NCBI RefSeq assembly: GCF_000429585.1
Contig: NZ_AUCD01000009.1
Span: 1 to 46,561 of the forward strand
Length of the DNA: 46,561 nucleotides
Origin: Atopococcus tabaci DSM 17538
GTDB lineage: Bacteria > Bacillota > Bacilli > Lactobacillales > Carnobacteriaceae_A
Direction of reading: 5' to 3'
In this document: positions 1 to 46,561 of the stretch, piece after piece
Position numbering within the stretch: the stretch's first letter is position 1
How the letters are laid out: every line of letters starts with the position of its first letter
The notes under the pieces: generated by a model
Databases searched by the model: none
Seen by the model: the letters and a program-made list of their open reading frames with translations, nothing else
What the model was told of the DNA's origin: nothing
Translations under genes and position numbers: made by a program

Positions 1-1
1 A

Positions 2-244
2 ACAATGTTGGAATACAAAGCAAAATGGTATGGAAAGCAAGTTTTCACAGTAGCAAAAAATTTTCCATCGAGTCAATTATGTTCAAATTGTGGCTATCAA
101 AGTAAAGACGTTAAAAATCTCGGATTGCGTGAGTGGGAGTGTCCTAATTGTCATACCCATCATGACCGAGATATTAACGCAAGTTTGAATCTTAAAAATG
201 AAGCCATAAGGCTTCTAACCGTAGGAACTACGGGGATAGCCTAA
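2..244 (+). CDS. tnpB: TnpB RNA-guided nuclease, C-terminal fragment (cut by window edge)
   Basis: This is the C-terminal part of an IS200/IS605-family TnpB, the ancestor-like relative of Cas12 that cuts DNA guided by an omega RNA made from the element's own right end. The frame is open to the window edge, so the ATG at 5 is internal. Visible are the zinc ribbon (CSNCG, then CPNC about 20 residues later) and the following DRDINAS motif, which carries the last RuvC-like catalytic aspartate. The protein ends in TTGIA with TAA at 242-244, a normal ending for this family. The rest of the gene and any tnpA lie outside the window. Confidence 0.9.
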
Positions 245-310
245 TCAATAACTAGCCGATAGGCTGGTGTTCTTAGGAATCCACTATGGCTTTAGCCTAG
301 TGGTAGTTCA
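200..310 (+). ncRNA. Omega-RNA / right-end hairpins of the IS200/IS605 element
   Basis: Starting in the last codons of tnpB and running to the element's right end there are four small hairpins: AAGCC/GGCTT (201-213), CCGTAG/CTACGG (219-233), AGCC/GGCT (254-265) and CCACTA/TAGTGG with an inner GGC/GCC (281-303). In IS200/IS605 elements the terminal subterminal hairpin is recognised by TnpA, and the same segment is the 3' scaffold of the TnpB guide RNA, whose guide is the flanking DNA. The hairpins are seen; the RNA is inferred from the family. Confidence 0.6.
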
Positions 311-312
311 AC

Positions 313-867
313 AATCTGCCGGTGAAAGATTTGGAGAAAAGCAACGTGTTCTTCCGCAAGATGGGATTTGAATTCAATCAAGATTACTGCGATGACAAAG
401 GATGTTGTTTGGTTTTAGCCGATCACATATATGCCATGCTGTTGGTGGAAGACTTTTTTGCCGGGTTCACCAAAGCCGGCATCACCGATACTGCAAAAGA
501 CAATGAAGTCATCCTGTCCATTGCCGTGGATAATCCGGAAACCATGGAAGATATGATGGAGGCCGGATTGGAAGCAGGCGGCAAAGATCGTACCTCTCCT
601 TTACTGCCGGAAGAAGAAGGCATGATGCAGTACTACAGATTGGAAGATTTGGACGGACACCTGTGGGAAATCACGTATATGAATACAACGGAGTCACTAC
701 CTAACCCAGCTCCAACTAACAACAATAAACCGGGCTGCCTTACCAGCAGCCCGGTTTATTGTTTTCAGTTTATTTTTGTTCGGGTGGATTGGCACTTGGC
801 TCATTCATCGCATCCAACAGCTCTTTGGAGAGATTGTCAGAAGGCGGAAGATCTGTTTCCGGTGTGA
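313..867 (+). pseudogene. VOC (glyoxalase/bleomycin-resistance fold) protein, 5' end lost to IS insertion
   Basis: The reading frame begins NLPVKDLEKSNVFFRKMGF, the standard second to third line of PhnB-like VOC proteins, which normally start M-x-x-F-V-N-L-P-V. The first few residues and the promoter are replaced by the IS200/IS605 right end. A GTG at 322 could in theory restart translation but has no clear ribosome site. The body is well conserved through DLDGHLWEITYM. After that the frame runs through the strong terminator at 724-760 and stops only at 867, inside the opposite-strand YtxH gene. A stop in another frame at 702-704 lies where family members usually end, suggesting a second small lesion. 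The substrate is unknown; members often bind a metal and act on small molecules. Confidence 0.75.
724..760. terminator. Bidirectional intrinsic terminator
   Basis: A perfect 15-bp stem, AATAAACCGGGCTGC with GCAGCCCGGTTTATT, has a 7-nt loop. It lies between the convergent VOC and YtxH genes and has A/T-rich flanks on both sides. Confidence 0.9.
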
Positions 868-1492
868 GTGTGGAAGGTTCCATCTCTTCATCCACCGGAG
901 ACGGCGGCACATCCACGGCATCCATCGGCGGAGCAGTAGATGTCACTGTGTCCCCTTCCATACCTACAGAAGGTGAACTTGGAGGTTCGTTTTTCTGTCT
1001 GTGCATTTTATCTGTAACGGTTCCTTTTACATCCTGCATTTTGTGTGTAACCGTTCCTTTGACATCATGCACTTTGCCCTTGGCCTGCTCCATTCCTTTG
1101 TCTTTCATATCCATTGAACGAGTCTTCATGTCGGAGCGAAGTTCTTTCCCAGATTTAGGAGCAAACAACAATGCAGCGATAGCGGAAGCCCCGATGATCA
1201 ACACCGATTTGGTCAAACTCAGTCCCCGCGTATGAGAAGTCGGTTCTTCCACTGGGACAGCCACAACCTCTTTCGTGCGTTTCTTCTTATCAGGCAACAC
1301 ATTTTTTGCTTTCTTCCCGTAATCGGCAGCATAATGAGAGGCCTTTGAAGCCATTTCCTTAGTGGTGGAACCGGCTTTCGAAGCATAATCCCTCGCTGCA
1401 TCCGAAACTTTTGGTCCGTAATCTTTTGCCATCTTAACAACTTGCGGGCCGAAGCGTTTGGTCTGTTTGGCGACTTTGGCTAATTTAGGCAT
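770..1492 (-). CDS. YtxH-domain membrane-anchored protein, long form
   Basis: A 240-residue protein with a YtxH-type core: one hydrophobic segment at about residues 94-111 running into the signature LLFAPKSGKELR. The function of YtxH proteins is poorly defined; they are envelope and stress-associated. The first 70 residues are rich in Lys and Ala with repeated DYG/DYA spacing and look like an amphipathic, LEA-like helix. After the core a near-repeat (VHDVKGTVTHKM / MQDVKGTVTDKM, residues 141-163) precedes an acidic, Pro/Ser-rich tail. The start is supported by AAGGAG seven bases upstream. A shorter paralogue lies at 43288-43668. Confidence 0.85.
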   Translation of the reverse strand: MPKLAKVAKQTKRFGPQVVKMAKDYGPKVSDAARDYASKAGSTTKEMASKASHYAADYGKKAKNVLPDKKKRTKEVVAVPVEEPTSHTRGLSLTKSVLIIGASAIAALLFAPKSGKELRSDMKTRSMDMKDKGMEQAKGKVHDVKGTVTHKMQDVKGTVTDKMHRQKNEPPSSPSVGMEGDTVTSTAPPMDAVDVPPSPVDEEMEPSTLTPETDLPPSDNLSKELLDAMNEPSANPPEQK

Positions 1493-1622
1493 AGAAATAC
1501 TCCTTCCTGATCAGTTCTTATTTACAACAGTTGAAAGAGATAAAAGTAACGTGTTTTTCTATATCTACTTTAAATGATTCTCTCCTTTAACCAAAGTGAA
1601 ATGCTTTCCGAAGGTTGGTTTT

Positions 1623-2048
1623 CTAAAAAATCAGCAGCCCGAACGCAACCACAAAAATGATAAACAGCGTAACCGAAAGTATTGTCACCGTAGTTAGATT
1701 CATCGTGAACGGATACTCTTTCTCTCCTTGCAGAACGGAACTCTCTCTCAAATAATCAAACACGGCTTTGAAGCCGAACCATGCGTACACGAAACACATC
1801 AATCCCAGGATAATCAAGGCTCCACCAAGCAGTAAGGTGACATTTTGACTTTCCGAATCCCGCAACGCGGTTCCGAGTGTCCATCCTGCACCTGCAATGG
1901 TGAATCCCGTGCGAATCCAGGCAGCGTACATCCGCTCTGCCGCCTGCAGTGTCCTGCTTTCCGCCAATTCATTGCGAAGCTTCGCCAACTTGTTGCGGTC
2001 TTGTGCCAGCTCATTGCTGCTTTTGGAATTTTTGTCGGACTCTCCCAT
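1623..2048 (-). CDS. DUF202 (YidH-family) membrane protein
   Basis: A 141-residue protein containing the DUF202 signature ESRTLQAAERMYAAWIRTGF, followed by three hydrophobic segments ending in VVAFGLLIF. Function is unknown; the family is small inner-membrane proteins. I chose the ATG at 2048 because an AAAGGGG ribosome site lies nine bases upstream, whereas upstream in-frame codons lack one. The N-terminal 25 residues are hydrophilic with repeated NELA/NKLA heptad-like spacing, suggesting a short coiled coil. It ends in TAG, showing that TAG is a working stop in this genome. Confidence 0.85.
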   Translation of the reverse strand: MGESDKNSKSSNELAQDRNKLAKLRNELAESRTLQAAERMYAAWIRTGFTIAGAGWTLGTALRDSESQNVTLLLGGALIILGLMCFVYAWFGFKAVFDYLRESSVLQGEKEYPFTMNLTTVTILSVTLFIIFVVAFGLLIF

Positions 2049-2252
2049 TTTTATCATCCCCTTTGACAGTTCTTTGCTAGTTTCTACAGTAACACTTTCC
2101 TCATTTATCCTAGCACATACGAACCGTTCAAACGAAAAAAAGATTGTTGACCGGCACAGCCTTAAAATGCGCTGCTTATGTAAAAAGCGTCTTCTCTTTA
2201 ACATAGAAGGTCCTTTTCGCTATTTCTTTGTGAGAGTGCGCTCCTTTTCCAC

Positions 2253-2279
2253 AAAAAAACCGCCCTTAAGAGGACGGCT
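2253..2279 (-). terminator. Intrinsic terminator of the M20 hydrolase gene
   Basis: On the minus strand CCGTCC/GGGCGG (one G-U pair) closes a 6-nt loop and is followed by a run of seven T. It lies about 20 bases after the stop codon at 2300. Confidence 0.8.
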
Positions 2280-2299
2280 TTTCCCATCAGATTTTTTGG

Positions 2300-3478
2300 T
2301 TAATTGGTAACTACAGGAATTTGCGCAAACTCTGCTTTGATTTTTTGCAGCAATGCTTCGTCATCGATGACGTCATATGCCGTGCGGACAAGCACTTCGA
2401 TCGTGTTCATCATGGCTTGGTATCCAAATTCTGTCTTGGTGCACTCACGGAATTCAACGGTGTGCAGCGACATTTTTTTGCCGTTGGTGATTTCGAAGTA
2501 CGGATTGATGGCCGGCACCACTTGGCTGACGTTCCCCATGTCGATGGAACCCATCGTCTCACGGTCATCATTTGACATGTCGATGCCGATGGCCGCTGCA
2601 TTGCGGTTGTAGACTTCGGACAAGGTGTCATTGGTGATCATGTTGTGGTAGCTGTTTTCAAAGTTGCCATATTCCACCCGGCATCCGGCAGCAAGCGCAC
2701 CGGCTTCCGCACAACGGATGACTTTTTCTTTCAATTCTTTCAAATACGGCAGGTCCATCGCCCGGACATAGAACTGGGCGTATGTGTAATCCGGAATCAC
2801 GTTGGCTGCCTCGCCGCCGTTTTTGATGACGCCGTGAACGCGTGCATCCGGACGAATTTGCTGACGCAAGGAATTGATGTTGTTGAACATGTTGATGACC
2901 GCATCCAAAGCATTGACGCCTTCGAACGGAGCAGCGGCCGCGTGAGCCGTTTTTCCGTAGAACGAGAACTCCAAAGCTTCCATCGCCATGGATGTGCCGC
3001 TCTTATAGTTGCCGTCGGAAGGATGCGTGCACAACGCCACATCGATGTCGTCAAATGTGCCGCCGTCCGCCATGTTGACTTTCACTCCGCTCGTTTCTTC
3101 CGCTGGAGTTCCCAAAACCACAACCGTTCCGCCGATTTCATCGACCAATTTGGACAACGCGATGCCGGCACCTGTATCGGTGGTTCCCAACATGTTGTGG
3201 CCGCATCCGTGGCCGACGCCTGGAAGCGCGTCGTATTCAGACAGGAACGCGACTGTTGGACCGTCTTTTTTCCCGCGGTAAGTTGCTCGAAAAGCTGTTT
3301 CGAATCCCAAGTACGGGTATTCCACTTCAAAGCCATGTTTTTCCAGCAAATCGACATGTGCCTTTGAAGAAACTTTTTCTTCAAATCCCAATTCCGGATT
3401 GTCGTAGATAAAATCGCTGAGCGTCTGCAGCTCTTCACGCAAGCCGCTGACAACAGCATGAATGTTTTCTTTTGTCAT
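2300..3478 (-). CDS. M20-family amidohydrolase/peptidase (AbgB-like)
   Basis: A 392-residue zinc hydrolase of peptidase family M20. The metal-site motif GHGCGHNMLG lies at residues 89-98 and the catalytic/metal motif PAEETSG at about 125-131. A lid (dimerisation) domain of the usual size begins near GKTAHAAAAP. Such enzymes cleave acyl or peptidyl amide bonds of amino acids or small conjugates. AAGGAG eight bases upstream supports the start. The gene lies 34 bp downstream of the YfcC-family transporter, so it probably shares that gene's lysine-riboswitch transcript. I infer that it may release lysine, or a related diamino acid, from a conjugate; the exact substrate is not visible. An N-acetyl-diaminopimelate deacetylase is a less likely alternative because the GCGHN and AEETSG context is closer to AbgB-like proteins. 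Confidence 0.85.
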   Translation of the reverse strand: MTKENIHAVVSGLREELQTLSDFIYDNPELGFEEKVSSKAHVDLLEKHGFEVEYPYLGFETAFRATYRGKKDGPTVAFLSEYDALPGVGHGCGHNMLGTTDTGAGIALSKLVDEIGGTVVVLGTPAEETSGVKVNMADGGTFDDIDVALCTHPSDGNYKSGTSMAMEALEFSFYGKTAHAAAAPFEGVNALDAVINMFNNINSLRQQIRPDARVHGVIKNGGEAANVIPDYTYAQFYVRAMDLPYLKELKEKVIRCAEAGALAAGCRVEYGNFENSYHNMITNDTLSEVYNRNAAAIGIDMSNDDRETMGSIDMGNVSQVVPAINPYFEITNGKKMSLHTVEFRECTKTEFGYQAMMNTIEVLVRTAYDVIDDEALLQKIKAEFAQIPVVTN

Positions 3479-3512
3479 GTGCTTTTCTCCTTAGAAACAA
3501 TTTTTCTGTTTA

Positions 3513-4931
3513 TTAAAACGGTCCGTAATTCATCCAATTCGCGAACAACAAGAAGGCCATTCCTATCAACAGCCAGATGATTATCAACGGCATCAAGAAT
3601 TTCGCCCATTTTCCGTACGAAATTTTTGCCAGGGACAACTGCGCCATCAACACACCGGATGTCGGAATGATAGAATCCAAGAACCCGTCCCCCATCTGGT
3701 AAGCCAGTACAGCGGTTTGACGGGTGATGCCCAAGGAGTCTGCCAATGGAATCATAACCGGCATCGTGGCAGCCGCCTGTCCGCTTCCAGAGGGAATGAA
3801 GAAGTTGATGACAATCTGCGTGAGGTACATCCCAATGACAGCCAATGCATCAGGCAGTTGCCCGATAAGGTTCGTCAAAGCGTACACAAGTGTGTCCAAA
3901 ATCAAGCCGTTTTCCATGACCACGAGAATACCGCGTGCCAGCCCGACAATCAACGCGGCAAAGACCATTTCTTGCGCACCTTTGACAAAGGACTCAGCAA
4001 TTTGGTTAGGGTTCATTCCGCTGATCAAAGCACTCAACAGCCCCATCGCGAAGAAGACCGCGCCGATTTCAGTGATGAACCAACCATATTGGAACACACC
4101 AAAGGCGATTAAAATGAATCCTCCGACAAAGACAGCGGAGATGAGTGCGTGACGCTTGGTGAAGTCCGCTGTTTTTTCCGTGATATCTTCGTGGGCACCG
4201 TTTGCTCGTTCTTCTTTTTCCAATTCATACACAAGACTGTTTTCCGGGTTTCGTTTCACTTTTTTTGCATAGCGGATGATGTACCAAGAAGTGACAATCC
4301 ATAGAGAAAAGAACAAGACCAAGCGCAATCCGACACCGGAAAACAGCGGCAGTTCCGCAATCTCCTGCGCGACCCCTACGCTGAACGGATTCATGAATCC
4401 TGCATAGAAACCAATGGCTGCACCCAACGCAATCATCGCCGTTCCAACCATTGCGTCGTATCCCAACGCCCGGGCCAGTGCCACTCCAAGGGCTACAAAC
4501 ACGATGGTTTCTTCTGCCAGTCCAATGGTGGCTCCTCCGATTGCCAACATCAACATGACAACCGGGATGACAATCGCTTCTTTCCCCTGCAACAGGCGAA
4601 CGATTTTTCCAATAACCCCTTCAATCATGCCTGTTTCATTGATGAGCGCGAACGAACCGCCTGTCAAGAACAAGAAGAACGCAATATTTTGCACTTCCGC
4701 AAAGCCGTTCGGCAAAGCTTTCAATAAATCAAACCACCCCTGGGGATTGGATTCAATGATTTGGTAGGAACCCGGAACAACGACTGTCCGCCCGTCAATC
4801 ATCACCCGTTCAAACTCTCCTGCAGGTACAACCCATGTCAACAGGGCCATCAATGCCATGATGCCGAAAAGCAATACATACGTATGCGGCATTGAAAACT
4901 TTCTTGGGAATTTGCTCAATACATTTTCCAT
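3513..4931 (-). CDS. YfcC-family (DcuC/ArcD-like) membrane transporter, probably for lysine or a related amino acid
   Basis: A 472-residue polytopic membrane protein with about 12 hydrophobic segments. It carries family features such as WVVPAGEF near the N-terminus, FLFLTGGSFALINETG, GLAEETIVFVALGVALARALGYD and PSGSGQAAATMPVMIPLAD near the C-terminus. YfcC proteins belong to the C4-dicarboxylate/arginine-ornithine exchanger-like superfamily and are often annotated as basic amino-acid transporters. I start at ATG 4931 because GGAGGAG lies ten bases upstream; an in-frame GTG at 4934 is an alternative. A lysine riboswitch precedes it, the best available clue that its substrate is lysine or a lysine-containing compound. 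The M20 hydrolase follows as the second gene. Confidence 0.85.
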   Translation of the reverse strand: MENVLSKFPRKFSMPHTYVLLFGIMALMALLTWVVPAGEFERVMIDGRTVVVPGSYQIIESNPQGWFDLLKALPNGFAEVQNIAFFLFLTGGSFALINETGMIEGVIGKIVRLLQGKEAIVIPVVMLMLAIGGATIGLAEETIVFVALGVALARALGYDAMVGTAMIALGAAIGFYAGFMNPFSVGVAQEIAELPLFSGVGLRLVLFFSLWIVTSWYIIRYAKKVKRNPENSLVYELEKEERANGAHEDITEKTADFTKRHALISAVFVGGFILIAFGVFQYGWFITEIGAVFFAMGLLSALISGMNPNQIAESFVKGAQEMVFAALIVGLARGILVVMENGLILDTLVYALTNLIGQLPDALAVIGMYLTQIVINFFIPSGSGQAAATMPVMIPLADSLGITRQTAVLAYQMGDGFLDSIIPTSGVLMAQLSLAKISYGKWAKFLMPLIIIWLLIGMAFLLFANWMNYGPF

Positions 4932-4990
4932 CACAAAAAAACTCCTCCAAAAATTTTTTTGAACAGAGAGTATAGTCTTTTTGAGCAAAC

Positions 4991-5022
4991 AAAAAGACTA
5001 TGAGCAAAAGGAGCTCATAGTC
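4991..5022 (-). terminator. Riboswitch-controlled intrinsic terminator
   Basis: On the minus strand GACTATGAGC pairs perfectly with GCTCATAGTC across a 7-nt loop (TCCTTTT) and is followed by TTTTTG. The loop plus neighbouring stem base (CCTTTTGC) is an exact 8-base complement of GCAAAAGG just after aptamer helix P1, giving an obvious antiterminator. Confidence 0.85.
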
Positions 5023-5198
5023 TGTCTGCACAGTATCCCTTTTGCCCGCAACACGGCAAGCACACCTTGGAAGGATTTGGGCAATCCTCCCAGACAGTGA
5101 CATACTTATTCAGCATGCCCCCAACACATTTCTGCATTTCGGCGGCCAACCCTTTCGCTTTCGCTACTCTTGTTGGTCGCGGCCTCTACACCGTATCG
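4991..5198 (-). promoter_or_regulatory. Lysine riboswitch (L box) upstream of the YfcC-family transporter
   Basis: Read on the minus strand, the leader has the L-box landmarks in order: GTAGAGGCCGCGACC, AAGAGTAGC, GAAAGGG, GCCGCCGAAATGC, GCATGCTGAATAA, CACTGTC, and a final stem GGAGGATT/AATCCTTCC. Helix P1 can be drawn as CGATACGGTG with TGCCGTGTTG (5189-5198 and 5049-5058, using G-U pairs), giving a 150-nt aptamer. The expression platform holds the terminator at 4991-5022 and the competing pairing GCAAAAGG/CCTTTTGC. This is an OFF switch at the transcription level: lysine is expected to favour termination. Confidence 0.88.
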
Positions 5199-5222
5199 AC
5201 TCGATTCATTCAATTGCTACCT

Positions 5223-5251
5223 ATTCTAGCGGAGAAAAAACCCCTTGTCAA
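5223..5251 (-). promoter_or_regulatory. Promoter of the lysine-riboswitch transcript
   Basis: Minus strand TTGACA (5246-5251), a 17-bp spacer and TAGAAT (5223-5228) form a near-consensus vegetative promoter placed just upstream of the aptamer. Confidence 0.8.
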
Positions 5252-5358
5252 GAAGAAATCAAATTCAAATACGCGGTCTTTTTCGTTAAACAAGAAAGAT
5301 TTCCGAAAATAGTCTATACTAGACTTAAAAGAAAGCAGTGTCAAAAAGGAGGCGTTTT

Positions 5359-6102
5359 ATGGCTGACTCTCTTCAACCACACATTCAACTTCCCGCTACT
5401 TTAGACGTTCGCTACGCCCTGCTTCCCGGCGATCCAAAACGATTGGACAAAGTTAAACCGTTTTTGTCGGACCCTCAAGAACTTGCATACAACCGGGAGT
5501 ACCGCAGCCTTATGGGCACGTACAAAGGCGTCCCTGTACTCGGTCTGTCCACCGGCATCGGTGGGCCTTCAGCCGGAATTGCAGTGGAAGAATTAGCTGC
5601 CATCGGCGTGACTACCTTAATCCGCATCGGAAGCAGCGGTGCCCTGCAGCCCGGCAGCCGGCAGGGAGATTTGATTTTTGCCACCGGGGCGGTTCGGGAT
5701 GAAGGGACCTCTCATGCGTACATCGACGCTTCATATCCGGCGGTCCCCGATTCCGATTTGCTCTCCTTGTTGGAGGAAGCGGCTCGGGATTTTGATGTCC
5801 CTTACCGCAAGGGGCTTGTCCGGAGCCACGACAGTTTTTACACCGATAAAGAAGAAACCGTGGACACATATTGGAGCGAAATGGGCATCATCGGTTCGGA
5901 TATGGAGACGGCCGCCCTCTTTGTCATCGGCCGCTTGAGAGGGTTGAAGACCGCATCGGTTCTCAATGTGGTGGTGCCGTATCAAGGAAGTTTGGAAAGC
6001 GGCATTCAAGACCTCGTTTCTGGCGAAGAAGCCGCCGACAAAGGAGAAACGCTGCAGATTCAGCTGGCCCTTGAAGCCATTTACAAAGATGCCACCAGAT
6101 AA
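5359..6102 (+). CDS. udp: Uridine phosphorylase (nucleoside phosphorylase family 1)
   Basis: A 247-residue PNP/UDP-family phosphorylase that splits a nucleoside with phosphate to base and ribose-1-phosphate in the cytoplasm. Visible are the phosphate-site PGDPKRLDKV near residue 23, IGSSGAL in the central strand, and SDMETAALFVIGRLRG, the ribose-binding glutamate region. Uridine phosphorylase is the best fit by overall pattern; a broader nucleoside range is possible. AGGAGG lies before the ATG at 5359. It is the first gene of an operon with a full ECF transporter (13 bp gap, then 12 bp, then two stop-start overlaps), which suggests that the imported substrate is a nucleoside. Confidence 0.85.
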   Translation: MADSLQPHIQLPATLDVRYALLPGDPKRLDKVKPFLSDPQELAYNREYRSLMGTYKGVPVLGLSTGIGGPSAGIAVEELAAIGVTTLIRIGSSGALQPGSRQGDLIFATGAVRDEGTSHAYIDASYPAVPDSDLLSLLEEAARDFDVPYRKGLVRSHDSFYTDKEETVDTYWSEMGIIGSDMETAALFVIGRLRGLKTASVLNVVVPYQGSLESGIQDLVSGEEAADKGETLQIQLALEAIYKDATR

Positions 6103-6115
6103 AGGAGGAACAACG

Positions 6116-6730
6116 ATGAACAACAAAGGAAACCGCCGCAGCATGTGGTCGTTGAATTTGTCCACCGCCGCCATTGCATTAATTCCTGCCGCTATCGGGA
6201 TCAACTATCTAGGGAAATTATTTGCTGGATTATTACGGCTGCCTCTGTGGCTGGACTCCATCGGCACGGTGCTTGCCAGTATCCTGGCCGGTCCGGTGAT
6301 CGGAGCCTTGGCCGGCATCATCAACAACGTGATTTTCGGCCTCACCGCCGATCCCATCTCCACCGTCTATGCCGTTACAAGCGGCGCCATCGGGCTGGTG
6401 ACCGGAATCATGGCTTACAAAGGATGGGTATCCAGCATCAAAACAGCCGCCATCACCGGGCTGGTGGTCGGATTGGTCGCCGCCGTCGTCTCCACGCCCT
6501 TGAACATCCTGTTTTGGGGTGGACAGACGGGGAATGTGTGGGGAGATGCCTTTTTCGCTTACCTCATCAACAATAACGTCCCGCTTTGGCTGGCTTCGTT
6601 CGGAAACAGTATCATCGTGGACGTACCTGACAAAATCGCAACGGTTCTCATCAGTTATTTCATCTTTAAAGCACTGCCGAACAACTTTAAAAACATTTTC
6701 CGCGGAGGCCATGAAATCGAAGAACTTTAA
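6116..6730 (+). CDS. ECF transporter S component, probable nucleoside-type substrate binder
   Basis: A 204-residue membrane protein with about six hydrophobic segments. Its pattern matches ECF substrate-binding subunits: LWLDSIGTVLASILAGPVIGALAGIINNVIFG, then a run of Gly/Ala helices. AAGGAGG lies seven bases before the ATG. It is followed directly by the EcfT and two ATPase genes, so this is a dedicated (group I) ECF system. The substrate is not readable from the sequence; the preceding uridine phosphorylase points to nucleosides (inference). Confidence 0.8.
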   Translation: MNNKGNRRSMWSLNLSTAAIALIPAAIGINYLGKLFAGLLRLPLWLDSIGTVLASILAGPVIGALAGIINNVIFGLTADPISTVYAVTSGAIGLVTGIMAYKGWVSSIKTAAITGLVVGLVAAVVSTPLNILFWGGQTGNVWGDAFFAYLINNNVPLWLASFGNSIIVDVPDKIATVLISYFIFKALPNNFKNIFRGGHEIEEL

Positions 6731-6742
6731 GAGGTGTTTCTT

Positions 6743-7510
6743 ATGGGTGCGATGACATTGTATGTGAAACAACGCTCACCGGTTCATTCCATGGACCCAT
6801 TGACGAAAATCCTTTATGTGATTGTCAGCATCGCCGTCACCTACATCTTGAGGGAGCTGTGGGCGATTGCCGCGATGACCGCTGTGACGTTTCTGCTGCT
6901 TGTGATTGGAAAAGTCTTCCGGAAAATCATTCCCGTTCTGGGACTCAGCCTGCTGCTCATTGTTTCCATCATCGTTGTGCAGGGTTTTTTCAACCCCGAA
7001 AACGAAACCGTGCTGTTTGAACTCGGCTTTTTGACCTTTTACGAGGAAGGGATGCGGGCGGCTGCCCTGTTCACGCTGCGCATTTTGAACATGATCGGGT
7101 CGTTCGGGGTATTGATTTTGACGACCAAGCCGGATGACTTGGTGGAATCCCTCATCAAACGTGGCTTCTCCCCGCGGTTCGGGTACATCCTGCTTTCGGT
7201 TCTCCAGTTGATTCCGCAGATGTCGGCGACGATGGGGAAAATCACGGATGCCCAGCGCTCCCGGGGAATGGAAACGGACGGAAACTTATGGGTGCGCACC
7301 AAAGCGTTCTTCCCGCTTATCGTCCCGGTGGTCTTGAACTCGCTGAACGAAACACGGGAACGCGCCATCGCACTGGAAGTCCGCGGTTTCAGTTCCAAAG
7401 GCAAACGGACCTTTTTGAACGTCACAGAAGACTACCCTTACCGGCATGTCATCCGCGGGGTGCTGCTGGCAGTGTTGATTGGGGCCATCGTTTGGAGGGT
7501 GTGGACATGA
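6743..7510 (+). CDS. ecfT: ECF transporter transmembrane coupling protein EcfT
   Basis: A 255-residue membrane protein that couples the S component to the two ATPases. It has N-terminal hydrophobic helices, and the C-terminal cytosolic coupling helices carry the two Arg-Gly signatures: DAQRSRGMETDG and ERAIALEVRGFSSKGKRT. AGAGG before ATG 6743 fixes the start. Its stop overlaps the start of the next gene (ATGA at 7507-7510). Confidence 0.9.
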   Translation: MGAMTLYVKQRSPVHSMDPLTKILYVIVSIAVTYILRELWAIAAMTAVTFLLLVIGKVFRKIIPVLGLSLLLIVSIIVVQGFFNPENETVLFELGFLTFYEEGMRAAALFTLRILNMIGSFGVLILTTKPDDLVESLIKRGFSPRFGYILLSVLQLIPQMSATMGKITDAQRSRGMETDGNLWVRTKAFFPLIVPVVLNSLNETRERAIALEVRGFSSKGKRTFLNVTEDYPYRHVIRGVLLAVLIGAIVWRVWT

Positions 7511-8346
7511 GTATCATCCAAGTACAAGAACTGAAATACCGGTACCCAGATACCGAGCGTCTGGCATTGGACAACGTGTCTTTCGAAATCGAACAAGGCG
7601 AATTCATCGGGATTGTCGGACGGAACAAATCTGGAAAATCGACTCTTTGTTATGCCTTGGCCGGGTTGGCCCCCCACTTTTTTGGCGGAGGGTATGGGGG
7701 AAAAGTCGTTGTCAACGGCCTGGAAATCCGGGCCAGTGAAATTGAAGAGATCACGTCAGATGTTGGTCTTGTATTCGAAAATCCTTTCTCCCAAATGACG
7801 GGGTCGAAGTTCACAGTGTTCGAAGAGATTGCGTTTGGTTTGGAAAACAAAGGCATCGACCGGACAGAAATGGTGCAACGGATTGAAGAAAGTCTATTTT
7901 TACTGGATATTGAAGAAATCAAAAACAAAAACCCGTTCAGCCTTTCAGGCGGGCAGATGCAGCGAGTCGCCATTGCCAGCGTCATCGCGATGAAACCAAA
8001 TGTGCTGATCCTCGATGAGCCGACGTCCCAGCTGGATCCTCAAGGCTCCGAGGATGTGTTCCGGGTGGTGGAAAATTTGGCCAAGGAAGGCATCACCATC
8101 GTGATGGCGGAACATAAAATTGAAAAAGTCGCCCAGTATTCCGACCGGGTCCTTTTATTGGATGACGGCAAACTGGTGGACATCAACACGCCGGAACACA
8201 TTTTTTCCAGGGACGATTTGGAAACGCACGGAATTCTCGCTCCGGCCGCCACCCGCATCGCCCAAGCTCTCGACATAAGAGATCCATTGACCGGCCTTTA
8301 CCCCGTCACCCTCGCCGGCATTCAACGACAGAGAGGAGAGATTTGA
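7507..8346 (+). CDS. ECF transporter ATPase A1, with altered Walker A and Q-loop
   Basis: A 279-residue ABC ATPase of the CbiO/EcfA type. Walker A is GRNKSGKST (38-46), with Lys where Gly is usual. The Q-loop reads VFENP with Glu91 instead of Gln. The signature LSGGQ (146-150) and Walker B LILDEPTSQLD with catalytic Glu171 are intact, and the switch histidine is in MAEHKIEKV. It is translationally coupled on both sides (ATGA overlap with ecfT, TGATG with the second ATPase). It pairs with A2 to form the ECF motor. The deviations fall in the composite site formed with A2, whose own signature is degenerate. Confidence 0.9.
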   Translation: MSIIQVQELKYRYPDTERLALDNVSFEIEQGEFIGIVGRNKSGKSTLCYALAGLAPHFFGGGYGGKVVVNGLEIRASEIEEITSDVGLVFENPFSQMTGSKFTVFEEIAFGLENKGIDRTEMVQRIEESLFLLDIEEIKNKNPFSLSGGQMQRVAIASVIAMKPNVLILDEPTSQLDPQGSEDVFRVVENLAKEGITIVMAEHKIEKVAQYSDRVLLLDDGKLVDINTPEHIFSRDDLETHGILAPAATRIAQALDIRDPLTGLYPVTLAGIQRQRGEI

Positions 8347-9143
8347 TGGCCAAACTGGAAACCCGCGGGCTGCATTTCTCCTACACCGCTGAAAAAAAGG
8401 TCCTGAACGGTATTGATTTGATTCTGGAAGGCCCACCGACCGCGATTGTCGGACAAAACGGCGCCGGCAAGACCACTTTTGTGAAAGTGTTGAAAGGTTT
8501 GCTGCGGCCGTCCAAAGGCAGCGTGTACTTTAACGGAGAAGACATCAAAGATCAAACTGTCGCCCAGTTGTCCCGGCACATCGGGTTGATTTTCCAAAAC
8601 CCCAATGATCAAATTTTCAAAAACCGCGTGTTGGATGAAGTCATGTTCGGACCATCTAACATCGGTGCCTCTCGTGACGACGCCCGGGACCAGGCGATGG
8701 CGGCATTGGAACGGCTGGGATTGGAAGATGAAGCCGATGCCAACCCGTATGATTTAAGCCTGTCGGAACGGAAATTGATTGCGGTGGCGTCCATTTTGGC
8801 GATGGACCCGGACGTGTTGATATTTGACGAGCCGACGATGGGGCAGGATTTTGAAGGAAAAGATTTGTTGAAACAAATCATCCGGGAAGAACATGCCCGG
8901 GGAAAGTTGATTTTGTGCATCCTCCATGACATGGATTTTGCAGCGGATGTGTTCGACCGCACGATTGTGTTCAATCAAGGGAATGTGCTGCTCGACGGTC
9001 CGACACGCGAGGTGTTTTCGCAAAAGGACATCTTGGAGAGCGCCTTCTTGGAGCAGCCCTCGCCCACGCAGATTGCACGCGTGCTCGGTCTGGACGGCTG
9101 CTATTTGACGGATGCAGAACTGATCGCCGCTTTGAAGAACTAA
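8346..9143 (+). CDS. ECF transporter ATPase A2, degenerate ABC signature
   Basis: A 265-residue ABC ATPase. Walker A GQNGAGKTT (36-44), Q-loop IFQNP (Gln84), Walker B VLIFDEPT with Glu162 and switch His194 (LHDMD) are all standard. The ABC signature, however, reads LSLSE (137-141) instead of LSGGQ. The start is ATG 8346, overlapping the A1 stop by one base, with GAGAGGAGA upstream. It is the last gene of the udp-ECF operon and is followed by a strong terminator. Confidence 0.9.
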   Translation: MAKLETRGLHFSYTAEKKVLNGIDLILEGPPTAIVGQNGAGKTTFVKVLKGLLRPSKGSVYFNGEDIKDQTVAQLSRHIGLIFQNPNDQIFKNRVLDEVMFGPSNIGASRDDARDQAMAALERLGLEDEADANPYDLSLSERKLIAVASILAMDPDVLIFDEPTMGQDFEGKDLLKQIIREEHARGKLILCILHDMDFAADVFDRTIVFNQGNVLLDGPTREVFSQKDILESAFLEQPSPTQIARVLGLDGCYLTDAELIAALKN

Positions 9144-9188
9144 AAAGACAGCCCCTTGCGCTATTATCTGCGCAGGGACTGTCTTTTT
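9144..9188. terminator. Bidirectional terminator between the ECF operon and sbcC
   Basis: AAAGACAG and CTGTCTTT enclose CCC(C)TTGCGC/GCGCAGGG around an 8-nt loop. A T-tract follows on both strands. Confidence 0.9.
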
Positions 9189-9202
9189 TTGCATTCTCTT
9201 TC

Positions 9203-9237
9203 CACTTGTCCGTAAAAGAGGTTTCTACGGACAAGTG
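9203..9237. repeat. Perfect inverted repeat beside the sbcC stop
   Basis: CACTTGTCCGTA and TACGGACAAGTG form a 12-bp stem with an 11-nt loop, ending eight bases from the sbcC stop codon. There is no T-tract on either side, so it is not an ordinary intrinsic terminator. It may stabilise the 3' end of the sbcDC mRNA. Confidence 0.7.
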
Positions 9238-9245
9238 ATGAACGG

Positions 9246-12200
9246 TCAGCCGATTTCAATCTGGGCGTGGCTGCCGGTGGCATTTTTTTCCACTTTGATG
9301 TGCGCCGGGATGCGCGTTTTCAATTCGTCCACGTGGGATATGATGCCGACCAGGCGGCCTTTGGCATTCAAATCCAACAGGGTTCCGATGGCCATATCGA
9401 GCGAGTCGGAATCCAGTGTCCCGAACCCTTCATCGATGAACAAAGTATCCACGCTCACCCCGCCGTTTTGGCTTTGGATGACGTCGCTGAGTCCCAATGC
9501 CAAAGACAGCGAAGCTTTGAAGGATTCACCGCCCGAGAGCGTGCTGATGCTGCGTTCTTTTCCGGTGTACCGGTCCAACACGTCCACATCCAATCCTTGC
9601 GCGCCGGCACCTTTGCCTTTTTCCAATTTGCGCTGCATCTGGTAACGCCCATTGGTCATGTGGGCGAAACGTTGATTGGCTGCCAGCAGAATTTCATCGA
9701 AGTAAATCCCCAATACAAAGCGCTCAAACGAAATATAATCGGTCTCTTTTGAACCGTTCGCCATGCTGGACAGTTCGCCGTAGATCCGGTACTCCTGTTC
9801 CAGTTCTTTTCCTGACTGGGAGTACTTTTCGATGGTTTCTTTTGCGCGTGTGTTGCTGGACAGACGGCGGATCAGCGCTTCCCGTTCTTCTTCCAAGCGG
9901 CTTCGCTGTTCCTTCGCCTCTTCCAGACGTGTTTGATGGATGTCTTCCGTCTCCACTTCGTCTGCAGCGGACAGCTTTTCTTCCACTTCTTTCAACGAAT
10001 GTTGGTTGACCAATCGTTTGTCTTCATGGTCTTTGATGGCTTGTTTCCAATCCTGAACCAGTTCGGGTGCCAAAAGGTATGCGGAAAACGTCTCATCCAA
10101 CCCGGCTTCCTGCAATCGGTCCTGCCATTCTTGGAATTGGGCGCGGTGCTTCTCTTCCAGGCGGTGTTGTTCGTTTTGGTCGGATTCAACCGCAGTGTTC
10201 AAGCCCGCTTCTGTTGTTTCCAACTGTTGGATGGTTTCGCGCTGTTGGTTGTACGCCGATTCGGTTTCTTTGATATCTTTTTCCACTTGCATCCGTTTGT
10301 CAGATACAACGTCCAACGATTCGTGCGTCAGTCTTGCAGCGATGTCTTCAGCTTCTGCCTCCAACTCTTTTATCTGTTCTGTTGCACGTGTCAGAATCGT
10401 TTTCGCTTCCTGCTGGCTACGCTCCGCCTCCAATTGGGCAGTCCGGACTTCTTCCAGACGGGCTTTCACCTGCAGTTCGGCTTCCACCTGCAACTGAAGC
10501 CGGTGGCATGTTTCTTCTTGAGCGGCCTGCTCTTTCAGCAATTCCGCTTCTTGCTGCAACAATGTTTCCCACTCGTTTTCTGCATCCTCCGGTGTAATCT
10601 GCAATTCGTCCGCCAGTTGTTTCACGGTTTGGGTGATATGGGCAGTGCGGGAGCGTGCCGCTTCGTAACGTTGAAAAGCGGCGTCTTTCGCTTCATTCAA
10701 TTCTTCCAGTTCGGCCTGGGAAACGGCATCGTGCGAAAGCCCGGCTTTTTCGGGGTGATCCAAGGATCCACAAACCGGGCACGGTGCGTTTTCTGCCAAA
10801 TCCTGCGCCAACAAGCCGGCAATGTTGCGGCTGTACGCAAAGTACGCTTCATCGTAGCGGTTTTTCGCCAAGCGGTAGACGGATTCTGTTTCTTGGAAAT
10901 CTTCCACCGCTTCTTTTTTCCGGCCAATTTCTTCCCGCAGTTTGTCCATGTCTTTTTTTCGGACGTTGAGTTGGGAGTGGGCATCGTTCAGCCGGTGCAG
11001 CGCTTCTTTTGCCTTATCCCACTCCGCGCGTGCTTTTTCGATGGCTTCCAACTCAGCGTTCAGCCCGTCGCTTTGCTCTCCCAGCTTTTCCAACGCTTGT
11101 CTGGATTGTTCCTGTTTGCGGGTGTGTTCTTGGACCCGCTCTTGTTCGGTTTCAATTTCTGTCTGTAGGTTACGTTTTTGGACAAACAGCTGCTCTTCGA
11201 CTTTGAGTGCATCGACCTGCTGACGCATGGCATCCAGCCCGTTAAAGGCTGTTTTTAATGGGATCCACGCTTCGCGGGCCTCTTTTAACTGCTCCTGTGT
11301 TGCAGCCAGTTGTTGCCGGCGTTGGGTCAGTGTTTCCCGGCGTTCCGCCAGCTCGCGTTCTGTTTCATCCAACCGTTGCTTGTACTCCTGTATTTTCTCT
11401 GCTTTTTCATGCAGCGCGAGTTGTTCTTTTTTACCGGAAATGTCTGCTTCCATCTCATTCAACAACTGCTGTTCCTCCATCAGCTGCTGTTTCTGTGTCA
11501 GCCATTCCAACACCTGCTCGTTCCAGCGGACAACTTGATGGAGGGTATCTTCTTTTTCTTTGATCGAATCATAATGCTTGCTGTCCTGGTCGATGAGCGT
11601 ACCTAATTCTTTCAACACCGCGGAGGCATCTTCTCGGGCGATAGCTTCTTCCAGTTCGCCCGCTTCCTCGTAGTCGATCAGCTCCATCGCCTGTTTGATG
11701 GCTTGGAAATAACTTTCCCGCTGTCCGGACAACGCTTTGGTTTTTTCTTTCAATTTCAATTGGAATTCTTCAAAAATATCCGTTTGGAAAATGTTTCGGA
11801 AAATCTCTTCTTTTTCCCGACTGTTGGAATCCAGCATGCGCTTGAACTCCCCTTGCGGCAGCATCACGATTTGACGGAACTGTTTGTAGGTCAGCGACAG
11901 CAGTTCCTGGATTTTTTGATTGGCTTCGTTGATTTTTGTTTCCACTCCGCCGTCGTAGTGAAACTCGACGGTGGCGGGATGCTCTTTCGTTTTGGTTCGT
12001 TTCCCGGGTCCGGTCTGGGCCGGCTGGCGGCGGACGAGGTACGTCCGACCGTTCAGTTCAAACTCCAATTCCACGTAACAGAGGTCTTCGTTTGTGGCGA
12101 ACTGGGATTTGAACGAATCTTTTTGACGGCTGTCCCCGCTGGCATTGTCGTACAAGGCGTAGGCAATCGCATCAAAAATCGTCGTTTTTCCCGCCCCGGT

Positions 12201-12308
12201 CGGACCGCCGATCAAAAATAAATTGTGCTGGTTGAACCGGGTGAAGTCCAATTCCACTTTGCCTCTGTAAGGACCGAAGGCGTTCATCACCAATCTCAAC
12301 GGTCTCAT
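9246..12308 (-). CDS. sbcC: Nuclease SbcCD subunit C (Rad50-like SMC ATPase)
   Basis: A 1020-residue SMC-type ATPase that, with SbcD, opens and trims DNA hairpins and protein-blocked ends. It carries Walker A GPTGAGKTTIFDAIAYALY near residue 35 and long coiled-coil arms. A zinc hook CPVCG begins at about residue 510, in the middle. The C-terminal signature is LSGGESFKASLSLALGLSDV and Walker B is LFIDEGFGTLD. Length is typical. Its start overlaps the sbcD stop by four bases, so the two are translationally coupled. Confidence 0.97.
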   Translation of the reverse strand: MRPLRLVMNAFGPYRGKVELDFTRFNQHNLFLIGGPTGAGKTTIFDAIAYALYDNASGDSRQKDSFKSQFATNEDLCYVELEFELNGRTYLVRRQPAQTGPGKRTKTKEHPATVEFHYDGGVETKINEANQKIQELLSLTYKQFRQIVMLPQGEFKRMLDSNSREKEEIFRNIFQTDIFEEFQLKLKEKTKALSGQRESYFQAIKQAMELIDYEEAGELEEAIAREDASAVLKELGTLIDQDSKHYDSIKEKEDTLHQVVRWNEQVLEWLTQKQQLMEEQQLLNEMEADISGKKEQLALHEKAEKIQEYKQRLDETERELAERRETLTQRRQQLAATQEQLKEAREAWIPLKTAFNGLDAMRQQVDALKVEEQLFVQKRNLQTEIETEQERVQEHTRKQEQSRQALEKLGEQSDGLNAELEAIEKARAEWDKAKEALHRLNDAHSQLNVRKKDMDKLREEIGRKKEAVEDFQETESVYRLAKNRYDEAYFAYSRNIAGLLAQDLAENAPCPVCGSLDHPEKAGLSHDAVSQAELEELNEAKDAAFQRYEAARSRTAHITQTVKQLADELQITPEDAENEWETLLQQEAELLKEQAAQEETCHRLQLQVEAELQVKARLEEVRTAQLEAERSQQEAKTILTRATEQIKELEAEAEDIAARLTHESLDVVSDKRMQVEKDIKETESAYNQQRETIQQLETTEAGLNTAVESDQNEQHRLEEKHRAQFQEWQDRLQEAGLDETFSAYLLAPELVQDWKQAIKDHEDKRLVNQHSLKEVEEKLSAADEVETEDIHQTRLEEAKEQRSRLEEEREALIRRLSSNTRAKETIEKYSQSGKELEQEYRIYGELSSMANGSKETDYISFERFVLGIYFDEILLAANQRFAHMTNGRYQMQRKLEKGKGAGAQGLDVDVLDRYTGKERSISTLSGGESFKASLSLALGLSDVIQSQNGGVSVDTLFIDEGFGTLDSDSLDMAIGTLLDLNAKGRLVGIISHVDELKTRIPAHIKVEKNATGSHAQIEIG

Positions 12309-13441
12309 GTGCGTTCGCTCCTTTCCAATTCGTCCATCAAGGATGCCACCACTTGTTTTCTGGCTTCATCCAGTTCCCGGTCGGTGTAGCGGGCGTAGAA
12401 ATCCGCAAACAAATCGGGAAGGTTTCGCTCTTCAATCGCCGCCTGCGTCAACACAGGCGCATCACTCTGCCGGTTCTGACGCGCCACATATTCCAACCCC
12501 ATCGCATACGGGTACCGTTTCTTAAGTTGGTTCATCGCATCCATCTGGTACTCTTCATCCAGCAGTTCAAAAAAGATGTAGTCCTCGGAAGCCTGTTCCA
12601 TCAAATCTGAAAAGAAGCCTTTGACGACACGCATGTCGCGCTTCCGTTCCAACTCAAACGGTTCCACCTCTACCCCGCTTTTGTCCAGCGTGACGTGCAG
12701 GAGCTGCTTTTTGTGACGGGTTTCCGATTTGGAATACTTCAATGGACTGCCGCTGTAGCGGACTTTTTCCCATTTGACCTTTTGGGCTTTATGTAAATGC
12801 CCCAGTGCCACATAATCAAAGTCTTCAAATAATTCCACCGGCACATATTCAGCGGTTCCGATGCTCAACGGCCGCTCTGAATCAGACGTCTCCACGCTCT
12901 CCAATCCACCGTTGACCACATAGCCGTGGGCAATTAGGACGTTCACCTCTTCCGGGTTCATCTCCTCTTTGATGCGTTCGATCTGGACCCGGGTGGCGTC
13001 TTCCAAATCGTGGATGGTGTCATCGTTGAGCAATTTTCGGATATACACCGGATCGGAAAACGGCATCAACCAAAAGTGAACGCCTTGAATGGTCACTTTC
13101 CGGGTAAGGGACTTGACGGTGCCTTCGATAAACAAGTCGCTCGCTTCCAATAGCTGCGAACCGTACTCCACCCGTTCGTTGCTGTCGTGGTTTCCGGCGA
13201 TCGCCAGCACCGGAATGCCGACTTCTTTGATGATGCGGGTGAAGGTTTTGTTGGCCAGCGCGACGGCTTCTTTCGGTGGAAAAGCCCGGTCATACAAATC
13301 GCCGGCCATGATCAGCACGTCTGCGTCCATTGTTTTCAATTTTTCGATCAACTGATCCAAAAAATACTCTTGGTCTTCCAGCATCGAAAATTCGTTGACG
13401 ATTTTTCCTAAATGCCAGTCTGCTGTGTGGACAATTTTCAT
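12305..13441 (-). CDS. sbcD: Nuclease SbcCD subunit D (Mre11-like)
   Basis: A 378-residue metallophosphoesterase nuclease. The di-manganese motifs are visible: TADWHLGK at residues 6-13, MAGDLYDR, AGNHDSNERV and, later, AHGYVV and GHLHKAQ. It acts with SbcC as an ATP-dependent exonuclease and hairpin endonuclease on DNA. A GAGGAGA ribosome site lies before the ATG. The HD-domain gene is 27 bp upstream, so HD-sbcD-sbcC probably form one operon. Confidence 0.97.
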   Translation of the reverse strand: MKIVHTADWHLGKIVNEFSMLEDQEYFLDQLIEKLKTMDADVLIMAGDLYDRAFPPKEAVALANKTFTRIIKEVGIPVLAIAGNHDSNERVEYGSQLLEASDLFIEGTVKSLTRKVTIQGVHFWLMPFSDPVYIRKLLNDDTIHDLEDATRVQIERIKEEMNPEEVNVLIAHGYVVNGGLESVETSDSERPLSIGTAEYVPVELFEDFDYVALGHLHKAQKVKWEKVRYSGSPLKYSKSETRHKKQLLHVTLDKSGVEVEPFELERKRDMRVVKGFFSDLMEQASEDYIFFELLDEEYQMDAMNQLKKRYPYAMGLEYVARQNRQSDAPVLTQAAIEERNLPDLFADFYARYTDRELDEARKQVVASLMDELERSERT

Positions 13442-13468
13442 CTTTTTTCTCCTCTCTTCCTATAGTGG

Positions 13469-14164
13469 TTAGTCAAAGGTCTGGATCAGCTCATGGAAAC
13501 GCGGCTCTTCGACTTCCAAGTCTTCCAACAGACCGGTCAAAAATTGGATCATCACGCGGTGGCGCTCTTCTCCAATCCGCTTCGCTTCTTCGGTGTGGTA
13601 CGACCCTTTCAGCTGTAGCAGTTTTTCGTAAAAATGATTGACAGTTGTCGCCTTCACCGTCCGGTCTTTGTATTCATCGGGCGTCAACCGCAGGCGCGGC
13701 TCAATGGTCGGGTCGAATAAAGCCTGTCCGGCGTGCCCGCCGTATGCAAACGTCCGCGCGATGCCGATATACCCCACCGCATCCAAGCGATCGGCGTCCT
13801 GTACAATTTTCCCTTCCAAGGTCTGCATGGCGGTCTTGTTTTCAGACCCTTTGTAAGACAAGTCCCGGATGATGGCCGCCACATGTTGGACGGTGTCTTC
13901 ATCCGCTCCGTTGTCCCGCAGCCATTCCATGGCTAATCGTGGTCCCACGGTATCGTCGCCGTCATGGAACTTCCAGTCCGCGATATCGTGCAACAGCGCC
14001 GCCAGTTCCACCACTTCCGTCTGGACGGACTGCGGTTCTCGTTGGGCCAGGCGCCGCGCCATTTTCCAAACACGTTTCGTGTGTTCCCAGTCGTGTCCGG
14101 AAGCTTCGTTTTGTTGTTTTTCTCGAATCATTGCTTCTGTTTTTAAGAGGAGTTCAGTCGTCAT
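13469..14164 (-). CDS. HD-domain phosphohydrolase (YedJ-like)
   Basis: A 231-residue cytoplasmic HD hydrolase. The metal ligands are seen as HDWEHTKRVW (first His), LLHDIADW (the HD pair), and DADRLDAVGYIGIARTF (last Asp). Family members hydrolyse phosphate esters of nucleotides or related compounds; the substrate is not known. I start at ATG 14164 because AAGGAG precedes it by seven bases. It is the first gene of the apparent HD-sbcD-sbcC operon. Confidence 0.85.
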   Translation of the reverse strand: MTTELLLKTEAMIREKQQNEASGHDWEHTKRVWKMARRLAQREPQSVQTEVVELAALLHDIADWKFHDGDDTVGPRLAMEWLRDNGADEDTVQHVAAIIRDLSYKGSENKTAMQTLEGKIVQDADRLDAVGYIGIARTFAYGGHAGQALFDPTIEPRLRLTPDEYKDRTVKATTVNHFYEKLLQLKGSYHTEEAKRIGEERHRVMIQFLTGLLEDLEVEEPRFHELIQTFD

Positions 14165-14267
14165 GGGTTTCTCCTTACTCTGTTGTGAAGTGAACAATTG
14201 TTCGTACAGCAACATTCTACCAAATCTCCCCTCAATAAAACAGTCCCCCCTGTTTTCGACAAACAAA

Positions 14268-14296
14268 AAAAGCCTCTCCCAAATGGAAACAGCCCG
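14268..14296 (-). terminator. Probable terminator of the PHP phosphatase gene
   Basis: On the minus strand GCTGTTTCC and GGGAGAGGC pair with G-U wobbles and one mismatch around ATTT, followed by seven T. It begins about 15 bases after the stop at 14311. Confidence 0.5.
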
Positions 14297-14310
14297 GTCG
14301 CAATTTTTGA

Positions 14311-15087
14311 TTACGGAACTGGCACCAACCGGTACTCCAAATTCTTGAACACCGCCAACTTCTGGACACCTTGGCGCTTCAATAAATCAAACGCTTTGTC
14401 GAAATGGGCTTCATAGTCTTCCACTTTGTGTGCATCGGAGCCGACCGTAAACAACTTTCCGCCCACCGATTGGTACAAGCCAATGGCGTATTCATAAAGA
14501 TGGACGTTTTGGTGTTTGTACATACTGCTCGTATTGAGTTCAAACGCGATGCCATGTCGGATCATTTCTTCAAAGATGCGCTTCAATATCCTTTCCACCG
14601 TCTGCAGTTCTTCAATCGACACATCGTACCTTCGCAAGCCGTAATCAAAATGCGCCAACACATTTGCCTGCGGAAAGGACCGCACCCCCTCCAACATCAT
14701 GGCGTAGTATTCCTCCAAAGTCCGGTCAAGCGGCACATCGTCATTGCCCACTTCCATGAAGTTGTACCAGCCGTTGTGGTGGATGCTCAACAACATCAAG
14801 TCCAATTCTTTTCCGTCTAAATAGTATAAGATGGCCTTTTCATCTTCTTTTCGAAACCCCACTTCCAACCCTTTCAAGATACGGTTGCCGTACCGGGCGT
14901 TCAATCGTTCAAATTCCGCTTCATAAGCCGCAAAATCCGGAATGTGGTCGGGTTTGTTTTGAGCAGGGGAAAAGAAATCAAGGTGTTCAGTCGTCACAAT
15001 CGGTTTCTCCGAAAGCGCCAAGTAATTTTCAAACCGCTCCACGGAATCTGGAGAATGATGGGTATGCATGTGCTGGTCGTAGTACAT
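14311..15087 (-). CDS. PHP-domain phosphatase, histidinol-phosphatase (HisK) type
   Basis: A 258-residue PHP-fold metal-dependent phosphoesterase. It starts with the metal motif DQHMHTHHSPDS (residues 4-15), has TTEHLDF and GLEVGF in the middle, LSIHHNGWY, and ends with the ligand motif FTVGSDAHKVEDY. The HisK/HisJ subfamily dephosphorylates histidinol phosphate, but no other histidine gene is in the window, so a different phosphoester is possible. AAGGAGG lies upstream of the ATG. Confidence 0.8.
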   Translation of the reverse strand: MYYDQHMHTHHSPDSVERFENYLALSEKPIVTTEHLDFFSPAQNKPDHIPDFAAYEAEFERLNARYGNRILKGLEVGFRKEDEKAILYYLDGKELDLMLLSIHHNGWYNFMEVGNDDVPLDRTLEEYYAMMLEGVRSFPQANVLAHFDYGLRRYDVSIEELQTVERILKRIFEEMIRHGIAFELNTSSMYKHQNVHLYEYAIGLYQSVGGKLFTVGSDAHKVEDYEAHFDKAFDLLKRQGVQKLAVFKNLEYRLVPVP

Positions 15088-15231
15088 CGTCGTTTCCTCC
15101 TTTCCTTCATTTTACCAGACTTCTGCAAAAGGACAGGATGATTACACCCACCGTCCAAAAACGACTGAACGTCTCTTGACGGTTTGTTCAAAAATATTTT
15201 TCCGATAAAACGTTTGCCTTTAAAACGGAAC

Positions 15232-15260
15232 TTGTACCCCACTATATATGGTGGTATGAT
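15232..15260 (+). promoter_or_regulatory. Promoter of the deoxynucleoside kinase gene with an NrdR-box-like palindrome in its spacer
   Basis: TTGTAC (15232-15237), a 17-bp spacer and TATGAT (15255-15260) form the promoter. The spacer is almost wholly the 16-bp near-palindrome CCACTATATATGGTGG (15239-15254), whose core CACTATATATGGTG resembles NrdR boxes (consensus ACACWATATATWGTGT). A weaker similar stretch, GACTACATATAGAGAC, lies at 15282-15297, centred 43 bp downstream (about four helical turns). Confidence 0.55.
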
Positions 15261-15311
15261 GGACAATGGATGTTAATTGATGACTACATATAGAGACAGG
15301 AGATCTGACTC

Positions 15312-15977
15312 ATGGAAGGGGTAACCGGAGTGATTGTACTAGCAGGAATGATTGGTGCCGGTAAAAGCACGTATACAGAATTCATTTCCAACCAACTGAA
15401 CAGCACTGCATTTTACGAGAGCGTGGATGACAACCGTATTTTAGAGAAATACTACAGCGACCCTGAGCGTTGGGCATTTTCTTTGCAGATTTACTTTTTA
15501 AACACTCGTTTCCGCAGCATCAAACAGGCGTTGACGCACCGCCACAATGTATTGGACCGTTCAATTTACGAAGATGCCTTGTTTACACAAATCAACTATG
15601 AAGATGGAAACATGAGCAGCGCAGAGATGGACCTTTACTTGGATTTGTTGGAAAACATGATGGAAGAATTGGACGATATGCCGAAAAAGGCGCCTGATTT
15701 GTTGATTTACTTGAGAGGATCATTGGACATCCATTTGCAGCGCATTGAATCACGGGGCCGTTCCTTTGAACAAATCGACGGCAATCCAGGATTGTTGGAT
15801 TACTACAAAAAATTGCATTCCCGCTACGATGATTGGTTCAATGCGTATGACAAGAGCGACACGTTGGTCATCGATATCGACCAGACCGACCTTGATCGGG
15901 AAGAAGATCGTCAATGGGTGATGGAACAAATCACTCAAAAACTGAAAGCCGCGAACTGCACTGAGGTAAGAAGCTGA
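15312..15977 (+). CDS. Deoxynucleoside kinase (deoxyadenosine/deoxyguanosine kinase type)
   Basis: A 221-residue kinase that phosphorylates deoxynucleosides to monophosphates for dNTP salvage in the cytoplasm. The P-loop GMIGAGKST lies at residues 12-20. FYESVDDNRILEKYY carries the base-specificity and catalytic glutamate region. The DRS motif is in NVLDRSIYEDALF and the LID arginines in RIESRGRSFEQ. Length is normal for the Gram-positive dGK/dAK family, in which two paralogues often sit in tandem; only one is present here. AGGAG precedes the ATG. The promoter carries a possible NrdR box. Confidence 0.9.
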   Translation: MEGVTGVIVLAGMIGAGKSTYTEFISNQLNSTAFYESVDDNRILEKYYSDPERWAFSLQIYFLNTRFRSIKQALTHRHNVLDRSIYEDALFTQINYEDGNMSSAEMDLYLDLLENMMEELDDMPKKAPDLLIYLRGSLDIHLQRIESRGRSFEQIDGNPGLLDYYKKLHSRYDDWFNAYDKSDTLVIDIDQTDLDREEDRQWVMEQITQKLKAANCTEVRS

Positions 15978-15989
15978 GACAATGAATCA

Positions 15990-16027
15990 AAAGACCCGCC
16001 GCATCCACTTGCCGGCGGGTCTTTTTT
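15990..16027. terminator. Bidirectional terminator
   Basis: AAGACCCGCCG and CGGCGGGTCTT close an 11-nt loop and are followed by T7 on the plus strand, with A-rich sequence on the other side. It serves the kinase gene and probably the convergent deacetylase gene. Confidence 0.9.
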
Positions 16028-16031
16028 TAAC

Positions 16032-16850
16032 TTACGGAATGATCAGTACTTGACCGACGCGGATGAGGTTCGGGTTGGTGATACGGTTGGCGGAAGCGAT
16101 TCGTTGAACCGTCACCCCGTAACGACGAGCGATGCTGTACAAGGTGTCCCCCGCGCGGACTGTATACACTTGGCCACTTGGGGCAGAAGACAAATTCAAC
16201 ATTTGAGAAATGGTCACGAAGCGGTAACCCATGCTCTTCAAGCGCGTGATGATGGTCGGCAAAGCGCTCGGGGTTCCGGAAGCGCCCGCCCCGGTATGCA
16301 TCAAAATGATGGCCCCTGGGGTGATACGGGACATGACGCGGTTGACGATGGTAGTGGCGGAATCTCCTCTCCAGTCAATCGTATCAATCGTCCACATGAT
16401 GGTACGCGTGTACCCGGCATCCCCTACCGTTTGCAACACACTGGAGTTATATGCCCCATAAGGAGGACGGAAATACGGTTTGGTTGTTCTTCCCGTCAAT
16501 TGTTGGATCAGTGTCTCTGTCCGCTGCAGTTCATTTCTCATCTGCGCAGCGCTGATTTGGGTGAAGTACGGATGAGTGTAGGAATGGTTCCCGATTTGAT
16601 GCCCTTGGCTGGCGATGTTACGGATTTTCTGTCCGTGATTCGCTGCTCCCGACCCGGTCAAAAAGAAGGTGGCTTTGACATCATGGGTAGAGAGTGTTTG
16701 AAGGATACGTGAGATATTTGCGCCATCCGCTCCATCATCAAAGGTGAGGGCCACGACTTTTTCCGTTGTGTTTCCTTTACTGACGACTTGAGACGGAGCC
16801 GCTGAAACTGGCAATGCAAAGGACATCAAAAAGCCGAGCAATAACGTCAC
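16032..16850 (-). CDS. Secreted polysaccharide deacetylase with C-terminal LysM domain; start region apparently frameshifted
   Basis: The open part is 272 residues. A hydrophobic signal sequence ends at PVSAAPS. A NodB-type deacetylase domain follows ([10 protein letters not shown], then HSYTHPYF with the metal histidines, RPPYGAYN and ILMHTGAG), and a LysM module ([19 protein letters not shown] ... GQVLIIP) ends the protein. It probably removes acetyl groups from peptidoglycan or another wall glycan. Only a GTG at 16850 opens this frame, without a ribosome site. Upstream codons in the same frame encode [12 protein letters not shown], a perfect signal-peptide N-region, but end at a TGA. An ATG at 16890 with GAGATGAGA upstream would join that frame if one G at about 16884-16886 were absent. 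A real or sequencing frameshift is likely. Confidence 0.85.
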
Positions 16851-17017
16851 TAAGAGAGCAATGATGCTCTTTTTTCTCTTAGCCGTTCATGTTTCTCATC
16901 TCTTTTCAATCGCTAAGCAAAAATCAAGGCTTTCTTTACGCCTATATTATAACACTAACGTTACGAATGTTGCATAATTATTACACGGGAAAACAGAGAA
17001 CTTTTGAGGATAAATCC

Positions 17018-17047
17018 AAAAAAGAAGCCGGAAACAAGCCGGCTTCT
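17018..17047 (-). terminator. Terminator of the pyruvate kinase-like gene
   Basis: On the minus strand AGAAGCCGG and CCGGCTTCT enclose a 7-nt loop, followed by T6. Confidence 0.85.
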
Positions 17048-17061
17048 CTAAGTGGTACTGC

Positions 17062-18567
17062 TTATTCTTCTTCCATTTTTGCAATGCTCAACGCGCGCAG
17101 TTTTGGCGTTTTCTTATACTGGTGTTCCTGCATTTTTTCAAAAATTTGATGCAGCATGTCGACAGCTTCCACCACGTAGGCGCCTTTATTCAACATCACG
17201 CATTCCGCGCGGCCGCCTTCCGCCGCATCTGTCACTTCCGCACGGGTCGGGATGCCGGTGTTGATCATGTTGTCCAACACTTCCGTCCCCCATACCACTG
17301 GGATGTCCGCGGCTTCGCAGATCCACAAAATTTCCTGCTGCAATTCAGCCAGACGGATGTAACCCGTCTCCACCGCCAAATCGCCGCGTGCAATCATCAC
17401 ACTGAATGGATTCTTAGCGGATGCGGTCAAGAGGATGCGCGGAAGATTTTCCACTGCCTGCACGGTTTCAATCTTCGCCATCAACGCCATGCCGGCAGCT
17501 TTATCTCCAAGGATGGAGTGGATTTCCTGTTGAATCTGTACGATATCTTCCTCATCCCGGATGAAGGAACAGCCGATGATGTCCGCATGCTCGCAGGCGA
17601 AGGCCAGGTCTTCTCTGTCTTTCTCGGTCAACAGTTCGATGTCGAATTCCGTATCAGGAAAGTTCAAACCGTTTTCCGCTTTGATACGGATACTTGAACC
17701 ATTGACGTGCTTTACCTCGACAACAGCCTCTTCATCGGTTACTGATACCACTTTCCCTTCGACCGCCCCGTCATCGATGGAAACAGGGTCTCCTTTTTTC
17801 AGTGCTTGAAAAATCTGCGGGATGCTGCAGCCGACGGTGACTTTTACTTCGTCGTTCGGAGGCAGGTCCGTGTAGTTTCTGGTCAATCGGAACCGGTCTC
17901 CCGGCTTCACTTTCGGTTTTTTGCGGGTAGTGAAGATCCAGTCGATACGAATCTTCGGTCCCGCAATATCCATCAAGATTTTCACGTCTTTTTTCTTTTG
18001 ACCGGCCGCATGACGGATGTTTTCAATCATTTTCGTCCAAATCTTTGGATTGTCGTGGGCACAGTTGATACGGGCCACGTTCATTCCTTTGGCAATCAAA
18101 TCTTTCACGAGTTGCTTGTCTTTGGCGGCTTCCGTAGGCATGGTCACCATGATGCGCGTGCTGCGTTTTTTTGGTTTCTTCCCGAATAAGTCTTCCGCAT
18201 TCTGGAGGAGCCGCTCTTGGCCTTCCACAAACGATTCATACGACGGACGGGCCATCGGTGAAGACTCATCCGCCAGTTCTCCCAATGTGGCAATCACCGC
18301 TTCCAAGTTGCTGAGGGTTTTTGGTTCCAAGCGCCCCAAAGAAGACAATCCCCATGGACTCAATTCCGACTGCAGTCCCCGAATGTCCCGCCTTCTTAAG
18401 GCCAGATAATAACTCAAATTCTCTGCACTGTCGACAAAGGCATCCCGTTCAATCTTTGGTTCCCATTCTTTGAAAATTTCTCTTCCCTCAGAAGACACGT
18501 CGTCGTATAATTCGGTCATTTTTTTCAATAATGCTTTTGGGTCTTTTGCTTTTTTCTCTCGAGCCAT
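17062..18567 (-). CDS. Atypical pyruvate kinase homologue: extra N-terminal domain, no C-terminal regulatory domain
   Basis: A 501-residue protein. Residues 1 to about 135 are a charged helical extension that I do not recognise. From about 137 a pyruvate-kinase barrel begins: GMNVARINCAHDN (classical GMNVARLNFSHG), MDIAGPKIRID (classical DLKGPEIR), a B-domain-like segment, ALMAKIETVQAVENL with the catalytic Lys-Ile-Glu, MIARGDLAVETG, and GTEVLDNMINTGIPTRAEVTDAA. It ends shortly after the barrel, so the roughly 130-residue allosteric C-domain of normal Pyk is missing. It may convert phosphoenolpyruvate and ADP to pyruvate and ATP without allosteric control, or act on another enolate substrate. 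It appears monocistronic and lies away from any pfk gene. Confidence 0.85.
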   Translation of the reverse strand: MAREKKAKDPKALLKKMTELYDDVSSEGREIFKEWEPKIERDAFVDSAENLSYYLALRRRDIRGLQSELSPWGLSSLGRLEPKTLSNLEAVIATLGELADESSPMARPSYESFVEGQERLLQNAEDLFGKKPKKRSTRIMVTMPTEAAKDKQLVKDLIAKGMNVARINCAHDNPKIWTKMIENIRHAAGQKKKDVKILMDIAGPKIRIDWIFTTRKKPKVKPGDRFRLTRNYTDLPPNDEVKVTVGCSIPQIFQALKKGDPVSIDDGAVEGKVVSVTDEEAVVEVKHVNGSSIRIKAENGLNFPDTEFDIELLTEKDREDLAFACEHADIIGCSFIRDEEDIVQIQQEIHSILGDKAAGMALMAKIETVQAVENLPRILLTASAKNPFSVMIARGDLAVETGYIRLAELQQEILWICEAADIPVVWGTEVLDNMINTGIPTRAEVTDAAEGGRAECVMLNKGAYVVEAVDMLHQIFEKMQEHQYKKTPKLRALSIAKMEEE

Positions 18568-18675
18568 TCCGTTCCCCTTCCTTCCTGCTTCTTTCCTTGA
18601 TTATAACAACTTTCACAGTTAATCCCGCATACAACGCTTAACAGAAGGAAAGGAAAAACACATCAAGAAACACCG

Positions 18676-20283
18676 TCACCCTTGAATGTCCCGTTTGTTG
18701 TACCCGATGAATCCAATGATGGATGAACCAAGCGCAATCCCGCTGAGTGCCCATATCGGCGGCCACTCCATCTCTCCATAAGGAAGCTGCGGAATATGAT
18801 GAAATGGGGACAAATTGTTCAGCCAATCGGGAAAGTCCAACAAATTCCCGATATATAAAATCAAAAAGGCCAGTAAAACATACCCCCAAATCCATTTCGC
18901 TCCTCGGGGAATCCAACCGACAAGCAGGACCGTCAACCCCAACATGACCCAGACAGCCGGAAGATAAACAAAGCTCGCCTCAAGAAATGTCTGTAGTGAA
19001 AGGGAGTCTTCCATGACTTGGCTCGCGGAGAGATACAGACCCAGCCCGATCCCGGTCTGCATGAGAACAGACGCCACTAAACCAAGTCCAAGGTAGCTTC
19101 CCAACACTGTATTGCGTGCCACCGATCGGCTGTAAAAGTGCTCTGTCCGCTGGAGTTGTTCTTCTTTCACTAAACTCAAGACCACTGACAAAACCGGAGC
19201 AATTGCGAAGATAGATAAAATGCCAATGATGAGTGCGAGAAATTGATCGATGATCGCCGTCGGGTCCAGTCCGCCGGGAATAATTTGTTGAAACAGCTCC
19301 ATATCAGCAAAGTAGGTTTCAAAATCGCCCAAAACGGAGCCGGAAGCCACACTCATCAAGAATATTCCGACGACCCAGCCAATCAAAGAATTTCTTTCCA
19401 ATCGCCAGACCAACCCTGGAAAAGTTTTTAAGAAGTTGGAGGCCCGATCGTTTCCTTTGCGAGCGGGGAGAAACCCTGCCTACATATCCCGCTTCTTGTT
19501 CAAATAAAAAGCCAAAAGCGCAAAAAGTGCCGCACCTGATACCAATGCCCCAATCGGCCACCAGTCATTTTCCAAAAACACGTTCGTCCGCACGGTCCAT
19601 CCCAACGGAGACAGCAGCGACAAGGTGTCGCTCTGGACATCTCCCACTGCCCGCACAGCATACGCCAGAATCAACAAACCTAAGGAAAGGCCCTTGGTTC
19701 CCCGTGAAGATTCGGCCAGCTGTGCGCTTAAAGCAGTGACGCCTGCAAAAAACAACCCTGTGGCGGCAAGTACCGCCCCGTATAAAAACGATCCTTCCGT
19801 CATCATCGATTCATGCCCGAGCACAGCCAATCCGGCACCTAAAAGCAAAAACACCGATACATTTACCGCTGTGATCATTAAAATGGATGCACTCAAGTAC
19901 GCGAGACGACCGACCGGGAGCGCGCGTATCATTTCCAATCGGCCTTCTTCTTCATCCAGGCGTGTACTGGAACTGACCAGCAAAATGTTCATGACGGCAA
20001 CGGCAATGGCCGTAAACAGCAGCAACTCCGCTGCTAAAATCATGGCAATGGTGTAGCCTTTCAATGGATATGCTGGGCCAATCATTGCCACCATCGCAGG
20101 ATTTTGCACTGTCACAGCGAATCCTAAAATGTCTTCTTGCGTCCGATACACTTCTGGAAAAGCCAACGCCGCTGCAAGCGTCACACCAATGATTCCTGTC
20201 ACCCAAAGCAGGATTTCCAATCGGTTCTGCCGGAAAAGAAGCCTTGTGATGCGGCCCGTCCCTTTAAACAAATGACTCTTCAT
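18676..20283 (-). pseudogene. ABC exporter permease (two-repeat, polyketide-exporter type) interrupted by an in-frame amber codon
   Basis: The sequence encodes one permease of about 535 residues with two homologous halves of six hydrophobic helices each. The first half ends ...FYLNKKRDM, then TAG (19480-19482), then the same frame continues AGFLPARKGNDRASNF into the second half, which ends YNKRDIQG at 18676. No frameshift is needed: both halves are in one frame. In intact relatives this junction is a short linker, so a single nonsense change is the simplest reading. An internal GTG at 19413 could restart the second half. The gene follows its ATPase with an ATGA overlap. Substrate is unknown; relatives export antibiotics or lipids. 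Confidence 0.85.
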
Positions 20284-21194
20284 CGGCCGGCCCCTCCTTT
20301 GGAAACTTCCCCGCCTGTTCGTTCGTAGTGGCGCATAAACAAATCTTCCAGTGTCGGCGGCGCACTCTCCAGTTTCAGTATGCCGTGTGGGCTGATGCGG
20401 CGGATGACCTGGTCCAAGTCTTCCGTGTCCACTTGGAATTCGGCATGCACACCCGTCTGCTGCACTTCATGCACACCCGTCCATTCATTCAAACTTGTCA
20501 ACGGATCGCGCGTTTCGACCGTTAATTTTGACCGTGTCAGATGCCGCAGTTCATCCAAGGTTCCTTTTTCGATGATTTCTCCTTCGCGGATGATGGCCAC
20601 CCGGTCACACAACTTCTCCACTTCCGAAAGAATGTGGCTCGACAACAACACGCTTTTTCCCTGGGCTTTGACTTCCAAAACCAGTTCCTGGAAAATGCGT
20701 TCCATCAACGGATCGAGTCCGGAAGTCGGCTCGTCCAATACATACAAATCCGCATCCGAGGCAAACGCTGCAATCAAGGCGATTTTTTGTCGATTTCCTT
20801 TGGAATAAGTCCGGCATTTTTTTGTCGGATCCAAGTCAAACCGCTGGATCAGTTCATCGCGACGCGCCGTGTTTCCGTTGCCGCGCATACTCAAAAACAG
20901 GTCGATGACCTCGCCACCGGTCAAGTTAGGCCACAGATTGGCTTCTCCCGGAACATAAGCGATCCGCTTATGGATGTCCACCGCATCCTTCCACGCATCT
21001 TTTCCAAAAACCGTCACCTTTCCAGCAGTGGGCTTCAGCATCCCCAACAACACACGGATGGTCGTCGATTTTCCGGCTCCATTCGGTCCGATGAAGCCAT
21101 ATATTTCCCCTTTGTCCATTTTCAACTCAATGTTTTTCAATGCTGTGAACGAACCGAATCGTTTAACCAATCCGTTTATTTCCACTAAACTCAT
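20280..21194 (-). CDS. ABC exporter ATPase, partner of the interrupted permease
   Basis: A 304-residue ABC ATPase of the DrrA/CcmA type. Walker A is GPNGAGKST near residue 40, the signature is degenerate YSKGNRQ, Walker B is LYVLDEPTSGLDP, and the switch histidine is in SSHILSEVEKL. A C-terminal domain of about 90 residues follows, as in drug exporters. GAGGGGG before ATG 21194 sets the start; an upstream in-frame codon at 21299 lacks support. Its stop overlaps the permease start by four bases, so loss of the permease would leave it without a partner. Confidence 0.9.
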   Translation of the reverse strand: MSLVEINGLVKRFGSFTALKNIELKMDKGEIYGFIGPNGAGKSTTIRVLLGMLKPTAGKVTVFGKDAWKDAVDIHKRIAYVPGEANLWPNLTGGEVIDLFLSMRGNGNTARRDELIQRFDLDPTKKCRTYSKGNRQKIALIAAFASDADLYVLDEPTSGLDPLMERIFQELVLEVKAQGKSVLLSSHILSEVEKLCDRVAIIREGEIIEKGTLDELRHLTRSKLTVETRDPLTSLNEWTGVHEVQQTGVHAEFQVDTEDLDQVIRRISPHGILKLESAPPTLEDLFMRHYERTGGEVSKGGAGR

Positions 21195-21310
21195 ATCGCT
21201 TTCCCCCTCTTTGTCTCCACAAAAACACTCCCACGCACGCAATATGTACGTATACAAAGTGTAGCCTTTTTCACTGAACCGGGTCAAATTCATCAGCAAT
21301 CAAATACAAA

Positions 21311-21361
21311 AACTCCCGAAAGCCCGTCACAAAGAACGTTTGCGATGACTCTCGAGAGTTC
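21311..21361 (-). terminator. Terminator after the OadB-like gene
   Basis: On the minus strand AACTCTCGAGAG and CTTTCGGGAGTT can pair over about nine positions with a long loop and are followed by TTTTTG, ten bases after the stop at 21371. Confidence 0.65.
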
Positions 21362-21370
21362 CCACTACTT

Positions 21371-22501
21371 TTAACTGAAAAATTGAAGCAATACCCCGGC
21401 AGCTACTGCTGAGCCGATGACTCCGGCCACATTCGGACCCATGGCATGCATCAGCAGGAAGTTGGTGGGGTTGGCTTTTGCGCCTTCTTTTTGCACCACC
21501 CGTGCGGCCATCGGAACAGCGGATACTCCTGCCGAGCCGATCATTGGATTGATTTTCCCTTTCGACAGAACGTACATCACTTGACCCATCAGGATACCGC
21601 CTGCAGTTCCGGCCGCGAAAGCCGTCAAGCCCAAAAGGATAATCAATCCTGTTTCAACCGAAAGCAGCACATCCGCTTCTGCTTTGGCGCCGACACTGAT
21701 TCCCAGAAGAATCGTGATGATATACATAAAGGCATTCTCAAGGGTTGCAGCGATTTTAGGCACTCGGCCGCTTTCTTTCACTAAATTCCCCAACATCAGC
21801 ATTCCAATCAATGGAGCGGAAGACGGTACAAGCAGCGTGGTGAACAAAGTGACGACAATCGGAAACACAATTTTTTCTTTTTTGGAAACCGGGCGCAGTT
21901 GTTCCATCTTGATTTTCCGCTGTTCGGGAGTGGTCAGCAGCCGGATGATCGGCGGTTGGATGATCGGGACCAGCGCCATGTAAGAGTACGCAGCCAACGC
22001 AATCGACGACAGCAATCGAGGCGCCAATTGACTCGCCACATAGATGGCGGTCGGCCCGTCCGCTCCCCCGATAATCCCGATGGAAGACGCTTCCGGACCA
22101 GTCATGCCGAGAGCGATGGCGCCAAAGAAGGCCACAAAAATCCCGATCTGCGCTCCCCCTCCCAATAAAAGTGTGACAGGATTGGCAATCAACGGACCAA
22201 AATCAATGGTGGCGCCTAAACATAGGAAAATCAACGGCGGGTAAATCCCCAGTTCAACGCCTTGGTAAAGGTAATAAAGCAGTCCGCCTGCACTGTCGGC
22301 TGTCGGCGGAGCCATCAACCCGCCCAAGGGCAAGTTTACCAGCAGCATGCCGAAAGCAATCGGCAACAGTAAGTATGGCTCATACCCTTTTTTGATGGCC
22401 AAATAAAGAAAGAGAGAGGCGATGCCGATGGTTACGACTTCTTTCCATGACAAAGCCATCAACCCGGTTTCCTGCCAGAATTCGAGTAACATCTCAAGCA
22501 T
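21371..22501 (-). CDS. Sodium-pumping decarboxylase beta subunit (OadB/GcdB/MmdB family)
   Basis: A 376-residue polytopic membrane protein. It has hallmark sequences of the beta subunit that couples carboxybiotin decarboxylation to sodium export: LIFLCLGATIDFGPLIANP, GIIGGADGPTAIYVASQLAP (with the essential aspartate), and NPMIGSAGVSAVPMAARVVQ with NFLLMHAMGPNVAGVIGSAVAAG near the end. AAGGAGAG precedes the ATG. The gamma-like gene lies 57 bp upstream. No alpha (carboxyltransferase) or biotin-carrier gene is in the window. Confidence 0.92.
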   Translation of the reverse strand: MLEMLLEFWQETGLMALSWKEVVTIGIASLFLYLAIKKGYEPYLLLPIAFGMLLVNLPLGGLMAPPTADSAGGLLYYLYQGVELGIYPPLIFLCLGATIDFGPLIANPVTLLLGGGAQIGIFVAFFGAIALGMTGPEASSIGIIGGADGPTAIYVASQLAPRLLSSIALAAYSYMALVPIIQPPIIRLLTTPEQRKIKMEQLRPVSKKEKIVFPIVVTLFTTLLVPSSAPLIGMLMLGNLVKESGRVPKIAATLENAFMYIITILLGISVGAKAEADVLLSVETGLIILLGLTAFAAGTAGGILMGQVMYVLSKGKINPMIGSAGVSAVPMAARVVQKEGAKANPTNFLLMHAMGPNVAGVIGSAVAAGVLLQFFS

Positions 22502-22558
22502 GAAAGTTTCTCTCCTTTCACTTCCCCGCAGTCATCGTCAACACGTATGATTCAGCGA

Positions 22559-22879
22559 TTATGTGCTGTCAGAAACGGCTCCTTTTGCATTCATCCGCTC
22601 GACAGAAACAACCGTATACTGATTGTCCGGAGTTTCTTCGTTTGCGACAATCAACGCCGTCAAGGCCGCTACCATTTCAGGATCTTTGTTGAGCGGAAGC
22701 GTGTCTGGAACAGGTGCTTTTTCAAGGCCAGACCGTGGGGCAGGCGCTTTTTCAGACGGGGGTTCCTTGAAAATGTACTTGAATGTCATTGTCACCAACA
22801 TCAGACCGACTAAAACCAGAAAGACCATTGCAATGGACGTAAAAGCAATCAACAGCGCTTCTGTTAAACTCAACCCCAT
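22559..22879 (-). CDS. OadG-family small subunit of a sodium-pumping decarboxylase
   Basis: A 106-residue protein with one N-terminal membrane helix (LLIAFTSIAMVFLVLVGLMLVTM), then a Pro/Ala/Lys linker and a short C-terminal domain, matching OadG gamma subunits, which assemble the complex and bind zinc or biotin-enzyme partners. AAGGGAGG precedes the ATG. It is the first gene of a two-gene unit with the beta subunit. Confidence 0.8.
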   Translation of the reverse strand: MGLSLTEALLIAFTSIAMVFLVLVGLMLVTMTFKYIFKEPPSEKAPAPRSGLEKAPVPDTLPLNKDPEMVAALTALIVANEETPDNQYTVVSVERMNAKGAVSDST

Positions 22880-22991
22880 TCAGATTCCTCCCTTTAAGAA
22901 ACCGCTTACTTTTTTGCCGAACGATGTCTATTCAAATACACGATGGTTTGGTATACTAGGCCCATCAACGAATAGAAAGCGAGTATTTGGT

Positions 22992-23513
22992 ATGACGACT
23001 GACGAAACCGTTTATTACGCCACTCTTTCTCACCCTGATTGGCCGCTCGTTTTAGCTGCAACCGAAAGAGGATTTTGCTTCTTGGGTTCATTAGGAAAAG
23101 ATGTCTCTGAACTCCAAACATGGGTACAAAAGACGATTCCTCGCGCCGAATTGAAACAAAGCGAAGAAAAACTGTCTCCTTTCGCTGCGCAATTCACTGA
23201 ATATTTCGAAGGGACACGTACCACTTTTGACTTCCCTTTGGATATGCGCGGCACCCCGTTCCAACAATCCGTCTGGCAGGCACTCCTGGACATTCCTTAT
23301 GGGCAAGTGCGCACATACAGCGACATCGCCGAGCACCTGCAAAAACCGAAAGCGGTCCGAGCGGTCGGATCCGCCATCGGAAAAAATCCGGTTATGATTG
23401 TGGTTCCTTGTCACCGTGTCATTCAAAAAAGCGGCGCCATTTCCGGGTACAGAGGATCCCTGGAAATGAAACGACAATTACTGAAACTCGAAGAAGCCCC
23501 CATCACCGGATAA
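22992..23513 (+). CDS. ogt: Methylated-DNA-protein cysteine methyltransferase
   Basis: A 173-residue suicide repair enzyme that takes the methyl group from O6-methylguanine onto its active cysteine. The motif VVPCHRVI puts the cysteine at residue 140. GTPFQQSVWQALLDIPYGQVRTYSDIAE is the DNA-binding helix-turn-helix, and AVRAVGSAIGKNP carries the arginine finger. I chose ATG 22992 because family members begin about there; its ribosome site is weak. A TATACT box at 22952-22957 may be its promoter. Confidence 0.95.
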   Translation: MTTDETVYYATLSHPDWPLVLAATERGFCFLGSLGKDVSELQTWVQKTIPRAELKQSEEKLSPFAAQFTEYFEGTRTTFDFPLDMRGTPFQQSVWQALLDIPYGQVRTYSDIAEHLQKPKAVRAVGSAIGKNPVMIVVPCHRVIQKSGAISGYRGSLEMKRQLLKLEEAPITG

Positions 23514-23587
23514 CCTTCATTGTTGTTTCTAATACCGTGAGCAAAATTCCTGCCTTGAAAAAAGACGAGAGTTTTTGTGTTTCTATG

Positions 23588-24808
23588 TTACTTTTCTTCA
23601 AAATCAAATGAATCGATGGAATAATCGGTTGCTTGAATATCTTCAATGGCCAAGAATTGATCTGTCAATTCCACAGGAATGGTGAAATAAAGCGGCATCG
23701 CCGTATTCGGTTCCAGCACTCCAAAAGATTGTTCACTCAGGTGGTATGATTTCTCGTCCAAGAAAACCGTACCGACATCTGAACTGAAAGAAATGTCCAT
23801 CTTAATGTTTTTCATGGCAACAGGGGTTCGATTCACGATGACAAAAACAGCTGAAAGGCCTTCCGGGTACTCCAAGTAAAGACCGCTGTTGTGAATCGCG
23901 ACATCTCCCTCAATACCCACTTCTTCCGTATTGTTGAGAAGCTGCTGCAATTGAGACAACGTTTCGTCGGTTTCAACGGTAAACCCTGCTTCAATATCGG
24001 ATTCCTGAGGAACCAACACAATCTCATGGGGAGCGTCTGTTTCAGATCCAGAAGTTACTGTGGTATCCCCTGTATCCGGTGCCGTGCCCCTGCCTCCACG
24101 CGTATTTGAAATATCTTGCGTTTCGCTGTTGATTTCTTGGTAAGTAAACGAATCGATGGACAAGGTTTCATTGCGTGTCTCTATAATGTTCAACAACACT
24201 TCTTCTTTGTCCGTGTCGACGGTGATGTATAGTGGCATGGCGGTATTCGGTTCCAATACTCCGAAACTGTCTTCCGGGAGCTGAACCGGCGTCCGGTCCA
24301 TCACCATTTCTCCGTCTGCTGACCCGAACGACAATTCAGACTCCACATTGGTCATCGCCATGTCCGTACGGTTGACAATCAAGAAAATGGCGTCTTTTGA
24401 TTCCGCGTTATCCAAATATAATCCCGTAAAATGAATCGCCACGTCTTCCTCAACGCCCAATTCGTTCTCATCCGCTTCCAGCACCAACTGCTCCAACATG
24501 CGGAGTGCTTCATCGTTTTCAACGGTCAACCCTGCTTCAATGTCCGATTTTTGAGGCACAAACAAGATTTGACTCGCCGTGTCGTCCTCTCCCTGCCCAT
24601 TGCTCGGCACATTCCTTCCGCTTGTGCCCGTTGCGGAACCAGAGTCTGTCTCCGAGGTGTCGGCAGAGGTTCCTTCTTCCGCTGAAGTATCTTCCACAAT
24701 GGTTGTGTCAACGGCAACCCCCGCATCCGTTGTGTCTTCTGTTGTTCCGCCGCCTGCACATCCTACGAGAAAAAAAGCTCCCAATAACCACCCAACCGCT
24801 CTTTTCAC
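23588..24808 (-). CDS. Lipoprotein with two tandem copies of an unrecognised domain
   Basis: A 406-residue predicted surface lipoprotein. I start at GTG 24808, nine bases after AAAGGAG, giving KRAVGWLLGAFFLVGC with lipobox LVGC and the lipid cysteine at residue 17. A Thr/Ser/Asp/Glu-rich linker follows to about residue 75. Two copies of a domain of about 145 residues come next (about 80-224 and 261-406). Both share VPQ-SDIEAG-TVE-DE-L, DVAIH--GLYL, a hydrophobic strand ending IVNRT--AM-N, SFGVLEPNTAMPLY and SIDSF. A second Thr/Gly-rich linker joins them. I do not recognise the domain; its strand pattern suggests a beta-sandwich. Function is unknown. The gene is monocistronic, with a possible TATAAT at 24847-24852. 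Confidence 0.85.
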   Translation of the reverse strand: MKRAVGWLLGAFFLVGCAGGGTTEDTTDAGVAVDTTIVEDTSAEEGTSADTSETDSGSATGTSGRNVPSNGQGEDDTASQILFVPQKSDIEAGLTVENDEALRMLEQLVLEADENELGVEEDVAIHFTGLYLDNAESKDAIFLIVNRTDMAMTNVESELSFGSADGEMVMDRTPVQLPEDSFGVLEPNTAMPLYITVDTDKEEVLLNIIETRNETLSIDSFTYQEINSETQDISNTRGGRGTAPDTGDTTVTSGSETDAPHEIVLVPQESDIEAGFTVETDETLSQLQQLLNNTEEVGIEGDVAIHNSGLYLEYPEGLSAVFVIVNRTPVAMKNIKMDISFSSDVGTVFLDEKSYHLSEQSFGVLEPNTAMPLYFTIPVELTDQFLAIEDIQATDYSIDSFDFEEK

Positions 24809-24991
24809 TGTGTCCCACTCCTTTTTTAAGCCCACTCACCTTTCTTATTATAAGTATACGAAATCCCACCTTTATCCACTAATAATCTGCCCGGAATACA
24901 TCCAAGTCAATGAATATTTATTATTTCGGTTGGATGCGCTCCCCGGTTCCTCTTGTGAGTCAGAACAAAAAATCGATTGAAATCGCTATAA

Positions 24992-25021
24992 TTGACAGCG
25001 TTTAACTCGTTGTGCTAGATT
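24992..25021 (+). promoter_or_regulatory. Promoter of the TPM-protein/pspA operon
   Basis: TTGACA (24992-24997), an 18-bp spacer and TAGATT (25016-25021) lie 38 bases before the ATG at 25060. Confidence 0.6.
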
Positions 25022-25059
25022 GAACTTACGAATGAGTACGTGGAAAAGGAGTGGGATAT

Positions 25060-26139
25060 ATGGGTAGAGGAGGAGGCCGCGGCGGCGGTGGAGGCGGCTT
25101 CGGCGGAGGGGGCAGCTTCGGTGGCGGTGGCTTCCGTGGCGGTGGTTTCGGCGGCGGACGCGGGAGCGGCGGTCGAAGCAGCGGTGGCGGCCGTGGAGGC
25201 GGCAGTTTCGGTGGTGGTGGCGGCTTCGGAAGAGGCGGTGGCTCCAACCGACGCCCCGGAGGTTATCGTCCACGAACCGGCCCTATTTTCATAGGTGGCG
25301 GGCCCCGGTATTATGGACGTCGACGCAGGTACGGTCCGGGCGGGCCGTACGGAGGCGGCGGTGGCGGCTGCGGCTTTATGGGCTGCGGCAGTATTTTCTT
25401 CATCGTCCTCTTGTTTATGTTCTTATCCGGAATCTTTTCTGCTGGAGGCGGCGGAGGCAACATCACAGCTTCCACACAGGAACGAGAACCGTTGCCAGTC
25501 GGTGCTGTCAATGAAACGGAATATTATACAGATGAAATGAATCCGCCGTGGATCGGAAACCACACACAGATGGTCAGCGGCCTGGAGCATTTTTATGAAA
25601 AAACCGGTGTCCAGCCGCATGTTTATATCACCGACAACATCAATGGTTCATCCAATCCATCGCCGGAAGAAATCGAACAGTTTGCCCATCAAACGTATGA
25701 TGAGTTGTTCACCGACGAAGCCCATCTGTTGCTGGTGTTTTTCGAACCGCGGCCTTCCGTGTACACGACTTATTACGTGACGGGGTCGCAAGCCCGGAGC
25801 GTCATCGATGCCGAAGCGGGAGACATCTTATTGGATTATTTGGACAGGAATTACACCAACACCAGTTTGACCGATGAACAGTATTTCAGCAATTCATTCC
25901 GGGATGCGGCAGATCGGATCATGGAAGTCACCACTTCTCCATGGATTCCGGTATTGACCATCTTCGGAGTCGGGTTGATCCTGTATCTCTTGTACAGATG
26001 GTGGAAACAACGACAAGCCCGCAAAGAAGCAGAAGCCAAACGGACCGAAGAAATGCTCAATCGTCCGTTGGATACATTCGGCAGCTCTGAAGCCGAAGAA
26101 TTGTCCAAAAAATACGACAATGACCCTAATAATGATTAA
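25060..26139 (+). CDS. TPM-domain membrane protein with an N-terminal RGG-like Gly/Arg tract
   Basis: A 359-residue protein. Residues 1-110 are almost all Gly with Arg, Phe and Ser (repeats such as GGGGFRGGGFGGGRG), ending in YYGRRRRYGPGG. A membrane helix follows (about 111-127). The outside domain, about 155-290, resembles TPM (YgcG/Psb32) domains: FYEKTGVQPHVYITDN, DEAHLLLVFFEP and YFSNSFRDAADRIMEV. A second helix (about 295-313) and a charged cytosolic tail end the protein. YgcG-type proteins usually carry their Gly-rich stretch at the C-terminus; here it is at the N-terminus, probably in the cytosol. AAAGGAG eleven bases before ATG 25060 fixes the start. pspA follows 29 bp later, a pairing also seen in the Bacillus ydjFGHI group. 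Confidence 0.85.
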   Translation: MGRGGGRGGGGGGFGGGGSFGGGGFRGGGFGGGRGSGGRSSGGGRGGGSFGGGGGFGRGGGSNRRPGGYRPRTGPIFIGGGPRYYGRRRRYGPGGPYGGGGGGCGFMGCGSIFFIVLLFMFLSGIFSAGGGGGNITASTQEREPLPVGAVNETEYYTDEMNPPWIGNHTQMVSGLEHFYEKTGVQPHVYITDNINGSSNPSPEEIEQFAHQTYDELFTDEAHLLLVFFEPRPSVYTTYYVTGSQARSVIDAEAGDILLDYLDRNYTNTSLTDEQYFSNSFRDAADRIMEVTTSPWIPVLTIFGVGLILYLLYRWWKQRQARKEAEAKRTEEMLNRPLDTFGSSEAEELSKKYDNDPNND

Positions 26140-26168
26140 AAATTGAAAACCATTTAGGAGGATGCCAC

Positions 26169-26888
26169 ATGGCTATTTTAGACCGTTTTACCGATATCAT
26201 CAGTGCAAACGTCAACGCCCTCATCGACCGGATGGAAGATCCCGAAAAAATGATCGACCAGTACTTACGGGGCATGATGGATGATTTGGCAGAAGTCAAA
26301 CGCAACACTGCCGGTGTCATGGCGGAAGAAACCCGTGCCAAACGATTGGTGGACGAAAATGAAGCGGAAGTTATGAAATACACCAATTTTGCGAAAAAAG
26401 CTTTGGAAGCCGGAAACGAAGACGATGCACGTGTCTTCCTGGAGAAAAAACAAGAATTGGAAGACGTCGGAACTGGTTTGGCAAATGCGTATGCCAAAGC
26501 ACACGAAAACGCCACGAAGATGCGTCAAATGCACGACAAACTGGCTTCCGACATCGAGAAGCTTAGAAACCGCCGCGCGATGATCAAAGCCCAGATGTCT
26601 GTGGCAGATACGCAGGAAAAATTGAACGACGTCAGCAAATCCATCGGCAAAACGCAAGGCGCGATGGGCAACTTCCAACGTATGGAAGAAAAAGCCGCAC
26701 GCAGATTGGATGAAGCAGAAGCGATGGCCGAGTTGAACGAAGAACCGACTGACCCGGCTAAAGAGTTGGAACAAAAATACGCCAGCTCTTCCAGCTCCGC
26801 AGCGGTGGAAGACGAGTTGGCCCGCTTGAAAGAAGAGATGGGGCTTTCCTCTCCTGATGCCGACGACGCGGACGACGTTCCTGAATAA
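26169..26888 (+). CDS. pspA: PspA/IM30 (ESCRT-III-like) membrane-stress protein
   Basis: A 239-residue, almost entirely helical protein starting MAILDRFTDIISANVNALIDRMEDPEKMIDQY, the amphipathic helix 0 and the start of helix 1 typical of PspA/LiaH/Vipp1. Long coiled-coil segments run to about residue 190. The tail is acidic and Ser-rich (SSSSSAAVEDELARLKEEMG). PspA proteins assemble on the inner membrane face and preserve it under stress. AGGAGG precedes the ATG. The TPM membrane protein just upstream is the likely anchor or partner. Confidence 0.93.
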   Translation: MAILDRFTDIISANVNALIDRMEDPEKMIDQYLRGMMDDLAEVKRNTAGVMAEETRAKRLVDENEAEVMKYTNFAKKALEAGNEDDARVFLEKKQELEDVGTGLANAYAKAHENATKMRQMHDKLASDIEKLRNRRAMIKAQMSVADTQEKLNDVSKSIGKTQGAMGNFQRMEEKAARRLDEAEAMAELNEEPTDPAKELEQKYASSSSSAAVEDELARLKEEMGLSSPDADDADDVPE

Positions 26889-26899
26889 AAACGATAAAA

Positions 26900-26934
26900 A
26901 AGAGGGCGCTCAGACGAGCCGCCCTCTTTTCTTG
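26900..26934 (+). terminator. Terminator of the TPM-pspA operon
   Basis: GAGGGCG and CGCCCTC enclose an 11-nt loop, flanked by A-rich sequence and T4. Confidence 0.85.
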
Positions 26935-26962
26935 TGCTTTTTTGTCGACCACGATAGAGAAA

Positions 26963-27104
26963 GGTCCAAATAACCTATCCGCTCTGATAAGATTTGGATC
27001 GATTTCACCTATTTGGGCCAAATCCGCTGTGTTTTACCTTCAGATTTGGACGCAAAACAGCAAAATGGACCAAATCCGCAAAAAGTTGTCCTTTTATTTG
27101 GTCC
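26963..27104. repeat. Dispersed intergenic repeat, copy 1 (GGNCCAAAT motif cluster)
   Basis: Within about 140 bp there are six copies, on both strands, of a core like GGNCCAAAT: GGTCCAAAT (26963), GATTTGGAT (26991), the palindrome ATTTGGGCCAAAT (27011-27023), GATTTGGAC (27043), GGACCAAAT (27067) and ATTTGGTCC (27096). It begins TCCAAATAACC and is not coding. A related cluster lies at 37174-37284. Each copy sits just after a terminator. Confidence 0.7.
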
Positions 27105-27237
27105 AATCTCCCACACTGCATCGAGTACACGCAAAAAACACCGGCCCCCCATTTAGACTAACACAATAAAATGAGACAATATAAAACACCTTCGAAATGG
27201 TATAATCAAGAAAATACTCTATCGGAGGTGTTTTTGC

Positions 27238-27555
27238 GTGGGCAAAAACATGTATTCAAGTGAAGTGAAATGGGCAGTAGTCAAAGCCAAACTTAGCGGC
27301 GACTTAACCAACAAAGAAATCATGGAAAAATACGGCATAAAGAATGTCTCTCAAATCAAAACATGGATGAAGTGGTACCGAACGAATCAACTCCATCGTT
27401 TTAACCAGCCGATCGGGAAACAGTATTCCTATGGATTCGGGCCGGAATCAGAAAGCGAAGAAGAAGGCAAAAATAGACAGCTGGAACAGTTACAGATGGA
27501 GAATGAGATCTTAAAAAAGTACTTGGAACTGAGCGAGGAGTTGAAAAAGAAGTAG
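27238..27555 (+). CDS. IS3-family transposase OrfA
   Basis: A 105-residue DNA-binding subunit: helix-turn-helix (AKLSGDLTNKEIMEKYGIKNVSQIKTWMKWY), then a C-terminal leucine-zipper helix. It starts at GTG 27238, nine bases after GGAGG. The end of the gene has an A-rich stretch (GAAAAAGAAG) where -1 frameshifting would normally fuse it to OrfB. Confidence 0.9.
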   Translation: MGKNMYSSEVKWAVVKAKLSGDLTNKEIMEKYGIKNVSQIKTWMKWYRTNQLHRFNQPIGKQYSYGFGPESESEEEGKNRQLEQLQMENEILKKYLELSEELKKK

Positions 27556-27563
27556 TCCACCAA

Positions 27564-28249
27564 TTGGTGGACCGGTTTAGAGAAAAGTATACGGTAACGG
27601 CTATTTTAGGTGCATTGGGTGTCGCCCGTTCGACGTATTACCGCTGGACGAAAGAACCGAAGAAGGTTTTGTCGAAAGTCGAATCAGCCATTACAGAACT
27701 ATGCCGCACACACAAATACCGTTATGGACACCGGAAGATCGCGAAACTCTTGAAGCGCAAATACAAAATGAAAAATGGGTGACCGACATTACGTATATTC
27801 AATACGGCCCGGAAACACTGTATCTTTCGACCATTATGGATTTGTATAATAACGAAATCGTCGCCTACAAGCTGTATCCGCACCAACGGACCGCTTTGGT
27901 AGTGGATACGCTAGAAGCAGCCTTGAAAGTGAGAGGGAATCCTAAAGGCGTCCTCATTCATTCAGACCAGGGGTCTGTGTATACTTCTTATGCATTTCAA
28001 CTTTTAGTAAAAGAAAACGACTTGGTGAGCAGTATGTCGAGAAGAGGCAATTGTTGGGATAACGCAGTGATCGAATCGTTTCATTCAACGATTAAATCAG
28101 AAGAGTTTCAGTATATTAAGTACCATTCGTTGTCCTCGCAGCAAGTCATCACTCGTGTGACAGACTACATGAAGTACTATAACCAGGAACGAATTCAAGA
28201 AAAATTAGGCTACTACTCCCCGATGGAATTCAGAGGAATAGCAGCCTAA
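27564..28249 (+). pseudogene. IS3-family transposase OrfB, internally deleted and frameshifted
   Basis: The first part (to 27782) encodes the HTH_21 region (RFREKYTVTAILGALGVARSTYYRW ... HRKIAKLLKRKYKMK) and then stops. The second part, in another frame from about 27768, encodes NEKWVTDITYIQYG through to the C-terminus with all three DDE residues (VTDITY, HSDQGS, AVIESF). Intact relatives have roughly 45-50 more residues between KYKMK and NEKWVTD. The junction lies in AAAATGAAAA, so a deletion between short direct repeats is likely. The transposase should be inactive, but the ends could be mobilised in trans. Confidence 0.9.
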
Positions 28250-28312
28250 GAAGGTGTTTTATAAGTGTCTCAAATCAGTATGTCAGTCTACGAAAGAACT
28301 TGGTTTTTTTGT

Positions 28313-29017
28313 TTACATCAAAGTGCCTTTGATATTCAGTTTCCGTTTGAAGTAGAACTTGGCTGCAAAAGCCGCGGCTCCAATGAGCAAGGTCAACCAT
28401 CCTGGAAGAGGAATATTGATGGACGGTGGAATGATCACTGTCGCGAATGTCATCAATAAAATCCACGCAAGCATGGCGACGATTGACACGAGAATATAGC
28501 GTAGCATACCGCCTTTTCGTCCTGGAACAGGCGCATTTTTGGTGATGGCCAATACCACTGCTCCACCGACTAGGAAATTAAAAATCAAGGTGATGAGCCC
28601 CATCTGATTTTCCGGGTTTTCGTTTCCGAACAGATAAGACAGGCCGGAAATCAAAGCGAACATTCCTCCGAGGAGCAATGCTCCATCCAAATACAACTTC
28701 CAGCTTTCGGAACGCTCAACGGTTCCTTCTTCTGTCTGCGTTGGGGACTCCAAGATGGAACGGGCCTGGTCCGGCACCGTACCGTACAACTGGCGGGCAG
28801 TGATTCCCAATCCTTGTTGTTCCACCAATGTTTTGAGCATGTCATTGAAAATCTCTGTCCGCTGTTCCGCCGGCATATCCGCATTTTCCAAGCGGCGGTT
28901 CAATTTCACCATATAGTCCCGGTTTTTGTTGGTCAACCGGTCAAAGAGCTCTTTGTTTTCTGCTTGTTTTTGTTGCAAAACATCCACGGTATCGTGTTGA
29001 TTGTTTTCTGGTTCCAA
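28313..29017 (-). CDS. DUF1129 membrane protein
   Basis: A 234-residue protein with a cytosolic N-terminal half (coiled-coil-like, with KELFDRLTNKNRDYMVKLNRRL and PAEQRTEIFNDML) and four to five hydrophobic helices after residue 105. DUF1129 proteins are common in Lactobacillales, often beside ychF as here; the function is unknown. AAAGGAG precedes the start. The stop is only 22 bp from the IS3 right end, and no terminator is left on its 3' side. Confidence 0.85.
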   Translation of the reverse strand: MEPENNQHDTVDVLQQKQAENKELFDRLTNKNRDYMVKLNRRLENADMPAEQRTEIFNDMLKTLVEQQGLGITARQLYGTVPDQARSILESPTQTEEGTVERSESWKLYLDGALLLGGMFALISGLSYLFGNENPENQMGLITLIFNFLVGGAVVLAITKNAPVPGRKGGMLRYILVSIVAMLAWILLMTFATVIIPPSINIPLPGWLTLLIGAAAFAAKFYFKRKLNIKGTLM

Positions 29018-29050
29018 CTGAGTGGCTCCTTTCTTTGCAAACGGATTTTT

Positions 29051-30151
29051 TTACACGTTGAAGCGGAAAAGCATGACATCGCCGTCTTGGACAACGTATT
29101 CTTTTCCTTCCGAACGGTAAACGCCGGCTTCGCGGGCAGCTTGGAAGCTTCCATGTTTGTCGAAGTCTTCATAAGAGACTGTTTCGGCACGGATAAATCC
29201 ACGCTCAAAGTCACTATGAATGACTCCGGCCGTTTGTGGAGCTTTCATTCCTTTGCGGAACGTCCATGCACGCACTTCTTTTTCACCGGCTGTAAAGAAG
29301 GTGGCCAGTCCAAGCAAGGTGTACGCAGAACGGATCAGTTTGTTTAGTCCCGGCTCTTCAATGCCCAAATCTTCTAAGAACGCCATTTTTTCTTCGTCTT
29401 CCAATTCTGCCAGTTCTTCTTCAATGGACGCACAGATGGTGATGACTTCTGCGCCTTCTTGTTCTGCGATTTCCCGTACCTGCTGTACGTATGGATTATC
29501 TTCAGGAGACAACAAATCTTCCTCGGAAATGTTGGCCACGTAAAGAACCGGTTTGCTTGTCAGCAAGAACAATGATTTCACCACCGGCAGTTCTTCTTCT
29601 GTGAATTCCAGTGAACGGACGGGTTTTCCTTCTTCAAGAACCGGTTTGATTTTGTCCAACACCGCCAATTCAGCCACGGCGTCTTTGTCTTTTGTTTTTG
29701 CTAATTTAGCGGTTTTCGAGTAGCGTTTGTCCACGCTCTCCAAATCTGCCAACGACAACTCCAGGTTGATGGTTTCGATGTCTTCCACCGGGTTTACCCG
29801 TCCGCTGACGTGAGTGATATTCTCGTCGTCAAAGCAACGGACCACGTGGCAGATGGCATCCACTTGCCGGATGTTGGCCAAGAATTTGTTTCCGAGCCCT
29901 TCGCCTTTGCTGGCGCCTTTGACAATCCCTGCAATATCCGTGAACTCAAATGTTGTAGGAATGGTTTTTTTCGGGTTTACCAATTCCGCCAAGCGGTCCA
30001 GGCGGCGGTCCGGCACTTCCACCACACCGACGTTTGGATCGATGGTTGCAAACGGGTAGTTCGCCGCTTCGGCTCCCGCTTTTGTGATGGCGTTAAAAAG
30101 GGTTGATTTCCCGACGTTCGGCAACCCTACAATTCCTGCTGTCAAAGCCAT
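29051..30151 (-). CDS. ychF: Ribosome-associated ATPase YchF (Obg family)
   Basis: A 366-residue protein with P-loop [15 protein letters not shown], switch region [20 protein letters not shown], and NISEEDL where GTPases have NKxD, which explains the ATP preference of YchF. The C-terminal TGS domain ends [15 protein letters not shown]. It binds ribosomes and is linked to stress response. Length is typical. It sits in the conserved parA-parB-DUF951-ychF order. Confidence 0.97.
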
Positions 30152-30183
30152 AGTATTAACTCACTCTCTCTGTTAGTTTCTTC

Positions 30184-30369
30184 TTACTTATCCAGTACTT
30201 TTTTCATTTTCCGTTCGAATTCCCGACGCGGCATCATCACCAATTGGCCGCAGTTGTCGCACTTGATGCGGATGTCTGCGCCCATACGGATGATTTCCCA
30301 TCTGTTGGTCCCACAAGGATGAGGTTTTTTCATTTCGACGAAATCATGGAGGTCATAGTTTTTTTCCAT
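30184..30369 (-). CDS. DUF951 small zinc-ribbon-like protein
   Basis: A 61-residue protein of the DUF951 family: DFVEMKKPHPCGTNRWEIIRMGADIRIKC then CDNCGQLVMMPRREFERKMKKVL. The cysteines suggest one zinc site. It lies between parB and ychF in many Firmicutes and is of unknown role. GGAG precedes the ATG. Confidence 0.9.
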   Translation of the reverse strand: MEKNYDLHDFVEMKKPHPCGTNRWEIIRMGADIRIKCDNCGQLVMMPRREFERKMKKVLDK

Positions 30370-30407
30370 TTCGGAAATCGCTCCTTTTCATTTGTTAAAC
30401 GACAAAA

Positions 30408-31295
30408 CTAATCATCAAAACTTATTTCTAAAATGTCTAAAATGCGTGTCAAATCGTCCAAAGAGAGATATTCAATCTCAATTTTTCCTTTGTTGGCTTT
30501 TTTCTCACGGATGACGACACTCGTACCGAATTTGTTCATCAAGCGCTCTTCGCTCTCGATGATGTAAGCCGGCTTTTTCTCTGTTTCAGGTTTCTTTTTT
30601 TCTTGGCCGTTTTGGTTGGCTTCGTTGACAAGCAGTTCCAACTGACGGACGGTTGTGCCTTCTTTGGCCACTTTTTTCGCCAGCTCCACAATTTTGTCCT
30701 TGTCTTTCAATCCCAGCAGCGTCCGTGCCTGCCCCATCGAAATGTCATTCCGCTGCAGGAGGGTTTTCACTTCGTCCGGCAATCCCAACAGCCTCAAATA
30801 GTTGGCGATGTACGGCCGGCTTTTCCCTAGTCGTCTGGCGACTTCTTCCTGCGTTAAATTCAATTTCTTCATGAGCATCGCATATGCTTCTGCTTCTTCC
30901 AATGACGTCAAATCTTCCCGCTGCAAGTTTTCCAAGACAGCGGCCTGCATCATTTTTTCTTCGTCCAATTCCCGCACGATGGCCGGAACGGTTTCTTTTT
31001 CTGCCAGCTTGGACGCTCGCACCCGGCGTTCTCCGGCTACGATTTCGTATCCTTTGACGGTGGATTTCCGCAAAATGACCGGCTGCAGCACCCCGGTTGC
31101 GCGGATGGAATCAGCCAGTTCATCCAAGGCCACCGGATCGAAGTTGCGGCGCGGCTGATACGGGTTGGGGCGTATTTCCTCCAATGGCACGGCCTGCACA
31201 CGTTCGTCATCCGCTTCGACGTTTTCCAATTCCGGGATATCTTGGAAAAAAGCGTCGATGCCTCTTCCCAGACCCTTCCCTTTCTTGTTAGCCAT
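30408..31295 (-). CDS. parB: Chromosome-partition protein ParB (Spo0J)
   Basis: A 295-residue centromere-binding CTP-dependent clamp. The N-terminal CTP motif GERRVRASKLAEKETVPAIVR, a central helix-turn-helix (TQEEVARRLGKSRPYIANYLRLLGLP) and the C-terminal dimer domain are present. The N-terminus KGLGRGIDAFF is the ParA-interaction peptide. It overlaps parA by eight bases. No canonical parS (TGTTTCACGTGAAACA) is seen in the window. Confidence 0.97.
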   Translation of the reverse strand: MANKKGKGLGRGIDAFFQDIPELENVEADDERVQAVPLEEIRPNPYQPRRNFDPVALDELADSIRATGVLQPVILRKSTVKGYEIVAGERRVRASKLAEKETVPAIVRELDEEKMMQAAVLENLQREDLTSLEEAEAYAMLMKKLNLTQEEVARRLGKSRPYIANYLRLLGLPDEVKTLLQRNDISMGQARTLLGLKDKDKIVELAKKVAKEGTTVRQLELLVNEANQNGQEKKKPETEKKPAYIIESEERLMNKFGTSVVIREKKANKGKIEIEYLSLDDLTRILDILEISFDD

Positions 31296-32049
31296 TTTGG
31301 ATCACTTCCTCTGCCAATTCCTGGTACACTTGTGCCCCTCTGGAGCGGCGGTCGTAATCAACGATGGACAATCCGTAACTTGGCGCTTCCGACAAACGGA
31401 TGTTGCGCGGGATGATGGTCTTGTAGACTTTTTCGTGGAAGTATTTTTTCACTTCTTCCACAACTTCGTATCCCAGATTGGTACGGGCATCCAACATCGT
31501 CAACAGTACGCCTTCAATTTTCAAATTCGGGTTGAAGTGCTTTTGAACCAAACGAATCGTGTTCAACAATTGACTCAATCCTTCAAGCGCGTAGTACTCA
31601 CACTGGACCGGGATCAGAATCGATCCGCTGGCAGTGAAGGCGTTGATGGTCAAATGTCCCAAAGACGGCGGGCAGTCAATCAAGATGTATTCGTATTGAT
31701 CTTCCACTTCGTGTATCGCAGCTTTCAACCGCGATTCCCTGGCCATCAAGGTCGTCAGTTCCACTTCTGCTCCCGCCAATTGAATGGTCGCCGGTGCGAT
31801 CCACAAATTTTCGCGGCTGGACGGTTGGATGACTTCACTCAACGGCAGTTCGTTGATCAACACGTCATAAATGTCTTTGTCCACTTCCGCTTTGCTGACG
31901 CCCAATCCGCTTGTCGCATTGCCTTGCGCGTCCATATCAATCAGCAGCACTTTTTTTCCGGTATTCGCTAATGAAGCACCCAAATTGACGGTGGTGGTCG
32001 TTTTGCCCACGCCGCCTTTCTGGTTCGCAACGGCAATTATTCGTGCCAT
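31288..32049 (-). CDS. parA: Chromosome-partition ATPase ParA (Soj)
   Basis: A 253-residue deviant Walker ATPase: KGGVGKTTTTVNLGASLA near the start, IDMDAQGNATSGLG, and LIDCPPSLG. It moves ParB-parS complexes and influences DnaA. It overlaps parB, and rsmG lies 58 bp upstream, so rsmG-parA-parB may be co-transcribed. Confidence 0.97.
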   Translation of the reverse strand: MARIIAVANQKGGVGKTTTTVNLGASLANTGKKVLLIDMDAQGNATSGLGVSKAEVDKDIYDVLINELPLSEVIQPSSRENLWIAPATIQLAGAEVELTTLMARESRLKAAIHEVEDQYEYILIDCPPSLGHLTINAFTASGSILIPVQCEYYALEGLSQLLNTIRLVQKHFNPNLKIEGVLLTMLDARTNLGYEVVEEVKKYFHEKVYKTIIPRNIRLSEAPSYGLSIVDYDRRSRGAQVYQELAEEVIQNG

Positions 32050-32107
32050 GTTTCATCCTCCATCTGTATTCGCGTCTGTATTGATCCAGCAGTTGTCTGA
32101 GTTCGTC

Positions 32108-32827
32108 TTATTCGATCGGTTTTTTGTTCGGTGTTCCCGGTTTGCGAGGGTATTTGTTGGGTGTTTCCTTTGTCTTGTCAATCAAGATGATGTGCCGTTC
32201 CCCTGCTTCTTTCGGCAAATCGAAGGCGATGTCTTCACGCAGCTTCCCGCCCAAGGTGGCGATGGCTTTCTGGGCGTCTTCCAGTTCTTGGTCGGCATTT
32301 GCGGCTTTCATCGCAATGAACGTGCCGCCTTTTTTGGCTAATGGGAGGCACAATTCCGAAAGGACGCTCATCCGTGCAACAGCCCGCGCCGTGACGAAAT
32401 CAAACGATGCCCGGAACTGTTTGTTCTGCCCGAATGTTTCCGCCCGGTCGTGATACAAATGCACCCCGTCGAGGCCCAGTTCTTTTCTCAACGTGTCTAA
32501 AAATTGGATCCGTTTGTTCAAAGAATCCACAATCGTGATTTCCAACTCCGGATACATGATTTTTAGGGGGATGCTGGGGAAGCCAGCACCTGAGCCTACG
32601 TCGCATAGACTGTGGACCCCTTGGCTAAAATCAATGAACAATCCGGCTGTCAGAGAGTCATAAAAGTGTTTCAAATATACTTCTTCGCGTTCAGTGATTG
32701 CAGTAAGATTGATTTTTTCGTTCCATTCCTGTAACAATTCCAGGTAGCGGTCAAACTGTGCCATTTTTTCTTCTGTCACAGGAAGCCCCTGTTTCTGGAG
32801 TTCAGCTTTGAATTCTTCCGGATTCAT
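32108..32827 (-). CDS. rsmG: 16S rRNA (guanine-527 N7) methyltransferase RsmG
   Basis: A 239-residue SAM-dependent methyltransferase. The cofactor motif [16 protein letters not shown] is followed by [13 protein letters not shown] and [15 protein letters not shown]. It modifies G527 of 16S rRNA, affecting streptomycin response. The usual neighbour mnmG is not upstream; nox is. The leader holds a strong inverted repeat at 32852-32875. Confidence 0.96.
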
Positions 32828-32851
32828 CTAAAAAACCCCTTATATAGCATT

Positions 32852-32875
32852 TTGTGAAACACATTTGTTTCACAA
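32852..32875. promoter_or_regulatory. 10-bp perfect inverted repeat in the rsmG leader
   Basis: TTGTGAAACA and TGTTTCACAA are separated by four bases. The arms contain both ParB half-sites (TGTTTCAC and GTGAAACA) but in everted order, and they start 25 bp before the rsmG start codon. Binding factor unknown. Confidence 0.6.
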
Positions 32876-32981
32876 CACATCTCCTCTAACTTTATAACAA
32901 AAATGTCTTAAATACAATGGTTCCAGCGAAGTTTTTTCTACTATATATGGCGAAAAACCGTGTCGCCTTTTAAAGCAAAAA

Positions 32982-33017
32982 ACTCACCCTTCTCAACACA
33001 CGGTTGAGAGGGTGAGT
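32982..33017. terminator. Terminator of nox
   Basis: ACTCACCCT-TCTCAAC pairs with GTTGAGA-GGGTGAGT around a short loop, with A/T tracts on both sides. It lies 14 bases after the nox stop. Confidence 0.85.
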
Positions 33018-33030
33018 TTTTTTGGTTGGA

Positions 33031-34386
33031 TTAAAACAACATGTTGTCGCTTCCGAATGTTTCGCCGAGTGCTTCTTGGGCGAGGACGTTCAAGTAGTTC
33101 CACGGACGGTTGAATCCCGGTTGGAAAAAGAAGTCCTGCAAAGCTAATTGTTCCAACGTCCATCCAGCAGAAATTGCAAGGGACAATGTGTTGACTGCCG
33201 CGGTGACGTCTTCAGTGGACATCAATTGGGCGCCGACAATCCGGTGGCTGTCTTTTTCGAAGTGTATTTTCATCAAGACGGTGTCGTTGTCACCCATGAA
33301 TTTCGGGCGCACTCTCTCTTCGACGAATTTGCTTTCCACTTCTGCGCCGATTGAATCCGCGTCAATGTCTTTCACTCCCGTGGAAGCAAACTTGTAGTCA
33401 AACAGAGACAGTCCGGATGTACCGGAAACAGCCGGCATTTTCAATGTTTTCTCTACGATGTTTTTCGCTGCCACCGCTCCTTGACGACGCGCGTTGGATG
33501 CCAACGCAATCAGCTTTTCTCCACCGTTTGGCGCGAACGGAACATGGGTGGCGTCTCCGGCTGCAAAAATGTCTTTTTGGGACGTTTCCATGTACTCGTC
33601 CACCACAACGGTGCCGTCTTCGTTGAGATCCACGATGCCTTGCAACCATTTTGTGTTTGGTTTCACACCTGTCGCCATGACGACAGTGTCCACTTCGTAT
33701 TCGCCTTTGTCAGTCACCACTTTGGCGACCGCTCCGTTTTCACCGATGATTTCTTTGACCATTTCGCCTGTGCGAACAGCCAGACCTTTTTCTTCCATGT
33801 GTGCTTCCAATACATCGGTGAACTCTTTGTCCAAGTACGTGTTCAACACGCGGTCCAATGCGTCCACCACAGTGGTTTCGATGCCGTGTTTCGCAAAAGC
33901 TTCCGCGACTTCGATACCTATGTATCCGCCGCCGACCACTACTGCTTTTTTCGATTCGTTCATGCGTGCTTTGATTTTCTCTGCCCAATCACGACCGCGT
34001 ACATAAAAGACATGGTCAAGATCTGTTCCTGGAATTGGCAGTTCAACCGGTTTGGCACCAGGAGTGATGATCAATTTGTCATAACTTTCTTCGGTTGTGC
34101 CGTTTTCATTTTTTACTGTGATGGTTTTGTTGTCGGGGTCGATTCCCACCACATCGCTGTTCATGTGTACGTTTACGTTTTGTTCCTTGTAAGACGCTTC
34201 AGTTGCATAGTGCAGCTGATCAGTGGAAGTGGAGATGCCTTCTAAATAACTGTGAATGCCGCATGACAAGAAAGATGCAGTTGTTCCACGTTCATAAAGG
34301 TGCAAATCTACATCTGGGTGATCTTTCAAAATCGTTTCGATTGCTTCGTAACCTGCGTGAGATGTTCCTACAACGACTACTTTCAT
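33031..34386 (-). CDS. nox: Water-forming NADH oxidase (Nox2 type)
   Basis: A 451-residue flavoprotein of the CoA-disulfide reductase/NADH oxidase family that reduces O2 to water with NADH. FAD site VVVGTSHAGYEA with His10 and redox-active Cys42 in SFLSCGIHSYL mark the Nox/Npx/CoADR group. The NADH site VVVGGGYIGIEVAEAF lies near residue 155, and the second FAD motif is DIFAAGDATHV. AGGAGG ten bases before ATG 34386 defines the start. A CoA-disulfide reductase is the alternative. A near-perfect promoter with a Rex-like site lies upstream. Confidence 0.88.
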   Translation of the reverse strand: MKVVVVGTSHAGYEAIETILKDHPDVDLHLYERGTTASFLSCGIHSYLEGISTSTDQLHYATEASYKEQNVNVHMNSDVVGIDPDNKTITVKNENGTTEESYDKLIITPGAKPVELPIPGTDLDHVFYVRGRDWAEKIKARMNESKKAVVVGGGYIGIEVAEAFAKHGIETTVVDALDRVLNTYLDKEFTDVLEAHMEEKGLAVRTGEMVKEIIGENGAVAKVVTDKGEYEVDTVVMATGVKPNTKWLQGIVDLNEDGTVVVDEYMETSQKDIFAAGDATHVPFAPNGGEKLIALASNARRQGAVAAKNIVEKTLKMPAVSGTSGLSLFDYKFASTGVKDIDADSIGAEVESKFVEERVRPKFMGDNDTVLMKIHFEKDSHRIVGAQLMSTEDVTAAVNTLSLAISAGWTLEQLALQDFFFQPGFNRPWNYLNVLAQEALGETFGSDNMLF

Positions 34387-34424
34387 TAACAAAATGCCTC
34401 CTAAAATCAATTCGGTACAGGTGC

Positions 34425-34453
34425 ATTATAACAAAAATCGAATGGTTTGTGAA
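34425..34453 (-). promoter_or_regulatory. nox promoter
   Basis: Minus strand TTCACA (34448-34453), 17-bp spacer, TATAAT (34425-34430). Confidence 0.75.
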
Positions 34454-34466
34454 GAATATCTCACTA
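34447..34466. promoter_or_regulatory. Rex-like operator overlapping the nox -35 box
   Basis: TTGTGAAGAATATCTCACTA matches the Rex operator pattern TTGTGAAA-N4-TTTCACAA at 13 of 16 specified positions. Rex is the NADH-sensing repressor of fermentation and NADH-oxidase genes in Gram-positives. Confidence 0.5.
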
Positions 34467-34571
34467 TTAATTATTGTTATACCTTTCATGAGTCAAATTG
34501 CTTGACTTGATTATCTTTTTGTTGTGTTAACTAATTAACTTGTTGCCCAAAACCATACAAGTTACATGCAT

Positions 34572-34615
34572 AAAAAAGCCCCAAAAAGATAGAAGTAAGT
34601 CTGTCTTTTGGGGCT
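34572..34615 (-). terminator. Terminator of hsp20
   Basis: On the minus strand AGCCCCAAAAGA and TCTTTTTGGGGCT form the stem, followed by T6. Confidence 0.85.
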
Positions 34616-34625
34616 GGTTATGAGC

Positions 34626-35048
34626 TTATTGAATGTCAATGCGCCGAGATGTCGGTGCCTGCGGTTCTTTTTTCGGTAGGTGAACGGTCAACACGCCGTT
34701 TTCAAACGATGCTGCAATGTTGTGTTCATCTACGTCCCGAAGAAGAAACTGCCGTCTGAATGAACGTGATGTCCGCTCACGGCGGAGATAATTGCCTTCT
34801 TCGTCCGTTTCATCTTTTCCTTCTTCTTGCTGTGCGGCGATGGAAAGAACGTTGTCATGGTACTCCAAATGGATGTTTTCTTTAGCCATTCCCGGCAAAT
34901 CAGCTTCTAAAATATATTCGTTGTCCGTTTCACGGATGTCGGTATTGAATCCCGCTGCGTTTCCAAAAGAGGGATCGAACATGACGTCAAACAAGCGTCT
35001 GCTGAAGTCCATAAAATCTCGTCTTCCAGGAAACATGTCGTACATCAT
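34626..35048 (-). CDS. Small heat-shock protein (Hsp20/alpha-crystallin)
   Basis: A 140-residue ATP-independent holdase. The alpha-crystallin domain runs from TDIRETDNEYILEADLPGM to the signature AASFENGVLTVHLPKKE, with a C-terminal RRIDIQ tail of I-x-I type that docks subunits. AAAGGGG precedes the first of two adjacent ATGs. No CIRCE or CtsR operator is visible near its promoter. Confidence 0.95.
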   Translation of the reverse strand: MMYDMFPGRRDFMDFSRRLFDVMFDPSFGNAAGFNTDIRETDNEYILEADLPGMAKENIHLEYHDNVLSIAAQQEEGKDETDEEGNYLRRERTSRSFRRQFLLRDVDEHNIAASFENGVLTVHLPKKEPQAPTSRRIDIQ

Positions 35049-35107
35049 CTATTTCCCCTTTCTGAGTTTTTGGAACTTTTTTACCAACTTCTTTTCGTTA
35101 CATGTAT

Positions 35108-35136
35108 ATTTTATCCCCTTTTATTTTTCGGGTCAA
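35108..35136 (-). promoter_or_regulatory. hsp20 promoter
   Basis: Minus strand TTGACC (35131-35136), 17-bp spacer, TAAAAT (35108-35113). Confidence 0.65.
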
Positions 35137-35162
35137 GCAAGTGCCGTCGGTCTGGAGGCACA

Positions 35163-35195
35163 AAAAAAGACGAGGCAGCGAATGCCTCGTCTTTC
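35163..35195 (-). terminator. Terminator of the tRNA-Val transcript
   Basis: AAAGACGAGGCA and TGCCTCGTCTTT form a 12-bp stem with a 5-nt loop, followed on the minus strand by T7. Confidence 0.9.
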
Positions 35196-35201
35196 ATATG
35201 A

Positions 35202-35274
35202 TGGTCCCTACTGGGCTCGAACCAGTGACCCCTACCTTGTCGAGGTAGTGCTCTCCCAACTGAGCTAAGGAACC
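35202..35274 (-). tRNA. tRNA-Val (anticodon GAC), with C at position 33
   Basis: A 73-nt cloverleaf: acceptor GGTTCCT/AGGGACC, D arm GCTC/GAGC, anticodon stem CTACC/GGTAG with loop TCGACAA, T arm ACTGG/CCAGT with TTCGAGC, discriminator A. The anticodon GAC reads valine codons GUC/GUU. The base before the anticodon is C, not the nearly universal U33. CCA is not encoded. It is a lone tRNA gene with its own terminator. Confidence 0.9.
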
Positions 35275-35356
35275 GTGGTGTTGACTCCTTTAACAGTATA
35301 GGTCATTTCCATTTTTTTGTAAAGCCCTTTTTGAAAAAATGTCTTTCCTCTTTGTT

Positions 35357-35713
35357 TCACACATAATCCAGCCACTTCATCTTGCGGATAATCCGAGCAG
35401 TCTCTCCATCTGTGTACTCCTCATCCGTGAGCACCACGTATTCCTTGTCTTCCAATAGATGCAGCTCAACATGATCACTGACAAAGGGTGTGAAGATATA
35501 AAAATCCGTTCCATCCATTTTTAACTGTTCGATGTCCCCATAGGTGTTATCGAAATCCACTCGGAAGTTCAGCTTTTCTTCTTCAACCGCCGTTTTTAAG
35601 TTTTTCTTCAATCGATCAGCCCGCGTTTTTTTGAACGGGTTCAACGATTCAAACCCCATCGGCATATGATATCCGGGAAGGACAGTTTGATTGACAATGA
35701 CTGCTTTTTTCAT
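35357..35713 (-). CDS. Conserved-looking small cytoplasmic protein of unknown function
   Basis: A 118-residue protein starting MKKAVIVNQTVLPGYHMPMGFESLNPF and ending MKWLDYV. It has no signal peptide or membrane helix. Alternating hydrophobic strands (KKAVIVNQ, TDFYIFTPFV, KEYVVLTDEEY) and one basic helix (KKTRADRLKKNLKTAVEEE) suggest a small alpha/beta fold. I do not recognise a family. GAAGGGGA precedes the ATG. It is divergent from mvaA, 107 bp apart. Confidence 0.7.
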   Translation of the reverse strand: MKKAVIVNQTVLPGYHMPMGFESLNPFKKTRADRLKKNLKTAVEEEKLNFRVDFDNTYGDIEQLKMDGTDFYIFTPFVSDHVELHLLEDKEYVVLTDEEYTDGETARIIRKMKWLDYV

Positions 35714-35820
35714 TGAATGAATCCCCTTCCTTTTTCTTTATCATACCTTTTCTTATCGCTCCTTTCCACTTTCATGTGGTATGCTTGGGGTATCAATTCG
35801 AGAACGAAAGGATGTCTCCT

Positions 35821-37113
35821 GTGGATTTGTCTAAACTATCCAAATTTTATAAAAAAACCAAATCTGAAAAAATCGACTCCCTCCTTCAAGCAGGGGTGAT
35901 TTCCAAAGAAGATGCGACCCTGTTATCCGAAAACGGTTTGGAACTGCCGGACGAAATTGCCGGAAACATGATTGAAAATCAAATCGGCCGTTATTCTCTG
36001 CCATATGGCGTGGCCTTTCATTTTTTGATCGACGGCAAAGACTACGCTGTCCCGATGGCGATGGAAGAACCGTCTGTGGTGGCGGCCGCCAGTTTTGCGG
36101 CAAAAATCATCCGCGAAGCCGGTGGGTTCCGGACGTCTCTGACGGACCGGCGTATGATCGGACAGGTGGCCTTGAAAAGCGTCCCGGACGTACAAAAAGC
36201 CATCCAGAACATCGAACAGCACACCGAGGAAGTTTTGTCACGAGCCAACGAGGCACATCCTTCCATCGTCAAACGTGGCGGTGGTGCCCGCGAAGTACAC
36301 GTCCGTTTGTTGGAAGCCGACACGATAGAAGACACGCCGGAATTTTTGGTGGTGCATCTTCACATTGAAACGTTGGAAGCGATGGGTGCAAATATTGTGA
36401 ACACGATGATGGAAGGCATCGCCCCTTACTTGGAAGAGTTGACAGGCGGCACCGCCTTGATGCGCATCCTGTCCAACTATGCCACCGAATGTTTGGCAAC
36501 GGCGGAATGCCGCATCCCAACTCGTTTGTTGAAGCACGGTTCCTTTACCGGAGAAGAAGTCCGGGACCGAATGATTGAAGCCGGGCACTTTGCGTGGGCA
36601 GACCCGTACCGCGCCGTCACCCACAACAAAGGCATCATGAACGGTGTGGACGCTGTGGTGCTGGCCAGCGGAAACGACTGGCGGGCCATCGAAGCCGGCG
36701 CGCACGCTTATGCCGCGAAATCCGGACAGTACCGGGCTCTCTCACGTTGGAAAAAAGGTGAAAACGGCGAATTGGTCGGCACGTTGACTCTGCCGCTTCC
36801 TGTAGGCGCGGTCGGCGGTTCCATCGGAATCCACCCAGCTGCCCAGTTCACCAAGCGTCTGCTGGGTTATGAATCCGCCGCAGAACTCGAGCGGATTATC
36901 GTCTCAGTGGGACTGGCCCAAAATTTTGCGGCGATGCGGGCATTGGTCACGGAAGGCATTCAAAAAGGCCACATGGGACTTCAGGCCCGTTCACTAGCCA
37001 TCAGCGCAGGAGCGAAAGGCGCCGACATCGACAAAGTCGTGAATCAATTGAAAGAAGCGCCGAACATGAACCTGGCCACCGCCAAAGACATTTTGGAAAA
37101 TCTGGAAAATTAA
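35821..37113 (+). CDS. mvaA: Hydroxymethylglutaryl-CoA reductase (class II)
   Basis: A 430-residue enzyme that reduces HMG-CoA to mevalonate in the bacterial mevalonate route to isoprenoids. Class II marks are visible: MAMEEPSVVAAAS with the catalytic glutamate near residue 82-83, RGGGAREVHVR, HNKGIMNGVDAVVLASGNDWRA with the catalytic lysine and aspartate, and KGHMGLQARSLAISAGA with the catalytic histidine near the end. I prefer GTG 35821, eight bases from AAAGGA; an ATG at 35812 sits on top of that ribosome site. mvaS lies at 40.4-41.5 kb, separate and on the other strand. Confidence 0.94.
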   Translation: MDLSKLSKFYKKTKSEKIDSLLQAGVISKEDATLLSENGLELPDEIAGNMIENQIGRYSLPYGVAFHFLIDGKDYAVPMAMEEPSVVAAASFAAKIIREAGGFRTSLTDRRMIGQVALKSVPDVQKAIQNIEQHTEEVLSRANEAHPSIVKRGGGAREVHVRLLEADTIEDTPEFLVVHLHIETLEAMGANIVNTMMEGIAPYLEELTGGTALMRILSNYATECLATAECRIPTRLLKHGSFTGEEVRDRMIEAGHFAWADPYRAVTHNKGIMNGVDAVVLASGNDWRAIEAGAHAYAAKSGQYRALSRWKKGENGELVGTLTLPLPVGAVGGSIGIHPAAQFTKRLLGYESAAELERIIVSVGLAQNFAAMRALVTEGIQKGHMGLQARSLAISAGAKGADIDKVVNQLKEAPNMNLATAKDILENLEN

Positions 37114-37115
37114 AC

Positions 37116-37154
37116 CCCACAGTCCGAACCGCTGCGTTCGGACTGTGGGTTTTT
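37116..37154 (+). terminator. Terminator of mvaA
   Basis: CCCACAGTCCGAAC and GTTCGGACTGTGGG form a perfect 14-bp stem followed by T5. Confidence 0.92.
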
Positions 37155-37173
37155 CGTTTGTTGCTTTGTTGTA

Positions 37174-37284
37174 TCCAAATAACCGCCGGCTGGATTCACG
37201 ATTTGGGCCATTTTGACCGATTCGGGCCAAATATTTCCAAAAAAATTGGGCGATTTGGTCCAGAACGCCTGAAAAGGACCAAAT
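37174..37284. repeat. Dispersed intergenic repeat, copy 2 (GGNCCAAAT motif cluster)
   Basis: The same layout as the cluster at 26963-27104: it begins TCCAAATAACC, then GATTTGGGCC (37200), GGGCCAAAT (37224), GATTTGGTCC (37252) and GGACCAAAT (37276). It lies directly after the mvaA terminator and is non-coding. Confidence 0.7.
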
Positions 37285-37332
37285 CACCCATTAAAATTCA
37301 TTTTATTTCGCCACATGCCGCTTGCTTTCTCG

Positions 37333-38085
37333 TCAACCGAATTTCTCCACGATTTTTCTCAGCGTTTCCGCATCTTGTTTGAGTTGCCCGGGGTCATCCT
37401 CTTTGACAAATTCCAACAAGTAATGATGCGTATAAGGTGAGTGGGTCAAAATGCGGCTGATGTAGTCTTCCCAATCTTCCGCGCCTTCCTCTAAGCTGAA
37501 TCGGTTGTTGAAGTTTTCCCAATGGAAGACATGGACATTGGTGATCCATTCGCCCAGAAGAGACAGGCTGCTTTTGCGTTCTTCCACCGTCAGTGTTTCT
37601 GCCGGCTGCCAGTATAAGAAGACATTCGGCGCTTCGATGGCTTCCATCAGTTGGCGGGCGCTCTCCGGTGTATCGGTCAGCGTGTCGCTGTGGTATTCAA
37701 AACTGATGGACATACTTTTTTCATGCGCCAGTTTGGCGATTCGTTCCGCGTCTGCCACTACCTCATTAAACCACGCTTCATCCGCTTCCTCAGATCCTTT
37801 GTCCCCGGCCCACACCCGGATTATTTTCGTGTCCAAGGCTTCCGCTACGGCGAGAATGGAGTCAAACGATTCGTTGGTGCCTACTTTGTAGTAGGTTCCA
37901 TACGAACTGGTGACCAATCCCGCGTCTTTCGTCAATTGGGCGACTCGTTTGGCTGTTTCCAACTCTGTCGGCGGCACGTGGTTGTTTCCGCCCCATTCAA
38001 TGGCCTCCACCCCTGCATCTTTTGCGATTTGAATGATGTCTTCTGGTTGTTTGTCGCGAAACGTCACTGAACACAATCCAATCAT
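37333..38085 (-). CDS. Sugar-phosphate isomerase/epimerase-like TIM-barrel protein
   Basis: A 250-residue member of the xylose-isomerase-like/AP-endonuclease-2 family. GLCSVTFR at the start, AIEWGGNNHVPP, IRVWAGDKGS, ISFEYHSDTLTDT and a late HVFHWENF supply the usual metal-binding Glu/His residues at strand ends. Such enzymes isomerise or epimerise sugars or inositols; the substrate is not known. It is the last gene of a minus-strand cluster with a broken hydroxyacid dehydrogenase (12 bp gap). Confidence 0.85.
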   Translation of the reverse strand: MIGLCSVTFRDKQPEDIIQIAKDAGVEAIEWGGNNHVPPTELETAKRVAQLTKDAGLVTSSYGTYYKVGTNESFDSILAVAEALDTKIIRVWAGDKGSEEADEAWFNEVVADAERIAKLAHEKSMSISFEYHSDTLTDTPESARQLMEAIEAPNVFLYWQPAETLTVEERKSSLSLLGEWITNVHVFHWENFNNRFSLEEGAEDWEDYISRILTHSPYTHHYLLEFVKEDDPGQLKQDAETLRKIVEKFG

Positions 38086-38097
38086 CTTTTTCCCTCC

Positions 38098-39094
38098 TTA
38101 AGTCATGTGCGCGTAACTTTCTTTAGCAATACGATACTCCAAAGGTTTGCCGTTTACATAGCGTTTGGCCTCTTCCAACATGAATGCCCCCAGCCGCTCC
38201 GTTTCGGAACCGGCACTGCCTGCGATGTGCGGCGTGACCACCACATTATCCAAATCAAACAACGGCGAATCTTCCGCCGGCGGTTCCGGATGCGTCACGT
38301 CTAAAATCGCCGTCAAATCCGACCGCTTTTTCATCACTTCAATCAGTTCCTCTTCCCGTACAATGGCGCCGCGTGCCGTGTTGATAAATATCGCGTTCGT
38401 TTTCATGGAATGAAGCAAATCACCGTTAATCATGCCGATCGTTTCCGGAAGCAGCGGCGAATGCAGCGAAGCCACATCGGAACCCGCGAACAATTCTTCC
38501 AACGACACTTTTTCGACGCCCAGTTTGTCTGCTTCTTCTTCTGAGACGAACGGGTCATAACAAACCACGTCGAGGTCATAAGGACGCAACAGTTCCAACG
38601 TTTTGCGGGCGACTTGGCTCAGCGAAATCAATCCCACCGTCCGTTTGTATGCGCCCAATGAGTGGTACTGCCCAAATCGGTACTTGCGATCTTTCCGCAC
38701 CTACCGGGTGATCTGCCAGCCATTTTTCAAAGAAAATAAAATCTGGCTCACTGTGTATTCGGCTACAGGGATGGCGTTGGCCACATTGGCAGTCGTCACT
38801 TGAATCCCTCGGTCCCACACGTCATCCGTCAACAGCCGTTTCATCGCTCCGCCTGCATAAAAGATGGCTTCCAAGTTCGGTGCCTTTTCCAAGAATGACG
38901 CATCAAAAATCGGCGCTCCCCATCCCGAAAAAATGACTTCCGTCTGTTCCAACAGATCCGGATACTCCAAACATTCTTCAGCGGTCAACGGGGCAGCCAA
39001 CAGCTCAATGTGCTGCCGGATTTCTGCCCGTGTTTCCGCGGAATACACCGCATCGACAAAGCGATCGGTCATGATGATTAAGCCTTTTTTTCAT
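38098..39094 (-). pseudogene. D-isomer-specific 2-hydroxyacid dehydrogenase with two lesions
   Basis: The whole sequence would encode a dehydrogenase of about 330 residues: N-terminal catalytic part (IFSGWGAPIFDASFLEKAPNLEAIFYAGG), NAD domain (TVGLISLSQVARKTLELL), then AIFINTARGAIVREEEL and VVVTPHIAGS. After KNGWQITR an in-frame TAG (38701-38703) interrupts it, and the same frame continues VRKDRKYRFGQYHSLG. At the 5' end an ATG at 39094 with GAGGAGAG is out of frame because of a seven-A tract (39085-39091); with six A the start would read MKKGLIIMTDRF. Translation from ATG 39072 is still possible. Note TISLSQVARK replaces the usual GxGxxG, so NAD binding may have been altered even before the lesions. 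Confidence 0.85.
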
Positions 39095-39105
39095 ATTCTC
39101 TCTCC

Positions 39106-39753
39106 TCAACGTATAGAATTGGATGCTGCCTCGCGTTGCTTGGCAAAAACATTGCGATAAGCGGTCGTCAACGGCCCGATCAACAACGCGGAAATCAAGG
39201 TTCCTTCCCGAATGCCGGTGATATCCCCCATGACCAGCCAGGACAGCACCAGCGCCGACACCACCATCGTGACATCAAACGCCATTTTGACGGTTCCGAA
39301 ATTTTTCCTCACCACTTCTGACAGCGCATTCACAAAGCCTTCTGCCGGGTTGTAAATTGCCCGTGCTTCCAACTGCAAGTAAATGCCGAACGCCAAAACT
39401 GCACTCCCTGCCACAAGATACAACAGTCGGGTCACATAAAGCTGCGGCTGGATAAAGTTCAGCATTACCGCGGACAGGTCAATCGCGCCGCCCAATAGAG
39501 GCCCCACCGTCAATTGCAGCCATTGCCTTTTTTCAAATCTCCCGCGCAACAGCACTGCTTGCAGTACCACCCATAGGATATTGAACCACATCGTCATGGT
39601 TCCGAGGCTCACTTTCCATATCCGGCTGACGACAAAGGGCAGGCTGGTCACTGCCGTGGTTCCCAGTCCGGTTTTCGTAATGATGGTGATTCCGGTACCG
39701 ATAATGACCACACTTAACAAAAACACCCCATACCTTTTCAGCACATTTCCCAT
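39106..39753 (-). CDS. YczE/YitT-like integral membrane protein (DUF6198 type)
   Basis: A 215-residue protein with five hydrophobic segments, starting LKRYGVFLLSVVIIGTGITIITKTGLGTTAVTSLPF, typical of the YczE/YyaS/YitT group. AIYNPAEGFVNALSEVVRKNFGTVKMAFDV is another family block. Function is unknown; transport is suspected. The dehydrogenase pseudogene starts 11 bp downstream, so the three genes 39753 to 37333 were probably one operon. Confidence 0.75.
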   Translation of the reverse strand: MGNVLKRYGVFLLSVVIIGTGITIITKTGLGTTAVTSLPFVVSRIWKVSLGTMTMWFNILWVVLQAVLLRGRFEKRQWLQLTVGPLLGGAIDLSAVMLNFIQPQLYVTRLLYLVAGSAVLAFGIYLQLEARAIYNPAEGFVNALSEVVRKNFGTVKMAFDVTMVVSALVLSWLVMGDITGIREGTLISALLIGPLTTAYRNVFAKQREAASNSIR

Positions 39754-39882
39754 CTGCTCCCCCCCTATTTGTAAAGCGGTTTCTAAGACACATTTACTAT
39801 ATCATAACCCAACCACTCATTTCTGTTCTTTTAAATCAGTCTTCGTTATACTGGAGAATGTAGAAAAGGAGTGAAAAAGAAC

Positions 39883-40305
39883 ATGTTGCAAGAGTTCAAG
39901 GAATTTATCATGCGCGGAAACGTGATGGATTTAGCGGTCGGGGTCGTCATGGGGAGTGCCTTCACCGCCATCGTGAACGCACTGGTGGATCACATCATCA
40001 CCCCCATCATCACCGCTTTGACCGGGAATGCTTCCGTGGATGACCTGTTTATCCAAGTGGGTGCCGCAGAATTGCGGTACGGGTTGTTTTTGCAGGCTAT
40101 CATTGATTTTCTCATTATCGGGGCCGTCCTGTTCGTTGCCATCAAAGCCATGAATAAGGTGATGCGCAAAAAAGAAGAAGAGCCGGAAGAAGAACCGATC
40201 CCGGTTACGGAACAGTACTTAAAAGACATCCGGGATGCCTTGGTGGAACAAAACCAGTCCACGAAGCTGGATGCCACTGATGACTGGCCGACACATATTG
40301 AATAA
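39883..40305 (+). CDS. mscL: Large-conductance mechanosensitive channel
   Basis: A 140-residue channel that opens under membrane tension to release solutes on hypo-osmotic shock. It begins MLQEFKEFIMRGNVMDLAVGVVMGSAFTAIVNALVDHIITPII (N-helix and TM1), has a second membrane helix (FLQAIIDFLIIGAVLFVAIKAMNKV) and a cytosolic charged helix bundle. AAAGGAG lies upstream of ATG 39883; a GTG at 39871 overlaps it. Confidence 0.96.
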   Translation: MLQEFKEFIMRGNVMDLAVGVVMGSAFTAIVNALVDHIITPIITALTGNASVDDLFIQVGAAELRYGLFLQAIIDFLIIGAVLFVAIKAMNKVMRKKEEEPEEEPIPVTEQYLKDIRDALVEQNQSTKLDATDDWPTHIE

Positions 40306-40320
40306 CTTTCTTAAAACGAA

Positions 40321-40366
40321 AAAAGCCCGCTTCATCCGTTCAAGGATGAGGCGGGCTCATTTTTTA
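40321..40366. terminator. Bidirectional terminator between mscL and mvaS
   Basis: AGCCCGC-TTCATCC pairs with GGATGA-GGCGGGCT around GTTCAA; A/T tracts lie on both sides. Confidence 0.9.
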
Positions 40367-41530
40367 CTTGTTGATGTACTCTCTGATTTCGTCCCGTACG
40401 CCGGCCAACACGACTGGAGCAGGGTCTTTCTCCACTTCCAACTCAATGGCAGAGCCGTCTGTCGGTAAGGATTGTTCAAAGATGTCTTCGTATTCCTCAA
40501 TGCTCAATTCTTTGCGGTTGTCCAACATTTCCTGGTGTTTTTCACCCAGCATATACTGTTGGTAGCCGGCTTTCAATGTGCCACTGAAGAATTCGCCGAC
40601 CGCGCCGGAACCGTAACTGAACAACCCGATGCGTGCCCCTTCAGTCAGTTCTTCGCCTTGTTCCAACAAGGACAACAAGCTCAAGTACAATGAGCCGGTG
40701 TAAATGTTCCCGACCACTTTGTTGTACGCGATGCTTTCTTCGTACCGCTGTTTCAAGCTCTCCTGCACTTCCTCGGAAGCTTCGTCGATGATGGCACGGA
40801 ACGCTTTGCGTCCCATCTTCGTATACGGAAGGTGGAAACAAATTGCCGCCATGTCATCCAAGGTACGTCCTGTTTTTTCCTTGTATTCGTTCCAAACGGT
40901 TGTGAAGAACTTGATGTAGCTTTCGTTGGAGAATTTCCCGTCAACAAACGCTTTGTCGGAATGAATCGGACGCCAGAAGTCCATGATGTCTTCCGTCAAG
41001 AGAGCCTGTTCTTTGTCCAATGCCAAGATACGAGGGTTTGCACTGATCAACAGCGCCACCGCTCCCGCTCCCTGTGTCGGTTCGCCCCCGGAGCGCAGAC
41101 CGTATTTCGCGATATCCGAACCCAATACCAACACTTTGCTTTCCGGATTCAATGCGATGTGTCCCATCGCCAACTGGATGGCTGCAGTCGCTCCATAGCA
41201 GGCTTGTTTCAATTCCACCGCACGTGCTCGCGGTTGGATACCCGCCAGATGATGCACCCAGACAGCGCCGGATTTGGAATGGTCCACTCCGGTTTCGGTT
41301 CCAAACAACACCATGTCCACCGCTTGCTTGTCTTCATCATCCAAAATTTCCAATGCCGCGTTGGCCGCCATCGTCACCGAGTCTTGTGTCGTTGGCGCAA
41401 CCGCCATTTTCTCTTGTCCGATTCCAACCAAGTACTTTCCAGGATCGGTGTCACGGGCATGCGCCAGTTTTTCCATATCCACATAAAAGTGAGGCGTGTA
41501 AAAACCAATTTTATCGATTCCTATTTCCAT
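40364..41530 (-). CDS. mvaS: Hydroxymethylglutaryl-CoA synthase
   Basis: A 388-residue thiolase-fold enzyme joining acetyl-CoA and acetoacetyl-CoA to HMG-CoA, the substrate of MvaA. Catalytic residues are visible: Glu79 (FGTETG), Cys111 (ELKQACYGAT) and the histidine in ICFHLPYTKMG; GSGAVGEFFSG near the end closes the active site. Length matches the family. Transcription may start at a TATAAT about 80 bp upstream. Confidence 0.96.
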   Translation of the reverse strand: MEIGIDKIGFYTPHFYVDMEKLAHARDTDPGKYLVGIGQEKMAVAPTTQDSVTMAANAALEILDDEDKQAVDMVLFGTETGVDHSKSGAVWVHHLAGIQPRARAVELKQACYGATAAIQLAMGHIALNPESKVLVLGSDIAKYGLRSGGEPTQGAGAVALLISANPRILALDKEQALLTEDIMDFWRPIHSDKAFVDGKFSNESYIKFFTTVWNEYKEKTGRTLDDMAAICFHLPYTKMGRKAFRAIIDEASEEVQESLKQRYEESIAYNKVVGNIYTGSLYLSLLSLLEQGEELTEGARIGLFSYGSGAVGEFFSGTLKAGYQQYMLGEKHQEMLDNRKELSIEEYEDIFEQSLPTDGSAIELEVEKDPAPVVLAGVRDEIREYINK

Positions 41531-41822
41531 TTCGAGTTCCCCCTAATAGTTGCTATAGATAAATGTCTATAAATTTGTGTCATTCATTTTTTCAGATTCT
41601 TCTGTATTATAACGGTGGAAGTTTAAAAAAAAATTAAGGACGCTCACGGCGGCCACCACTCTGCATTTTTGAATGTTAAGACCGTTCTAATGCGTGTGTA
41701 TAAACATTCCAAATCTCATCCTTAAGACGGATGCCGACGGAAGTTCAAATCGTTATAATTATTTCAACGTAATCCATTGCCTTCTGAACTTTCTAGCCAC
41801 ATTTATAGAAAGGAAAATGAAT

Positions 41823-42110
41823 ATGAAAACAAGAAAAAAAACAATTAAAACACCAACCTCTAAAATCAAACATTTGGTCTTGTCCCTGTTTAATGGAAAA
41901 TTGGACAACAAAAAGAAACTGGCTGTTCTTGGAATCATCCTGTATATCGTCAGCCCGATTGACATCGTTCCGGATTTCCTTCCGGTTGCTGGTTACGCCG
42001 ATGACATCCTCCTGCCGATTCTGCTGATTGTCGCAGACAAGTTGATTCAAGACAATCCAGAGGATCCGGAAATCAGTGAACCTCACTCCAATAGACGACA
42101 AGTCAATTAA
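41823..42110 (+). CDS. DUF1232 (YkvA-like) small membrane protein
   Basis: A 95-residue protein with the DUF1232 core LAVLGIILYIVSPIDIVPDFLPVAGYADDILLPILLIVADKL. The N-terminus is very basic (MKTRKKTIKTPTSKIKH) and lies in the cytosol. I chose ATG 41823, about eight bases from AAAGGA; ATG 41817 is too close. Function is unknown. Confidence 0.82.
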   Translation: MKTRKKTIKTPTSKIKHLVLSLFNGKLDNKKKLAVLGIILYIVSPIDIVPDFLPVAGYADDILLPILLIVADKLIQDNPEDPEISEPHSNRRQVN

Positions 42111-42120
42111 TCCACAGAGA

Positions 42121-42157
42121 AGCCTCAAAGCGGGAACCGCCGCCTTGAGGCTTTTTT
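42121..42157 (+). terminator. Terminator of the DUF1232 gene
   Basis: AGCCTCAA-A-GCGG pairs with CCGC-CGC-CTTGAGGCT, followed by T6. Confidence 0.8.
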
Positions 42158-42206
42158 CAGGTCCTTTGGTTGTCTCAACACGCTGAGCAGTCGATGGTGG
42201 ATTGGT

Positions 42207-43118
42207 TTATTTCACCTTTACGACCAATTTCCCGCGCGTGTGGCCGGATTGACTTTGTTTGTGGGCTTCTCGCACACCTTCTTCTGTGAATGGGTACGTC
42301 TGGGATACGATTGGAATCAGTTCGTTTGTTTCCATCAGCTCAGCCAGTTTTTTCAAGCGTTCTCCGGTCGGTTTCATGGAGAAATACACGCCTTCGATTC
42401 CATGTTCTTTCAATTTTTCTTCGTCCGGCTCTTGGACGAGCGACACCAACCGTCCGCCGGGTTTCAACACGGAATAACTTTTTTCCTGCGTTTTTCCGCC
42501 GATTGAGTCGATGACGAGATCAAAGTCCTTCAGTTTTTCTTCGAAATCCTCGTTCTTGTAGTCAATGTGTTCGCTTGCTCCGATGGATTTGACAAATTCT
42601 GCGTTTTCTTTGCTGGCAGTGGTTGCGATATACGCGTTGAAATATTTGGCGATTTGAATGGCCGTAGACCCCACACCGCCTGCACCGGCATGAATCAACA
42701 CGCGGTCGCCGTCTTTGATTTTTCCTTGTTCCACGACTGCTTCCCATGCGGTTTGGCCTACCAACGGAACCGCAGCAGCTTCTTCAAACGACATGTTATC
42801 GGGAATTTTCGCCGTGACTTCTGCCCGTGCACGGGTATACTCTGCATAAGTCCGGGCCGCATTGGCAAACACGCGGTCACCCGGTTTCAAGTCCTTCACT
42901 TCCGAACCGATTTCTTTCACGATTCCGGCAACATCGCCGCCCAAAACCATCGGCAGTTTGCCGCCTACCTTGCCTTCTCTTCTTTTCCAATCAACCGGAT
43001 TGATGGAGAAAGCATACACTTCAATCAGTACTTGATTCTCCTTAAACGTAGGCATCGGCATGTCTTTTTCTTTCAACTGATCTACAGCGCCGAACTCTTC
43101 GATTAAAATCGCTTTCAT
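42207..43118 (-). CDS. NADP-dependent quinone oxidoreductase-like MDR protein (zinc-free)
   Basis: A 303-residue medium-chain dehydrogenase/reductase: GroES-like N-domain (INPVDWKRREGKVGG, LGGDVAGIVKEIGS) and Rossmann domain with DRVLIHAGAGGVGSTAIQIAKYF. The zinc-binding Cys/His of alcohol dehydrogenases are absent, as in quinone reductases (QOR type). It probably reduces quinones or reactive enones in the cytoplasm. Start supported by AAAGGAG. Confidence 0.88.
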   Translation of the reverse strand: MKAILIEEFGAVDQLKEKDMPMPTFKENQVLIEVYAFSINPVDWKRREGKVGGKLPMVLGGDVAGIVKEIGSEVKDLKPGDRVFANAARTYAEYTRARAEVTAKIPDNMSFEEAAAVPLVGQTAWEAVVEQGKIKDGDRVLIHAGAGGVGSTAIQIAKYFNAYIATTASKENAEFVKSIGASEHIDYKNEDFEEKLKDFDLVIDSIGGKTQEKSYSVLKPGGRLVSLVQEPDEEKLKEHGIEGVYFSMKPTGERLKKLAELMETNELIPIVSQTYPFTEEGVREAHKQSQSGHTRGKLVVKVK

Positions 43119-43287
43119 TTCTTTGCTCCTTTCTTCTTTTCTTCATTCCATATCGTACCATATTTTCGTCGCCTTCCATAAAAGTAGCCCTCCTTCTCTA
43201 AGGCGTTTTTGTTTCCTAATCATTTCCGAATCCGCTATACTACAACTAGAAGAACCTATTCTATATTTATTTTAAGGAGGAAAGGGA

Positions 43288-43668
43288 ATGGCTAAGTTTT
43301 TGAAAGGCGTCGCAATAGGAGCTGCATTGGGTTTGCTGTTTGCACCGAAACCTGGAAAAGAGTTGCGCAAGGATTTGAAACACCGGTTCAATCAATCGAA
43401 AGAACAAGCAACAACACAGGCAAAAGGATACAAGGAGGCAGCCGTCAAAGCTGGAAGCAACGTGCAGCACAGTACATCTGAAGCCGCAGAGAACATTAAA
43501 ATCACTCTCAAAGAAACTGCAAAAGAAATGAAAAACCAGATGCAGGAAGCTTCCAGTGAAGTGAAAAAAGAGGCGCAAAAAGTTCAATCAGATGCTCAGA
43601 CAGAAATGAAAAAAGCACAAGAAGAAACGTCTGATTCGCCTTCTTCTGACAGACTACCCTCCGATTAA
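43288..43668 (+). CDS. YtxH-domain protein, short form
   Basis: A 126-residue protein. The hydrophobic segment FLKGVAIGAALGLLFAPKPGKELRKDLK is the YtxH core at the very N-terminus; the rest is a Lys/Glu/Gln/Ala-rich helix like LEA proteins. AAGGAGG precedes the ATG. A TATACT box at about 43235 may be its promoter. The LapA-type gene follows by 69 bp. Confidence 0.88.
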   Translation: MAKFLKGVAIGAALGLLFAPKPGKELRKDLKHRFNQSKEQATTQAKGYKEAAVKAGSNVQHSTSEAAENIKITLKETAKEMKNQMQEASSEVKKEAQKVQSDAQTEMKKAQEETSDSPSSDRLPSD

Positions 43669-43737
43669 GGTTAAACGTCGGCTGTTGTACTCAGAGTTCC
43701 GCAGCAAGTTGAATTTTGCGGAGGAAGGAATGATTTG

Positions 43738-44526
43738 ATGAAAAAGGCAGGACCAATCATCGGCCTCATTATTGCCCTTGCAGTGGCACTCATCGCTTTC
43801 TTGAATCAGTCCATCGTCACTTTGGATCTTTGGCTCCAACAAGTTTCTCTTCCCCTTTGGGCGCTTCTGGCTGGGACATTCTTATTAGGATTGTTGGCCG
43901 GCGCGTTGTTTATGATGCCGCTTCTCGGCAGAAGGAAAGACCGCGTCCATGACTTGGAAGATGAGCTGGAAAAAACCAAACGGGAACGTGACTCCATCGC
44001 CGAAGAGACACGCAAGGAATCGGAAGCCGATTTGACACAGAAAAATTCTGAAATCAAAGGGTTGCTTGCTCGTATCGACAGTTTGGAAACAGAAGTCCGA
44101 GAAAGAATCCGCAACACACAAACGGCACCTGTTCAAAGTGACGCTGCAGTCGCCACTGACTACGACAATACACCTAATGGAGGGAATGGCTCGATGCCTT
44201 CTAGAAAAGAACGACGCGCAAACAAAAGAGATGCAGATACAACTCAAAACAACGTTGATTATCCTGAATCTCCGGAGAACAACATGAACCGGGATGACGT
44301 AAGGGATACCGCTTCTCCGAGAACGGATCACAAAACATTTGACCGCCGGGAAGATTCACCTGCCGACACCACAGATCGCAGAGACCATAAAACGTTCGAC
44401 CGCAGAGAAGATCACGCTCCTGAAGACACCGGCAACCGTACGGACAATCGGACTTCCGGTTCGGACTCTGCAGATGCGGACCTTGTGGTGAAGGAAATCG
44501 ACGACACAGACAACAAGAGAAGATAG
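43738..44526 (+). CDS. LapA-domain (DUF1049) membrane protein with long charged, repeat-bearing tail
   Basis: A 262-residue protein with two N-terminal membrane helices (about 5-22 and 40-60) in the LapA pattern (FLNQSIVTLDLWLQQVSLPLWALLAGTFLLGLLAGAL), then a coiled coil (68-125). A long hydrophilic tail follows with SRKERRANKRD and two exact copies of DHKTFDRRED (197-206 and 216-225). LapA-type proteins sit in the inner membrane and are linked to envelope assembly; the tail is unusual. ATG 43738 follows GGAGGAAGGAA. Confidence 0.82.
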   Translation: MKKAGPIIGLIIALAVALIAFLNQSIVTLDLWLQQVSLPLWALLAGTFLLGLLAGALFMMPLLGRRKDRVHDLEDELEKTKRERDSIAEETRKESEADLTQKNSEIKGLLARIDSLETEVRERIRNTQTAPVQSDAAVATDYDNTPNGGNGSMPSRKERRANKRDADTTQNNVDYPESPENNMNRDDVRDTASPRTDHKTFDRREDSPADTTDRRDHKTFDRREDHAPEDTGNRTDNRTSGSDSADADLVVKEIDDTDNKRR

Positions 44527-44548
44527 ATAGAGAATTTTGCGTCTAAAC

Positions 44549-44588
44549 AAAGCCAGCCTGGAAGATACAACTTTCAGGCTGGCTTTTT
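44549..44588 (+). terminator. Terminator of the YtxH-LapA unit
   Basis: AAAGCCAGCCTG and CAGGCTGGCTTT form a 12-bp stem with a 14-nt loop and T5. Confidence 0.9.
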
Positions 44589-44956
44589 GCTGTTCTTTGT
44601 TGTCGCCTTATAGTATATCAGTTACTTAGATAATGCTTATTAACACTTGGTCAGGATATAAATCAAAGAAGATTGCGACTTCATCTTTGTTCTACCGGTT
44701 CCACTATGCTTATTTATTATTCAGAAACAAAGTTTCTGCTTTCTCTTTTGAACCCAAGTTCTGAAACCCCAAAGCTGCTTATGTCATAGCAATTCAAAAT
44801 TGTTCCAAAACTGTTAAGTTATGAAACGAGAGGAATATATCGAATGAATATATCAGTTATAAAAAGAGGTCCAAATTAATTTAATCTGGGCCTCTTTTTA
44901 TAATGTTTTTTGAAACCGTATCATTTGAAGGATGAATTTATATGACTTACTGTTGT
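44589..44956. other. AT-rich intergenic stretch before the catalase gene
   Basis: No supported gene. It holds an 11-bp direct repeat TATATCAGTTA (44614-44624 and 44849-44859) and an orphan terminator-like hairpin at 44859-44899. A weak promoter-like pair TTGCTG-16-TATAGT near 44588-44615 could start a small RNA ending at that hairpin, but this is only a possibility. Confidence 0.4.
44859..44899 (+). terminator. Orphan terminator-like hairpin
   Basis: AAAAGAGG-TCC pairs with GGG-CCTCTTTT around a 15-nt A/T-rich loop and is followed by TTATAA. No coding gene lies just upstream on this strand. Confidence 0.65.
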
Positions 44957-44995
44957 ATATGTAGGATTGATTTGGAAAAAACTAATCCTACATAT
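44957..44995. promoter_or_regulatory. 12-bp inverted repeat at the catalase promoter
   Basis: ATATGTAGGATT and AATCCTACATAT are perfect inverted copies separated by 15 bp. TATAAT follows at 45001-45006, 19 bases before the start codon, so the dyad covers the -35 zone. It looks like an operator; the regulator is unknown. Confidence 0.6.
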
Positions 44996-45025
44996 GACAC
45001 TATAATATATCAGGAGGACCGTTAT

Positions 45026-45907
45026 ATGTATATAAGAAAGTCAAACTTACAGTATCATGCGAAGCCTGAGAAAAGTAACCCCATTCTTGCACGACGCCTG
45101 CAAGAAATTTTAGGCGGCCAATGGGGAGAAACTACAGGAATGCTGGCTTATACCCTTCAAGGCTGGAACACTGTCGGTAATGAAAAATATAAAGATTTAT
45201 TATTAGACACCGGTACGGAAGAAATAGGCCATATGGAAATGTTAGCAACCATGATCAATGACCTATTACGTGACGCTCCTACTGAAACGATAGAAGAATT
45301 TGCGAGAAATAGTGATCCAGCGACTGCTGCAATACTTGGCGGTATGGACCCTCAACATGCGTTCGTCAATGGTCTTGGTGCAGGGTTATCTGATTCTAAC
45401 GGAAATCCTTGGAGCGCAAATTACATTATTTCAAGTGGTAACTTACTCGCTGATATGCGTTTCAACGTTGTCCGTGAATCACAGGCTCGCCTTCAAGTAT
45501 CACGTAACTTCCTGCAAACGGAGGATAAAGGTGTTCGCGATATGCTAAGTTACCTCATGGCTCGCGAAACGCAGCACCAGCTTCAATTCTTAAAAGCTTG
45601 TGAAGAATTGGAAGAAAAATACGGTCCAGTTGTACCACATGGTACTCAAGACTTACAAAAACAAGGTAAAGAGTTTACACATACACTTTACAACTTCTCA
45701 GAAGGAGAAGCCTCTCAAGCAATCGAAGGAGAAACTGCTCGTGACGGGAACAAATTCAACTATAGTAGTAATCCCATTAGTGCAGGCGGCGAACCTGATT
45801 TAACAGCTGCACCAGAAATATTAAGAAATACTCCACCTGAAGATCCAAACACTGCAGTTGAAGAAGGACGCAGAATGCTTGAAGGTGAACAAAATACAAG
45901 TAAATAG
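45026..45907 (+). CDS. Manganese (non-heme) catalase
   Basis: A 293-residue dimanganese catalase splitting hydrogen peroxide to water and O2. Metal ligands are visible as QWGETTGMLAY (Glu35), TEEIGHMEMLATM (Glu66, His69), and later RESQARLQVSRN and ARETQHQLQFLKACEELE (Glu, His). The C-terminal lasso is Pro/Glu-rich as in the family. CAGGAGG lies eight bases before ATG 45026; an upstream in-frame ATG at 44942 has no ribosome site and would cut through the inverted repeat. The gene is visibly more AT-rich than its neighbours and is followed by an IS256-type element, suggesting acquisition by transfer. Confidence 0.93.
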   Translation: MYIRKSNLQYHAKPEKSNPILARRLQEILGGQWGETTGMLAYTLQGWNTVGNEKYKDLLLDTGTEEIGHMEMLATMINDLLRDAPTETIEEFARNSDPATAAILGGMDPQHAFVNGLGAGLSDSNGNPWSANYIISSGNLLADMRFNVVRESQARLQVSRNFLQTEDKGVRDMLSYLMARETQHQLQFLKACEELEEKYGPVVPHGTQDLQKQGKEFTHTLYNFSEGEASQAIEGETARDGNKFNYSSNPISAGGEPDLTAAPEILRNTPPEDPNTAVEEGRRMLEGEQNTSK

Positions 45908-45934
45908 TGAAAAAAATAAAAATATACTTGGCTT

Positions 45935-45966
45935 AGACTTATGTGATATGCATAAGTCTTTTTTTG
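45935..45966 (+). terminator. Terminator of the catalase gene
   Basis: AGACTTATG and CATAAGTCT enclose a 7-nt loop followed by T7. Confidence 0.92.
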
Positions 45967-46260
45967 TGTAGCCTTTTCATCGAAAGGAGGATTTTTAGCC
46001 CATAGATAAATCATAATTTTGGTATACGTTTTTCTCTTCTTACGAATGACGAACTAGATTCCTAAAGATCCCATGATACGTATTATATGTTTAAAAGACA
46101 GGAAAATACCCTCATTATCTAAAGTCGAATATGTAAGAAGGGTATTTTATGAGATTTCTTGATTGACCTAAACTAGAAAAGATATGTTCAAAGTTTTGAG
46201 ATATTAGTCCAGAAGGCGACAAAAGGTGAGAGTATAAAATATTTTGTGTAAATAGAAAAA
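45967..46260. other. Non-coding stretch between catalase and the IS256-type element
   Basis: No supported gene. An inverted repeat AAAATACCCT/AGGGTATTTT lies at 46103-46148 with a 26-nt loop; it could be an old terminator or an element end. Confidence 0.4.
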
Positions 46261-46561
46261 AGGAAGTCCCTTCTGTAGAATAAAGTTACCACACCCATTC
46301 ACAGAAAAGAGGACTTCCCTATGAACGATTTTACTACAGAACTCCTGCAGACTCTAGCCACCAAAGGCGATTTGAACGAATTATTCCGCTCCCATCTGGA
46401 GCTGGCCGTGAACACGCTACTGCGGACGGAGCTGACGGCCTTCCTGGATTACGAGAAGTACGACCGGATTGGGTTCCACTCCGGCAATTCCCGTAATGGC
46501 ACCTATGACCGGACGGTCAAGACCGAGTACGGGGAGCTCCACCTCGAAATCCCGCGCGACC
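46261..46561 (+). mobile_element. IS256-type (Mutator-like) insertion sequence, left part
   Basis: The left end is near 46261 (AGGAAGTCCCTTCTGTAG), followed by the transposase start. A hairpin in the leader pairs GGAAGTCC (46262-46269) and TTCTGT (46271-46276) with ACAGAA (46301-46306) and GGACTTCC (46311-46318). The element continues beyond the window. Confidence 0.75.
46321..46561 (+). CDS. IS256-family transposase, N-terminal part (cut by window edge)
   Basis: The first 80 residues are present: MNDFTTELLQTLATKGDLNELF, then ELTAFLDYEKYDR, GFHSGNSRNGTYDRTVKTEYGELHLEIPRD, the conserved N-terminal block of IS256/Mutator transposases. The catalytic DDE part is outside the window. AAGAGG precedes the ATG but lies inside the leader hairpin. 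Confidence 0.93.
   Translation, partial: MNDFTTELLQTLATKGDLNELFRSHLELAVNTLLRTELTAFLDYEKYDRIGFHSGNSRNGTYDRTVKTEYGELHLEIPRD

Follow-up and report, generated by a model that had tools for sequence, protein, structure and literature searches.

The TPM-domain membrane protein and the PspA protein encoded side by side in Atopococcus tabaci DSM 17538 probably form a compact two-gene module, in which the TPM protein would, like YdjH in Bacillus subtilis, be a receptor that anchors PspA, most likely through its C-terminal tail, and in which the arginine- and glycine-rich N-terminal head would have a separate role that is independent of PspA. In the arrangement that we propose, the receptor would be built of a cytosolic disordered Arg/Gly head, a first membrane helix, a TPM domain on the outside, a second membrane helix and a cytosolic tail. 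It would hold PspA at the membrane, which is the job of YdjH in B. subtilis. For the tail, the docking site may be the place at which the alpha4-alpha5 segment of PspA itself packs on a neighbour; for the outside TPM domain, a role in sensing or serving an envelope complex is possible; and the head may, for example, bind anionic lipid or nucleic acid, or cluster the receptor.

Anatomy of the TPM-pspA pair

The TPM protein (359 aa) is encoded at positions 25060..26139 (+) of the window, by which we mean the whole 46,561-nucleotide stretch of DNA that was analysed; its assignment draws on the open reading frame, conservation in relatives, a PF04536 match, an AlphaFold model and a fold search. 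The ATG at 25060 is likely the start of this ORF, lying 8 bases after a Shine-Dalgarno-like AAGGAG (25046..25051, +) that was read directly from the sequence. The gene that starts 29 bases after the ORF, on the same strand, is pspA (26169..26888, +; 239 aa), as the original prediction had stated: its product belongs to the PspA/IM30 family according to PF04012 (PspA_IM30, E 9e-43) and was the single match to this model in the genome. As in Psp systems, a PspA/IM30 protein is thus encoded together with a membrane protein. After pspA, a likely intrinsic terminator (GAGGGCG...CGCCCTC, then TTTTCTT; 26902..26933, +) was read from the sequence by eye; the consensus terminator scan did not list it.

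The comparison covered 80 named relatives from Firmicutes and Coriobacteria (Alkalibacterium, Desemzia, Trichococcus, Amphibacillus, Facklamia, many Clostridia, and Coriobacteria). An adjacent pspA on the same strand was found in 74 of them, downstream in 70 and upstream in 4. The six without it were L039, which is situated at a contig end, L048 and L053, which are the second paralogues of two Amphibacillus species, and L088-L090 from Atopostipes and Marinilactibacillus. Judged from this comparison of sequences, the TPM protein and pspA are an old two-gene unit.

In the AlphaFold model, a helix at residues 110-126, a well-predicted domain and a helix at residues 295-334 are followed by two short helices, 337-342 and 344-353. 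The hydropathy in relatives also marks the first helix (25387..25437, +) and the long one (25942..26061, +) as membrane helices, the second of which is predicted to run on into the cytosol; the single membrane helix assumed originally thus had to be replaced by two, about 110-126 and within 295-334. The TPM domain between them (residues about 151-291; 25510..25932, +) is a divergent member of PF04536, scoring 23.3 bits against a cut-off of 22.1 in the genome search and 20.7 bits, just below the cut-off, when the whole protein was submitted to hmmscan. Although the Pfam match is marginal, the predicted fold is clear. The best thirteen VIA-align rows (Z 9.8-12.1) were all TPM proteins or an actinobacterial supercomplex subunit of the same fold, the list being headed by BA41, BA42, cg2496, Psb32, TLP18.3 and actinobacterial bcc:aa3 supercomplex subunits, and the top Foldseek rows were likewise TPM-type, though with E about 0.004-0.03. 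The net charge was +16 for the head and -20 for the TPM domain region, and a positive stretch, WWKQRQARKEAEAKR, comes after helix 2. Because of this charge pattern, the positive-inside rule predicts that the head and the tail are cytosolic and that the TPM domain is outside, so that the Gly-rich part would be on the cytosolic side, where it had been placed from the beginning.

Other features were seen elsewhere in the window. The divergent upstream gene (23588-24835, -) likely encodes a lipoprotein whose two halves resemble each other (LFVPQKSDIEAG... / VLVPQESDIEAG...), and no Pfam family matched its product at a meaningful E-value. Just past the terminator-like hairpin of pspA, two ORFs at 27238-28249 (+) resemble an IS3-type transposase pair, as judged from the sequence. 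A lysine riboswitch (RF00168, E 1.2e-15) was detected at 5050-5196 (-), and a match to the Enterococcus sRNA Ref64 (RF02847, 48.7 bits with a gathering score of 44.3) at 46254-46321 (-); the nearest relatives of the genome carrying this match are, in the present comparison, Alkalibacterium.

Composition and conservation of the head

The N-terminal Gly/Arg/Phe tract comprises residues 1-108 (25060..25383, +), with 60 Gly, 16 Arg, 8 Phe, 5 Tyr, 6 Ser and 6 Pro and with no Lys, Asp or Glu. It is predicted to be disordered, most of it having a pLDDT below 50 in the AlphaFold model (57 sequences). Other reading frames of the tract are open as well. When the tract was compared with that of eight relatives, the difference was 9-17% at codon positions 1 and 2 and 53-69% at position 3, and all four GGN codons were used for Gly. 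Selection at the level of the protein settles the reading frame, and an artefact of DNA-level repeats was ruled out by the same codon analysis. Thus, the stretch of about 110 Gly/Arg/Phe residues that had been predicted is real.

A Gly/Arg-rich head was present in all of the 80 named relatives that have an intact N-terminus, with the exception of L052 and L054. Its wording is variable and its length ranges from 74 to 121 residues (5th-95th percentile), with about 10 aromatic residues per tract; positions M1, R3, G31, G32, R34 and R45 are invariant or nearly so. In these relatives the Arg/(Arg+Lys) ratio was 0.93 in the heads, as compared with 0.43 in the remaining protein and 0.36 in PspA, and in low-GC genomes the ratio in the head was still 0.90. 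This bias, together with the conservation of codon positions 1 and 2 where position 3 is free, indicates that selection acts on the head at the protein level and for arginine, and the values of 0.93 and 0.43 argue against a chance expansion. The original prediction had conceded that relatives might reveal a poorly conserved low-complexity expansion; we observed a conserved and Arg-selective head instead. Moreover, its suggestion that an RGG-like membrane protein is coupled to PspA was borne out across many genera by the pairing described above, the Gly-rich tract being conserved, Arg-selective and predicted to be disordered and cytosolic.

In the two exceptions, which are PspA-linked Amphibacillus paralogues, a Ser/Arg/Lys/His-rich stretch of 225-235 residues with 10-12% Gly replaces the head. 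This stretch includes a poly-His run, and the tail of both proteins is kept (L052:4227-5717 and L054:4197-5684). The Amphibacillus second paralogue without an adjacent pspA retains a Gly/Arg head. An apparent loss or shortening of the head in L081 was discarded since a contig end was seen to cut the gene, and the apparently short or missing heads of L058, L067 and L094 were discarded likewise, as these matches lie at contig starts.

Eukaryotic RGG/GAR proteins are Gly-rich and disordered, contain Arg rather than Lys and have scattered Phe and Tyr residues. The head is alike in all these respects, with repeated RGG interspersed with aromatic residues; however, it belongs to a membrane protein, and we do not claim homology.

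The tail and the presence of PspA

The tail that follows helix 2 is about 45 residues long (25999..26130, +) and was absent from the original prediction. It reads RWWKxRQ...RTEEMLNRPLDTFGSSEAEELSKKYDN, contains the motif LNxPLxxFGxxEAxxLxxKY and stays close to KNLEAKRTEEILNTPLETFGDSEAEDLAKKYED in nearly all members from Lactobacillales to Coriobacteria; no Pfam family was found for it. Sequence comparison revealed that this predicted cytosolic element tracks the presence of PspA. In the order to which the window belongs, PspA exceeded the cut-off in 43 of 395 genomes, all 43 of which also have the TPM protein, and there the matches to the TPM-protein model extend through the tail (end positions 218-221). 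In the 6 of the 395 genomes that have the protein without PspA, the matches stop at 203-213, before the tail. The sequences that were read (L157-L160, L015-L018, L021 and L022) lack the tail and retain the head. The phylum survey added 12 carriers, of which 11 have PspA and the tail; the remaining one, G564, has neither, and its head is short but present. Altogether, the tail was retained in 54 of the 54 surveyed genomes with both genes, including one unlinked pair in G616, where PspA is encoded on another contig, and all seven genomes found to have the protein without PspA have the head and lack the tail. The tail is also kept in the second Amphibacillus paralogues L048 and L053, which have no adjacent pspA. 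Since the tail-less members of the order are one clade, only two independent tail losses, this one and that of G564, can be counted, and we regard the co-occurrence of the tail with PspA as suggestive.

Some members deviate in this region. In L157-L160, which lack PspA, the C-termini have a short acidic stretch (DDLDF, DDLHF, LDDFDF) where the tail would be. In a relative from Clostridia of goat omasum (L081:132-1451), two TPM-like units stand in tandem with pspA next door, and the tail motif is doubled (FGETKTDTSELExKY twice). A tail-like match in Alkalibacterium was considered as a second PspA-binding protein and rejected; it sits in an AddA-like helicase and was taken as chance.

That the tail is lost along with PspA, and is maintained when the two genes lie apart, suggests that tail and PspA are physically linked. 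As the tail, unlike the head, is present or absent together with PspA, it is more likely than the head to be the anchor and, on sequence grounds, is most likely the PspA-linked part of the protein. According to the original idea, on which this bears, it is the head that brings PspA to damaged membrane or concentrates it there, either through condensation or by attaching to PspA or lipid; we now consider this rather unlikely. The idea has in its favour a composition that is conserved in almost every member whose N-terminus is intact, the marked preference for Arg over Lys even in low-GC genomes, the aromatic residues and the predicted disorder and cytosolic position. In addition, IM30, a relative of PspA, forms condensates by itself in vitro and puncta in vivo (PMC13351666), so the involvement of condensates is not far-fetched; by this analogy head-driven condensates are possible, and IM30 condensation needs no RGG partner. 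Against it, the head persists in the PspA-less genomes, all of which have lost the tail, whereas the PspA-adjacent paralogues of two Amphibacillus species have lost most of the glycine and kept the tail. Besides, it is common for TPM proteins that have no pspA in their neighbourhood to bear a Gly-rich end, probably on the cytosolic side. The survey of co-occurrence proposed originally therefore had a divided outcome: the head-bearing protein is paired with pspA in most relatives, but the head outlasts PspA. The head is likely a conserved, Arg-rich disordered element whose role is PspA-independent.

If the tail is the anchor, its resemblance to PspA itself may hint at the docking site. A segment of PspA, AKELEQKYA (residues 197-205; 26757..26783, +), forms a short predicted helix of modest confidence between alpha4 and alpha5 and weakly resembles the tail, the model of which also ends in a short helix. 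The pattern LN-x-x-P...EA-x-x-L-x-x-K-Y, common to the tail and PspA, was noticed after the fact, and it is general to PspA, including that of B. subtilis-type operons. In a first run, none of 200 shuffled profiles reached the tail-PspA score; in the larger run, 19 of 1500 column-shuffled profiles scored as high (16.75 for the tail-PspA profile, the shuffled mean being 10.4), and the claim that the tail is a strong PspA mimic was downgraded for this reason. In the PspA family, alpha5 of each subunit rests against the alpha1-3 hairpin of the adjacent one (PMC13351666), and mimicry by the tail would therefore yield a docking peptide. It is a doubtful conjecture that the tail imitates alpha4-alpha5 and docks on the hairpin, seeding or capping an ESCRT-III-like polymer, with the head clustering receptors on anionic lipid. 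If it were true, the receptor, anchored in the membrane, would nucleate a bacterial ESCRT-III coat on its own.

Relation to other PspA partners and TPM proteins

PspB/PspC, LiaI and similar membrane partners are small proteins by which a member of the PspA family is held or regulated. The window protein would resemble them as a membrane partner of such a protein, but their domains are unrelated, with no TPM domain and no Arg/Gly head. YgcG and stand-alone TPM proteins share with it the outside TPM domain, the membrane helix or helices and a Gly-rich end that is probably cytosolic. However, their Gly-rich end is C-terminal, they have no PspA-linked tail and there is usually no pspA nearby; in the short loci that we read, ordinary Bacilli TPM proteins are Gly-rich at the C-terminus, as in GGGGGSSGGGGASRGW, and in most cases have no pspA beside them, whereas the window protein ends after its last helix in the LNxPLxxFG...KY tail. 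The contrast drawn originally with ordinary TPM proteins consequently holds for the terminus that is Gly-rich, but the side of the membrane is probably the same, the cytosol.

The closest parallel is B. subtilis YdjH of the pspA-ydjGHI operon, also a TPM membrane protein with a low-complexity part that is encoded beside pspA. YdjH is a conserved PspA partner in B. subtilis-type operons, with a proposed chaperone-like role (Ravi et al. 2024, PMC11237479); it interacted with PspA in two-hybrid tests, and PspA foci in B. subtilis require YdjH along with YdjG and YdjI (PMC8581546). Induction by envelope stress is likewise known for the B. subtilis system (PMC8581546). In the B. subtilis-type operons L207 and L208, the Gly-rich part is C-terminal and the tail motif is absent, in contrast to the N-terminal head and the tail of the window protein. 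These operons also encode a zinc-ribbon YdjG-like and an SPFH YdjI-like protein, whereas the unit in the window has two genes. No Band_7/SPFH protein was found in the window genome with two models (Band_7 and Band_7_1), which implies that the YdjI adaptor is missing. The coupling of PspA to TPM proteins is thus already known, while the compact architecture and the correlation of the tail with PspA appear to be new; the only paper that we found on Gly-rich TPM-protein ends together with PspA was PMC11237479.

It is also conceivable, though unlikely, that the two proteins make no contact, the TPM domain helping an envelope or respiratory complex to be assembled or turned over while PspA patches the membrane, and that the operon reflects co-regulation only. 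The fold matches to Psb32, TLP18.3 and the actinobacterial bcc:aa3 subunit, which are photosystem II or respiratory-complex factors, and the chaperone-like role proposed for YdjH are in line with this, but the joint loss of tail and PspA, the retention of the tail where the genes are unlinked and the YdjH-PspA two-hybrid interaction are not. That the head is a low-complexity spacer without specific function is very unlikely, for although its length and wording vary and comparable Gly-rich ends occur widely among TPM proteins, the nearly invariant positions, the bias towards Arg and the codon-level selection on protein speak against it.

Two observations count against an anchoring tail: in B. 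subtilis-type operons YdjH is a PspA partner although the TPM protein there has no tail, and the head, too, occurs in those PspA-linked members whose N-terminus is intact, so that it may have a part in recruiting PspA. Nevertheless, anchoring of PspA by the tail of the TPM receptor is the reading that we prefer. PspA, which coats damaged bacterial membranes and repairs them, is related to ESCRT-III, and the module bears on how it is recruited to damaged membrane. Consisting of one receptor and PspA, in a genome that lacks an SPFH adaptor, this is the smallest version of a PspA module in the present comparison, and the comparison of genomes narrows the candidate PspA-linked part to one short tail, which makes a direct test simple.
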